Assembly (NCBI RefSeq): GCF_020085105.1
Contig: NC_058043.1
Coordinates: 7,197,667-7,261,666, forward strand
From: Siniperca chuatsi
Lineage: Eukaryota; Chordata; Actinopteri; Centrarchiformes; Sinipercidae
Direction: 5' to 3'
DNA length: 64,000 nt
The stretch's first letter is position 1. Each line of letters opens with the position of its first letter. Below the pieces are notes generated by a model that worked only from the letters and a program-made list of their open reading frames with translations, was not told the DNA's origin and made no database searches. Of this stretch, positions 1 through 64,000 are shown in pieces. The position numbers were made by a program, and so were the translations under genes.

Positions 1-120
1 CATTCAATACGGGCAATTTAGAGTTATCAATTAACCTACACATGCATGTCTTTGGACGGTGGGAGGAAGCCGGAGAACCCGGAGAGAACCCACGGTAACA
101 CGGGGAGGACATGCACCCTT
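1..120. repeat. Fragment of a common teleost interspersed repeat
   Basis: The first ~115 bases match, from memory, a very common fish repeat whose hallmark is 'catgcatgtctttggac' followed by a GGAGGAAGCCGGAGAACCCGG-like stretch and 'acacggggaggacatgca'. It is cut by the window edge, so class and strand cannot be decided. From 121 to 1080 I see no gene, only AT-rich unique-looking sequence. Confidence 0.5.
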
Positions 121-1092
121 GATGTGATGTTGATTATCTTAATCTTATCTAGTTCCACTGTCAGGTTAAAAATGTTATCTTGAGGGGAGTCCAGGTGGCT
201 CGGGGTAACAGGACTCCATCTCAGAAGCAGAGGATTTAGTCCCTGGCAGCGGCGGTGCTTCCAATTCCGTCAAATTTAGGTTTGTAGTGTTGGTGGGTGG
301 GAAGCCAGTGAGGGATCATGTCCTTGTTCCTGTAGTTACACTTCCTTTCTGACAAGTCTGTGCATTTTCTCTTTCTGGCCACATTAGAGGTCTTCAGACT
401 CAGAAACAGACTCATGGAAAATCTTCCTGAACTGTATAGATTCATTAGATTGAAAGGCACCCGAGGACAGTCAGATCTGGTTTGAACAGGATTAATAGAC
501 CTGATCCAAAATGCAGTGGATCTTAAAAGACTGAAATAGAGAGGGAACTCTGGTATCAGACATACTGACACACAAACCTGAGACCTGCACCAATACAAAG
601 GGACCCTACCAGACCTGATTAGACTGAATATCATCAGGACCGGGCCTGACTCGGGTCCTGGGTCAAGTCTCGGTTTCTAGGGACCGAGTGGACCCATGAA
701 GACAACATTTTACATTAAAAAATGCATCGTCAGGACAGCTCTAAGAAACTTGTGGCTGTAATGAACACTGCCGCCTCTAGAGGACGCAATCCAACAGTCG
801 TAATGTATTGTATGTTACACATCAGACGAATTTCGTGTTTTTAGTCTCCTTCTAAATCTTCAGCTCCAGTTGTGGTGAAACAAGACTTCCTCTTCCTCAG
901 CAGCACTCGGCTGCTCAGTGCAACACTGCCACCATGTGGATACAGGCTGCTTTACACCTGAGGGACCTGCTGCTGCATAACACCAAAGAAACAAAGCTGA
1001 TGACAATAAATATTGACTTGATACACATTGAGATCATTGATCACCCAGTGGAGTCAGAGGAGTAAAGATTTTAGACCAATGATACTGATACT

Positions 1093-2151
1093 CAGTGGTG
1101 GAAGAAGTACTTCAATCCTTTATTTAAAGGTCCAGTGTGTAACATTTAGGAGGAGCTATTGGCAGAAATGGAATATAATATTTATAAGTATGTTTTCATT
1201 GGTGTATAATCACCTGAAAATAAGAATCGTTGTGTTTTTCGTTACCTTAGAATGAGCTGTTTTTTATCTACACAGGGAGCGGGTCCGCTTCCACAGAGGT
1301 CGCCATGTTGCACCGCAATGTTTCTACAGTAGCCCATAATGGACATACTAATCACTGGCTCTAGATTGGGCCTTTCGTGTTTTTCGTGGCCACCATAGTT
1401 TCTCCTACACGCTTGGAAAGGGAGGGTGATCCATTCAAATGGTTGCAAACTGCAATTTCACCGTTAGATGCCACTAAATCCTGCACGCTGGACCATTAAG
1501 TAAAAGTAGCAATACCACGCTGTGAAAATACTCCACTACAAGTAAAAGTCCTGCATTCAAAACCTTACTTAAGTAAAAGTATGTCATTTATTTATAAATC
1601 TAATTTTCAAATTCCAATAAAAATTTTGGCATAAAATATTTGACAATATTTGTCATCCAGCCCATTGCACTGTATGGTAGTGAAGTCTGGAGTCCACTCA
1701 GTCATCTTAGCTACACCCGTTGGGACAAAAATCCAACAGAATTTTTACATGCAGATACATTTTACACAGAAAAACACCAACAAATGCATGTAGAGCAGAG
1801 TTAGGTAGATAGCTTCACTGTCCTATGAGAACCACGTATCTCTAAAAAGTTTTCATGAGCTCAGAAAAACAGCCCGTTTTCAGCTTTGTGACAATTCATT
1901 TCCCAGCTAATCCAAGAGGGGTTTAAATAGTTTATTTAGTTTAAGAAGTAGGAGAATTTTCTCAACCCATAAAGGAACACTTCACCCTTCAGTTTATCAC
2001 AAATTTGGAGATGCGTGGTTTTCACTGGACAGGAAGGGTGGATGTAGTGGAGTAGAATTATAAAGTTGCATAAAATGGAAATACTGTAGTATGTTGAATT
2101 TGTACTAAGTACAGTACTTGAGTAAATGTACTTAGTTACATTCCACCACTG
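1093..2151. mobile_element. hAT-like non-autonomous DNA transposon, interrupted by a nested MITE
   Basis: The element opens with CAGTGGTGGAAGAAGTAC and closes with its inverted counterpart TTCCACCACTG. It is flanked by an 8-bp direct repeat, CTGATACT (1085-1092) against CTGATATT (2152-2159), a 7/8 match. CAG...CTG ends with 8-bp target duplications are typical of hAT elements. The interior carries the 'aagtaaaagtagcaat' and 'agtacttgagtaaatgta' motifs seen in many fish copies. No transposase is visible. A second, shorter copy of its left end lies near 2476-2530. Confidence 0.7.
1127..1495 (+). mobile_element. Harbinger-type MITE nested in the hAT element
   Basis: This ~369-bp element has imperfect terminal inverted repeats (AAGGTCCAGTGTGTAAC at the left, GCACGCTGGACC near the right) and a 3-bp TTA target duplication (1124-1126 and 1496-1498). 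The host element reads through on both sides ('cctttattta' then 'agtaaaagtagc'), showing that this insertion came later. A 3-bp TTA duplication is typical of PIF/Harbinger elements. No transposase is encoded. The inverse copy at 16996-17362 has the same ends and the same TTA duplication. Confidence 0.7.
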
Positions 2152-2475
2152 CTGATATTTGACTACTTCCAGTTCTGTGGCACTGTCAGGTGTGTCCAGC
2201 ACTTAACAGTTAAACTTAAATGTAGATGAGATTTGTAAATCAAGAGCTTTGACTCGTCATGTCTTTATTAACCCTGACAGTCCAGTACAGCGCTGCACCA
2301 GTGCACCGACTGATCCCAACATACTTGAACTCCTTCTCAACCCAAAGGGAGAACAATCCACCGTTTGTCGGCAGAGTACCATGGCCCGATACTCCATTCA
2401 GATAAACACCATGACTCAGGACAAACCTGCAGTGTCAGACTGTCTCCCTCATGGGTCCTCTCTCGACCAGGTTTG

Positions 2476-2620
2476 GACAGTGGAGGAAGTATTCAGATCC
2501 TTTACTTCAGTCCCCTGTGACTGTTATACTATTATATATTATATCATTAGATTATTGTTACTCATGCATTAATGTAAAAGCAGGATTTTATTGTTGTAGT
2601 TGGTTGAGATGGAGCAAATT
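2476..2620. repeat. Degenerate left-end copy of the hAT-like family
   Basis: CAGTGGAGGAAGTATTCAGATCC followed by 'tttactt' resembles the opening of the element at 1093. The rest is diverged and no right end can be recognised. Confidence 0.4.
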
Positions 2621-2640
2621 TTTTTCTTTACTATTTTGTA

Positions 2641-2945
2641 TCGGGCTGCAACTAATGATTATTTTCATTATGGATTAATCTGCTGATTATTTTCTCCATT
2701 TATCGATTGATTGTTTGGTTTGAAAATAGTGAGAAATGCCGTCACAATGACCCAGAGCCCAAAGTGACGCCTTCATGATGCTTTTGTCAAACCAACAGTC
2801 AAAACCTCAAAGTTATTAAAAAAAAGTTTAAATAATTCAAATAGTTAAAAGGAAAAGCAGCAAATTTGAGACGCTGGAACCATGAAATGTTTTTGCATAA
2901 AAAATGATTAACTGATTAATCGACTAATTGTTTCAGCTGTAACTA
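2641..2945 (+). mobile_element. MITE of the 'GCTGCAACTAACGATTA' family, copy 1
   Basis: It begins GGGCTGCAACTAATGATT and ends with the approximate inverted form 'attgtttcagctgtaact'. The interior contains 'cagagcccaaagtgacg' and 'accaacagtcaaaacc', shared with copies at 42245-42604, 30385-30670 (degenerate), 31300-31550 (degenerate), 13880-14071 (reverse) and 52478-52765 (reverse). It is non-coding, and target duplications are not clear. Confidence 0.6.
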
Positions 2946-3621
2946 AAGATGTCATATAAATGTAGTGGAGTAACAATCAGGATTGTAAATTAATTTAATG
3001 ATACCGACATTTATATTATTTACTACACACATCTGCTGTCTGAAAGCGCTATTAGACTTTTAAATGCCTACTTTCATTTGAACAAGGGACGTGCTGGTAT
3101 CAAATTTTAACGCTACGATTATTTCGGCCAAAATATCACCATAAACAGTATCATCACATTATTCATCAATCTTTACTTAAATATTACTGTTAGAGCATAA
3201 ATATGGTTAAAATACTTGTGTTTGACTTGTTTGAGCTCCTCCTTTACCAGCTGCAACATTAAGGTGATGATTACACATTAATGCATCAACAGTTGATGAT
3301 CATCAATAAATATTGATAAAAAGAAAAGAAAAAGTGGTGCAACATCTGATCAAATGTTCAAATTAAATTCAAATAGTATTGCTTCGGCCAACACATTATT
3401 CATCATGCAATATTTGGAGCAATATTTTATACAATCACTCTAAAACGAGTGTCAGAAAGTGTGTGTTCACCCTGTTTCTGTACTGCAGCCATCTTGGATC
3501 TACTCTGAACCTCCTTCAGAGACCTCTGGAGCTCTCTTGCATTTAAGAGTATTTTAAAGTCGTATGAAATTTGATATCAATAGCTGTTATTCCTAAATTT
3601 GCAAGCAGGAGTAAAAGTTTT

Positions 3622-4170
3622 TGTCATAGCTGTACCACTCCTAGTGTCTCTGTCTGTTTGTCCCCTGTTGGTTCCCCTCCTGTGTTTGTATGTGTGTGCA
3701 GGCCTCCGGAGAACTCAGAATCTGACACACCTGCTACACATCTGCTGCTACTCACCTGTTCTCTGTCCACCAATCCAGACCATGCAGTATATCTACCCAT
3801 TCTCACCAGTCTTCGCCAGATCGTCCGTTAACACTAGTGCTACAACGTCTCGGCCTCTGAGCTTGTATTATAGGAAGTTTTCCTGCATGTTTTCTGAGTA
3901 CTCGACTAATCCTCTGACTCCTTGTGTTCAGGTTCACTCCTCAAACCGACACCTGCCTCCGATCTACTCACCGGTTCTCCAGAAGCTTCTCACCACCGGT
4001 TCACCTCCGCTCCACTCCAGCCAGCCGTCCTCGCCCAGTCTACCTGCTCCTGGAGCTTCCCTCCACACACCTGGTTACTCTTTTGAATGGTTCATACAAT
4101 AAACCAGAAACTAACCACTTCAACTCTCTCTGAGTCGTGTTTTTGGGTCCAGAATCTGTGTACCACAACA
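3622..4170 (+). mobile_element. Solo LTR of a gypsy/Ty3-like retrotransposon (fossil)
   Basis: A 549-bp block starts TGTCATAG and ends CACAACA, giving the TGT...ACA ends of an LTR. It is flanked by a perfect 5-bp direct repeat GTTTT (3617-3621 and 4171-4175). Near its right end are an AATAAA-like signal and a 'ctgagtcgtg...gggtccag' tail typical of fish gypsy-type LTRs. No internal region, primer-binding site or second LTR adjoins it, so it is best read as a solo LTR left by recombination. The intact target duplication suggests moderate age. Confidence 0.65.
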
Positions 4171-4175
4171 GTTTT

Positions 4176-5117
4176 ATAAATATAGGACCTGATTTAATCT
4201 GTAAAACACAACTTGAACGTGTTTGAACTTGACCAGAGCCAGACCACAATCTGACCCCTGTGCTTCCTGCTGTGAGAAATGTTTACCTCCGTCTGCTGAT
4301 TAGTTTCTTATCTTTTTCCGTTTCTTTTCTTCTCTCTTTCTTCTCTGCCCATCTCCATTTGTCTTTGAATTTCTTCACACCACCGTTATTTATTCTCTAA
4401 TGGTCTACATCACGTCTCCTCGCCCCGTCTCTCCGCCCACGAGCCTCTGACGGCAGCCTACATTCCTCACTGAGGGAAGCTCGTCCTGGAAGGTGTTGCC
4501 AAGACGACTGCGTTTCTAACGGTGACTGTGGTGACACCGCGGCAACCAGAGACTTCAGTTCATTTGGGTTCATTAGTGTAGTGGTTGTAATGTCAAGGAG
4601 CTGAAGAAGAGCTCCAGGCGACAAGCATCTTAACTACACAGAGAGAGTGTTTAGAAAAGTTGAAACCTGAACTGACAAGACAGTTTGCTGACGCTCAGTT
4701 TATCCACACTGACTCATTCCTGTTTGTCTGCAGCCTCAACATCAATAAAACCATTCAGCCCCATTTTTCGAAATTCCTCTTTGTCAGACGCCTGAATCTC
4801 TCCGAGAGGAACGGGGCGGATTAGACCAGAAAATAGAAAAATGATAATCCCTCAATTGAATTTCATCCTCCTATTCAAAACACCTGATTATGTAAAGAGT
4901 ATCATCGAATGTGTAAACCCTCTCCACTGTCACACCGAGGTGCAGGAGGCTGTTTGGGATTGTATTGACACAAATAACCTGGAAAATGTTTGATATTTTC
5001 CCTCCACAGACACAAAATCACATGTCAGAGATGACGGTGCTGACATTTGTTTCATTAGCAAATCAAACGCCCCACTTTGAATTTGTTGTGACTCTTAAGC
5101 CTGTGGGAGGTCTGAAT

Positions 5118-5148
<31 letters not shown>

Positions 5149-5155
5149 CAGGGTG
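4176..5155. other. Unique-looking upstream flank of pth4
   Basis: I find no gene or clear repeat here apart from a (GT)n tract at about 5119-5148, immediately before the pth4 TATA box. Confidence 0.4.
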
Positions 5156-5158
5156 CTT

Positions 5159-5166
5159 TATAAAAG
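5159..5166 (+). promoter_or_regulatory. pth4: TATA box of pth4
   Basis: TATAAAAG stands about 30 bases upstream of the likely transcription start (~5187-5195). A non-coding exon follows and ends at a consensus donor, GTAAGT, at 5239. A focused TATA promoter suits a tissue-restricted peptide hormone gene. The link to pth4 is inferred from strand, distance and the absence of another gene between. Confidence 0.55.
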
Positions 5167-5189
5167 GTCTGGAGGTCGAACCTGAAGTC

Positions 5190-5238
5190 AGTTTAGTGTC
5201 TGATGATTAGAGGAGCTGCTGTCACCAACAGGGACAAT
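5190..5238 (+). other. pth4: Probable non-coding exon 1 of pth4
   Basis: The stretch from about 5190 to 5238 is bounded by the TATA box upstream and a consensus donor (AT|GTAAGT) downstream. Its 5' end is estimated. It would splice to the coding exon whose acceptor ends at 7322. Confidence 0.45.
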
Positions 5239-7322
5239 GTAAGTACCCTAAAAGACTTAACAAAGCTCAAAGTGTGATTATTGTTTTATGTCATTTTAAT
5301 TTAGTTTGCCAGTTTTTATTTAAGTTGATTTATGTTCAACTTGTCCGTCCGTGTGGAACAAACGTCTGTTTGATTCTTTCAGGCAACAGAACGGACACAT
5401 TTTCCTGTTAAAGTTTAAAAAAAGTAGGACTTTATAAGTCTGTGTGATGTATTTTCCATTTAAAAAATCAGAATAGAGAACTTTAATTTTTGTTTGTCAG
5501 ATTAACGTGGCATTTATCTATGTAATTTTGTTATTTTGATGTTGCTGTATGTTATTTTAGTGATTATTCTTCTTTTATTTTTGTAATATTTCAGTTTTTT
5601 ACATGTTCGAATTCAATCAATCAAAAAAAGTGGTATTTAAAAAAAAGGAAAATTGAATAGAAAATCAGAGTAGTTTCCGTTTCTATTTGTGGATTTCGTT
5701 GATTGACTGAAGGCTGGACGGAAGCAAAGACACACACAGAGGTCATTCTGAGACATTCACGTGGCTGTTTTAACATTTACGTGGTTTTCTTCTTTCCCAC
5801 TTTGAACCGGCATCCCAACAGGAGTTGGATCAAGCGATCAGCTTCCTTGATGTCAGGTCACATGATCTGTTGTTGAGATTTGGGAGGTGTGCTTGTAGGT
5901 TCCTCTGTGACCTACAGTTACCCATAACACCTTTCTCTGCATAGACCCGCAGAGATGTTTACGGGCACGATCAATCTGAAAACGGCGCACACTGTTTTGC
6001 TACAGTTTCCAGGTTGAAGGACATGTTTCCTCGAAACGGTGCACAAAGCTGTGCAACGAGCTTTAAGGTATTCTCATTTTCTCTCGTTTGGTGGGCGTGT
6101 CAGAGGTCAATCAGCAGAGACGTGTATATAAACACCAGCGTATAAAATAGCAGTGTGTTTGCCTACACAACAAGGTGTTCAAAGGCACCACCATTTCCAT
6201 TTAAATAAACGTGTTGCTACGCTGTTGTTGGCCATAATTGCGAGGAGGAACCCAAGCCTCTGATTGGCCGGTGGGGCCAATCGTCACACCTGCTTTCAAG
6301 AATCGCAACCTTTTAAACATGTAACATAAATTTTAAGTTTTTAGGCCAACAGTTCAAAGGTTGGAAATTTAATTTGATTGAAATTTTGAAATTGAAATTC
6401 AATTTGGATGTGACTCTAAGTGATAATCCACTTAAGTTTTGAGTATCAAACAACTGAAAGAAGTAGGCAATGAAAAGTTTGTAGTTTGCTTCTTCACAGA
6501 AAACAGCAGCTGTGGTCAGTTTGGAATCTGATTCGGGAAAAACAATCGAGTATCAATGCAGAAAGGCAGTTGTGAGCACAACCCATCTTACAGTATATTT
6601 CAGCCATGTGAGGGATAAATTCAAGAAGGAAAACAAACTGGATTAAAGATCCTAAAATGTTTAACTTTACAGGGTCAACATCAGGCAAATTGCCAAAATA
6701 AGGACTAAGGACAAGGCTGGAAATAGGCACAAATTTAATTACATCCTGACTTTACACTTACAGTACAACCCTCCAGGTCCTCCTACATTATCAAAAGGTC
6801 TGAAAACATTCACAGAAACATGTCGAACCTCCTGCAGTAAGATCCAACCTGCAGAAACCAACACACTCGATTGATAACCATTGATTGATAACCATCTGGT
6901 TGTCCGTGGTATTTTTTCTGGGACTTTCTGAGTTTTAGCCACTTGGGAGGAGTTTATACTCTTCAGTTAAAAACGTACACATGGTGGGATGTTTTTGGCT
7001 GATTCCAGCATATTTCGATCAGAGATATTCACTGTGGATTTGTGGCCCCTTTTTTTAGGCGCTTAACAGCCAAGTTGCTTTTGTCATTATTTACTAAAGA
7101 ACTACACTAAGGTTTTTTGAGCAGGGAAAATGGAAGAACAGTGTCTGAGATTGTGTGTTTTGGGCCACAAAACCTGCATTCTAAGGAACTCCTGTTTAGA
7201 CGCACATAGTATTTTTTGTATTTCTGAAACTAAATGTTAACTAAATGTTTCCTGATGCTCGCTGTTCTTTTTTCTTTTGGATGAAGAGTTTGATGTGAGT
7301 GTTTCTTGCTGTTTTGTTACAG
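5239..7322 (+). other. pth4 5'UTR intron with repeat-derived DNA
   Basis: The intron of about 2.1 kb holds no gene. Positions 5700-6330 look like interspersed repeat: the block with 'ctgtgacctacagttaccc', 'ttcctcgaaacggtgc' and 'gtttggtgggcgtgtcag' has a partial relative at about 9810-9960. The class was not determined. Confidence 0.35.
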
Positions 7323-7325
7323 AAG

Positions 7326-8352
7326 ATGCAGATGTCCCACAGGCCTGTGCAGTGGCTCGCTGTCATGCTTCTTGTCATCTTTACAACCACCCAGTGTCAA
7401 CAGAACGAGAGGTGAGACGCCTAATTTCAACATTTTTACATGGTGCAAGCTGTGAATGATTTTTAATTGCTTTGACACAAAAAGTGAAGTAACTTAATAA
7501 ATGTAGGAGTAGGAAAATGTTTGGTGTGCTTCAGCTGTAGCTTAAAGGAATACTCCACTGGAAATTATATTTTCAAATACATGGAGACCCAGAATCACAG
7601 CAAAACAACAAAATGTCTACAAAAAATTTTTCTGCTCCCAAACAGAACCATAACATCACAGTTATACTCATTGTGTGATGAAATGTGCTGCAAAATTACT
7701 TTAACGCTGGTTGAAAATACATACATATATCTCTTTGTATGTGTGCCGATCTTTGATTCATGTCTGCGGAAGTTTTCGAAATTGCACAACTTTTCAAAGA
7801 GGGCAATTCAAACCACATTAATTTAAATAGATGGTTTTCAAATTAAAATATTTAAATGTCATAAATTCAGTGGTATTTAAATTTCAACATTATGTATACA
7901 GTAGTGATTCAATGTCACAATTTATTTAGTTACCAATAAGATTCAAATCTTTCTGACCTTTTTTTTTTTTTTTTTTTTTTTTTTGCTTCCATACATGTAT
8001 TTTGATCTTGTATCTGAGTGTTGAATTGGCAGGACCTGTACTGAGGGTGACTCACAGATCTTTCCTGCTCTCTCCCTACAGTCGCCGAGCTGTGACCGAA
8101 CACCAGCTGATGCACGACCGCGGCCGAAACATCCAGAGTCTCAAGAGACTCATCTGGCTGTCCAGCGCCATCGAGGGTCTCCACACTGCCCAGACTCGGT
8201 CTGCTGCTTTCAACCCCACAAAGGCCCTGAACCTGGCTCTGAATCCAGCGCTGGTCCCTGGTGCTGGGAGCTCCCAGCCCACCCAGGTGCAGAGCCTCCT
8301 GAGAGACTTCTTTAATCCCTATCTGACTCAACTGCCCGACAAAGAGCCCTAA
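7326..8352 (+). CDS. pth4: Parathyroid hormone 4 precursor
   Basis: Coding exons are 7326-7411 and 8082-8352 (118 aa). The mRNA exon starts at 7323, three bases before the ATG. Residues 1-24 form a hydrophobic signal peptide ending near TTTQC. A short propeptide ends in Ser-Arg-Arg (29-31), and the mature peptide should begin at Ala32 with AVTEHQLMHDRGR. This agrees with the N-terminal receptor-activating region of the PTH/PTHrP family (SVSE.QLMH in PTH, AVSEHQLLHD in PTHrP). The following Lys-Arg-Leu-Ile-Trp-Leu-Ser-Ser stretch and short tail fit PTH4 better than PTHrP, whose precursor is longer. The Arg-Arg processing site is split by the intron, a typical family gene structure. PTH4 is known as a brain-expressed peptide affecting bone and phosphate through PTH receptors, lost in eutherian mammals. 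The main alternative would be another PTH paralog. Confidence 0.9.
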
Positions 8353-8427
8353 CACCACACGGATGCACAAACAAGAAGCTACTGTACACATTCATCAAAA
8401 ACAATTATTTGTGTTCATCATTTTAAC

Positions 8428-8433
8428 AATAAA
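8428..8433 (+). terminator. pth4: Poly(A) signal of pth4
   Basis: AATAAA lies 76 bases after the pth4 stop codon, giving a short 3'UTR. It is the first canonical signal on this strand after the stop. Confidence 0.65.
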
Positions 8434-8449
8434 ACCCCTAAAAGCACAA

Positions 8450-11400
8450 CGACAAGAACATCTATAGTGCCAAGACACCCATTCAGCTGCCAACGTGTGC
8501 AAATGTTTCCAAGAGTTTAAAAGCAGATTCAAATTTTAGTTGTGAATTCTTTGAGTTTGAGCTGCCGGGAGGTAGTTTAGCAGTGGGCAGAGCCATAGAA
8601 ACACTGTCTTAATGTATGATCACATTCTACATCGAGGGCTGGGCGATACAACCAAAAAATAAAAAAATGTTCAAGCATGAGACGATTCGCAATTTTAATC
8701 TTCTTTTTTTTTAAACTAAAACACGATGAAACATCATATTTTGAGGCCTATATGTGCAGAACAGAGCTAGAATAATAAAAGACCAGCTAGACTAGCAGCT
8801 AGCTAATGTTAGCTAACAGGTCAGGGGCAGAGTGAAAAGAAGTACAATCTACACGTCTCGTGACCAGAGATGATGCCTCGTCAACAAACAGAAAACTCAG
8901 ATCAGTGTGTAGAATAATTTTTCAGTGTGTCCCTCTAGCAGATTGGATCGTTGTATTACAATTTCCATTTCATCGCCCAGCCACACTACTATCATACTCA
9001 CATTTGCTCCATCTCATTCTGTGCAGTTGAAGACAAATTCAAGCATGCGTTTCCTGTTTCAGTGCGATCTCCTCCACCACACTGGCAGTCCAAAGTTCAA
9101 CTTTGACCTGCAAATTCAGCCAACTGATGCACTGTGTTTGCAAATGGAGAAGTCATAATTTTAGCACTTTGTTATCACACTACCAGACTACAAACTGCAG
9201 CATCACTTTCATTCACAGTTTACAGTCTGTGATCGCTCTGCTCAACATTTCTTTATTACCCACATCAGACCTGTGACCTCACAGTTTTGTTGGACAGAGG
9301 GCTAATGTGAATGTAACGTTAGTGACATGAAAGAAAGGGTAACGGCTCATACACACAGACTGCATCTCTTTGTTTAAACCTGTCTCCTAAAAATTACGTA
9401 TATATACTTTTAATTTGCATCATCAGACCCATGCGTCTGGAGAGAATCGTAATGCCCCTGAATTACATTTTTTTTATCAGCAGAATAATTTGCAAAACAC
9501 CACATTTCATTTGTTTTCCTAAAATCCAATATTCTATACAATATTGCAATAGGCTACTATAGCCACTAAAAAATTATTCACTTTTTTTCTGGTTATGTTG
9601 AGGCACTCACAGCTGTTGTTAAATATTAAAAAAGTCCACAGTGACTTGAAGCAAGAGACAGGACACATTTACCTTATTTACATTTAACCAAAGCCACAAC
9701 CTTTCACAAACCAAAGTGCTTTTGTTGCCTGAAGTTGGAGTTATGCTTCTCCGGGCTGCACAGAGTTGAACGTGCACGGGGATATTTATTTTATACTTAT
9801 ATGTAATACATTTACGTTTCTTTTCGTCTCTGTTTTGAACCCGCCGTTCTACAGGAGTTGATTAAACCAAGCTCCTCTGCGACCTACACCCATAACACCC
9901 CTCTCTGCGTAGGTTTGCAGAGACGTTTACGTGTCTCTTTGGAGAAGCATAATTCTAAACTTAACGCACGCTGGATTCAGGACGTGAACCGCGGTCTCCG
10001 GTGTCCTGAACTTTGTCCACCATCCACCCTGACCACCTCCCTATGACTTGTGTGTGGTACAAGGAGCACTAGTATTTCCTTCACTCGAAAAACCATCGCC
10101 CCTGAATATAACCCAGAAAGCAATTACGTTTCCCTTAAAAGTTGTTTGGCAAACTAGTATATATATGTAATTTCTATGACACAGGGTTGCTCGCTTCGTT
10201 CTGTCACCTCGACTCAGAGACCAAGACAAGGCTCTGCTACCTAAAAAATAACAAAACACAAACACAGATTTTGTCAAAATGACGGATAGTAGACGAATAT
10301 CGGCCCTTTCGTGCAAAAAAATATGTGGTTGCAGGTGTGATATGTAACAAGGCATCCTGATCTGAGAAAATAATTCTTGAGGTGGAGGTGAAGAACACCA
10401 CGTGGTGAGGATGAACTCAGACAGCTAAAAGCCTCATATTATCTTCAGCTGTATTTCACAGAAGAGGACTGTTGATTTTGTCCTCATCTTTTACAGTGTA
10501 GTTGTGTTACAGAAAGATCACTTCACAGCCTGTATGGACAGCGGGAATGATTACAGACACCAACACATCTTGATATATAGATGGGCATGTGAGTATTGAA
10601 TTAAGATAAGAAAAGATTTTTAAAAATCCTGTCTGAAATGTGCATGTTGATCATTGATCTTTACTTGGCTGTAGTTATTGATTAGCATATGATACACATG
10701 TGTAGTAGAGTCTGTATAAATGTTACAGCTGTTGTTTCTTCGGTACTCTGTTGACTAATAGTAGTGATTGAATCATGTTCACTTCTCTTGCTCAGAGTGT
10801 AGAGTTTAAACTATACAGTAGGGTGGTGTGAACTTACAGACTAGATAACTCTCGATGTATGTAATGATATTTATGAATACCAAGTGTCTGATTCATTCTC
10901 TTTCTGCATGTGTAAAGAGATATGTGGTTGTATAACAATGATTTGAATGCCTGTAATTTTATCTTGTGAACATTTATAATAAACTTTGTGGATGCATGGA
11001 TGTGGTTAATCCTTTCTGCTTAATCTTGGCAACATTTTTGTTTTTTCTAGCATTTTCTAAACCCCAGTCAAATAACTTATATATAAATAACAGTAACTTT
11101 ACACAAAATAATAAGAGAGATATTCTGTGAACACAGAGTTTGCAGGATCGTGTGCTTTTAATTATTTTCCAAAAACAAAAGAGCAATATTGTGTGTTTAT
11201 CTCATGAATATATTATTAGAACAGGATACCGGACCCAAAGATGGCGCCTATTCAGTCCAATAAGAATTGCTCCGGGTTTACTTCCGGGTACGCGGCCCAC
11301 TGAATATGCGCAGTAGTGTTTCTCCCGCTGGCTCCGCCCGCGAGTTCCCGCTCGGCCCATAGACGTTACATTGTGATGACGTCACAGATTTTAAAATCGC

Positions 11401-13060
11401 TTTTCTCAGCTCGAGGAAAGTTTTACAAATATAAAACCGCCATGGATCAAAAATTCATAATAGAAAGAGTCATAATTGACCTTGTTTCCAATTTGAGGTG
11501 TCCTGTCAACAGTTTTATAGACGTCTCTCTTATAATGGTGGTCTATGGGGAAAATGCTTTTTGGGCCACTGGGCAAAATTGGAAACAAGGCTGAGTGGAG
11601 GCACCGTATCCAGGTCCTCTCATGGTTTATCTGCTCTAACATAAGATGCTAACATTAGCATGCCCGGCTTACTAGCTTACCACTGACCTACAGTGGTAAC
11701 CTAGTGATACGTCCAAAGCCGGGAGTTATTAGCTAAGTAGCCTACCTTTACAGATCAGGCTAATGTTAGCTGCGCTATCCTGCTCTTTATTTGGTTTTGG
11801 GAACTTTACACTCCAGCAACTCAAACCAAACTTGTTACACAAGATAGCGTTATGTGCTCAAACCTTTTCTGATACTATATTTTTCCTCATAATACTGTAG
11901 AGCTAAATTAGTCCTGTAATACAATAACATAGCTGCTATTTCCATTTCTTCCTAATGGATCATCGACTGCTGAGGGTGTTGACTTTTTACCTGGGACCTG
12001 TTAGCTAGCCTCAGTGTTTTAGCATGATATTATGTATGTAGGGAACATTTTTGGATACATATCACACTTAATGACAACTCTTCCTAACTGCTAATGTTTT
12101 CTCACTCTGCTCCTTTTTATTTTCATTTATTTTATCTCCCTATGTAACGCTTCAACAAGTGAATGCCTCATGTATGGGGAAAAAAACCTTGAATTTAAAA
12201 TAAAAGTTATTTGTGGCTGTTTTAAATCAGGTGCAGGGTCAAAGGCGTGGCCAGAGGTGGCAAAGCTGATCCTTCAGCCTTCCGGCCCTCTTTTCTGGAG
12301 CTCGTTGGTTAAATACTCCACCTGTTTCCACAGAAACTTGTTTTCTTTTGTCTAGCCTGGTGGAGAGCTCATTCACCTCCCATTCCTCCCAGCAGGCAAT
12401 GCGTTACCTTGGAGGTGAGCGCTCAGCACCTCTACCTGGGTACCTACCTTGTTTTCTTATCTCGCAGTCACTCAGCTTCCTGGCCCGCTCATTAGAGTCC
12501 AGGGCTGATGGATTAATTAAGTCATATTCCTGTCTCACTGTCTGTGATGGATGAACAGTTGTGTCTTTGTGTAACCTCTAGAAAGTTCTGAAATGAACTG
12601 ATTCTGCCTTTGAACAGACACTTCAGTATGTAAGTACTCGCTGATGTGATAATAAACAGAGAATGAATTGTGAGTTCCCCGGTTCCTGTTGTTTCCGTAC
12701 ACACAAGCTCACATGGACCTTTGTTTCAGCCTCCCTCAGTTTCAGTTTTATCATTCACCACTTCGACCCCCCCAGACTTATTAAAGACTCTATCTGTAAT
12801 ACAAATGTAAACACTGTTCCTACACAAAACAGGTCCATATCTGAGAGAATGAATGGTGATTAAAGTAATGCAGTATTTCTCCTGCGGAGAGCAGAAATAT
12901 GCATGCACTGAGGAGTCCAAGCTGCCAAAAATCAGAGAAGAAGAAGTTTGTCTGCCTGCCTGGGAGATCAAACTCAGGGCACAAAGTTCCCTCTCACAAC
13001 AGCTACGCGAGATTTCCGTGATGGCTAACGTTAACTAGCTTGCTGTGACAACCACAGTGA
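8450..13060. other. Intergenic region between pth4 and cept1
   Basis: No gene is supported over this 4.6 kb. Parts look repeat-derived: 9810-9960 resembles the pth4-intron repeat, and 11225-11640 is a GC-rich then AT-rich block ('gatgacgtcacagattttaaaatcgc', 'gggccactgggcaaaattgg') that I believe recurs in other perciform genomes. A strong AATAAA with GT-rich downstream sequence lies at 10977. Confidence 0.35.
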
Positions 13061-13223
13061 CACCGGTCGTGGAGATCCACCTACAGCTGTAAACGTCCCT
13101 CCGGTATTCTCAGTCATAAAGAGAAACTAAACTAACCACCCACAGAGGGGTCCTTGTCTGTCGGCTTGAAGCGCCCTCACCGCCCCTCGGACTGTCTGCG
13201 GCTCTCGTCCTTTAATCGGCCAG
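13060..13223 (+). promoter_or_regulatory. cept1: Probable cept1 promoter/5' non-coding exon
   Basis: This is a GC-rich block relative to its surroundings, ending in a good donor (GGCCAG|GTCAGT at 13223/13224). The next acceptor on this strand upstream of the cept1 start codon is at 14161 ('tttttccccctag'), so a non-coding exon here spliced to 14162 is a natural model. The exact start is unknown. Confidence 0.4.
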
Positions 13224-13879
13224 GTCAGTCGGTGTTACATCCGTCAGTTCAGCAGCTCGCTAACTTAGCTGTCTTTGGGTTAGCTAGTCAAGCTAGCCGC
13301 AGTCTTCACGGGAGGTGTCAATAGTATAGTCTGATTTAATCAGTATATTAAATGGGCAGTGATATTTCCAGCAGTGCAAGCATGAAGAGTGATAACAAGC
13401 CGACAGCGAGCGAGTAACTTTAAATTACCAAAGTGACACAAGACTAGCGTAGCTAAGTTACTTGCTGAGCGACCGTTACAACCAGCCCAGCTAATGCTAA
13501 TCTTCAACATCAGCAGAACTGACGTTAACTTAGCTAATAGCAAGTTTGCTAGGCAGCATTAGCAAACCGCTGAAGCGGATTGTTTGCTGTCAGTGGCTCG
13601 TGTGTTGATGACAGCCACAAGAAATAGTTAAGTAACACAGATACGGTTCCATCAAGTGGATCTATCACATTGTCTTTGTGTTAACAGTTAGCTGATTAAA
13701 TGCTGTTAATGTCTTTTCTGCAGATATCTTTGGTATTTCAGTCCGAGTGTAACATGTCAGGTAGTTTGAGAAGTTATTTGCTACCAGTACACTCCTAATG
13801 TAATCAGTCGTACTAACAATAACACGTGACAGTTTCTGACCATTTTGCTCCCCGGGGGCTGACGTCCACTGAGGCGAGT

Positions 13880-14071
13880 GATCTTTGATCATTTTTGATT
13901 ATCGATTAATCGTGTCAGTCCTTTTTTTTTTTAAAAAAGCAAAAAACATCAACCATTCTCTGGTTGCAGCTTCTCCTGTGAGTGATGACTAAATGATTTA
14001 CAAATAAATAAACTGAGAAAATAATCATCAGATTGATTGATGAGGAAAATAATCATTAGTTGCAGCCTTGG
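13880..14071 (-). mobile_element. Reverse copy of the GCTGCAACTAACGATTA-family MITE
   Basis: 'gattatcgattaatcgtgtc' at the left and 'aaaataatcattagttgcagcc' at the right match the termini of the family in reverse. The copy is shortened inside. It lies in the presumed 5'UTR intron of cept1. Confidence 0.5.
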
Positions 14072-14273
14072 TAAAATGCTTCATGGGTTTTGTGACGCTG
14101 TATTCATATATTGTGATATTTTCGCAGGATGTTATTGTGATATTGTTGTTTTTCCCCCTAGGTATTGTCCAGCCTTACCCAGCCCCACTGTGGATCTTTA
14201 GCCCCTCCAGCAGGACAGTGGCAGAGGCAGAGCCAGAGCCATCAGGGACCAGACCAGCAGGCAGCAGGGCTAC

Positions 14274-17200
14274 ATGAGCACGACGGGGCAGCAGCAGGCG
14301 GGGGGGCTGCGTTCTCGCCGAGGCCTTGGCCGGGACAAGGACCCTGGGCAGGGCATGGGCATGGAGGCGGCCTGCTGGCTGGCCCCCGGAGTGCTGCGCA
14401 GGCTGATAGAGCTGCCCTCACCCCCCCTGTCCCGACACCAACTCAAGAGACTGGAGGAGCACAGGTAACACTGATCCCTTAAGTAAAACTTTATCTTATG
14501 TGGGGTTATTTAATATTATGTGATATGTATGGAACTGTACAGTAATGCCCAGAGGTTAAGCAGTCTGATCAGGATGGGTTCAGTGTGCGTTGAGTAGCTG
14601 GCGTCATATGTGGCTATATGAAAGGGGTGTTTGTGACATCATCAAGCTTTGTCAGAGTGGACTTTTCAAACTTGTTGTTCTTGTCGTTTAAATTGTGATT
14701 ATGTTCTACAAATTAAACTCCCGGCCTGTTTTTGTGGTCTACACAGTTTGAAACAAGATATGATTGTATTTTCACAAACTTAACCTGATTCAACTTGAAT
14801 AGAATTAAGTAAATTGATGCAGTTGTTTTATTGTTTCAGTCCTTCAAGAGTCAGTCAGAGCAACTGACCACTTCAGCTCACATTTATTAAGATATTACAT
14901 AATATTACTCAGTGATATTCAAATATGAAATTCAGAAGTGGCATTATATTTATTGATAACAGCAGCACAGTTGTCCAGTTGTGGTCAAAATAAAAAACTG
15001 CTGGTATGTCAAGTCTGACAATGATTTCAACTGTTGATGGCTCTGCTCTGTAGCTGCTTGAGCTAACGTTAACTTCACAGTTCTGAATCTGAGTCCTCAA
15101 TTCAGAGCGTTTAAGGTAATCAGTTTAAAACAATAAGATGTGATTAAAAGTTTAACAGGAGATTCTGACATTTCTGTTTGTTAGCTGTCTGTCATTTACA
15201 CTCAACAACTGCACAGCTACGTGCTACCTGTCTGAAATTGATTTGAGGTGATCACCTAAATTATTTATGTAGAAAAAGATTTGCCACTCTGGTCTTTTTT
15301 GAACAACCTCATGTATTCAAACATTAAAATCATACAGAACGCAATTCTTCTTTAACATCTTTGGCGGAGTGTAAATGTACAGACAGTAACCAGACAACAG
15401 ACAGGCTTTACTTTTTTTTTCCTTATGCAAACTTACAGGATTAACCTTGATTATGAACAGCTGAGGCGACAGTTTTCATTGTAGCTGCAGTTTCATTGTA
15501 GCTGATGAAATCAATGGTTGCCGGCTTGAACTGTCACTTGCTACTGCTTGTTAAGGCACTGTTGATTATGTAAGTTAGAATTCACATTTTCGGTATTAAA
15601 AGCAATTGTTCAGCCCTAATGAAAGTCAACAGCAGTCATATTAATTATCACCCAGCCCTAGATTCCAATATCATCATTATTTCTGGTCCTTCCTGGGGGG
15701 GCAGGTAAATCTCCAGGGTAAAGTCATCATGTCCTCACCTGGTTGTTGTCCGTTCCTGCAGGTACAGCAGTGCTGGACGCTCCCTGCTGGAGCCACTGAT
15801 GCAGCGTTACTGGGAATGGTTGGTGGGACGAGTCCCTTCCTGGATTGCCCCCAACCTCATCACCATCATCGGCCTGGCTACCAACGTCTTCACCACCCTT
15901 GTGCTCATCTATTACTGCCCAACTGCCACTGAACAGGTTAGTCATCATTCTCAAACAACGTTATACTGGACGGTCTTTCATTCACTTATTAACTCCAGCT
16001 GCTTCCAATTTGTTTTTTTTTTATATGTATTAAGCTACTGCAAATGTTTCCTGTTACCAGGAAAGGGTGCCTCCCTTATGAGTTTTGAGTCGCTGAAAGG
16101 ATTTTTAATGTGAAACATCTGCAGGAAGTTTTTATGTAGCTTGACAGTGATTTCAAACTACGGCCAAAGGAGAGGAAATTAGAATTCATTCATGAATAAA
16201 AACAGTATTTTTGTTAAAAAGAGAGTGAAAGCAGCAGAGTAGTGCGTAATATGAAGTAAGAAAACAGGGAGGCCTATATGATCAAATATTGGGGAATTAG
16301 AAATAAAGGCCTGGTTTCAAAACTAAATAATCAAATACAAAATGGGGTTTGGAGATTTGCTTAAAGTAAAAAATAGTTGGCTGCTTCACTCCAAATAAAA
16401 TCTTTTGGAACAGCTCACCTGTGCGTAATGCAAGATCAGTGAATGAACGTATCCAGCTGTGTGTAAAATACGCAGGATTTTGGAGAGGTCTGAGTGTGAT
16501 CCTCTTTCATCAAGTTGGTCTGAGCAAGCGGATATGCAAGTGAAGCCTCCACAGGCTGCATGTATCACAGTGTTGCTGTTTATTGACAGTATTTATCAAT
16601 AGCTATTTCCCCCCAGCCGTCGTGGGCCCTGAGCTTTTGTCTATACTGCCCAGCATCCGGCTCTGGGCATATTTGATTACAGGGGAGGTCACTGGTCTTA
16701 TTTTAATGGTGCAGTTCTGTGTAACAGACCTCCAACACAACAACGACAAGGGACCCCTGATTTGTCATAGCGGGTCTGTGGTAGAAAATAACTGAAATGT
16801 ATATGTAAAATTGCCGAATCACTGTTAAATAATCTGTTAAATAACTCAAACGGGGCATTGCAACCTTTTTAACGTGAGAGAAGATTGAGTCCACATGGCA
16901 CCCTGGGGGGTATATCTAGGCTATTGACGGGGGGGGGGTTATCAAGCAGACCCTATGCAGCCTGGGATGTGTGTCTTTAATACTACATTCATTTAAAGGT
17001 TCAGTGTGTAGGATTTAGTGGCATCTAGTGGAGAAATTGCAGTTTGCAACCATTTAAACACCGCTCACCTCACCCTCCCCTTCCAAGCATGTAGGAGAAA
17101 CTACGGTGGCCGCAAAACTTGTGAAAAACATAAATGGCCCTATCTAGAGCTGGTGTGTGGTTTGTCTGTTCTGGGCTACTGTAGAAACATGGCAGTCCAA

Positions 17201-20200
17201 CATGGAAGGGGACCCTCTGTAGAGAAAAAGAGCTCATTCTAAGGTAACGAAAAACACAACGATTCTTATTTTCAGGTGATTATACACTAATGAAAACATA
17301 CTTATAAATATTATATTCAATTTCTGCCAATACCTCCTCCTAAATGTTACATACTGGACCTTTTAAGTTCAACGGAGACTGACCAGAGAGTGTTTCTTTA
17401 TGCATCTATTGATGTCACCTGATCTGAAGCAGCTGGCTCTGAAACTGGAGTTTATTCGCTTTAGCTGTATGTTTGCAGGCTTTGCGGTAGAGTGACTCCA
17501 GCTCCATATGAATGTGTGTTGTTTCAGGCTCCTCTCTGGGCATACCTGCTGTGTGCTGTGGGTCTGTTTATCTACCAGTCATTGGACGCCATCGACGGGA
17601 AGCAGGCCAGGCGCACCAATAGCAGCTCTCCGCTGGGCGAGCTGTTTGACCACGGTTGTGACTCCCTCTCCACCGGTCAGTGTTTCCTGTTTGATGTCGT
17701 TCCACTGTGTCTCAGTGAGTCTGAAGCCCTCTTTAACACTGCCTGTGTTCATGCGTTTGTGTCGACAGTGTTTGTGGTGTTGGGAACCAGTATAGCAGTG
17801 CAGATGGGTACCAACCCGGACTGGATGTTCTTCTGCTGCTTCGCCGGGATGTTTATGTTCTACTGTGCCCACTGGCAAACATATGTGTCGGGAACGCTGC
17901 GCTTTGGCATGTGAGTCGACAAAAGCTGCCTGGCTTCGTGTTTTTTTGTTTTAGTTTTAGTTTTGTTTTTTAAAGCAAGAAAGATTATTTCCAACCATTT
18001 GGCTGTTAAGTACGCTCATCAATTACGTTACAATTCAGTCCTTATCAGGTCTGAGTGTTATTTGCTGCCACCAATATGATACCTGAGTTTCAGTACTGAT
18101 ACCTAAAACGTGTTTTCCTACTTTTTTCCCGCATTTATCAACAAAAAAATCCAAATACATATCAAATAGATCAGTATTTAATGTTATCTAAAGACAAAAA
18201 CCAGTAGAATAAATGTGTCTAAATATAATGAGCAGAGTGGTGATCAGGAAATATCTGAAAAAAAAGTAAAAAGACTTCCAACACAGTTCAGTCTTTACGC
18301 ATGGATGCCTGAGTTCTTACAGTCAGCACTGTCACCTTTATGTCCACCGGACGCAGTTCAACGGCATCACAGCTGCCAAGCGTTAACAGCTCGGTGCCTC
18401 TCAGCGTTTTGGTGTTTTCTTGGTTTGTCTTAGTTTTCGGTGCTGTGGTTCTATATTATTAAGAAGAAGACTACCTAAAGCAGTATTATTATATGCACTA
18501 ATTCATTCACTCAAGTATATTGGCAAAGTCAGTGACACCTGTAAGTTTGGCAAAGCCAACTAAAAGCATGAATGATAGTGGAGTGCTGACAAAAGGACAT
18601 TGAAACATTGAGTTAAGTTAAATGAGTTAAGTTTATCCAATTTTAAAAACACATTTTGTTCACTTTATTTATTAAAAAGTGGATCAGCTAGTTATACTTT
18701 AATGTTTTCATTAGATTATAGTGGTTACATGTGCTGGTGAGCTGGCGTAAACGTGGATGTATTCTGTGTGTAGATTTGACATAACAGAGGTGCAGATCTG
18801 TCTAGCAGGATTACAGATGCTCACAGCCACTGTGGGTCCCTGCCTGTGGAACATGATGGTAAACCTCCTGGCTGTTGCTGCATGGCTCACTGCTGCCTCC
18901 TTCCACAACGACAGCTGACCTCCTTGGAGTCACATGGAGAATTTAAATCCACAGTCTGTTCTGCTTAAAGGTGCAGTCAGTGAAATACAGCTCTTTCAGC
19001 TGAAGGAAACTGAATGATTTCTGCTAAAACTCCCAATGTTTTTTTTTGCAAATTCTAAATTGGGATTTGACTTTACTTGACATTACTAAAGTAGACTCTG
19101 ACAAATGTTCATGTCACGGAGTAGAGACTGACACAGGTGACTTCAGCCAGCAGGAAACTCTAAAGTAGGAGTACTAAAAGTTTCATCTTTGCATTTAATT
19201 CCAAACACCACCAAGACGACGATGAGACACCTGCTGAATGTTAGTGAATAACATACTATGTTACATCACCTAGCCAGGTCACCCACCTGTCAAGACAGGA
19301 TGATTTGCTGCTTTTCTCTTTTATATCATCATAAAGTGAATATATTTGGGTTTTGAACTGTTGGTCAGTCAAAGCAAGCAGTTTCTCCTTTGCTCTGGAA
19401 AACTTGGACAGCCTTCACTAATTTCTGATGTTTCATAGATTAAACTATCACTTTAAATAAAAATAATAATCAAGATTCATTGATAATGAAAATATTTGTG
19501 TATTTCTTTATGCCTGATCAGAAAGGTTTAAGGAAACAGTCAACATTTTGGAAAATACACTTATTCTGTCTCTTTCTGAGAGTGAGGTGTGCAGATGACA
19601 GTCAATCTCATGTCTGTGTGTTCAGTACAGATGTGGTTAGCCTAGCTTAGCATAAAGACTGGAATCAGGGGGGAGCAGCTAGCCTGGTTCAAAACAACAC
19701 CTACCAACACCTCGAAAGTTAGGTTATTAACACATTGTATCTTGTTTGTTTAATCCGCACACAAACAGAAATGTAAAAACGTCTCCTCTGGTTGCCTGGA
19801 GACCTAATAGTGATGATGAGACTCTAAAATATATCAGCAGTCATTGAGGGCACAGAGACAGAGTCCTTTTTGTTAAAAGAGCCAGTGGAATATTACTGAT
19901 TGCATCTTTAATGCCGCATATTTCCGTTTGAATCTTTAACCAAATTAAACTTGTGTAGTGCAGAAGAACACAACAGCGTCTCATCAGCTCCATGTCCAGC
20001 ACTGTGTTGTGGAAGAAGGCTGTAGGACAACGGTGTGCTGGTAGACGTCACTAATCCTCACTGTAAACTCTCTGCTTTCTCCTCCCACTCAGCATTGATG
20101 TGACTGAGGTGCAAATCTTCATAATAATCATGTATTTGCTGGCCGCCGTGGGAGGATCTGCTTTTTGGCAGTCACTGGTAATTGTGATGGTTCTAATTCC

Positions 20201-23200
20201 TACAGATTGAGAGTAATGAGACTGATGATGTCATAATTATGTAATGATGTTTATGTTGTTACTTAAAATGCTGCTCTAACATTCTTGTTGTTGTTGTTTT
20301 TACTATAATTGTTATCAGAAATACAAAGAATGTCACTCTGAACGCTTTTACCATTCTCTAACATTACTCATGATGCTTTCATTGTGGCTGTAAAGGTGAA
20401 TGCACTTACAAATTACAAAAATAGCTGGAAAATTATAGTATGATCAACAAACCTTTTGATGTAAATGTCTGTGTTGTATTATCATTCCTTAATTTTAGTG
20501 TTTTAATGTCTTGATTTGTAGATTCCGATCCTAAATATCCAGATGAAAATGGTTCCTGCCATCTGCACTTTTTTAGGAGCCATCTTCTCCTGCACCAATT
20601 ACTTTAGAGTTATTTTTACAGGAGGTGTGGGCAAAAACGGATCCACAATAGCAGTAAGTCTGGAAACTTCAGCACTTCCCCTGATAAGTTGTCCTGTCTC
20701 CTATTGTTTCATCACAGATAAATCAGTGTAGAAATGCCTCCAAGCAACATTGATGTGCGCGCATGCAGCGGGTAGAAAACAAATGACCAAGAGCTTATGG
20801 GGAGAGGAGTTGTTGTTTTTGTGCCATAACCTGCACGAATCACAAAAATAATGGGTGGGAAATATTCGATATCCCAAGAGGGAAACCTCCCTGTTAGCTC
20901 AGAGTGCATAATTAGGTATTAGCATCTAGTGATCATGGTGGATAGTTTAGCATAGAAACTGGTGAAGAAGAAAAGACAGCTCGCATTGTTACTGTGTGTT
21001 TATGGCTGTTTAATGAATATATTCTTATATGTAGACGCAATACCACTCTATCGTTTTGATATTAAGAAAATAGAGTGGACAGCTATACAGCAATCATTCA
21101 AATATTATCTTAAATGTTATGGTACTTTTGAATGTAATTCAATGGGTCCATTTGACCCCCTCCCAGGCAGTCCAGGATCAAACACTTAACTGTATAAACA
21201 TAATGTGCCAGTACCAGCTCTACTGTATGTTTCTACTGACATTACCATCTGTGTCTTTGTTGTGTTTTGTGTCTCTGTCCTCAGGGAACCAGCGTCCTCT
21301 CTCCAGTCTTACATATTGGTTCAGTTATAATTTTGGCGATGATGATATACAAAAAGTCTGCTGTCCAGCTCTTCGAGAAACATCCGTGTCTTTACATCCT
21401 GGCGTTTGGCTTCGTCTCGGCCAAAATCACCAATAAATTAGTTGTAAGTCAAACCTACTTTTTATAAGTGGGAAGTGAAACATACTGCTGTGGTCACAGG
21501 AATAAGATCTAAAAATGGAAAAACTTTTTATCATCTAATAGTCCATACTAACTAAATTAATATGGTAATGAATATGCTCTGTGTTTCTGTGGTTTCTGCT
21601 TAATCCTGGAAAGGACAGATGTTCTTAATCACGTCAGAAGAGTTTAGTGAAACAGTTCACTGCCAAATTGTTCTCCTAAGTGCTAAGTTAGAGCTAAAAA
21701 TTAAAGCTAAAATTAAAAAGTTAAGTGCATTCTGACATTTTTTGAGTTTTGTCTCTGTGAGTCCGGTGTAGAGATCCAGGACGTGTTTAGTGTAGCTAAG
21801 TACAAATACTGGAAGGAGAGGAAACTGTTAGCTTAGCTCCATCAAAAGAGAAGAAATCCCCTTCCAACAAATCCAAAGCTGTCTGATTTATTTAGCTTTA
21901 CCAGGTTAAAATTCTTCAAATTTGGCAAAAACGTGTGAACTTGATACCAACAGGGTGTAAACTGTGATTAGGCAAATAGAGGCCACACCAAATATACCAA
22001 ATATTGAGCAATTTTAACATTTGCTAAACTAATCTAACCAAATGAAACAACAGTTCTTGGTAGAGGACTTAGACTATTGTTCATATCATACACGATATGT
22101 GACCGTTGACAAAGTTAGCGACTACCTGGTGGAGAAAGTGGAACATTTGGCAAAAGACAATAATGAGACTTTTTGCTTGTTTTCTCTAATTTAACCTGGT
22201 ACCTTTTCAACTGGTTTGCATCTTTATTTTCAGTTTGCAGTTGACCATGTTTTTCCCACATTAGTGATCATGACTTTGAGTTGAGTTAACTTTATTGCCA
22301 TCGCAACAAAAGTTGTTGGGAACTGAGTTCACAGTGCAAACAGGACAACATTCAACTTAGCATACTGATAACCGTCATATTAAAAAACATTAAAATACAC
22401 ATGATGCCAAAAATGTAAAAGATGCGTTAAAAACAAAATGTACTTTACAGTGCCATACAGTGGTTTACCATTCAAGAGTCAAACAGCCTTAAGGAATCTT
22501 TTGAACCTCGCAGATTTAAAGCAGAGTTGTCGATAGCTCCTCACACAGAGGGCATTTCCTCACAGAGGGGAGACGCTGGGTGAGAATCATCTCTAATTTT
22601 GTTCAGTACCTTTTGGTGAAGCTGAAATTAACATGAACAAAGAGATGGGAGGGAGCAGCCAGTAATTTTAGATGCAGTCTGAACTGTTTTCTCTAATGCA
22701 TCCGTTTCAGCACTGGTTACCAAATCAAAATGTGACATAGAAAGTTTCCACAACTTATGTGTAAAACTGGAACTTAACTTCCCTTCAAACAGCTTTAAGA
22801 ATTTGTAATTTTCAAATTTCCATAAATTAAAACAGTTGTGTTTGATGCTGACTGTGTGTGGGGTTTTTGTCTTTCCACAGGTAGCACATATGACAAAAAG
22901 TGAGATGCATCTCCACGATTTAGCCTTCCTGGGACCAGGACTACTGTTCCTGGATCAGTATTTCAATAGTTTTATTGACGAGTACCTGGTGCTGTGGATT
23001 GCATTGGTAAGTACACGCATGATGCAAGCTTTAAATAAGTATATTCAGTAGTGGTGTGTGTATATATAGAGTATATATGTAGTCAGTTAGGTCATGTTTA
23101 ATCAGTGATGCTGATATTTACTCAGTCAGTGTTACGTTTTCACAGTGATGGTTATGTGTAGTATGGAAGAAAGAAAATAATATTTTAAAAGTTAGGAATG

Positions 23201-24018
23201 AGAGAAAATTAAAATACTCATGGTATTCAAGGTAAAATTATGAGACACAAAGTCAAAATGATGAGATAGTAAATTACAATTATTAAACTACAAGATGCTA
23301 AGTCAATTATGAGGTAGTGAGTTAGTTTTTTAGACTAGGACATACTAAGTCAAAATAATGGGGCTGAAATACTATAATATATAATTGAAATTGGAGATAC
23401 AAAGTTTGTTATGACATACCAGGTCAAAATAGAGATAGACTAAAACATTAGTCGGTAAATCAAAATTATTACAGATGAAGTCAAAATTATACTTAAAATA
23501 CAAGTCAGAAGTACGAGACTATGAGATACTGAGCATCCAAACCACATTATTTTGACATTGTAAAAATCCAAATCCAAATCCAAATTACGAGATACTAACA
23601 AATACTACTACTATACTAACAATTATGAGACTGACAAAGTTAAAATTATGACATTATAAAATTACTAAATTGTAATTATGACATCAAGTCAAAAGAATGA
23701 TTTTATACATTGAAACCATGAGATAGTAAATCAAAAGAGATAGCACATCAGAACCATAAAATGGTGAACATTTAAACATGCTAAAGTTAAAACATCACTT
23801 CTTTTTCTTTTCCTGTCAGTTATGTGTTTCCACCGTGTGCAGAGCGCCTGTTTTTCTGCTTGAAAAGAGTGATGGTGTTTCTTTCTCTCCTGCAGATCAT
23901 TTCCTTTTTTGACTTGGTGCGTTACTGTGTCAGTGTTTGCAACCAGATTGCCTGCCATCTTCACATTTTTGTTTTCAAAATCAAGCCTTGTTCATTGCTC
24001 AGTTCAGCTCCTCACTGA
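14274..24018 (+). CDS. cept1: Choline/ethanolaminephosphotransferase 1
   Basis: Coding exons: 14274-14464, 15762-15936, 17528-17675, 17769-17910, then either 18774-18858 or 20093-20177, then 20522-20653, 21285-21443, 22881-23006 and 23896-24018. All phases join and either version gives 426 aa (human about 416). The enzyme transfers phosphocholine or phosphoethanolamine from CDP to diacylglycerol, the last Kennedy-pathway step, in ER/nuclear membranes. The CDP-alcohol phosphotransferase motif DGx2ARx8Gx3Dx3D is intact: D145, G146, A149, R150, G159, D163, D167. About ten hydrophobic helices follow the family pattern. From [14 protein letters not shown] to the end it reads closest to human CEPT1 rather than CHPT1 (for example [26 protein letters not shown]). 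The start ATG gives MSTTG, matching the in-register human MSTTG. Whether this is cept1a or cept1b cannot be told. Confidence 0.95.
16996..17362 (-). mobile_element. Harbinger-type MITE, inverse copy, in cept1 intron 2
   Basis: This is the same family as 1127-1495 in reverse. Ends are AAGGTTCAGTGTGTAGG and TACATACTGGACCTT, with TTA at both flanks (16993-16995, 17363-17365). It contains the shared 'cccctccccttccaagcatg' and 'taaggtaacgaaaaacacaa' motifs. It is non-coding. Confidence 0.7.
18774..18858 (+). CDS. cept1: cept1 alternative exon 5a
   Basis: This 85-nt exon (acceptor TGTGTGTAG, donor ATG|GTAAAC) encodes the rest of residue 219 plus 28 residues: FDITEVQ, then a hydrophobic segment with [13 protein letters not shown], ending NMM. 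It has the same length, entry phase and exit phase as 20093-20177 and has no stop. It aligns residue for residue (F/I-D-I/V-TEVQI ... VG..xxW) but has a different membrane segment. Because 85 is not a multiple of three, using both or neither would shift the frame. It is most likely mutually exclusive with 5b. A decayed duplicate is possible but unlikely given the intact signals. Confidence 0.75.
19530..19808. mobile_element. Half copy of a palindromic fold-back MITE
   Basis: The sequence from 'gtcaacattttggaaaatac' through 'agcctagcttagcataaagac' to 'ggttgcctggagac' matches one arm of the fold-back element seen complete at 28223-28800. It sits between the two alternative cept1 exons. Confidence 0.55.
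20093..20177 (+). CDS. cept1: cept1 alternative exon 5b (canonical)
   Basis: The 85-nt exon (acceptor CCCACTCAG, donor CTG|GTAATT) encodes [21 protein letters not shown] then SAFWQSL. This is near identical to the corresponding stretch of human CEPT1 ([21 protein letters not shown]), so it is the conserved, canonical version. It supplies the fifth predicted membrane helix, next to the catalytic helices. Confidence 0.92.
22265..22700 (-). mobile_element. Degenerate non-LTR retrotransposon 3' region
   Basis: 'ttgagttaactttattgccatcgcaacaa' followed by a stretch like 'gagtcaaacagccttaagg...tttgaacc' and 'cacagaggggagacgctggg' resembles, in reverse, the 3' end of common fish LINEs. It is heavily decayed and lies in cept1 intron 7. 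Confidence 0.35.
23190..23760 (+). repeat. cept1: Degenerate AT-rich minisatellite in cept1 intron 8
   Basis: Many imperfect ~20-22-base units of the form 'aaaattatgagatactaagtc' follow each other for about 550 bases, with heavy divergence between units. It resembles the interior of the element at 26275-27482. Confidence 0.55.
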
Positions 24019-26270
24019 GGACACGCCGGCCATTACTGACTCTGTCCCTTCCTGTTAGTCGCACTCATCTTTTCTTCCCTCGGTTTTCCACGTAGAGATG
24101 CAGGGGACGACGTGGTGTAAAGTATGTGCTTCTGCCAACTGAATGTGAGGACAAATAATATATATTAAGATACTGGAGTATTACTGTCATTGTTTCTTTT
24201 TCACCAGTGCAGAATTGAATTTGTACCAGTTTCATCTTCTGCCCCCAATAATAACAAATCTCCTTCTGACAAACTCGTGGTTTCACAGAACAAATATTTC
24301 AGGAGAGTACAGGTGCTACTCACTGTGTTCAAGGAGAGAAACTTAAGTGTGTTTTAATGTTTCATGTGCAAAGAAAATGTATAGGAAATGAATCAAACTC
24401 TGCTTTTCATGATTATAATTTTTTGTAATATTTGCATAACTTTACCATTTGTTACTGTAAATACCAAACTGTTACGGTGTCTGTGCTTCTCTTTTAGGTT
24501 AAAAAATCCTGCTTTGACACATTTATAAACCCTTTCCTTCATGTATATGATTTTAAAACAACTTTATCTCCTGCACATCACACGAAACTGTGCGACTATT
24601 TCACATCAGCAAAATGCGGTTTAGGAGGAAACATAATGTCGACTTTGTTACGTTTTTCGTTTACATATCAAAATATTCACTGCCAATGTTTTTCGTTTAG
24701 TTTGTCAACCGAAAGCACCTCGTTACAACTACACATGGGATTTTTGGGGCAGTATCAAAGTTTGGGTAGGAATTTTGTGTGTATTTATTGTCATATGTAA
24801 TGTTATTTGCTAATATATTCATTATGAAACTGATAGTTTTGTTAATGCTTCATACAGTCTACACTTTATTCTCTTTATTGTAAATAGATAAGGACACGCC
24901 ATGCACAAGAGGGAAAGACATGACATTTCACACAAAGATATCTAAACTCAAAGGTCCACTTACTAGCTATTCAGAGCTTTGCAGATGTGGATGAAAGGTC
25001 TGAAAGCTAGTAAGTAGGACTTGAAGTGTGAACTTTGATACTCAGATTTTCCCACATTTTGCAGTTGATAGGAACAAAGCTCAGGATGTTTTAAAGTGAA
25101 GCAGCATAGTGTGAACATGTCTGTCCTTCTTCCTTCTGGCTGCTTTCAATCAGTCCTCAGATCAGATCAGAGTTACCGATCACTCCGCCAGACGTCACTC
25201 CGCTTTCTGTCACTTCTCGTCCCTCATCTCCACCCGGTATTATTATATTTCTATTATTTAATGTCAACCGATCCCATGAAAAGACCAAAACCAACAGGAC
25301 TGTGTGTGTGTGCGCGCGTGTGTGTGCGCGCGCGTTCATGGGTCATGAAGAAACAGGTCACCCAGTGCAACAGTGTGGCTCATTGATGTTTTTAATAGCT
25401 TTTAGACAACAACGGAGCTCTGGGGCACAGAGGAAAAAGTTAAATCAGGCTTTGGACACACAGACAAAACTTAATTCATTGCTGGTTTTGGTCTTTCCAT
25501 GGGATTTGTTGACAATAAGAAAAATACAGAGTATCACCAGACTTATCCTTCAGAATGGACGACTGCCTGCCGCCATTACGATTATTTTTGTGAACGTCAC
25601 ACTCCTTCCTGTGTTGCTGGTGAATGCCGCTACTTAACTGAATCACGTTTTTAAAAACTGTGTTCATTAATGACATGAATCTGGTTGACATTGTGTTCCC
25701 CCCCCATCCCCCATACCTGCTGAAGCAGAACAGGTGCACGTGGACTGAATGTGCAGGAGATGAGGTCACGCGATGACATCACAGTTTTTAAGGTGGTGAC
25801 TGACGAGAATCCGATCAAACTTTTGTCCCCAATTAATAAAAACCTGTTTGTTTCACTCTGCCTCCACATGTACCTACATCATGTGATACTGTTACAGCAT
25901 CTCATGCTGGGTGGGTGTTTAATGTTGCTGCTTCTGAGGAGAACCTGTAGTGATGGCCTGTATTAATGTGGAGGCCATGTTTGTCCTTAACAGAGATTAG
26001 TTTCTTGCTTTTGCATATTGTGCCTGTTTTATTTATATTTTGTTGAACAGCTCCATCTGCAGATACTGTATTAAGCCGCTACAGTTTGTTAAAATGTTAA
26101 AGAAGATCTAAAATGCCAAGTGTTGACTGCAGTGAGAGTCTTTTATGTACAACAGCTTCAGAACAGTGTCACTGTCTTAACTGGAGGAGTTCGGGTTCTG
26201 CCGTAAACCACAGTTATCTGAACGCTGACTGTTGGTCTGATTTACGGAAAAACAAAGCTTTCCACGCACC
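24019..26270 (+). other. cept1: cept1 3' flank, 3'UTR of unknown length
   Basis: No further coding sequence is seen. A good poly(A) candidate is AATAAA at 25835-25840 followed by GT-rich DNA ('cctgtttgtttc'), but weaker signals occur before it, so the 3'UTR end is undecided. A mixed (TG/CG)n tract lies at 25301-25334. Confidence 0.35.
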
Positions 26271-26274
26271 AGTG

Positions 26275-27482
26275 TTAAAGGGTCACTTCACCCACATCAC
26301 AAAAACATTTGTCCACGAATGCCTTGTGGTATCTTAAGATGGAATATTAGAGAAATATTAGGAATATCATGAGATTTATAAAATAAAGATGTAATATTCT
26401 GAGAAAAAAAGTTGTATATCATTTAAATAAAGTCATTGAGTAAAGTCATAATGCATATACTGTTGGAATTTACATAATCATTTAATAATGACAAAATAGT
26501 TACAAGAATAAGGATTCAGTATTTTGAGAGTAATATATTGAGAATAAAGTCAAGTGTTTCTGAAAAGGCTCACTGCTATTGGGGGAAAAAGAAATGTAAT
26601 ACTTGACATATGACATAAGTTGTAATATTATGAGAATAAAGTCATTTTCCCCCAAAAAAGTAGCAATGTTCGAGTTGAAAGAGTCATCATGAGGCCGTAG
26701 TTGTAATTTTGAGAAAATAGTCTAAATGTTATGAAAGTAAATTTTAAATTTTTAAGGAAAAATTTCAAATAGTATGTAAAAATTGTGGTAATCTAACTAC
26801 AAAAAAAAGTTGCAATATTTTGAGAATGATGTGATTATATTGGGAAGGAAGTCATAATTTGATGAGAAAGAAAGCCGTGATTGTGTCAGAAAAGCTCACT
26901 GCAAAAAAAAGAAATCTAATGTTTCAACATAATATTTGGAGAAAAAAAGGTCAGAAAGTTGCTATATTTTGAGAATAAAGTCAAAATAATTTGAGAAAAT
27001 AAGCAATGAGACTATAGTTTAATAGTTAATTTGGAGAAAATCGTCGCAATATTATAAAGTAAAAGAAAAAAATACAAAATATGAAAAAAGTGGTAATTGT
27101 ACAAGAAAAAGTTGCAATACTTTTGAGAATACAGTTACTTTGAAAAACTTCATAATAAGAGAATAAAGTAGTAATTTTACAATTAAGATGCAATATTTAA
27201 AGAATATGGTCGCAATATTTTAAGAAATAATCGTAATGTGATTTTATGAGAAATTGTTCCTGAAAAGACACTTCTGTTTGAGTTTTTTTAAAATGTAATT
27301 TTAAATGTAATTTTCCAATACTCTGAGCACCACAAACTAAATTCCATTCACCTACATTGTATTTGGCTTGAAGGCAGAAATCGTAAGATCTCGACACATA
27401 AAATGAAAACCATCTGCATGGTTGGATTCTGGGGTTTATTGGGGAAATTATTTTAGTGATTTGTGTGAACTAACCCTTTAAG
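26275..27482. mobile_element. MITE with an internal minisatellite expansion
   Basis: The ends are inverted: TTAAAGGGTCACTTCACCCA at the left and GTGTGAACTAACCCTTTAA at the right. The right arm keeps the 'ccattcacctacattg...gcagaaatc' body of the compact relative at 36163-36537. Between the arms, about 26330-27260, lies a long run of degenerate units such as 'ttttgagaataaagtcataa'. It is non-coding. Confidence 0.55.
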
Positions 27483-27832
27483 GAACGCAGCTAAAGGTCC
27501 GTTTTACTTGAAGTGTTTTAATTTACAGTCACGTCTGTTCACTCTGGGTGTTTCAGGAGAAAACGGGAAATGAACTGATGCCCAAATCTGCATGTGTACT
27601 AAACTGCTGTACAGTTTGTACTCTAGCTGTAGAGTCTTTGTATAACCCAAGACCTGAAACCCACAACTTTTCATAACATAATGAGATACAGTATCAGCCG
27701 CAGCTCGTGTGCATATAGTTACTGATGTCAGGTCAACTCTCTCATTGTTACTAGTAAAAGTTTGCCTTAAACAAGTTTGTTTTCTATTGTTTTGTACAGA
27801 GATGAAAGCCTTTCACTGATGAGCATGTTGTC

Positions 27833-27834
<2 letters not shown>

Positions 27835-27901
<67 letters not shown>
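27835..27901 (+). repeat. (TG)n microsatellite
   Basis: About 33 uninterrupted TG units, the longest dinucleotide tract in the window, between cept1 and dram2. Confidence 0.95.
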
Positions 27902-27905
<4 letters not shown>

Positions 27906-28222
27906 ACTCTGGAAAGCCTGTGTAAAAGTTTGTCTTCTGTTGGCCAGACTGCCAAGCTCAGGTATATCAACAGTGTGTTCTTAGACGAATACAGGAGACA
28001 AGATCACCTGACAATCTCTCCTTCACCTACCAATACAAAATAAATTTCATACTCCCACCTGGAACCAGGTTTCTACTTGTGTTTTACTGGAAACCGTCAA
28101 ACTGATGGATCCGCGCTCCTCCTTCCTGGAAAAGCACTGAAGATGCCGCAGAAAACTACATTCAGCACGGAGCTCAAGTTCCAAAGGATGGTATGTTTTT
28201 AATCTTGCCAGACTTTATACCT

Positions 28223-28800
28223 GGAACAGTTTTGGAAATACTTATTCTCTTTGTGAGGGGAGCGTTAGTTGAGAAGATTGATAACATACCGCTCTCATGT
28301 TTGTCAGTTAAATACAGCTTAGCTTAGCACAAAGACTCGAAATGAGGGAAACCGCTAGCCTTGCTCCTGTGAAATGGTAACAAAATACGCCTACCAGCAC
28401 CTCTAATTAAAGTTATACATTTTTTGTTTATTTAAATTAAAAAATCAAAGAGCAAAAATGCATATTTGCCGTTTTCCAGGCGCTTTGGTAGCGCACTAGT
28501 GCACAACCGGTAACCTGGAGTCTGCTGGTCGCCTGGCAACCGCTCAGAGCCGAGAAACAGTCCAACATTAGCCCACTGTAAAACACAAATTGTCTTTTTT
28601 TTACTTTTTTTTGTTTTTGTACGGATTAAACAAACGAGATGTGATGTGTTTAGTCAGTTTAAGATGTGCTGGTATGCACCTGGTATTGCAGAGCCAGGCT
28701 ATCTGATTCCCCCTGTTGCCAGTCTTTGTGCTAAGCTAAGCTAACAGGCTGCTGACTCTCCGCCAGTTCGTGGATTAAGTGTATTTCCCAAAATGTCAAC
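28223..28800. mobile_element. Complete palindromic fold-back MITE
   Basis: The left arm runs 'ggaacagttttggaaatac...cttagcacaaagac...gaaatggtaacaaaatacgcctaccagcacctc'. The right arm returns as 'gtgctggtatgcacctggt...gtctttgtgctaagctaagc...gtatttcccaaaatg'. The turn is near 28490-28570. Nearly the whole 578 bp can fold back. Half copies occur at 19530-19808, about 21720-21840 and 35395-35845. No coding capacity is seen. Confidence 0.65.
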
Positions 28801-29226
28801 TTTTTTGTAAAACTGAAGCTAAAATACATAAATGCAGTTATAAGAAATATTTTTTTTAAATTACAGACAGGCTTGGTGAACATTTGTCAGTGAAAGAGGC
28901 AAATGAGGCTACACATTCAGTATTTGATTAAGAATATAACAAGGTTAATATTTTTTCCTTTATGTTTGAGGATCGTTAGTACTTCATTGCAGCTGGGGGA
29001 CTAACTGGATCACATTGTATTATGTGCTAGTTTCTGCTTTTAGATATTCATGATCATACACTTTAATTTTTGCAAAACATTGATAGTTATTAATTCTATG
29101 TGGGTTGTATATGTAACCATGTTAGCTTTTAAAAATATATATATTAAATACATTTTTCACATGTGGCCCTAATTCTCTTCCGTATGAAATGATAAATGTA
29201 AGTACATTAATTAATGTTTTATGAAA

Positions 29227-29570
29227 TGATCTTCCTCTGACCTGCAGTATGACTGAGGGAGGGGCGCACCTCGCGCTGTTCCTGTTGTCGCCTGCGAGGC
29301 AGAATTCAGGACAGAAGGTCCCACATATTTGCTTTCTCGTCGGCCGGCGCATGCGTGCTTCAACCTCGACTGAAATACCGCACAACGCTGTGACAACTTT
29401 AAAACTTATTATTTTTTTAATGGAAGTGTGACACACGAGCCCTGCGGTACACCGAGGACTACTGACATTTGACTGAGGTCTGAACACCAGAGTCGGGTTT
29501 GGAAATAAGTGATTCAGTGAGTTTTGTTGCCTCATGAAGATTATGGTCGCTTGAGGAAATAACGTGAGTG
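29227..29570 (+). promoter_or_regulatory. dram2: Probable dram2 promoter/first exon with NRF1 site
   Basis: A GC-rich block contains GCGCATGCG at 29347-29355, a perfect NRF1 core. Possible donors follow (AAC|GTGAGT at 29563/29564; CAC|GTGAGT near 29604). The next gene on this strand is dram2, whose coding exon has an acceptor at 31777, so this is the best candidate start. There is no transcript proof. Confidence 0.45.
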
Positions 29571-31777
29571 TCATTATGTTTCGTTTAAAACGCAGTGTCT
29601 GTCACGTGAGTTATTTCCTCAGTCTAGCAGCTGTGTGGTCCAACAGGTAAAAGTGTAAAAACGTTGAAATTTAACGTTAAGATTGGTCGGTGAAGGGTGT
29701 CGAGCTAGCTAGCTAGCTAAGTAACCGTTAGCTGAAATCGTAGTGGTGATTTAGTTACGTTTTATAAACGTATTCATCCGTGTCCGTTAACGCATTAACT
29801 TAGCTTAACGTATGTTTGGTGTATGAGTATGCATGTATATTCAGTGTGAGCCATTACATGCATCGTTTGGTATTTTCCCGAGTAGTTAATGGTATTGTGT
29901 GAGATGTGTAACGTTAAGCTTAGTTTTTGAAAAGGCATAAAGTGTCAGATTTTATAATGGAGTTTGGTGTGTGGGACCCTGGTTCCCTATCAATGAGAAT
30001 AACCAGCAAACAGCCAATTTTACGCACTTTAGTCTGACTTCATCTGTTTCACTTCCTCAGTAAGAACACGGGGACTTTCTTAACCTGCTCTTTACATTGT
30101 ACCATAACAGTTTTATTACCTCAAGTCAATGATACAAGTCCCAGGTGAAGCTGTAGGTGGTGGAGCGTCTTATTGGGCTCATTTGAGATGACTTTTGCCT
30201 CTCAGGAAGTCACATAAACAGATCCCGAATGAATTATTTATTAGTCTAATCTGTCCAACCTTTACTCAGTCTCCAATAACTGGTGTTTTAACTGATGTTA
30301 TGTGATAGATCAGGATGTTAAAATGCCCTAGTGATAATCATGGCAGCGTTTATTCATTAACCTTAATATTTATTAAATTATAGGCTGTTAATCGACAAAT
30401 CTGCAGATTATTTTCTCAATTAATCAACTAATCATTTTGTCTGTTAAATGACAGAAAATAGTAAAATATGTCCATCAGTTTCCCAGAGTCCAGTGTGACA
30501 ACTTAAAATGTCTTGTTTTGTCCAACCAACAGTTCAAAACCCAGAGATTCACTTTACAATAAAACATAGAATAGCATAAATACTCACGTTTAAGAAAAGC
30601 TGGAACCTGCCCTTTTGCTTGAAAAATGACCAAATAGATTATTTAATGATCAAAATTGTAGCTAGTTGTAGTTAGACCCACCCAAAACTCCTTCACACCC
30701 GGCAATAAAGAAATTCAAAATATGAATCAATAATATTCTGAATATCCTCACGTTCCCATATATACACGTGGAGAGGAAACTTCAGGCATTATTAGACACT
30801 CAGGCAACATCTGTCTTTACTGTATTTAATTATTGTGGTAAAGTTCTGTTATTTTGGACAGATTTTTCCAGGCTCAAACGTTAACATTCACAGAAGAAAC
30901 TCGAGTGATGACGTCTTGCTGTTAGTTACAGCTTCATTTGGTCCTGAAAACTGCAGCTGCGTTGATCTTGTGTCGGGATCAAGTCTGTAGACTGAAGTCT
31001 GACCTGCAGCAGGCACTGTGCTGTGATTGAATGTGCTGTGATCGATTCTGCACATGCCTGGCTCGTCTCAAACCAGCCTATTATAAAACTAATAGGTCCC
31101 AGTTCAGGGAGCTGCAAGTCTTTGTGAGTCCTTCAGAGGACTGGAGTTACACCTCATTATGTGATCCATTAGATTTTGTGATCTCAGGAGGAAGAATTTC
31201 TGTTATGCTGCCACTGCAGATGTTTCTATCATGTTAACATAGTGTATTTTGATGGCTGTTACCAAAAATGATGCATCCGTAGTATTAAGATAGGGTCACA
31301 AATTGTAATAGCAGAAAAAATGTCCATCATTGTTTCCCAGAGGTCAAGCTGACGTCTTTTTAGATGTCTTGTTTTGTCAGTCAAAAACCCAAAAAGATTC
31401 AGTTTACAATGATATACAGCAGCAAATTCTCACAATGGAGAAACAGCAGCGGGGGAATTGATGGAGTTTTTTATTGATAAGTGACGACAAATTGATTAAA
31501 TTGAATCAAAATTGTTGATTTACTAGCCATTTAATCATTAACAGTCCAGTGGTGATATTTTGAGACTGCATAATTCATCTTTGATTGTTAATGTACAGAA
31601 AATAAACATTGTTAGGATCGACAATCAAAAATGACAACAGATTTTGTGATTTGTTTTTTATTATATATTTCTGACACATTCTCAAGAAGACAATGAGACA
31701 ACAGCACAGATGATGATGGCTGCTGTGTACTGTATATCATGTGTGTATCAATGTGTGTATCACATTGTTGTGTACAG
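29571..31777 (+). other. dram2: Presumed dram2 5'UTR intron with repeat remnants
   Basis: No coding sequence is seen. Two decayed copies of the GCTGCAACTAACGATTA MITE lie at about 30385-30670 and 31300-31550 ('cccagagtccagtgtgac', 'ttgtttcccagaggtcaag'). A short AGCT-rich run is at 29704-29722. Confidence 0.4.
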
Positions 31778-31821
31778 GACAGAGTTGAACCAGCAGCACA
31801 CACACACACAGTGAGGAGGCC

Positions 31822-32575
31822 ATGTGGTGGTTCCAGCAGGGTCTGTGCTTCCTGCCCGCAGCGCTGGTCGTCTGGACGGCGGCGTCCTTCGTCTTCGCTT
31901 ACATCACAGCGGTGGTGCTAAGACACGTGGATCCTGTGGTGCCTTACATCAGGTCTGAGACTCGACACACACACACACACACGTCTTCTCTGAGGTCTGT
32001 GTGTCCGGCAGATTGGTTTCCATATGTAGAATTAATTCGGCCTGCACACCTTAAAATGAGCGAATTTGTAATATTGCATTTATTGTTTCTTTTTAAATGT
32101 AGCTGAAAGCTACAACAAATGTATTATTTGTAATAATGTAATGTATATTAATTGGCCAGTTGTTTAGTCAAACAAATCTTAGGAAATAGTTAAAAATCCA
32201 GATTGCAATATTTTAGAGCACAAGGTGATTAATTGACTGTTCGCTAAACCCCGCCCCCCTTTGTTACTGTTGCGATGCCGCTCAATCTCTGTTCTGGCAC
32301 AGCATATGCAGTTTACAATGATAACAGAGGCAGATTTATCACTGAAATTTATAGTCATTTTTTTGAAACAATGGGTCCTTGATTTGAGACAGACGTAAAC
32401 AAAAGCAGCTTCTCATTTTTAGGTTTATGGTACATGAGTCTTTCCAGTTCAACAAAATGAGCCAAACTTCTCTTTAATGAACTTTGTTATGTGTTGCAGT
32501 GACACAGGAACCATGGCACCAGAGAGGTGTGTGTTTGGCATCATGCTGGATGTGTCAGCCTTTTTAGGTAACGTG

Positions 32576-32626
<51 letters not shown>

Positions 32627-35600
32627 CGTGAAACTACATTGTGTACAACCATCTCCTTCAGTGTCTGTCTGGGAGGATTTGGTTTGCTTCCTTCAGTGTG
32701 ATCTTCTCAAGGATCAAGTTCTTAATTTGTCAAATGCACAAAAAATTACAGCCGTGGAATTCATTAATTAATTCCAATCAATGAATCAGGGCTAAATTTG
32801 TGTGTTTGTAGGTATGGCGACGGTGTACGTGCGCTACAAACAGGTGGAGGCTCTGGCAGGTGAAGAGGTCAGACTCGACAGACTGAACCGCGTTGGGCTG
32901 TTGCTCGGCTTCATCAGCTCCTTCGGGATGTGTGTGGTCGCCAACTTCCAGGTGAGTGCTGCTGGTCCTGGATCGGTTCACACCTGTACGGTGTGTGAAG
33001 TGTTGAACGTGTCAGCAGTGAATCTGTGTGTTTGTGTGTGTGTGTGAGAGCAGAAGACCACGCTGTTCTCCATGCACCTGGTGGGGGCGATGCTGACCTT
33101 CGGGGTCGGGGCTCTCTACATCCTGGTTCAGACGCTGCTCTCGCTCTACATGCAGCCTCACATCCACAGCAAGAGCACCTATCTGGTCCGCCTCGGCATC
33201 GGAGTCTGGACCCTGAGCAGCATCATCAGCAGTATCCTTTAACATGGTGGCAGCTGGAAACACAAGAGCTCAGCTGTGATGGAACAAGAGTTGATTTAAA
33301 CCAGAGTCGGTAAGAGCAGCGTTGTAGTGAGACCATAATTACTCAGTAATTAAAGTTGTTTTATTATTTTCTGTTTTAAAAACTTTTAAGAACCTGTGAG
33401 GCTTTGGTTCTACAAACCAGAACGTTTGGATATGTCATTAAAAATGCGACACAGGAACGTTAGTTGTGGGACAGATAGCAATAGTAGAAGCAGCGCTCGT
33501 ATTGTTTTTCTTTTACATTTATATGTAATGACATTTAAACATCAGTATCATTAAGTTAATGGAAGGACTGTACTTGCAGTAAACAGAATGGATTAATAGA
33601 TAAGTTGCTGTAGTGGAAAAGGCCAGTAACTTAACTCCCCGAGAGGACCTGCCCACTGGGGAGCTCCCCCAAGAACTACATACCTTCAAGGGCCCTTTTT
33701 TATGTTTGCATTTGCACCGCCAATAGGAACGCTGAAGTGATGTAAGCCGGCTGGCAGCTGGTATTGGTCTGGACACGTCACTCAAGGTTCCTCCTGTGCT
33801 GGGAGAGTAAAACTGGAGTTCCCAGTTTCTGCAGTGTGGACACAATAAAAAGGGTGCGGGGTCCTCGAACTGTTTATACAACAATGACAAAGTTCCTCTG
33901 GAGAAATGCAACGCCTCGTTTGCAACATGGCAAACACCACAATTAATAATGTTCCAGTGTCACCGTTTTAATGATGTATATTTGAAAAGTTGTGGGTAGT
34001 AAAATACAATGGAAACAAGGCAGAACCTAGAACCAAAACCTTAAAGGTTCTTAAAAGTTCAGAAGTAATGGGAAGCTCAGACTTATGGGTTGTTGAGTTC
34101 CTTTAAGTGAAAAAGGCCTGCGTCCCTCATGACGGGTCAGCTGCCAGTCCGGCTCTCTCTCTCTGATCCATTCTGTAGAATCATGTTGGGGAAATGTAGT
34201 GTACTCCCCAACAATGTGCACACAGTTAAACCTGTATGTTCAAACACACTGCCCTTGCAGAGCTTAGCTAAACACGTTCTGTTGTATTAATGCCGTGTTG
34301 CCGAGCTGTGATCCTTAACAGCATCCTCTCCTGTCAGTGTTCATATCATCAGTCATCATGTACAGCAGTCTGCCGGGAGTGGACGTACCTCACAAACTGC
34401 ACTGGACTCCTGGAGAGACGGTCAGTAGTTCGATATAATATCCAAGTTTCAGTTCTGATACTAAAATGATACCTTATTTTGAGAAATAGAAACATAAGGG
34501 GTGTAAGCGGCACGTGTATTTGTCCCGAACCGTTCGGTATGCAACTTCCTCGGATCGGCCCAAACTATTACTGTCAAAATAGTCTGTTTATGTTGCCTAC
34601 TTGCACACGTGGAACAGAAATAGTCGGGTTTGTCTGTGGAAACACTTCAAATGCGTCATTTACGATGGCATCATCCAAATGTGTTGAACGAGACAGAAAC
34701 AGACTGGAAGGCGAGTCCTTCTCCCCTTCAAATCAATAACTAATGCTATAGGAGTGTTTATGTTCCTGCCCTGTATAAACCAGCGCAAGCTGCAGTTGTT
34801 CAGGAATTACTTATTGACAATATGACAGTATTTGAGTGCATTAACTGTTACAGTAAGAATCATGGCCAATGAAACTGTTGAGTGTTAACATTTTTCAAAT
34901 TAATTACAAAAATAAATGAGTTTTCCTGCTGTACCGAACCGTGAATTTTTGTGTACCGTTAACACGCCTAATAAACATGTTTCTAACTTGTCAGATGTTA
35001 AACGTTGTCTACACACAAGCAGCTGCACAAGAACTTTGTCTACATAATAAAATTACGCAGCTCTTTGCAGCAGCACAGCAACGTTTAGGTTTGTATCTTG
35101 TCTTTTTCAGGGCTACACGGCTCACATGATCAGCACCGTGTCTGAATGGTCTCTGGCCTTCTCCTTCATCAGCTTCTTCCTCACCTACATCAGAGATTTC
35201 CAGGTACTTCGTCTCATCTTTTCATCCACACTGCTTGTTGTTTTCTTTGTCATATTTACTATAAATGACGAAAAAGAAATTATCTGGCAGGTATCAACAC
35301 AGAATACATTCTGAAGTCACTCCAGCAAAGAAAATGTTATTAGTTTTATCTGTGTTTGTCCAGTATAGAGATACAGATTCATAAACTGTGCAGGTTAATG
35401 ACTTAACTGAAGTGTAAAGATGACAAGTTGCGGTTTAACAGGGTTATGTGTCAGCCGATTTCCTGACTGGACACAGTGACTTCCTTGAGTCTCCGCTCGT
35501 TGCCTGGCAACTTCATGGTGACAATAAAACTCCAGGAAGTCACTGCGCCTGGTTGTTGTTCGCCTAACTTCTCTTGAGACCACAAGTTGTTGTTGTTTTT

Positions 35601-36068
35601 ACATTTGTTTGTGTACAGATTATACAAAGATACAACATGTTACTTTTTGAGTTGTAGAGATGTTTGCAGATGTTTTTTTACTTTGGACAGAGCCATGCTG
35701 GCTGTTTCCCCCACTTCCTGCTAAGCTAGGCTAACCACATCCGTACTTAACACACGGACACGAGATTGACATCCATCTGAACATCTCATTATCTGAAACA
35801 AAGAGAATAAGTATATTTCACAAAATGTTGAACTATTCCTCTAAGGTCTTATTAAAAGATCTGGGTTTACAAACAGTGACTATTTCCTAACTTTGTATGT
35901 TATTTGTTTGTTTGTTTGTTTTTTTTTATGAAGAAAATCAATTTGCGAGCAGAAGCAGATTTGCAGGGCAGCCACCTGTACGACTGGCCACACGGTGGCA
36001 TTGCAGCGTCACATCACCACAGACTTGGAGCCTCTGAGTCATCTCCGCTGCTGGCAGGAGGAACGTGA
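31822..36068 (+). CDS. dram2: DNA damage-regulated autophagy modulator 2
   Basis: Coding exons: 31822-31952, 32500-32567, 32812-32951, 33054-33231, 34338-34420, 35111-35203 and 35934-36068 (275 aa; human DRAM2 is 266). All phases agree. The protein opens [12 protein letters not shown], shared with human DRAM2 ([12 protein letters not shown]), and carries [32 protein letters not shown] and the final [11 protein letters not shown] block. These mark the DRAM/Frag1 family, a six-helix lysosomal membrane protein that promotes autophagy and, in human, retinal photoreceptor survival. Helices are visible near residues 9-33, 52-70, 90-110, 118-140, 155-175 and 210-230. The last exon, whose end diverges from human, finishes [11 protein letters not shown]; the SPLL could act as a lysosomal-sorting type motif (inference). 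The ATG follows an acceptor at 31777. The gene is tandem to cept1. Confidence 0.95.
32580..32624 (+). repeat. (AC)n microsatellite beside dram2 exon 2 donor
   Basis: About 22 AC units begin 13 bases after the exon 2 donor at 32568. Confidence 0.9.
34497..34969. mobile_element. MITE with AGGGGTGTAA termini in dram2 intron 5
   Basis: It opens AGGGGTGTAAGCGGCACGTG followed by 'tatttgtcccgaaccgttcgg', and closes 'gtaccgaaccgtgaa...gtgtaccgttaacacgcct', an inverted counterpart. I recall this as a common fish hAT-type MITE, but the flanking duplication is not clear here. It is non-coding. Confidence 0.55.
35395..35845. mobile_element. Partial fold-back MITE in dram2 intron 6
   Basis: The central turn ('tcgttgcctggcaac' near 35498) and the right arm ('gacagagccatgctggctgtttcccc', 'ctaagctaggctaacc', 'caaaatgttgaac') match the family at 28223-28800. 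The outer left arm is missing. Confidence 0.55.
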
Positions 36069-36162
36069 CCAGCAGCAGAACTGCTTTTACACAAATTTTC
36101 ACTTTTTATAATCATGTTTAAAGGCTTTTTATAAGGACTTTCTTAAAGCTGGTCTGGTGGCT

Positions 36163-36537
36163 TTTAAAGGGTCAGTACACACAAACATATTCTCTCTGCC
36201 GCCTCTTATTATCTCTCCAGTCAGATAGTTTGGGTTTTGTTTGTCCAAGTTTCAAGATGTCTGTCTCTGAGATTTCTGCCTCCAATACAATGGAGGTGAA
36301 TGGAATCTGCTTACAGCATTTAAACACACAACAAACAAATTCAACATCAACATTTCTTTCAGAAACTGGAGTTTGGAGTAACAGGGACCCATTCACCTCC
36401 ATTGTTTTGGGAGGGGAGACAGAAATCTCAAAATCTGGACAAGTAAAACCAAAACTATCTGACTGGCGAGATAATACGACAGCAAAGAGTTTTTACTTTT
36501 ATATTTTTTTGTAATTTGGGTGAAATGACCCCTTTAA
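36163..36537. mobile_element. Fold-back MITE just after the dram2 stop
   Basis: The ends are TTTAAAGGGTCAGTAC and 'tgaaatgacccctttaaa'. Long inner arms also pair: 'cagatagtttgggttttg...gtctgtctctgagatttctgcc...atggaggtgaatgg' against 'ccattcacctccattg...gacagaaatctc...aaaccaaaactatctg'. It begins 95 bases after the dram2 stop codon, so it probably lies within the 3'UTR. A related, stretched copy is at 26275-27482, and paired ends occur at 39528 and 40521. Confidence 0.6.
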
Positions 36538-39500
36538 ACCCAAATATGACACTTAGCACTTTTCGCTCAAACTGCATCAGTCCTTCTCAGTGACTTTGTC
36601 CACTTCAGCGCTGCACTTCATATCATTTATACTTGAAATTAAATTTTAAGACGCTCCACTGTGTTTTAATTTCAGTTATAAATTATTTCTGCTCTTCCTT
36701 CACATGTCTGAAGCCCACCGGGCTGTTGAAATCGGCTGCAGATTATTAAACTGTACGGGGAAAGAATATTTGTTGTAGCGCTGAGTTTCCAGTCTATGTA
36801 CGGCATACAGGATGGTTTAATATTTTCACTGTTTTTCTGACACCAGTTAAATAGTCTGTGGTTTCATTTAGCTGCATTACATTCATTTTGTAAAGGTTGT
36901 TTTCAGTAAATACTGTGTATCACAGTATAATTTCCTGTTTTTAATGTGAAAGCCAGGTGCATATTCCAGGTACCTTACTTCAAAATTCCCTTAAAACCAT
37001 GTGCACAGTTTATTTATGAACTGACCTGCTGCTGTAGTGTGCCACTGGAATAATTATACATTTTGACAGTGTTTAATTATAATTAATCAATACAAATTAT
37101 AAATGTATTCAAATTGTATTTAAATAATGCATACATAAACTCAAAGTAAAAAAAAATCATCAAAAACACCATTAAATTTGGCAATTAATAATTCTGTATT
37201 GTCTTTAATGAATGAATCAATAACTGAATTTTAAAATAACTGACAAAGGCTTTTAATTTTAATTTTAATTATTCCTTTTACTAATGTGTTTGCCTATTCC
37301 GTCTCACAGTTCATTTGTCTCTATGGCTTTAACATTTAGTGTTTCTTACCAAAACACATTGTGTGTATCCTTGAGAGGCAACAGGGCTCTGATTGGTCAG
37401 ACTCCTGTCAACGCTGGCCAATCAGAGTTGCTGCTGCTGTGTGAGTTTAATTGTATTTTTAGGTGGCACACTGCTGACACCTTGTTTAAAAAAATAAAGG
37501 TAACTGTAAAATTACATCAATGTACTGATTATTATTATTAAACAGTCTAATTGTTTGGCACACTCCAGACTCCACAGTACCAGTACCTGCTGTATATTAA
37601 CTGAGAACATATCCACAAATAAACATTAATATTTAATCAGATACAAACTTACTTTACTTCTTTTTGCACTAATCAATATTTTTGATATTAGCAATGGAGC
37701 AACTGACTGTAATGGTAAAGTGTCCGGTAGTCGCGGATGCAAAGCCTATTCTCACTCTACAGAGCTTTTTAGTCTCTTTTACCTCCTAGTTTTGGTTTGT
37801 TAAAGAGAAGCTGGTGAAGAAAGAGGAACGTCTAAAGAGACACATTTTATCAGCAGTTGGTGGAGACCAAACCTGAGCTAAAAGGAGAGTGAATATTGGA
37901 CTAAGATTCATCTGGTGGACACAAACACAACTACAATGGGAAGATAATGTTGCTCTGTATGTCGGAGGTTGTGTTTTCAGCTGCTGCTCCGAAGTGGTCA
38001 AAACCTCAACTAATGCAGCTTTGTTTAAAAAACTATCCATATAACTGTGTCAAATTTAGGGCTCAAGCAGAGCCTGTTCAGCAGAAGTTCAGATTTACTC
38101 ACATCTCTGACAGGTCGAGGTTCTTCAGGTCCGTCATCGGCTGTTCTCTGATCAGCTGCTTCCGACTCCTGATGATTGTGACCTGATAACAACTTAACAT
38201 TTCAATACATATTCTGATCTGTATGTGACATGAATGCAAAATAATAAGAGTATGTCCGCTTACCAGAGCATTCAGCCTGATTCTTCTGTACTTTATTAAC
38301 CTTCATCCAGGGATGTAAGCATGACTTTAGAAATACTGAGGTTAAATTATATTACTGATTAATTCCTTAATTAAAAACTCTTCAGGGATTCAAAATCTTG
38401 GGACCTCAAAAGTTATTACAGACTCAGCCAGTTTCCCCAGTATCTCTCAAACTGGAACAATGATTGCCCAGTTTATAATTTATGCATAAAAATAATCCAA
38501 TTCAGAATATAGAGCGTGACAGGTGTCATGGAGGAAAAAACAAGCTAATTCGTGAAAATGTGTGTGGACAAAATAGAATATAATTTGACAGCAGTGCAAA
38601 CTGCAGCCTCAGAAATGATCATAAAGTTTAATCAACACCTCTTAAAAACTAAATTATAACCTTCATGAAGGGAGGATTTATTGCAGGACTGTTGTATTAG
38701 ACCGCATTAGTTTTAGCTGGGTGTACCTAATAAACTGGCAACTGTGTTTAATGTTTGTCAACAATAACACAATGTTGTTTAAGCCAAACATATTCAGTCT
38801 GCTATCACAAACATTCACATCGGAGTTATCAGTTACAGTAAAATGTGCCAAAGGTTGGGTGGGCATTCATGTGGAAGCCCAGTTCCTGTCAAACGTCGTC
38901 ATGTTATCTTTGACATCCCAGACAATTTATTAGCTGGTGGACTCGACAGTTTCTCTCTCCATGATACCTGCCGCACTCCGTACACTCATGAGATCATTTG
39001 TAAAACCAGTTCAACACCTGTTCAATTAAAATCCCACACAGACGGAAGCAAATTCATGACAAGTTTTAATTATCTCATAAAACTATGACATTTCTATGCG
39101 AAGCGAACATTTTAAAAGATTCACTCCTCAATTTTGTTCAAGCGCCCCCAACTGGTGATGTTTGGGGATTTTTTGGGACGCTAACACAAAATGAGGGAGA
39201 GCGTCTATTAAACACTGAGACTCAGATTTCACAGGCATCAACTTTGGCAAACTGATTTAATATTATTTAGACTTTTATCGACCCATGGAAACCCCGATTA
39301 TGCACAAAATATATCCTCCACTGCTTCATTGTGATGTTAACTTCTGTCTGTACTGATACAAGTGATCAATGTATAATAATATTACAACATTATTATTAAA
39401 ATGTATGGCTTGAACATACATACAATCATAACAATAAATAACGACACTGAAATTAGTGAAGCAGTCATCGGAGTCTGATAACCGTCACGAAGGATGAAAA

Positions 39501-41679
39501 TAAACGTTAAGAGTTGTAACTGGCTGTTAAAGGGTCAGTTCACCCAAATTACAAACATACATACTCTCTCCCCTCTAGTATTATTATATTATCTCTCCGG
39601 TCAGATACTTTTGGTGTTATTTGTCCAGGTTTTGAGATACCTGTCTCTGAGACTTATGCCTTAATACAACAGAGGTGAAAGGAATTTAATTCAACAGGAA
39701 CAGTGTCCCAGTTATTCTGAATAACCCACAGATGGTTTTCACTGGGCTTCTTCTGTGGTAGAAACTTTTTCCAATGAAAACCGTTGATGTGTTCAAGGTT
39801 TGAACGATTACAAAGCACAGTTTTTAAGTCGCAAGAGCTACAATTATTAGATCAAAGAGCTGCTGAGCTTACTCGAGGTTAAGTCTCCAACAGCAACTGA
39901 GCTGGTGAATTTACTCAGCTGTAGTCGGTTACGTTAATCCAGAAATGAAATTCTCAGCTGATGTCTGTACAATTTACAACAACAACTCTGTGGACTGCTG
40001 CTGAAACACCAGAGAGGCTCTACATAAATTATCTTGGTGTTCACGTCAGTAGTTGAGTAAATGACAGTGAGCGGTATTTAAAATCTCACAGATAAAAATC
40101 AATAAATATAAAGCTGCTTTTGAATGTCACAATTATTTTTGGAAATTATTGGGTAGCAAAATCAAGTACAGGCACTAATATAATATCTCAAACGTGAGCT
40201 ATATTAATGATTTCTCTGTAGAAGTGATCTTTTCCCAAAAAATGAACCTAGAGGTCATCAACAAGCAGCATATCATTTAGAATCTGTTTTCTTTTTATGT
40301 AGGAATAAGTTTGATTATGTTTGGTAAATACTTATCTTGTTTAATAATATGTAGACAACAAAACAGGCCTGGAGATTAACTTACAGAAAATATATATATA
40401 TATATCTAATGTCAGAAAAATTGGAATTAAGTTCCAATGAAAACTGCAGACAGTGTGTTCTAGATACCAGAGATGAGTAAGAAAATGGTGTTTTTTGTAA
40501 CTTGGGTGAACTGGCCCTTTGACATCGAGCAAAGTACCAGATGAAGCGCAGAAGGTGACGCTGCCGCTGCGTCTCACAACTTCAGGAGGTAGTGAACGTC
40601 CAGCAAGTCCAGACACCAAAATCATTCAATTCCTAGAAAGTTCCCAGAATGCACTGCAAAAAGAAAAGAGTGCTCAATGACTGGATGAACATATCAGCCA
40701 GAGCTGGATTAACGAGGGGTCTGGGGCTAAAATATAAAAAGGTCCTTATTGAGCTCCCTGTGTTCCCAAACTTAGTTTGGTTATAAATTGATTAAATTCA
40801 AGAAGAATATGCACCAGGTGCCCTCATAATCAGACTGAATGTCCGCTCCTTCTGTCTGACATGGTGTTTATGTTAGCTGTTTTCTGTTTGGGAGGGATGT
40901 TTATTTTTAGTTTTAACCAATCAGCAGTGACTGAAAATGATGTTGATTGGACGGATTCATCAGTCAACACAGGAGTGAAAGTTTGACATGTTCATTGAAG
41001 AAATGTTGAGATTTAAGACTTACGTCAACCTGTACAGCTGCAAACATTTCATCCACACCTGAAGACATTTTACTAAAAAGATGACGTCCCTATTCTTAAT
41101 CCCACCTATGAAGCTCTGATTGACCAGTAACCAAAGAAAACCGCCATCAGTGAGCACAACACAAGTCCCATGTTTGAATCACCGAAAAAATCTGAAATGT
41201 GGGCCGTGATTCAGAGGTCTGGAACTAGATCAACGGTGTTTCGCTACCTTCTGAAAGAGAGACACACCCAATGATATATTTTTTTAATTGCTAGATATCT
41301 GCTTGAAGCTATGGCACAAGCACAGCACATCCACAACATCTGAGAGCTGCAGGGAGTTGATGATCTGCTGTTATACGAGGACAAAGTCAAAAAGTACATT
41401 TCTTCAATCCTCTGACCTCGACCCTTGAAACCTGCAGGAGATCCCCTTTTTCCAAACTGAAGTCATGTGTGCAGTGGTTTCCAGTTCTCTGAGGACACTG
41501 GGAGGATTGTCAGACAGGCAGGGCGTCAGAAAAAAGACCAGAGGGTTATAAGGCATCAGTGGGCGGGGCCACAGAAAGGCCGACGAGCTCCAAAAACGCC
41601 TCAGCAGGAAGTCAAAACATTCACAGCCGATCTGCACGTAACAGCCCAGTCCTGAACTCGGTCCTCCTTCACATGAAGG
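36538..41679. other. Region between the converging dram2 and C6orf89-like genes
   Basis: About 5.1 kb without a supported gene. 37040-37280 is strongly AT-rich. 38690-38735 ends in 'gtgtacctaataaactggc', the tail of a common fish repeat. 39528-40521 looks like one more member of the AAAGGGTCAGTTCACCC family, with ends TTAAAGGGTCAGTTCACCC and 'gggtgaactggccctttga' and degenerate DNA between. Both 3'UTRs end somewhere here. Confidence 0.35.
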
Positions 41680-44600
41680 TTAAAAGGCTGATCCATCACA
41701 GATGATGTTCTGGCCTCGGCCGGGGAACAGCTCCATCTGCCAGTACCGAGGGTCAGCGTACACTGCACAAAGGTCAAGGGGATCAACTATCAACTGTGTG
41801 TGTTCACAGCGGACAGACTATGGAGGTACAGTTCAAGCAGTGGCAGTATATCAGTTAAATCCCGTTACTCTCACTGTAGACATTGTCACACCGTTTGCTT
41901 TGTTTGAAGCCTGAGATAAAGCAGTTGTAATTGAGTAGAAAATATTCTCTGTTTGACGTGTTACTGTTAATAAAGTTAATAAAGCTGACAGTAAAAGTCA
42001 GATGATTGAAGCTGGATTTTCATCAGATGAGAGCATTTTGCTGTCTGGATTGTGAAGGACAGTGAGACAAGACTGTCCAGAGAGTTTGGTGTGTGTGTGT
42101 TGTACATTGTACGACAGTGTTGCTGATTTGTGAACATATCGACTATCAGCAACTGAAGAGACGATCAGCTTGTTGACACCTCTAGCAATTTAGCACAATT
42201 TATGTTTAATTTTTTATTGGGCAAAACATATTGATGAATTGTAAGGCTGCAACTAACGATTATTTTCATTGTCGATTAATCTGATTATTATTTTCTCGAT
42301 TAACCGATTAGTTGTTTGGTCTATAAAATGATTTTTTAAAAATGTCGATCAGTGTTTCGCAAGATGTCCTCAAATGTCTTGTTTTGTCCACAACCCAAAG
42401 ATATTCAGTTTACTGTTGTGGAGGAGTAAAGAAACCAGAAAATATTTAAGAAGCATTAAATATTCATTAAATATTAACATTTAAGAAGCTGGAATCAGAG
42501 AATTTTGACTATTACTCAATTACTCAAACCGATTAATCAATTATCAAAATAGTTGCAGATTAACTTAATAGTTGAAAACTAATCGATTAATCGTTGCAGC
42601 TCTAATAAATTGTATAAAAATCCACAAGTAATATTCTTATAAATAATTTGTGCACACAAGATTAAAAAAAGAATATCCATATAAAACGTGTGCACACAAG
42701 ATAACTTATGAGCGAAATCTTTTTAAATCTGGTGCACAAATAATTATTTTGTGTGCATAAGATTATATAGTGTGCACACAAATTATAATTTCTGTGCAAG
42801 ATAATAATAACATTTATCTATTTATTTTATTGGGAGGTGGGGCAAATTTATGTTTTATACAGATTTTATACAGACCAAAGTTTATTTGTACTGTCTGATG
42901 TCATTTTTTTTCACGTTAAATGTGTTTGTGGATAAAAACAGGTGTGGCAGGTGTTACCCATGTCTCCACGTGTCAGCCACAGGTTGAAGGAGCTGCAGTG
43001 TTTCTGACAGCGTTGAACAGGCAGAACGCGAACTGTTGGTAGCCCCTCGCCCACCACCAGCCAGCCAAACACCCCGACACCCTGAAACACAGACAGCAAC
43101 TCACAGTTAGAAGAAGCCGAGGGTTTATTTGTGGTGAATGATGAAGGGCTGCAAACACCACTGAAGGTCAAGACTCTGCTACAAAACACGCTCATTAACA
43201 ACTGCACGATTGTACTGATCCAGCCTTCTTTTCCACCAATCTGCACTTTCAACTGCATAAATAATAAGAACAAAAACTGTATCTTTTAAGGTGGGGGCAA
43301 ATCTATGACACCAGCAGCTGTCATGGAGAGAAAAAAACAAAAACTACATAACTAAAATCGAGAGAAAATGTATTCATTCATGCACACGGTATTAACAGAT
43401 AACATCATTAAACAATATTGCTGACATTTAAACATGTTTAAGGCAAAATCTAAAAATAGTTTTATCCACGAATCTCCATCCAAAATCAAAACAAAACTGC
43501 ATTAAATTCAAGTGGATTTTCATTTTCTCCACAACTCCTGTTGGTATTCATACAGATTTGTTTTTTTATATATAAAATCAAACAGCACAAATGATTTCTG
43601 TTTCTGGCAAACACTTACAGTCCAATATGGCACTTTCAAAATCAACATATTACATTTGGCTATTTGACAACCACAGATCCGACCCAAATTCTGTGCTGAA
43701 TTCTGAGAAAAATCAACACAGCTTATGCATCTTCAACTGTAAACAAAGACACTTTTTACTTAGATTTCCTCATTTTGTTTGGTTTTGTGGGGTCTGTGGT
43801 AAAGTTTTGAGTGTGTCTAGTTGTACACACAGAACTGGACTGAACAAAACTGAGTGTAATAAAAAACAGAGGGCACTGACATAATTCTGACATCCAGGAA
43901 TACAGAGGCGATCGCCACAAGCCAAGGCTGGTTATTTATGCATGTCTGCAATATCAGACTTCACTACATCAATACACAAATATTATGCCTTATATTCTTA
44001 AAGAAAATTTCTGGTTTATTACAAGATGGTTCTTACTTTAGTAGTTTTGTCCATCACTAACTATAACACTGTATTCCTGTTTAGTCCTCCAGACATGTGA
44101 ACTCACCTTGCTCTGGGAGTTTGTGCTGTGGGTGACCAAGCAGCGCTGCACGATGGTCCCAGCACTGTCCAACAGGGGGCAGAGCTCAGCCTTCGGGAAG
44201 AGCCACCTCAACACCTTCTCCCTGGTCCCAGAGCTGAACCTCCTACACAGACAACACAACACACAGCCAATCACCAGATATTGGTCTTATTAAGGTGGTT
44301 GGTTATAGGTCAAACGTCACGGTTTTCTGTTCTGCTTTGTTCATTTACAGCGGTAAGCAAGTGATGCGTGCAGCTACAGCCGATACTTCCTGCATATGCT
44401 TCACAATAAATGCGTTTTAATGCGAAGGCAGTGGTAGGCCTTTACTGTGAAGTGTGTTGACTATGACTTTGGGTTAGCTAATGTTATCAAAAATGTACTC
44501 CATATAGTTTTTCTAACAGTAGATATGGACACGGACAGATTACATTTTCACAGGTCCAAAATGTTCAGTCCAGTTTTCACATCCTGCACCAACAATAAAG

Positions 44601-46350
44601 ATTCTGCAACCAACTGGACGATAGACAGACAGAAGATAACAATTTTCAAATGTAAATCGGTGTATCAAATGCCAAAAATGTATTGTCAATTAAAAGCATA
44701 AAACACAATTCAGATCCACTTGGGTATTAGACATATTGACACACAGACCCAAGACCCGTGGCAGTAAAACAACACCAGAGACAAACCGGGTGTAGGGCAC
44801 GCACATCCAAAAAACTTCTACAGGTGCTGGATCAAAAAGCAAACTGAAGGAAAGAATCAGACAAAAGATCCACACACTGTACTAATAGCTCCCAGCAACT
44901 GTAATTTAACAGAGCAACATTTTGATAAAACAAGCTAAAACAAGACCAGACCTGAGCAGACTGAGTATAATTTTGACCGAGTCCGACTTGGGTCCCAGGT
45001 CAGGTCCCGTGAAGACCTGTACTTTAAACAGAAATGTGTACCAGAGCAGAGTGAAGTTGGCGGGTCCTTGGGGGAGGCCGAGGTTGTGGTTCTGCAGACC
45101 GTCGTCCTCCTCCAGCAGAATGGACATGGAGCCTGAATGGGCCAAATACAGCTCCTCAAGCTGCTGCCGCTGGACACTGAGGGACTCCCCACCCTGCAGA
45201 GACCAGTATGAACAAACAGGAAATGGCTGGATGGGGGACATTTATCACACATTACTGCTCAATATGTCTTTGTTGTGAGGTAAGGTGCAAACAGATTTGA
45301 AAAGTCTAACAATTTAATTGTGATCACAGTAAAATCAGACGTGACACCAACTGTGACGATTCTCTCTTCAGCAACTTTCAAGTCTGCAAATTAATTAAAG
45401 AAATGAAGTGAAACAAACAGCTGCTCAGAAATCTAATGCGCCACACTGAGGTTTAGAAAGCGCCTGGCAGTAATGTGAATGTTCAATCTTCTTCTGATTC
45501 TGGACAAAGAAATGCATTTCATAAAATGTGGCACTGTTCCTTTAAAAGTTTCTACTGATTTTGTCCAGTCTACACTGACATCAAACATTCACATAAAAAA
45601 AAGGTTGATAAAACACAAGTTTAAATCAGGTAGGGATGAATTCAGTAACCATGGTGGCGAATTTAAGCATTCTGAATTCACTACAGCTCTGAATCACTCT
45701 TCTCACCGTCTTCTTCTCCACAGCAACAGCTGCTGAGAATAACAGGTATCATGGTAATAGAGCCATCCGCCAAACTCACAGAAAAAACCTGATTTGTCAG
45801 AAACAATGTATAAATAATTCAAACTGATGGTCAGAACATCAACATATAGTATCTTTACATTATCCAGGAGAATCCTGTGTTTCTATGTTGAAGAACATTG
45901 AAAGAAAACTTTGAAATGGGACCCATCAGATGGCCAACCCCGGTCGTGTTGACCTCTGACCTTCAGCAGGACGAGCTGTGGCCCCCGTCGGAGAGCCACA
46001 GTCCCTCTGAGGCTCTCTGGGACTTCCAGCACCGAGGAGATCTCTGCACAGCTCGAACAGTTGACCAGATTCTGCCTGAGAGAGCCGGCACTCCACCATT
46101 CATGGAAACCTGCAGCGCGCGCACACACACACACACACACACACATTTACTATAAACAAACATGTCAAATACAACTATTTTTCTTCCAGAAACAGATGTT
46201 GGAAAAGCGTGGGTTGTTTGATGCTGAGGGGGAGCTTTGAGTTTGAACTACTCCTATACTTTGGTGATACGGTGCTTTGTGTTAGTAAGAGACCATTAAA
46301 TGTTTTTTGACCCTTTAGATACCCAGTCATTTCTCATTAGTGAAAAACTA

Positions 46351-46392
<42 letters not shown>

Positions 46393-47434
46393 AGGAATTA
46401 GAAACAGAAAGAGACACAGAGTGATCATACTTCAGACCTTGCAGGTTGTACTTCTTGGCGATGGGCAGGGACAGCAGTCGGACGTGGCTGAGGGGGGACG
46501 ACCAGTTGTAACAGCCCAGGTTGACCAGACCCAGCTGGGGGCCACTCTGGCGGTAGGTGAAGGCCAGCACCACCACCAGCAGGAAGCCCACTGCCACCAC
46601 AAACTGCAGAGACAACAGGGACATTACCAACACTGAGAGCTGTATCCTTTCCAGGGCACACAAAGCATGAACCTTTACACTCTGTATATTCTCCAACAGC
46701 CAAGTGATTTATTTTACAGCAAGTGACCAAAATAATCTGTATTTTCTAGAAAGTAAATTTCTCTATCGTTGAATCTGTATCAATTTTTAGTCGCTGTAAT
46801 TGTCCCTCCTGTCCATTTTGGCCATGACACGATCACTTCCTAACACAACTCTAATATCAGCAGTCTGAGTTAGACAAATCAAGTGGATATCTATATAAAA
46901 TTATAGTCTTTTTAGTACTAAATTCCTGTAATGCTTTCGTGCTGAGCTGCAGTGAAATAATAATAGTAATAGTAAAAAAAGAGAGAATTTCCACAATGAA
47001 AACACAACTTCTATAAAAGGGTCCTGCAGTGGTTAGGGGCTATTACGATCTATGATAAACACTAAAAAAACCTAAACAAATCTAATTAACAATAACAAAC
47101 TGAGAAAAATCAAACAAATCCTCATATTTAAGAGGCTGTAACCTGCATGTTTAGTACTTTTACCTAGGACTTCAGTGATTCATCGATTATATTTTGTGTC
47201 ATCCAGAAGTTTTAGCAGTGTAATATTTGCATTGGCAGGCCTGACCTTTATGGTGGCTCTCAGGATGGGGAACTGGGGAGGCTCTCTCCTGGGCTCGTTG
47301 GTCTCCAGGACCTGCCTGATGAACCTCTCAATCTCCCTCTCCGACATGCCGTAGCGGTAGCCAGACTGCCGGAGGATGTCGATGCTCTCAGACAGTTTGT
47401 CGTAGATACACGGCTCACTCACCGTCGTTCCCAT
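41680..47434 (-). CDS. c6orf89: C6orf89/BRAP family type II membrane protein
   Basis: Coding exons in transcript order: 47434-47246, 46603-46438, 46109-45961, 45193-45042, 44242-44107, 43081-42958 and 41762-41680 (332 aa; human C6orf89 about 350). All phases fit. Shared with human: CIYDKLSESIDILRQSG..GMSE..IE.FIRQ.LE.NEP, HVRLLSLPIAKKY, the WW...NCSSCAE block, Q-R-C-Q-K-H-C, and a terminal Y-W...ICDGSAF. A short cytoplasmic N-terminus precedes one membrane helix (residues 64-80, FVVAVGFLLVVVLAFTY), with the rest lumenal. The human protein is Golgi-localised, reported to interact with bombesin receptor subtype 3 and to affect histone deacetylase activity; its mechanism is unclear. I chose MGTT as start because it is the first ATG in frame after the acceptor near 47518. 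The last exon is only 83 nt and lies 1.2 kb from exon 6. Divergence from human leaves room for a paralog. Confidence 0.88.
42245..42604 (+). mobile_element. Complete GCTGCAACTAACGATTA-family MITE in intron 6
   Basis: It begins GGCTGCAACTAACGATTATT and ends 'gattaatcgttgcagctct', a good inverted pair. The interior has 'cgattaatctgattatt', 'tgtcttgttttgtcca' and 'agctggaatcagagaat'. It is the best-preserved copy in the window and lies between the last two exons of the C6orf89-like gene. Confidence 0.65.
42645..42820. repeat. Cluster of palindromic GTGCACAC units
   Basis: At least five imperfect copies of 'gtgtgcacacaagat' or its inverse occur in 175 bases ('tttgtgcacacaagatt', 'cgtgtgcacacaagata', 'gtgtgcataagatt', 'gtgtgcacacaaatt', 'ctgtgcaagata'). 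Each is itself near-palindromic. Confidence 0.55.
46122..46145 (+). repeat. (CA)n tract at a splice acceptor
   Basis: Read on the minus strand, this is the (TG)n tract directly upstream of the exon 3 acceptor (CTGCAG at 46115-46110) of the C6orf89-like gene. Confidence 0.85.
46352..46391 (+). repeat. (TG)n microsatellite
   Basis: About 19 TG units in intron 2 of the C6orf89-like gene, 47 bases beyond the exon 2 donor on the minus strand. Confidence 0.9.
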
Positions 47435-47917
47435 GATGGCAGCAGTGACGGCGGATTCTCGGTTAAACACGTCGATCTTCAGCTGCTGCGGGCTCCAGGA
47501 GCATGGTGTCACCTATGAAGTCATCCGAAATGTTAACTGCCACTTCATAACTTTCAAAACCAGCTAGCTATCATAACTTACACGATTAAAAAGGTGTTGA
47601 TGTCATGTAAATTATTATATGCAAGCTAAATGTGGTTGTAGGTCGCCGTGAGTCTCAGTATGTGCTGTTCTCTCTTGCATGGAGACAATGGGCCTTATGC
47701 AAGAGCCACTCATAGGAATGGATTAGGTCTCAAGTGGTAAGTATGAGTTATTTAACAGAATTTGTGGCATTCTCCAATTTTCTTGTAGTTTTCATAAGTG
47801 GTCCAGACCTGTTGTATGAGGCATGTACGAATACCTCTCTCTACAGTTTAACTGAAGAATTATTATGCCTTTATCTGAATGAATTTGGAGTTTATACATG
47901 ATGCAAATCAACTAAAC

Positions 47918-47956
<39 letters not shown>

Positions 47957-47958
<2 letters not shown>

Positions 47959-48605
47959 ACCGCACCAGACAAGACCCAAGGTGTAGGCTGTGCAAAGAGG
48001 CCCTGAGACAATCCAGCACATAACTGCAGGGTGTAAGATGCTGGCAGGAAAAGCATACATGGAGCGCCATAACCAAGTAGCTGGCATAGTGTACAGGAAC
48101 ATCTGCACTGAGTATGGACTGGAAACCCCGAGGTCAAAGTGGGAAACACCTCCAAAGGTGGTAGAGAATGACCGAGCCAAGATCCTGTGGGACTTCCAGA
48201 TCCAGACTGACAGAATGGTAATGGCGAACCAGCCTGACATCGTGGTGGTTGACAAACAACAGAGGAAAGCCGTTGTGGTTGACGTGGCGATACCAAGCGA
48301 TGGCAACATCAGGAAAAAGGAACATGAGAAACTAGAGAAGTACCAAGGGCTAAGAGAAGAGCTGGAGAAGGCCTGGAAGGTGAAGGCAACAGTGGTACCC
48401 GTGGTCATTGGAGCACTCGGGGCAGTGACCCCCAAACTGGAGGAGTGGCTACAGCAGATCCCTGGAAGAACACCAGACATCTCGGTCCAGAAGAGCGCAG
48501 TACTGGGAACAGCAAAAATACTGCGCAGAACCCTCAAGCTCCCAGGCCTCTGGTAGAGGACCCGAGCTCGAAGGATGAGACCACCCGCGGGGGGTGAAGG
48601 ACAAA
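47957..48605 (+). mobile_element. 5'-truncated RLE-type LINE (R4/Dong/Rex6-like) 3' end
   Basis: The fragment encodes the C-terminus of a site-preferring non-LTR retrotransposon. A zinc-knuckle CRLC...H....C is followed by a restriction-like endonuclease core (QPD at about 48231-48239, then VVVDVAIPSD), closing with ...TLKLPGLW and a stop at 48554-48556. The CCHC plus PD...D arrangement is that of R2/R4/Dong/NeSL-type LINEs. One base is missing inside the zinc knuckle ('aaagaggccctgag', where GCCCCTGAG would be expected), so CRLCKEA and PETIQH lie in different frames; the remaining ~188 codons are open. The 3'UTR is about 45 bases. Both sides are (TA)n (47920-47956, 48617-48644), in line with the microsatellite targets of R4/Dong elements. 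It lies in the 5'UTR intron of the C6orf89-like gene, opposite strand. The clade is inferred. Confidence 0.8.
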
Positions 48606-48613
48606 TTTTTTTT

Positions 48614-48652
<39 letters not shown>

Positions 48653-49145
48653 TACATATATTTCTGTTCACCAGATCAGATTAGAAATAGGATAACACAA
48701 GCATAAGCATTACGTGTCTTTTTACATATACAGTAGTATATACTTGTTTTCAGACACCAGAACAGCCACGATACATACATTTAGTTCCACAACTATTTAT
48801 CTGCAGAAATATAAATCTGCAAAATACAGCATAACGAACTCTCAGGTGTCCACATAGAGACAATAACTCCCAGGTGCCTACATGTAAAGTAATTATCGGA
48901 CTCAGCAAAGGAAGCTAGTTTTATCCTCGTCATGCCTAATTAAGTAACGTTAGTAAACATAATAATCGGCATTATCATTAACGCTATATGATTTAACGTT
49001 AGCGAAGGTAAAAACTTCCTGGCTAACTTTCCACCGCAGAGCTACCGTGATCAACTGACATGTTAGCTTGTGCTTGCTAGCCTTGGTTAACACTTTGTTT
49101 ACGTCACTTAAAGAAAACCACAAATTAAAAAAATTAAAGGCTCAC

Positions 49146-49290
49146 CTTAAAGTGACATCCACCGCCGTAGTAGGAGTATTTCCTTTCTCACGTTATGTTC
49201 GAAAATAAATATATTTTTCTTTTAAATCATGGCTTGCTAGCTAATGAGCATAGCTACCGCAAACAGCCCGAATACACTCTTCTTCTGCTG
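49146..49290 (-). other. c6orf89: Probable non-coding exon 1 of the C6orf89-like gene
   Basis: On the minus strand, CACTTTAAG|GTGAGCC gives a consensus donor at 49146/49145, and the coding exon has an acceptor near 47518. The 5' limit is a guess; a CTT/CTG-rich run (49277-49341) lies at its upstream side. Confidence 0.45.
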
Positions 49291-49341
49291 CTTCTGCTTC
49301 TTCTTCTGCTGCCTCTTTCTCCTCTTCTTCTTCTTCTTCTT
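49277..49341 (+). repeat. CTT/CTG-rich simple repeat
   Basis: Imperfect trinucleotide run 'cttcttctgctgcttctgc...cttcttcttcttcttct' near the presumed start of the C6orf89-like transcript. Confidence 0.8.
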
Positions 49342-49344
49342 CTG

Positions 49345-50280
49345 GCGCATTACCGCCACCAACTGGTATGGAATGTGTATGACATGCCCATCAGGAAATT
49401 ATTAATATTTAATGTGAAAACTAGCGGATAAGAAATATATTGACTAGAACCAATAGACGCAATTATCTGTTAGGAATATAAACTGTGAGGCGGTCACTGG
49501 TGTGGTCTGGAGTAAGGTGGTGGAGTGTAGTAACAGTAGTAAACACAATATTTTGCATGTTAGGATTTACATGTTTATAAATGCGGTTAGGAGTCATATC
49601 ATACAAAACATTAGAAAAGCAGTGTAATCTACTTTGGTCACAAAGGCAAAGACAGTGCATCACTGGGTCAAGCAACAAGAAATACATATAATGTTATGAG
49701 AAAACTGACTTGTGAATTGCACACAGATGATTGTGCCACAGCAGCTGAGAAACTGAGTTTTAACTGTAGACTGTGTCAGAAACAGGTTTATTGCCTTCAG
49801 CAGTAGGTAAGTAGGTTTTCACATACAAGGGATTTGCCTTAGGTGTTGTGGTGCATAACGGTCAAAATAAACAAAGTAAAAGAAAAGAAAACAAGTACTA
49901 TAAAAGTCAAGTCATAAATAGAAATCTAAACTTAAAATATGTAATATATATATTTTAAAATGAAGAAGATGGAAAGTGCAACTATTGGCAGTATGAAGAA
50001 AAAAAGAATAACAACAAAATAAAAACCTACAGATTTGCAAAAATGTGCGTTAATGTAACGTGACAAACTGGATGTGGAGGCTTTACGTTAATATCAGGTG
50101 CGAGAACAGGTTTTCAGCGGGTCTGGACTTTACAAAGTGAAACTTGTGGGAGGCTTCTCTATATACATCCATGGGCTGAACCCACGGGTCATAAACTTCT
50201 GGCTGTAACCAATCAGAGATCAGAGAAAGGCCGTAGCCCCGCCTCTAACAGGACCAAAACAACGCATGTTGACCAGTGAG
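49345..50280. other. Spacer between the divergent C6orf89-like and nfs1 genes
   Basis: No coding sequence or clear repeat is seen. The nfs1-proximal end turns GC-richer. Confidence 0.35.
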
Positions 50281-50400
50281 AGCGCAGCCTGTCCAGCGGA
50301 AGTTCCGCCCTCTGTTTCCGCTTCTTGTGCAACTGAAAACACCAAGCTGCGTCAAGCTGCAGAGAGTCACGGGCTCAAGCTTCGGAGAGGAAGAGGTGTG
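50281..50400 (+). promoter_or_regulatory. nfs1: Probable nfs1 promoter with ETS-type sites
   Basis: CCGGAAGT-like GCGGAAGT at about 50296-50303 and an inverse TTTCCGC near 50315 are ETS/GABP-type motifs common in TATA-less housekeeping promoters. They lie about 540 bases upstream of the nfs1 ATG. An acceptor-like 'ttttcctccacag' at 50738 suggests a short 5'UTR intron. Confidence 0.4.
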
Positions 50401-50838
50401 CCTCGGAAAAACCAAATAAAGTAAAATGTTTTAAACATTAAATCTTATTTGGAGTACAACACTTATATTTATTTTAAGTGTTTTGCTATTTTTTAACTAA
50501 AAACGTTTATGTTTTTACTTTTAAGTCAAAACAAGTTCACGCTGATCATTTAAAAACATTTTATTCTGGAAATCATCATCGGAAGTGTTCGTTGTTAGCG
50601 TGTCTACCTTGACACTGACCGATTCTGTTGTAACCTGGACGTAACTGACAGGCGGCAACGCTTCTTAAACCAAACTTCGCTCCCATTAAGAATTTATTCT
50701 TAAATCGTGAATCATCTTCTTCATTTTCCTCCACAGAAACCATCAGGTACCCGTTTACACTGGTGTTTTAGTTGCGGTCCGCGAGTTGTTGTTGTCGGAG
50801 GTCAGTGGGTCTCCAGGTGAAACCAGCGCGCTGTCCAG

Positions 50839-52771
50839 ATGCTTTCCCCGGGCAGGACCGTCTCCTCCCGGCTGTTCAGGCCGGTCTCGTGGATCCCTCT
50901 CCGGCTGGGCTCTGACCGGAGAGCCGCCAGCACTCTGCAGAAAGGTAACAACAGTCCGGAGCAAGTTAGCCTGGTTATTTGGCCCAGAGCAGCTAGCATG
51001 AAGCTAGCTAATCCCAAAGTGACGCAGTTTAGTATGGAGTCGGGAAACTTCGCAACAGCTACAAACTGAGACGTTACGCAATTATACGGAAGCGTAATGT
51101 GTTCACTTGAGAAAACACATCTGCCCTGTTTTAATGAATTAACGAGATAGCTCAAAATCCTGCAAGAAGTTGTCATTTAGCTCGATTTCATGGAAGCAAA
51201 CGTCTCGCCTGTTTAGTTTAATCCAGTTTGGTTTGGGTTTAGGACATTGGGAGAAAGGCTACTCCTGTCTTTACGCTAAGTAATCCAGTATTTTCTCCAT
51301 TATTTGTTAAGTCACCACATTGCCAGCCTGAATGCTCTTCAGATGCGTCATCTTATATCTGTGAAGCATGCCATGTCGGTTCAACTGATCCTGGAGAAAC
51401 ACAGAAAGGGCCAAGTCCTGAGACAAACTAATAACAATACCATCTATATTACTCAGGTGCGTAGGTTTGATCGTAGCTTTAACTCCTCCCTCTAAGTCTC
51501 AGTCTGTATGACCCTAAGTCATTAAACTGGATATTGGGTCATTAACATCACTGCAATACTTGAAATAATTGTGCAATATTCTCTGTTTAATACTCCTGTG
51601 CAATATACTCTGTTTTCAGTTTAAAAATCCCTATTTATTGATATTTATTCATACTTCTATTACTGCTGTGCAACATCCACCGTCTCATAATCATCTTAAT
51701 AAGCTACACTTAACTTGACAGTACTCATTATTGCACTATAACTTATATAATTACATTGTATTATACCATACATACTTAAAAACCTGTAAATCCACTTTGT
51801 TACTTACACTTATTTTAGTTTATATACTTATATCCACTGTACTTAATTTTTCTTACCTGTATTATAGCGTATTATATTTTGAATTGCTTAGTACTTCTAT
51901 TCTCAAGTGTGCACTGACGTGATAGTGAGCTGCTGGAACAAAAGAGTTTCCCCTCGGGGATCAATAAAGTATTTCTGATTCTGATCTACACTTTGGTGGA
52001 GACACAATCATGTGACTTCTGTACACACACAGCCAAGCAAGTGGCGTATGTGCTGTGAAATTAGTAAATTAGGGTTTGTGTGTGTAGGTGCGGCGCTGTC
52101 CTTAGTACTGAAACAGAGCGGGACAGGCAGACATGCAAACCGACGCCCTTGATATTACTTTAAGACAGGAGTAGCCTTTCTCCCAATGTCCTAAACCCAA
52201 ACCAAACTGGATTAAACTAAACAGGCGAGACGTTTGCTTCCATGAAATCGAGCTAAATGACAACTTCTTGCTGGATTTTTTTCAGAAAAACAGGGCACTT
52301 TCCCCCCCATGAAAATGTATCTTGTAATTTTGAGATAATTATCTCGTTAATTCAGAAAAACAGAGCAGAATTTCTTTTCTCAAGTGAATACATTAGGCTT
52401 CCGTACTACGACGTGTGAGCCGTCTGTAAGATTAGAAGAATAATACTATAAAGTCAATTAAAAACAATAAAACCTCAGGAATTACTTGACTGACAGAAAC
52501 TTAATAGTCAACAATTTTGATATTTGATTAATAATTTAAGTAATTTATCAGGCAGAGTGTCTAACATCCTATGGTTCCAGCTCTGTTTAGATTTTTTGTA
52601 TTATTTTATTTTATTACCTGAATTTAATTACATTTTTCATTTTATTTTGTATCAGTTTTTTTAATTTTCTTTATTTTTAAAAATGTGTTTGTGCTTTCTC
52701 TGAATATCTGAGATAGTCTTTGGGTTTTGGACTGTTGGTTGGACAAAACAAGACGTTTGAACACTATATAC

Positions 52772-52817
<46 letters not shown>

Positions 52818-54705
52818 TGTTTGAGATCATTTAGAAACTCCTCCATTACATAGTTTGAGAGCACTGACACATTTATTTTTACATTGTAAAATGTTATTTC
52901 TGTTAAAAAAAGTGTTATTTCTATAATCACATTTATGGATCTTTATCAGTAAATGATTCTTTATATTCTATTTTATTCTATTTATATTAAAAATTAATAT
53001 GTGCTGATATATCGTTATCAGATTTTTAAAAACTCATAAATATTGAAATTGGGCTCAGAAATCCAGTATTAGTCGTACTATAAATAATAATAAAACTTTA
53101 TTTATAGAGCACTTATCAAAACAAAGTACAAAGTGCTTCACAACAAGAGAAATAAAATACCACAGTGAATGATGAAATATAAAGAAATAAAATACATAAA
53201 ATACACAAAAGCAATAAAATAAACAGTAAAATAAACAACCAGTTCAGGTAAAATCAGGATCTGCTTTCAGATAAAAATGTGTTTTGAGACGAGACTTAAA
53301 CGAAGACACTGACTCAGACAACCTAATTTCTTCCACTCTAGTCCAAAAACCCAAAGAGATTCAGTTTATCACCAAATGGCCACATTAATGAAGCTTGAAG
53401 CAGGTATTGTTTAAAGTTTTCACAGAAATGCAGTAAAGATATCAAGGTAAAATTTGTTGTCATTCTCTCCATGTACAGTACTGCGTTTACAGGAGATGGA
53501 AATTGCATTCATTTAGTGCTCCAGTGTACAAAATGACAATACAGTGATTTTAAAGGTTCCCTGGGGAGTTTTTGACCTCCAGTAGTGCTATGGAGCCTTT
53601 TTCTATGAGTGGGTCCCCATTTTGTTTATCTTGTGCACCTGCACGAGGACGCACATGCACGCCCGTCTACGTGTGGCTTCATACACTGTCCTACCAATGG
53701 TGTCACGCTATTCCACTGGCAGGTGGAGGTAACATGCCAAGGTATGCTGCAATCCGCCAGCAAAGCCAGGGAAGAAGAAGACTGCAAGCTAGTAAACATG
53801 GATGTAAACAATTCTGGATTTAAAATACTTTTAAAAATCGGCTTTGCAAATGTTTTACGAGGAAGGAAATACACTTGACATGTTTGTTGTCTGTTTACAA
53901 GAAAAGTCCACAGGGCACCTTTAAGTATTGTTACACAGTAAACTGATGGGAACGTTGTAGTTTGCAGTTCCACATGTAAGGACGTGCATTGTTTTTGTTA
54001 TGTATTATAAAATCGAATATATAAAAAAGATAATAATACACATGGCATCAGAATCAGAAATACTTTATTGATCCCTGAGGGGAAACTCTTGCTTCAGCAG
54101 CTCACTATCACGTCAGTGCACACAGGAATAGAAGTACTAAGTAAAAAAATATATTACACTATAATACAGGTCAGAAAATAAATTAAGTACCAAGTGGGTA
54201 TAAGTATAAAATAAAACAAGTATAAAATAAAATAAGTGTGAAGTACAAAGTGGGTTTACCAGTTGATGATGATAATAATACGGTATAAGGTAACAGTGCA
54301 TGAACTGCCAAGTTAAGTGTAGATATACATACAAATATGTTTTGATACCAACATGATACAGACAGTTTTCCATACTTGGCTCTACAGACACAGTTGATAA
54401 ATGACTCAGCAAGTACTGACCTGTCTGTCTCAGATGTCTGAGCCACTGTTTGAGTCCAGGATCATACAGATCTGGTTAAATCTGAGTAAAACCAGCTGAC
54501 TGTGTGTCTGTTGTTGTTTTGTGCTTCAGAGTTGATAAAGAAACATGAACTGGAGAAAGATGAGCCCCGTCCCCTCTACATGGACTTCCAGGCCACCACG
54601 CCCATGGTAACCGTTGCCAACCATGTTGTCATGGTTACAGGCTTCACCAGCTGATGTCAGAGTCCGAGAGAGAGAGTTACTTACACTTACTTGCACTTAC
54701 AGTTT

Positions 54706-54740
<35 letters not shown>

Positions 54741-57700
54741 GACCCCCGGGTGTTGGACGCCATGTTGCCCTACCAGGTGAATTACTACGGTAACCCTCAC
54801 TCCAGAACACACGCCTACGGCTGGGAGAGCGAGAGCGCCATGGAGACGGCCAGGAAGGTAGAGAGACACTCTGTCTGTACAGAGAGAGAGAGAGAGAAAA
54901 CGTTTTTTCAAAGTAAAATTCATATCATATATATATATATTTAGTAATTTTTTCATTACAGTGCACTGTGTAGTAATGTGTAAACCATTAGTTGTCCTTT
55001 ACTCTTTTATTTTTATATCTACATTGTAAACCTTGTATAATGTGCTGTGTATTTAGTTGTGGTCCTCACTTCATTAAATCTACATTTGAGAGAGAGACAC
55101 TGACTGTGTGTTGTCTCTCTCTGAGCAGCAGGTGGCTGATCTGATTGGAGCAGATCCCAGAGAGATCATCTTCACCAGCGGAGCCACCGAGTCCAACAAC
55201 ATGGCCATCAAGGTAACATTCTGCTCCTCCTCTGCGTTACCTCCTCTTCATCATGCCTCCCTCCACCTCTCACCACTACCTCCTCTTGTTTTGGTTCACA
55301 GTGAGAACAGGATGAAGGTCACACCAGAAATTAATCCGTGCGTCTTCGTGAAATATGTGGTTCTAGGATCTAGGTGACATAATGACTACTCGCTGGGCTA
55401 GTTGGTGAACTGCTAACATGCTAGCCAGGTGGGCTAGCACTAGTCAGTCACAATAGCTCTCCGAACTTCTCTCTATTTTCTCTGTACTGTGCTGTTTACT
55501 CCCCCCTGGCATTTTGTTCACCATTGTACACCCTTCAGTTCAATAAAAAGTTATTGAAGAGGCTAAGTAAAGACTTACTCATTTGCTTAGCTCAGTCGCT
55601 AACTAGAAAATACATTCACAGTTTATTCAAAAGACGTATTTGTGCCACCAACTTCCATCTCATAACTGTCTGCTAACCATTGCTCTTTTGTGGAACAGTT
55701 TATACTCCGACAGAGGATGTTAAATAAAACTGGATGGTGACACACAGCTACGATAGTTTCCTCCATTTTGGACTCTCCAGCAGCTCTCTGTTTCCTGAAA
55801 GGTCAGCAATGTAAAGACAGTTTGCTGTTGGTCATTGGCCTGAAATTCGGATGTCAAAGTTCACCCAAGTTGAACTTGAATTTGCCCAGATTTACTTTGT
55901 CCGCGTCAGAAAAGCCACTGATCGCAGCAAATCCATTGGAATGAATCAATTTCACCGCAAAAATTTCACCGTTTTAAATGCTGGTGTGACCATTCATACG
56001 AGAACCCATTAAGAACAGAATGAGATCACAGTGAGAACAATCAAAAGGGGAAAGTACAGTTAAAAAAACAACACTGAGTTAGAACCCAGTTTGTGATGTC
56101 AGTAGTGACCCTGCCTCTCCCTCACCTGCAGGGCGTGGCCAGGTTCTACCAGTCCAAGAAGCGTCATGTGATCACCACGCAGACGGAACATAAATGTGTT
56201 TTGGACTCGTGTCGAGTTCTGGAGGCCGAAGGATTCAACATCACCTACCTGCCAGTCCAGACGAACGGACTGCTGGACCTGGAGGTACACACGCTGCAGA
56301 GTGAACACGTTCAGCATGTACAGACAACATACACAAGTCATTGTATCTGTTAAAAACTGCGTATGTGTGTGTGTTCAGCTGTTGGAGGCCTCAATCCGTC
56401 CTGACACCTCTCTGTTGTCGGTGATGACCATCAACAACGAGATCGGAGTCAAGCAGCCCATCAAGGAGATCGGTAACTATGGCAACATGTTATTTACTCC
56501 CGGCGTTAGGCAGAAATCAGATTTCTGAAACATTTATATACACTGTGTCTCATCCATGTTACAGTGATTCAGAATAAAGCAGATCCCCACGTTGACCACG
56601 TACAGCCTTCACCAGATTAATTGACCTCTCCTCTTCCTGTCCACAGGTCAGATTTGTCGTTCTAAAGGAGTCTTCCTCCACACTGACGCCGCTCAGGCTG
56701 TCGGAAAGATTCCCATCAACGTCACGGACTGGAAGGTTGATCTGATGTCCATCAGCGGTCACAAGATCTACGGACCCAAAGGTTAGCCAGAGCATTACTG
56801 TAGATATACCCTTAACTGTTAGCCCATTAGGCAAGGCTACGCAGTTTATTTATACAGCACATTTCGTACACGTGGCAGTTCAAAGTGCTTTACAAATTGC
56901 ATAAAGCTAGAAAACGCTAAATGTTCTGAAGAAAATTTACATCTGCTTGCTGCTAAAATTTAGCACTTGTAACATGAAATAGCTGAAATATTGAAACAGT
57001 TAAAGTTGCAGTTGAAATACAAATACTGAAAGAAAACAAAATAGCAGATGAAAGAAGTTTAAGTGCAAGTTGTGAAATCATTCGAATTATTATTTGAAGA
57101 GTAAGACATCAAAGCAGCTGCAATGTCAGTTGTGTAAGCACTGAAAGCAGTTGAACTGTCAGTTGAAGAGATACAAATGAAAGCATTTGAAATGTAGTTG
57201 AAATTTCACTTGAACAAAAATCAGTCCAAGCGTCAATTGACATGTACGAGGTGAGAGCAGCTGAAGTGTCAGTGAAAGTGTAAGTTAATGAGACAGTTGA
57301 ATCTCCTGTGAGGCTGAGGAGCTGAAACCTACAGTGATGATGATGTCACACACCCTAGATTTGAACACAGTAATGTAAAAATCTGAGAAGGAGGTTGTTC
57401 TTAATGAGCGTAGCCAAGTGACAAAATGTAGCTTCCACATGATTTGTGTTGACAGTTGGAACAGTCGACAGACCAAAAGTCAGCGGACTTCAGTGTTGTA
57501 GAAGGTTCATACTGTAGTTACCACAGAGCTTTCTTTGGTAGATCTGAGAAAAGGCTGTTACAGTCGTCTGGCCTGCTCAAGATGAAGGCATAGATCAACT
57601 TTTTGAGATCATGTTGGCACCTTTACTAGATGATATAAGGCTGATGCTGTAACTGATTCTGAACTGCTGAGTCTGAGAGAACACCTAGATTTCTTACCTT

Positions 57701-60303
57701 TCTCACTTTCATTGTAGGTGCCAAACAATCCCCTCAGTTTTGTCTTTATTTAGCAAGAGATAATAATGGCACATCCAGTCATTGATTTATTCAGTGCACT
57801 GACAGAGTGAGTCAATAGGACCATAGACACCTGGTGAAAGAGAAATGTAAATTTCAGTATCTTCAAAATATATCTGGTTAAAATCTGGCCTAACAGCAGC
57901 ATGTATTGATTTAACAGGGGGTCTAGTTTTGATCCTTGTGGTTCTCCACCTGCTTGGAAGTTAGATTGCCTGTGTGTGTGTTTATAGGTGTGGGTGCTTT
58001 GTATGTGCGCCGCCGGCCCAGAGTGCGTATGGAGCCGCTGCAGAGCGGGGGCGGGCAGGAGAGGGGGCTGCGCTCCGGCACCGTCCCCACCCCGCTGGCT
58101 GTGGGGCTGGGAGCCGCCTGCAACATCGCCCAGCAGGAGATGGAGGTAAAACAAACGCACCCAAACATCCCAGGACACAACAAACTCACCCGAACATCCT
58201 GGGACTTAATATGTGTTTGTGTGTGTGTGCATGCAGTATGATCATCACAGAGTGTCCATGCTGGCTAATCGTCTGGTCCAGAAGATCATGTCTGGGATTC
58301 CTGACGTCATCATGAACGGAGATCCACAAGAACGCTATCCTGGTACACACACACACACAGAAGTGAAACTCTTGCACAAAAACACACCACTGTCACATGC
58401 TTGAATTTCTACCAACATGAACTTGAAAGTCAGTGAAAGTTAGAGGTTTCTGTTGGAAGTCTGTGTTATATTGACAAAAAATTCTCAATACAGTAGATGG
58501 ACTTGTCTGACTGTGTGTGTGCTTTTCAGGCTGTATCAACCTGTCCTTTGCCTATGTGGAGGGAGAGAGTCTGTTGATGGCGCTGAAGGATGTCGCTCTG
58601 TCATCTGGGAGGTCAGACATACATTCATGTTAAAAAAAAAAAACAGACCTCAAGCTTTATTTGGAGGAGGGGCTCCTGATGAGTCGAGCTGTTTATTCAA
58701 ACCATTTTTATATATGTAAATCTAACGGTACCCTGTGGAGTTATTGACCATTAGTTGCACTATGGAGAAATGTTTTTGCAAATGGGTTCCCATTTTGTTT
58801 GTATCATTCACGTGGATGCACATGCTTGTGTGCAGGTGGCATGATTCACATTCCTGCTGCCTGTTATTCCACGTTACTCCACTGACTGACAGTTGGCGGT
58901 GGTAACACACAAACCAGCGTAGCAATGAATGAAGAAGACTGCAAGTTAGCAAACATGGATCTACACAGTGCACAATTTCAAATATTGAAAATATCGGCTT
59001 TGCAAATGATTTATGAGGAAGGAAATACATTCAACATTTTTATTAGACCTCAAGGATACACACAGTGTGTTTTGGTGAGAAACAACTTTTTGTTTACGAG
59101 TTAACTCCACAGGAGAGTTTTAACTTAGATGAATGAATATTTGTGTGTTTGTGCACGCAGCGCATGTACGTCAGCGTCTCTGGAGCCATCATATGTCCTC
59201 AGAGCGATCGGAGCAGATGAAGACTTGGCTCACTCTTCCATCAGGTACAAACATTTACCATCCTCCCTGTAGTCCAGATTATGATCAAGTTTAACTTTAT
59301 TTGTCATTTAAATTAAATAACATTACTTCAGGAGTATATTATGATTCTATAAATAGTCCTGATTCTAATGTTGGTTAGAAGCAACTTCAGTTGAGTCACA
59401 TGTAGGTTAATGTAAACCTGTGTTTGTGTTAGGTTTGGTATTGGCAGGTTCACCACAGAAGACGAGGTTGACTACACAGCAGAGAAATGCATCCAGCAGG
59501 TCTCCAGACTCCGAGAGATGAGGTGAGTTCAGCTGGACTGATAATTCTGGTTTATTCTAACTCTGATCTTATTTTGGTAGTTTTGTCCATCATTTCTATA
59601 AGTAATAATATCGCTGTACTCACCAAGGTAATATCTGAGATCTGGGAAAACGGTGATGGGTCAAGTAACACGAGCAGTCAGATGGATCAGTTGGAAACAA
59701 ACCTATTTGTAAGAGAAAACAAAGGTTACGTTATTACCCAAATTGTCCGTTCTGTAGCCACTTCATGCTTCAACTTTGACCTACTGTACTTACTGTAGTT
59801 GTGTGCACAGAGTTTTCCTGTGCAATGAGGGATTATTACTGGCATTTCAGGTGCACTCACTTTCAGTTTGACCTTCAAATAAATAGATAATTAATTTATT
59901 TGTTCCAACCTGTCTGATCGTCTGACTGCTCATGTTTCTTGACTGGTTAGACTGGTTCTTTTTTGCGATATCACCATGTTCCCAGATCTCAGATATTAAC
60001 TTGGGGGGTAAAATGTCATTATTACTGATAGAAATGATGGACAAAACTATCAAAATAAAACCCAAGTTGTAATAAACCGCAATTATACTCTAAAATTCTC
60101 TCTCCCTGCCTGTTTCTATCTCTGTCAAGTTTATTTCTTTGCATGAGTGAGTGATGGGAATATTATCTGTAATGTGTACTAAATGGTAATAGTGTAACAC
60201 CTAATAACCTGTCTCTCTCTCTCGCTCTCTGTCTGTCAGTCCTCTGTGGGAGATGGTTCAAGAAGGCATCGATCTAAAGAGCATCAAGTGGTCGCAGCAC
60301 TAG
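50839..60303 (+). CDS. nfs1: Mitochondrial cysteine desulfurase NFS1
   Basis: Thirteen coding exons: 50839-50944, 54530-54606, 54741-54857, 55129-55212, 56132-56284, 56379-56472, 56647-56781, 57988-58145, 58237-58342, 58530-58611, 59161-59244, 59433-59522 and 60240-60303 (449 aa; human 457). All phases join. The PLP enzyme takes sulfur from cysteine as an enzyme-bound persulfide for Fe-S cluster assembly, working with ISD11, ACP, ISCU and frataxin in the matrix. The PLP lysine is K250 (SGHKIYGPK), the cofactor-stacking histidine H148 (TEHKC), and the persulfide cysteine C373 (SSGSACTS); each sits exactly eight below human H156, K258 and C381. The first ~35 residues are Arg/Ser-rich without acids ([15 protein letters not shown]), as for a mitochondrial presequence. 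The C-terminus LKSIKWSQH is conserved. Intron 1 is large (3.6 kb) and repeat-filled. It is divergent from the C6orf89-like gene. Confidence 0.97.
51085..52421. mobile_element. Long-inverted-repeat element in nfs1 intron 1
   Basis: The arms run inward from about 51085 ('acggaagcgtaatgtgttcacttgag') and 52421 (inverse of 'ctcaagtgaatacattaggcttccgt'). Within them, 51162-51271 and 52162-52271 are inverse copies with no difference that I can find over 110 bases; the outer parts differ by substitutions and indels. Between the arms sits a retroposon tail (51480-51985). No transposase is seen. It may be a non-autonomous DNA transposon with long terminal repeats, or a local inverted duplication. Confidence 0.6.
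51480..51985 (+). mobile_element. Retroposon 3' tail ending in 'ggggatcaataaagtatttctg'
   Basis: The end 'gtttcccctcggggatcaataaagtatttctgattctga' is a common 3' end of fish LINEs/SINEs. An inverse copy with the same tail is at 54043-54420. No reading frame remains. Confidence 0.5.
52478..52765 (-). mobile_element. Decayed GCTGCAACTAACGATTA-family MITE
   Basis: In reverse it shows 'tctgaatatctgagatagtctttgggttttgg' and 'ttggttggacaaaacaagacg', matching the family interior. The ends are worn. Confidence 0.4.
52772..52816 (+). repeat. (GATA)n microsatellite
   Basis: About 11 GATA units in nfs1 intron 1. Confidence 0.95.
53552..53923. mobile_element. MITE with AAAGGTGCCCTGTGGA-type ends, copy in nfs1 intron 1
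   Basis: Termini are AAAGGTTCCCTGGGGAGTTT and 'aaaagtccacagggcaccttt'. The body includes 'gtgggtccccattttgttt', 'gaagaagactgcaag' and 'tcggctttgcaaatg', all shared with 58723-59121. It is non-coding. Confidence 0.65.
54043..54420 (-). mobile_element. Inverse copy of the 'ggggatcaataaagtatttctg' retroposon tail
   Basis: It starts 'atcagaatcagaaatactttattgatccctgaggggaaac', the reverse of the tail at 51949-51985, and continues with 'gctcactatcacgtcagtgcaca'. Together with 51480-51985 it forms an inverted pair in nfs1 intron 1. Confidence 0.5.
54709..54738 (+). repeat. nfs1: (GT)n running into the nfs1 exon 3 acceptor
   Basis: About 15 GT units end in the TAG acceptor at 54738-54740 with no separate pyrimidine tract between repeat and exon. 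Confidence 0.9.
56836..57960. repeat. Repeat-derived interior of nfs1 intron 7
   Basis: 'cagtttatttatacagcacatttcgtacac...caaagtgctttaca' at the left is a widespread fish repeat signature. The later part ('gttacagtcgtctggcctgctc', 'gggggtctagttttgatccttg') reads like the same long element. It is AT-rich and non-coding with many ~20-base 'cagttgaagtgtcagttg' units near 57000-57300. Confidence 0.4.
58723..59121. mobile_element. Second copy of the AAAGGTGCCCTGTGGA MITE, nfs1 intron 10
   Basis: It starts 'acggtaccctgtggagtta' and ends 'taactccacaggagagtttt', and shares 'tgggttcccattttgttt', 'gaagaagactgcaagttag' and 'tcggctttgcaaatg' with 53552-53923 in the same orientation. Confidence 0.6.
59547..60085. 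mobile_element. Fold-back element in nfs1 intron 12
   Basis: The left arm ('tggtagttttgtccatcatttctataagtaata...taatatctgagatctggg') returns inverted on the right ('cccagatctcagatattaac...tattactgatagaaatgatggacaaaactatca'). The arms are about 160-200 bases with a middle of about 170. A fragment of the same family lies near 44022-44070. Confidence 0.6.
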
Positions 60304-60753
60304 ACTCCTCCCACTTCCTGTTTGCATCCTAGCTGACTGACGACGACGACGATGATGATGATGATGATGATTCCCAGGGAATTCTGGGAATAGACCAGCT
60401 TTTCCTTCCTGTATACAAACACGCACAAACTTCCTGTCTGACTTGAAGTCTGTTTGTAGCTGTAGCTCTGTTTCTCCATAGAGGCTCCTCTAGTTGCTCT
60501 GTAGGAGATGTTGCTCAGAGAGTTTACCAACACGTGGCAACCTTGACTGAAACGTTTTTAGAGACTGTGAACCCCGAGTCCTGTATCATGAAGTCATTTC
60601 GTCTTAGACTGGCTCTCTTTGGGTTACGTGGCTTCACTGAGTCTAACATCAGTGATCCTGCTGATGGTATCATGAAGCTGGTTAGCAACTGGAGTTAACT
60701 CTGGGTTTATTAATCCCGCTCTAAGGATGTTCACATGAAAGAGTAGTTCTTAA

Positions 60754-61079
60754 TGGTGGGGTATGAGATTTTTATACATCCAATACACGTATTTTTGTCA
60801 AATCCAGCAAATATCTTCTCACGATCCGCTAGCTGTCCGTTCTGTGTGTGCACTAAAAAAACTCTGGTGTTTGTACGCAGCCCTGGCTCTGTAAATGGGA
60901 AACAAACAAACCTTCTCGTTCTCTCTGGCTGTTAGCTTCTCAGCAGCAACTGTAGGGACAGTTTGCTAACCCACAACCTAGCTATGCTAACCCATGACCT
61001 AGCTAATGTTAGTTATATTACTTGCTGTGTCGTTGTTCGCTCTATATCATGGTATTCTCCAGAATCACATACCCCACCT
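60754..61079. mobile_element. TTAA-flanked MITE in the nfs1 3'UTR
   Basis: Ends TGGTGGGGTATG and CATACCCCACCT are inverted, with TTAA on both sides (60750-60753 and 61080-61083). A TTAA duplication fits piggyBac-type insertion, though the termini are not classic for that group. It is non-coding. Confidence 0.55.
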
Positions 61080-61902
61080 TTAATTACAGTAATTACAATT
61101 ACAGGAATGATGACTCCATTTTTCCAGTGATCTGATTGGTCCGTACTGGACTGTTGACAGGTTTTGATCTGATCTTCTGAAGTGAACTTGCTCTGGAGCA
61201 AGTTAGCTCTGCAGCATAGGTTACCATAGTCATCTATCGCGGTTACCATGGTGATCTACCCTGGTTAAAAGTGAACCAGTTCTGTGATGCCAGAAAACCT
61301 GATTTAAACGCAAAGAAAGCTCGCTAAACAGCTAATCTGGCTTAGTGATACAGGCTCAGGCAACGACCCCACTGACAAGAAATAAAATAGGAACAATGGG
61401 CAGTGTTGCTTCAGGGAGGCTGGGGACTGAAGGCAGCAGACCTACATTCACTGACTCATCTGAAGATTTGATGATTAACTAATAATTCTTTGAGTCAGAA
61501 CTTTTCACTTGATTATTCACCTATTGTCTCCTGCACGGTTCACAGGTAGATACACTCTCCTCTCTGTCCCAGAACTCAGTCTTGCAGTTTTTCTTTTTCT
61601 TTCCACATCAGTGTTCAGTATTAGCAGCTGTTCTCGGAGAGCATCCAGTCAAACACAGTGTTAGCAGCCGCAGTTTGATTATTTTAAGTCTGGAACACTC
61701 TACAAGACGGTAGCCTTGATTTGACCACAACGGCTGATTTTCAAGATGGTGGAGAGTAAAAACAGCTCAGTTCCAGTCTCTCACGTACTGACTGAGGCTC
61801 AGTGTCACACTTCTGCCACACATGTAATCAGCTGAGCTTAGAACTGTCGTATTTATTAGACACCAGCATCTACTGTTACTCTCATCATATACATTATTAT
61901 CC

Positions 61903-61908
61903 AATAAA
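61903..61908 (+). terminator. nfs1: Poly(A) signal, probably nfs1
   Basis: Canonical AATAAA with GT/T-rich sequence 20-40 bases downstream. Confidence 0.55.
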
Positions 61909-61929
61909 GTGCTGCTTCATGATTATGCA

Positions 61930-62700
61930 ATGGACTTTTGTTTGTTTATTTTTATTGGGATAATTCTTGGACAAGTGCTACACACCACAGTATTCATAGC
62001 CTTATTTTGCAATGCCTCTACGCAAATACACACAACTCAGCAAACAGAACAAAACACAGACAATTAAAAATACCATACAAACTTAATGATTTATATTTAA
62101 TACCTAAGTTATATAACTGATAAAGTATTATCTAAAAAATATTACTTTATTACTACTGTCCACTAAACATCAGCAGAAGCAATGTACATAGAAGAGAAGT
62201 GAAATTTTTTCCCAATACCTCCTTGATTTTCATTTATACCTTGTATCTTACATACTATATAGTACACAAGTATACAACTAATATTAGTATAGTAAGTATA
62301 TATATTATACTGTAATACTAATATGTTTTAGCACCCATTATTACTAATTTTTACCCTTGTGTAAGTATTTTATGAGGTCATACAGTACTTGCTTGGATTA
62401 ACCTGGGTATGGCCCTGTGTATGTATCCTCTCACTGTCAAGTAAATAAATGAATGAATGCACATGTCCTATGATGAAGTAATAATGCTATTGTCCTTTCA
62501 GTTGATACTGTAATTGAGTGGTGCATATTCACACACAAATGTGCTATTAATCATAATAAGACAAATCAAAAACACAGTAAACTTGGGGCTTTTATGACCC
62601 CTGAGGGTCTGGGGCACCAGGGGAGTTGCTCACTTTGCCCTCTTGGTAATCCAGCAGTTCATATGCTCATATGTTTTGGCAAAATCTTGATCTGTAACGT
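61930..62700. other. AT-rich intergenic spacer
   Basis: Nothing beyond AT-rich sequence, including 'tactaatattagtatagtaagtatatata', is seen between the nfs1 poly(A) site and the Tc1-like element. Confidence 0.4.
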
Positions 62701-62718
62701 ACTTACATCTGTTAGATA

Positions 62719-63021
62719 CACTACATAGCCAAAAGCATGTGGACATCTGAACATTGCAGCCATGTGTGATGGTTGAACACGTGGGACCAAAACCATGGGC
62801 ATTAATCTAATGCTACAACAGCCTCCACTCTTCTGGGAAGACTTTCCACCATTCACCCCCCTTTCAGCCACAAGAGCATCATTGAGGTCCAACACTGATG
62901 TTGGGAGGTAAGGTCTGGCTCACAGTTCCCGTTCATCTTAAAGGTGCTGGATGGGACGGGGTCGAGGTCCGGGCTCTGTGTACGGGACATGGTGTCCACA
63001 TACTTTTGGACATATAGCGTG
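62719..63021. mobile_element. Tc1/mariner-like MITE
   Basis: Ends CACTACATAGCCAAAAGCAT plus 'gtggaca' and 'tgtccacatacttttggacatatagcgtg' are imperfect inverted repeats of about 28 bases. The left flank is TA. The interior ('tctaatgctacaacagcctccactcttctgggaag') is the standard filler of a widespread fish Tc1-type non-autonomous element. Confidence 0.65.
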
Positions 63022-63059
63022 AATGTACTCAGGGGAAATTAGACCTTCACGCGCCCATT

Positions 63060-63300
63060 AAGTTTCATTAGCCCTGTTCACCCGGTAGAGGGCGCTGTCG
63101 CTCTGACGTCAGGGAAACGCTTGGCCGTAGTCTCGCGTCGTCACGTCTGGTATCGCGGTGTTTGCGCCGACATTTCGTGCAGTAGCAACCCGCAGAGAGA
63201 AGAGGAGAGACGAAAAGAGCTTCGTTCATGAGTTAAACCTCAGTGTGTTTGTTGACAAATTTCTCGGTAAGAATCCAGCAGCGGTAGCTCGCTCAGTGAC
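63060..63300 (+). promoter_or_regulatory. CpG-rich promoter-like block with CTCF-like and CRE motifs
   Basis: CCGGTAGAGGGCGC at 63082-63095 fits the CTCF core with one mismatch. TGACGTCA at 63104-63111 is a perfect CRE. CpG density rises through 63180. A donor-like TCTCG|GTAAGA at about 63264/63265 suggests a first exon on the + strand. In human the genes next to NFS1 are ROMO1 and RBM39, so the start of an rbm39-like gene is plausible but unproven; its coding sequence would lie beyond the window. Confidence 0.5.
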
Positions 63301-63438
63301 ACACTCACACCGGGAGCCGAGCACGAGAGGAACCGCTTAAAGTGCGCATCCTGCTCGCTGCTCCGCTCTAACACACACACACACAAAGCAAGGTTCACTA
63401 ACTAGCTAGATGGCTAATGGAGTGTTAGCCTGCTCAGG

Positions 63439-63470
63439 TAGCTAAGCTAAGCTAAGCTAAGCTAAGCTAA
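63439..63470 (+). repeat. (GCTAA)n simple repeat
   Basis: Six GCTAA pentamers in the presumed first intron of the right-edge gene; the surroundings are rich in AGCTAGCT words. Confidence 0.9.
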
Positions 63471-64000
63471 ACTAGCTACATTCAGTATTTCTGCTGGGGA
63501 GCTAGCTAGCTAGTTAGATAGGATCTCGCTTTAGAGGATTTCATGTCGGATAACGTTATTTGTTTATTATAATGCTGCTTGTGTAAAGCGTTCAGGCAGG
63601 TTTGTTTAAAATGGTGTCTTGTACGTAGCTGCTAGCTACCGTTAGCTAGCTAATCGTCACATTATTAATATTATTATGTATTTTTTATTTCGGGTCAGCT
63701 CATGTTGTAGTTTCTTCACTGTATGAACCGATGAGGTTTGAGTTCTGAACTGTTTGTTTAGGCCTAATAGCCTATAGCTCAGTGTTTGTCGATTGCACTG
63801 CGGTTGCTGCGCACTGAAGAGCGCAAGCGCACGCCAGGTCCCCGGGCCGCGACGTCACACGTCCATCACAAAATGATTGATATGAGCAGGTAGAAAGTTG
63901 AGTGTTGTCATGGCGACATTCTGAATTTCAGAGAGTGAACAGTTTCACTGACTTGAGCCCTTCTCAGACATGGAGTCTGCAAAAGTGATGGCTGTTTGTC

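What the first reader, a model, noticed from the sequence alone, without database searches (positions are those of the whole stretch)
18774..20177. Two mutually exclusive-looking versions of one membrane-helix exon in cept1
Exons 18774-18858 and 20093-20177 are both exactly 85 nt, share entry phase 2 and exit phase 0, have good splice sites and no stop, and align over all 28 codons (xDxTEVQI...VG..xxW). They differ strongly in the membrane segment ([13 protein letters not shown] versus [13 protein letters not shown]). Because 85 is not divisible by three, joining or skipping both shifts the frame, so splicing must choose one. The segment is the fifth predicted helix, beside the CDP-alcohol phosphotransferase core, so the choice could tune substrate preference (choline or ethanolamine head group, or diacylglycerol) or location. 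I do not recall this being described for vertebrate CEPT1. The 5a segment's GP..W pattern may recall invertebrate family members, which would make it an old exon.
Basis: partly seen in the sequence, partly recalled or inferred. Interest (0 to 1): 0.8.

Follow-up and report, generated by a model that had tools for sequence, protein, structure and literature searches.

The report
Alternative membrane-helix exons in fish cept1
A fish-like gene for an enzyme that makes the main membrane lipids appears to carry two interchangeable versions of the exon for one helix of its lipid pocket, so splicing could change which fats the enzyme accepts; no RNA was examined.

Summary
Window 18774-18858 (5a) and 20093-20177 (5b) are both 85 nt, AG/GT-bounded, open and phase 2-in/0-out, between cept1 exons 4 and 6. 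Of 122 open 85-nt AG..GT segments of that phase in the window, 5a alone resembles 5b (BLOSUM62 52; next best -3). It keeps 6 of 7 positions invariant in five relatives. Synonymous divergence is saturated; simulated neutral decay kept frame, splice sites and similarity in 4 of 20,000 runs, so 5a is probably selected. Including or skipping both exons gives an early stop. A probable chpt1 has one such exon and no 5a in the 9.9 kb examined. On published CEPT1/CHPT1 structures the exon is TM5, lining the acyl-tail chamber and diacylglycerol cleft; reported choline contacts lie outside it. 5a keeps Asp212, Val216 and Gln217 but has CLAGL for FIIIM at 219-223. Best reading: mutually exclusive tandem-duplicated exons that tune diacylglycerol selectivity or entry rather than head-group choice. 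No RNA reads and no other vertebrate genome could be checked. The kind is known; seven paper-library searches listed no report for CEPT1.

The parts
14439..14464 (+). end of the upstream coding exon of cept1 (QLKRLEEH plus two bases of the next codon)
   Evidence: translation, donor gtaaca read; its start was not determined
15762..15936 (+). cept1 exon 2
   Evidence: AG/GT and frame
17528..17675 (+). cept1 exon 3, with the CDP-alcohol phosphotransferase motif DAIDGKQAR...GELFDHGCD
   Evidence: Pfam PF01066 on the joined protein
17769..17910 (+). cept1 exon 4, exits in phase 2
18774..18858 (+). exon 5a, alternative TM5 ([28 protein letters not shown])
18879..18884 (+). TGCATG, an Rbfox-type motif 21 nt after the 5a donor (lead only)
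   Evidence: motif meaning recalled
18890..18909 (+). arm of an inverted repeat pairing with 20006-20025 (lead only)
20006..20025 (+). second arm of that inverted repeat, upstream of 5b (lead only)
20093..20177 (+). exon 5b, canonical TM5 ([28 protein letters not shown])
   Evidence: 22/28 identical to human CEPT1
20522..20653 (+). cept1 exon 6, enters in phase 0
21285..21443 (+). cept1 exon 7
22881..23006 (+). cept1 exon 8
23896..24018 (+). cept1 last coding exon to the stop codon

Best explanation
cept1 carries two mutually exclusive, tandem-duplicated exons for TM5. Shown: two homologous 85-nt exons, each joining in frame to exons 4 and 6; taking both or neither creates an early stop. Inferred: 5b, with stronger splice sites, is the default; 5a is used where an activator helps its weaker sites; frame shift plus nonsense-mediated decay removes wrong products. 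Inferred for the protein: both forms keep Asp212, Val216 and Gln217, residues at the polar end of the bound lipid and beside its tails, while 5a reshapes the acyl-tail chamber and the TM5/TM6 cleft (Phe219 to Cys, Ile220 to Leu, IIM 221-223 to AGL), giving a roomier, more CHPT1-like wall at 219. The choice would therefore tune which diacylglycerols are accepted or how they enter, leaving the CDP-choline/ethanolamine site largely alone.
For: Boundaries, phase and frames. Homology far beyond chance. 6 of 7 family-invariant positions kept. pS 0.75 against pN 0.41; neutral decay to the observed third-position divergence keeps open frame, splice dinucleotides and similarity in 4 of 20,000 runs. Double inclusion ends at the second codon of 5b, about 80 nt before the 5b/6 junction; skipping ends about 120 nt before the 6/7 junction. 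Structure papers place Val213/Val216/Phe219/Ile220 of TM5 round the acyl tails and Gln217 on the sn-1 carbonyl, cite V216A as lowering activity and altering diacylglycerol use, and propose diacylglycerol entry between TM5 and TM6 (PMC10156783; PMC10182977). Summed side-chain volume at 219-223: 853 cubic angstroms in 5b and human CEPT1, 648-702 in three CHPT1, 591 in 5a (volume table recalled).
Against: No RNA read or peptide was seen. No other species' cept1 could be searched, so conservation of 5a rests on a within-genome decay argument over 28 codons, and the simulation assumes 5a arose by copying 5b. 5a's splice sites are weaker, and no yUnAy branch-point match was found in the stretch upstream of it (exons 3 and 9 lack one too). 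5a keeps only 3 of the 6 named TM5 residues. 13 of its 28 residues are not seen at that position in any of five relatives. The Pfam match of the 5a isoform stops before TM5 (residues 2-113) where that of 5b runs through it (2-155), 46.6 against 48.6 bits. The CHPT1-like reading of position 219 rests on three CHPT1 and two CEPT1 sequences.
Confidence: 0.66

Rival explanations
1. 5a is a dead or dying duplicate of the TM5 exon that no longer enters mature mRNA.
For: Weaker splice sites; 13 of 28 residues of 5a are not seen at that position in any of five relatives, against 3 to 9 of 28 when each relative is held against the other four.
Against: Frame, both splice dinucleotides and 6 of 7 invariant positions survive saturated synonymous divergence; neutral decay keeps frame, splice dinucleotides and similarity in 4 of 20,000 runs.
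Confidence: 0.1
2. 5a is chiefly a poison exon: its inclusion beside 5b stops translation and lowers CEPT1 level, and its own coding content matters little.
For: Double inclusion gives a stop at the second codon of 5b.
Against: A poison exon needs no conserved Asp-x-Thr-Glu-Val-Gln, Gly and Trp, nor a length that restores frame when used alone.
Confidence: 0.1
3. The isoforms are real but the swap matters for stability, assembly or location (for example ER against Golgi), not for diacylglycerol selectivity.
For: TM5 changes along its whole length after the first eight residues; mean hydropathy of residues 218-234 falls from 2.34 in 5b to 1.59 in 5a, close to Xenopus CHPT1 at 1.64.
Against: The exon forms the wall of the acyl chamber and cleft in solved structures; the dimer interface is TM7/TM9, outside the exon.
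Confidence: 0.14

Closest known systems
Tandem duplicated exon substitution events (mutually exclusive homologous exons), 236 curated in human (PMC9741552: outline with abstract, and passages seen)
   Same: Adjacent homologous exons of equal length and phase, functional residues kept, likely old
   Different: CEPT1 and CHPT1 are not named in the main text of that paper (its supplement was not readable); terminal exons and voltage-gated channels are enriched there, here it is an internal TM helix of a lipid-synthesis enzyme
Human CEPT1, PDB 8gyw/8gyx
   Same: 5b is 22/28 identical; best match of the 5a-containing query too
   Different: 5a is 11/28 identical over this exon; the solved protein has the canonical form
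CHPT1 of Xenopus and human (8ero, 9uet) and a probable chpt1 of this genome (L013:6248-6332)
   Same: Same 85-nt exon and phases in the fish gene; small residue at position 219 as in 5a
   Different: A single TM5 exon in the fish gene; no 5a-like copy in the 9.9 kb examined

Membership tests
Mutually exclusive tandem-duplicated exons | Adjacent exons with homologous products | tested here: met
   BLOSUM62 52, next best -3 among 122 candidates
Mutually exclusive tandem-duplicated exons | Same length and phase, each joinable to the same neighbours in frame | tested here: met
   85 nt, phase 2 to 0, both isoforms open to the common stop
Mutually exclusive tandem-duplicated exons | Using both or neither is unproductive | tested here: met
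   Early stops about 80 and 120 nt before a later junction; decay itself is inferred
Mutually exclusive tandem-duplicated exons | Transcripts carry one or the other | not testable with these tools
   No RNA-seq available
Mutually exclusive tandem-duplicated exons | Conservation of both exons across species | not testable with these tools
   No other vertebrate genome held; within-genome decay simulation only
CEPT1/CHPT1 (CDP-alcohol phosphotransferase, class II) | DxxDGxxAR...GxxxDxxxD motif | tested here: met
   DAIDGKQAR...GELFDHGCD in exon 3; PF01066 46.6 (5a) and 48.6 (5b) bits, cut-off 22
CEPT1/CHPT1 (CDP-alcohol phosphotransferase, class II) | CEPT1 rather than CHPT1 or SELENOI | tested here: met
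   Exon 7 is 49/53 identical to human CEPT1 and 40/53 to human CHPT1, exon 6 37/44 and 28/44; exon 5b 22/28 and 12/28; best solved-structure match CEPT1

The most novel reading that the evidence does not exclude
An ancient splice switch, arisen before or about the CEPT1/CHPT1 split and kept in fishes or more widely, gives one Kennedy-pathway enzyme two acyl-tail chambers and so lets tissues change phospholipid acyl composition at the last step of synthesis.
Probability: 0.3. Interest if true: 0.75.

Novelty: new member of a known kind. Interest (0 to 1): 0.52.

Why it matters
How acyl chains of newly made phosphatidylcholine and phosphatidylethanolamine are chosen is mostly credited to acyltransferases that remodel lipids later (general knowledge). 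An exon switch in the wall of the diacylglycerol chamber would put part of that choice at the enzyme of the last step, under tissue-specific splicing, and offers a natural pair of proteins differing only there for structure and enzyme tests.

Tried and rejected
Chance match: rejected. A 5a-like exon in the probable chpt1: none found in the 9.9-kb locus; the intron before its TM5 exon is 108 nt if it starts at the gtaagt seen. A second cept1 copy: none seen; exons 3-4 gave five matches at three places, C2 (here), C23 (probable chpt1) and C16 (selenoi-like) (which scored only its best 4 candidates). The 5a DNA and a 37-aa 5a peptide matched only this place, but that peptide search did not report even 5b, so it is a weak test. 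The C23 gene is named chpt1 on weak grounds: exon 7 is 36/53, 35/53 and 34/53 identical to human CEPT1, human CHPT1 and Xenopus CHPT1, exon 6 22/44, 24/44 and 29/44. Residual homology of the introns beside 5a and 5b: none (local scores 18 upstream and 19 downstream against shuffle means of about 20). Head-group tuning: disfavoured on the structures. GP..W as an invertebrate mark: rejected. Dating by tree: not attempted, 28 residues are too few; 5a is about equally far from CEPT1 (10-11/28) and CHPT1 (9-11/28), which suits an old split or fast change. Tandem duplicates of cept1 exons 2, 3, 4, 6, 7 and 8 with the same length and phase: none in the window. Viral contigs searched with the exon-7 peptide for stray eukaryotic relatives: 34 pattern matches, no relative.

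Intron pairing as the exclusivity device: 140 nt after 5a against 193 nt before 5b gives -80.7 kcal/mol, 0 of 300 shuffles as low, but the stretches were picked after seeing the inverted repeat; among 15 pairs of 200-nt flanks this pair has the lowest z (-3.0, 1 of 100 shuffles as low), the next being 4 of 100. It pairs the two ends of the 5a-5b intron, so its effect on exclusivity is unclear, and covariation cannot be tested here. Kept as a lead.

TGCATG after 5a: 19 copies on the + strand of the 64-kb window give about a 3% chance of one within 100 nt; over both strands 35 copies are fewer than the 50 expected. GCATG also follows the donor of exon 8 by 11 nt, so the motif is not confined to 5a. 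Kept as a lead.

Literature: searches for CEPT1 + mutually exclusive exons (0 papers), CEPT1 + alternative splicing + exon, CHPT1 + mutually exclusive exons, CEPT1 + splice variant + zebrafish, ethanolaminephosphotransferase + mutually exclusive + exon, CEPT1 + MXE and CEPT1 + exon duplication listed no paper that by title or start of abstract reports this exon pair. Of those listed I opened one, PMC10825154 (passages): it names CEPT1 among sheep genes with differential splicing found by both of its tools, with no event type in the passages seen. A looser search (3,258 papers, 15 listed) listed none holding CEPT1. Most subscription papers and supplements were out of reach, and public fish gene models, which may already list both exons, were not visible.

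Full report
What is there. The gene runs on the + strand: the end of an upstream coding exon (QLKRLEEH, 14439-14464), then exons 15762-15936, 17528-17675, 17769-17910, two candidate fifth exons 18774-18858 (5a) and 20093-20177 (5b), then 20522-20653, 21285-21443, 22881-23006 and 23896 to the stop at 24018. Exon 7 is 49/53 identical to human CEPT1 and 40/53 to human CHPT1, exon 6 37/44 and 28/44. Exons 3-4 match three places: cept1 here, a probable chpt1 on C23 and a selenoi-like gene on C16. Two pieces matching the Frag1/DRAM family lie further along the window (below Pfam's cut-off); that DRAM2 adjoins CEPT1 in human is recalled.

The two exons. Both are 85 nt, have AG/GT borders, enter in phase 2 and leave in phase 0. 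Identity is 10/28, BLOSUM62 52, and 0 of 50,000 shuffles reach it; the last 20 residues alone score 20, reached by 27 of 50,000. A scan of the whole window, both strands, gave 122 open 85-nt AG..GT segments in this phase: 5b (137), 5a (52), and nothing else above -3. The same scan with six other cept1 exons found no second copy of any. A 37-aa peptide with 5a and its neighbours matches three sequences in the structure database, one CEPT1 and two CHPT1 (E 8.6e-6, 0.0039 and 0.0079). Against this, the Pfam match of the 5a isoform stops before TM5, that of the 5b isoform runs through it.

Is 5a kept by selection? Seven positions are the same in five relatives (5b, fish probable chpt1, human CEPT1, human CHPT1, Xenopus CHPT1); 5a keeps six and has Ile for Val at the seventh. 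Between 5a and 5b, pS is 0.75 (saturated) and pN 0.41; between 5b and the C23 gene, 0.66 and 0.25. Substitution-only neutral decay from 5b to the observed 18 of 28 third-position differences left frame, AG/GT and this level of similarity in 4 of 20,000 runs; at 14 differences it was 0.0044 and at 9 differences 0.078. Against this: only 15 of 28 residues of 5a are seen at their position in any of the five relatives, while each relative has 19 to 25 of 28 seen among the other four, so 5a is either old or fast-changing. Introns beside the two exons show no residual similarity. I read this as an old duplicate under constraint. Direct conservation across species could not be tested.

How the choice is enforced. 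4-5a-6 and 4-5b-6 both read through to the same stop. 4-5a-5b-6 stops at the second codon of 5b, about 80 nt before the next junction; 4-6 stops a few codons after the junction, about 120 nt before the following one. Both should be substrates for nonsense-mediated decay (established rule, recalled; not shown here). The 1,234-nt intron between the exons is too long for steric exclusion (general knowledge). 5b has the stronger sites. Two leads bear on regulation: TGCATG 21 nt after the 5a donor, a kind of place where Rbfox proteins are known to promote inclusion (recalled), though GCATG also follows the donor of exon 8; and a complementary pair joining the two ends of the 5a-5b intron. Neither is proof.

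What it would do. The modelled chain of human CEPT1 covers 28-407 (PMC10156783), so the exon spans residues 211-238. [quoted passage not shown] The Xenopus CHPT1 paper (PMC10182977, parts 1-2 of 4 read) also has the slit between TM5 and TM6, and places the choline group on Trp50, Phe186 and Glu43, all before the swapped exon; Phe186 corresponds to the F of TLRFG in exon 4, by the numbering. 5b keeps all six named TM5 residues; 5a keeps Asp212, Val216 and Gln217 and has I213, C219 and L220. Residues 219-223 are FIIIM in 5b and human CEPT1 and CLAGL in 5a; their summed side-chain volume is 853 against 591 cubic angstroms, with three CHPT1 at 648-702. Position 219 is Phe in the two CEPT1 forms and Ala, Ala or Ser in the three CHPT1. 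So 5a should keep catalysis and head-group binding while changing the tail chamber or the entry cleft. This step is inference; no model of the spliced isoform was made.

Novelty. Mutually exclusive tandem-duplicated exons are a known kind; 236 events are curated in human, most of them ancient, and three quarters of their isoforms tissue-specific (PMC9741552, abstract and passages). CEPT1 is not named in that paper's main text, and seven searches of the paper library listed no report for CEPT1 or CHPT1 (17 listings in all, repeats included, judged by title and start of abstract, one opened). Gene catalogues and supplements were not visible, so the exon may be annotated already in fish gene sets.

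Noticed in passing
window 18859-18998 and 19900-20092: Unusually strong predicted pairing between the two ends of the 5a-5b intron (-80.7 kcal/mol, 0 of 300 shuffles as low; stretches picked after seeing an inverted repeat). Could be chance, a decayed inverted element or a splicing device; a search for other copies in the genome did not complete.
   Followed up: partly
window 31840-31998 and 33054-33185: Open exon-like pieces matching the Frag1/DRAM family (E 3.8e-5 and 1.8e-5, below Pfam's cut-off), probably dram2.
   Followed up: partly
window 56172-56525: A piece ([32 protein letters not shown]) matching aminotransferase class V (E 1.5e-4, just below Pfam's cut-off); looks like nfs1 by eye.
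   Followed up: partly
window 47987-48553: A 189-aa open frame that looks by eye like part of a LINE-type retrotransposon protein; no Pfam match at E 0.01.
   Followed up: partly
L013 6248-6332: The probable chpt1 of the same genome has the same 85-nt TM5 exon with the same phases, which suggests that these exon borders predate the cept1/chpt1 split.
   Followed up: yes
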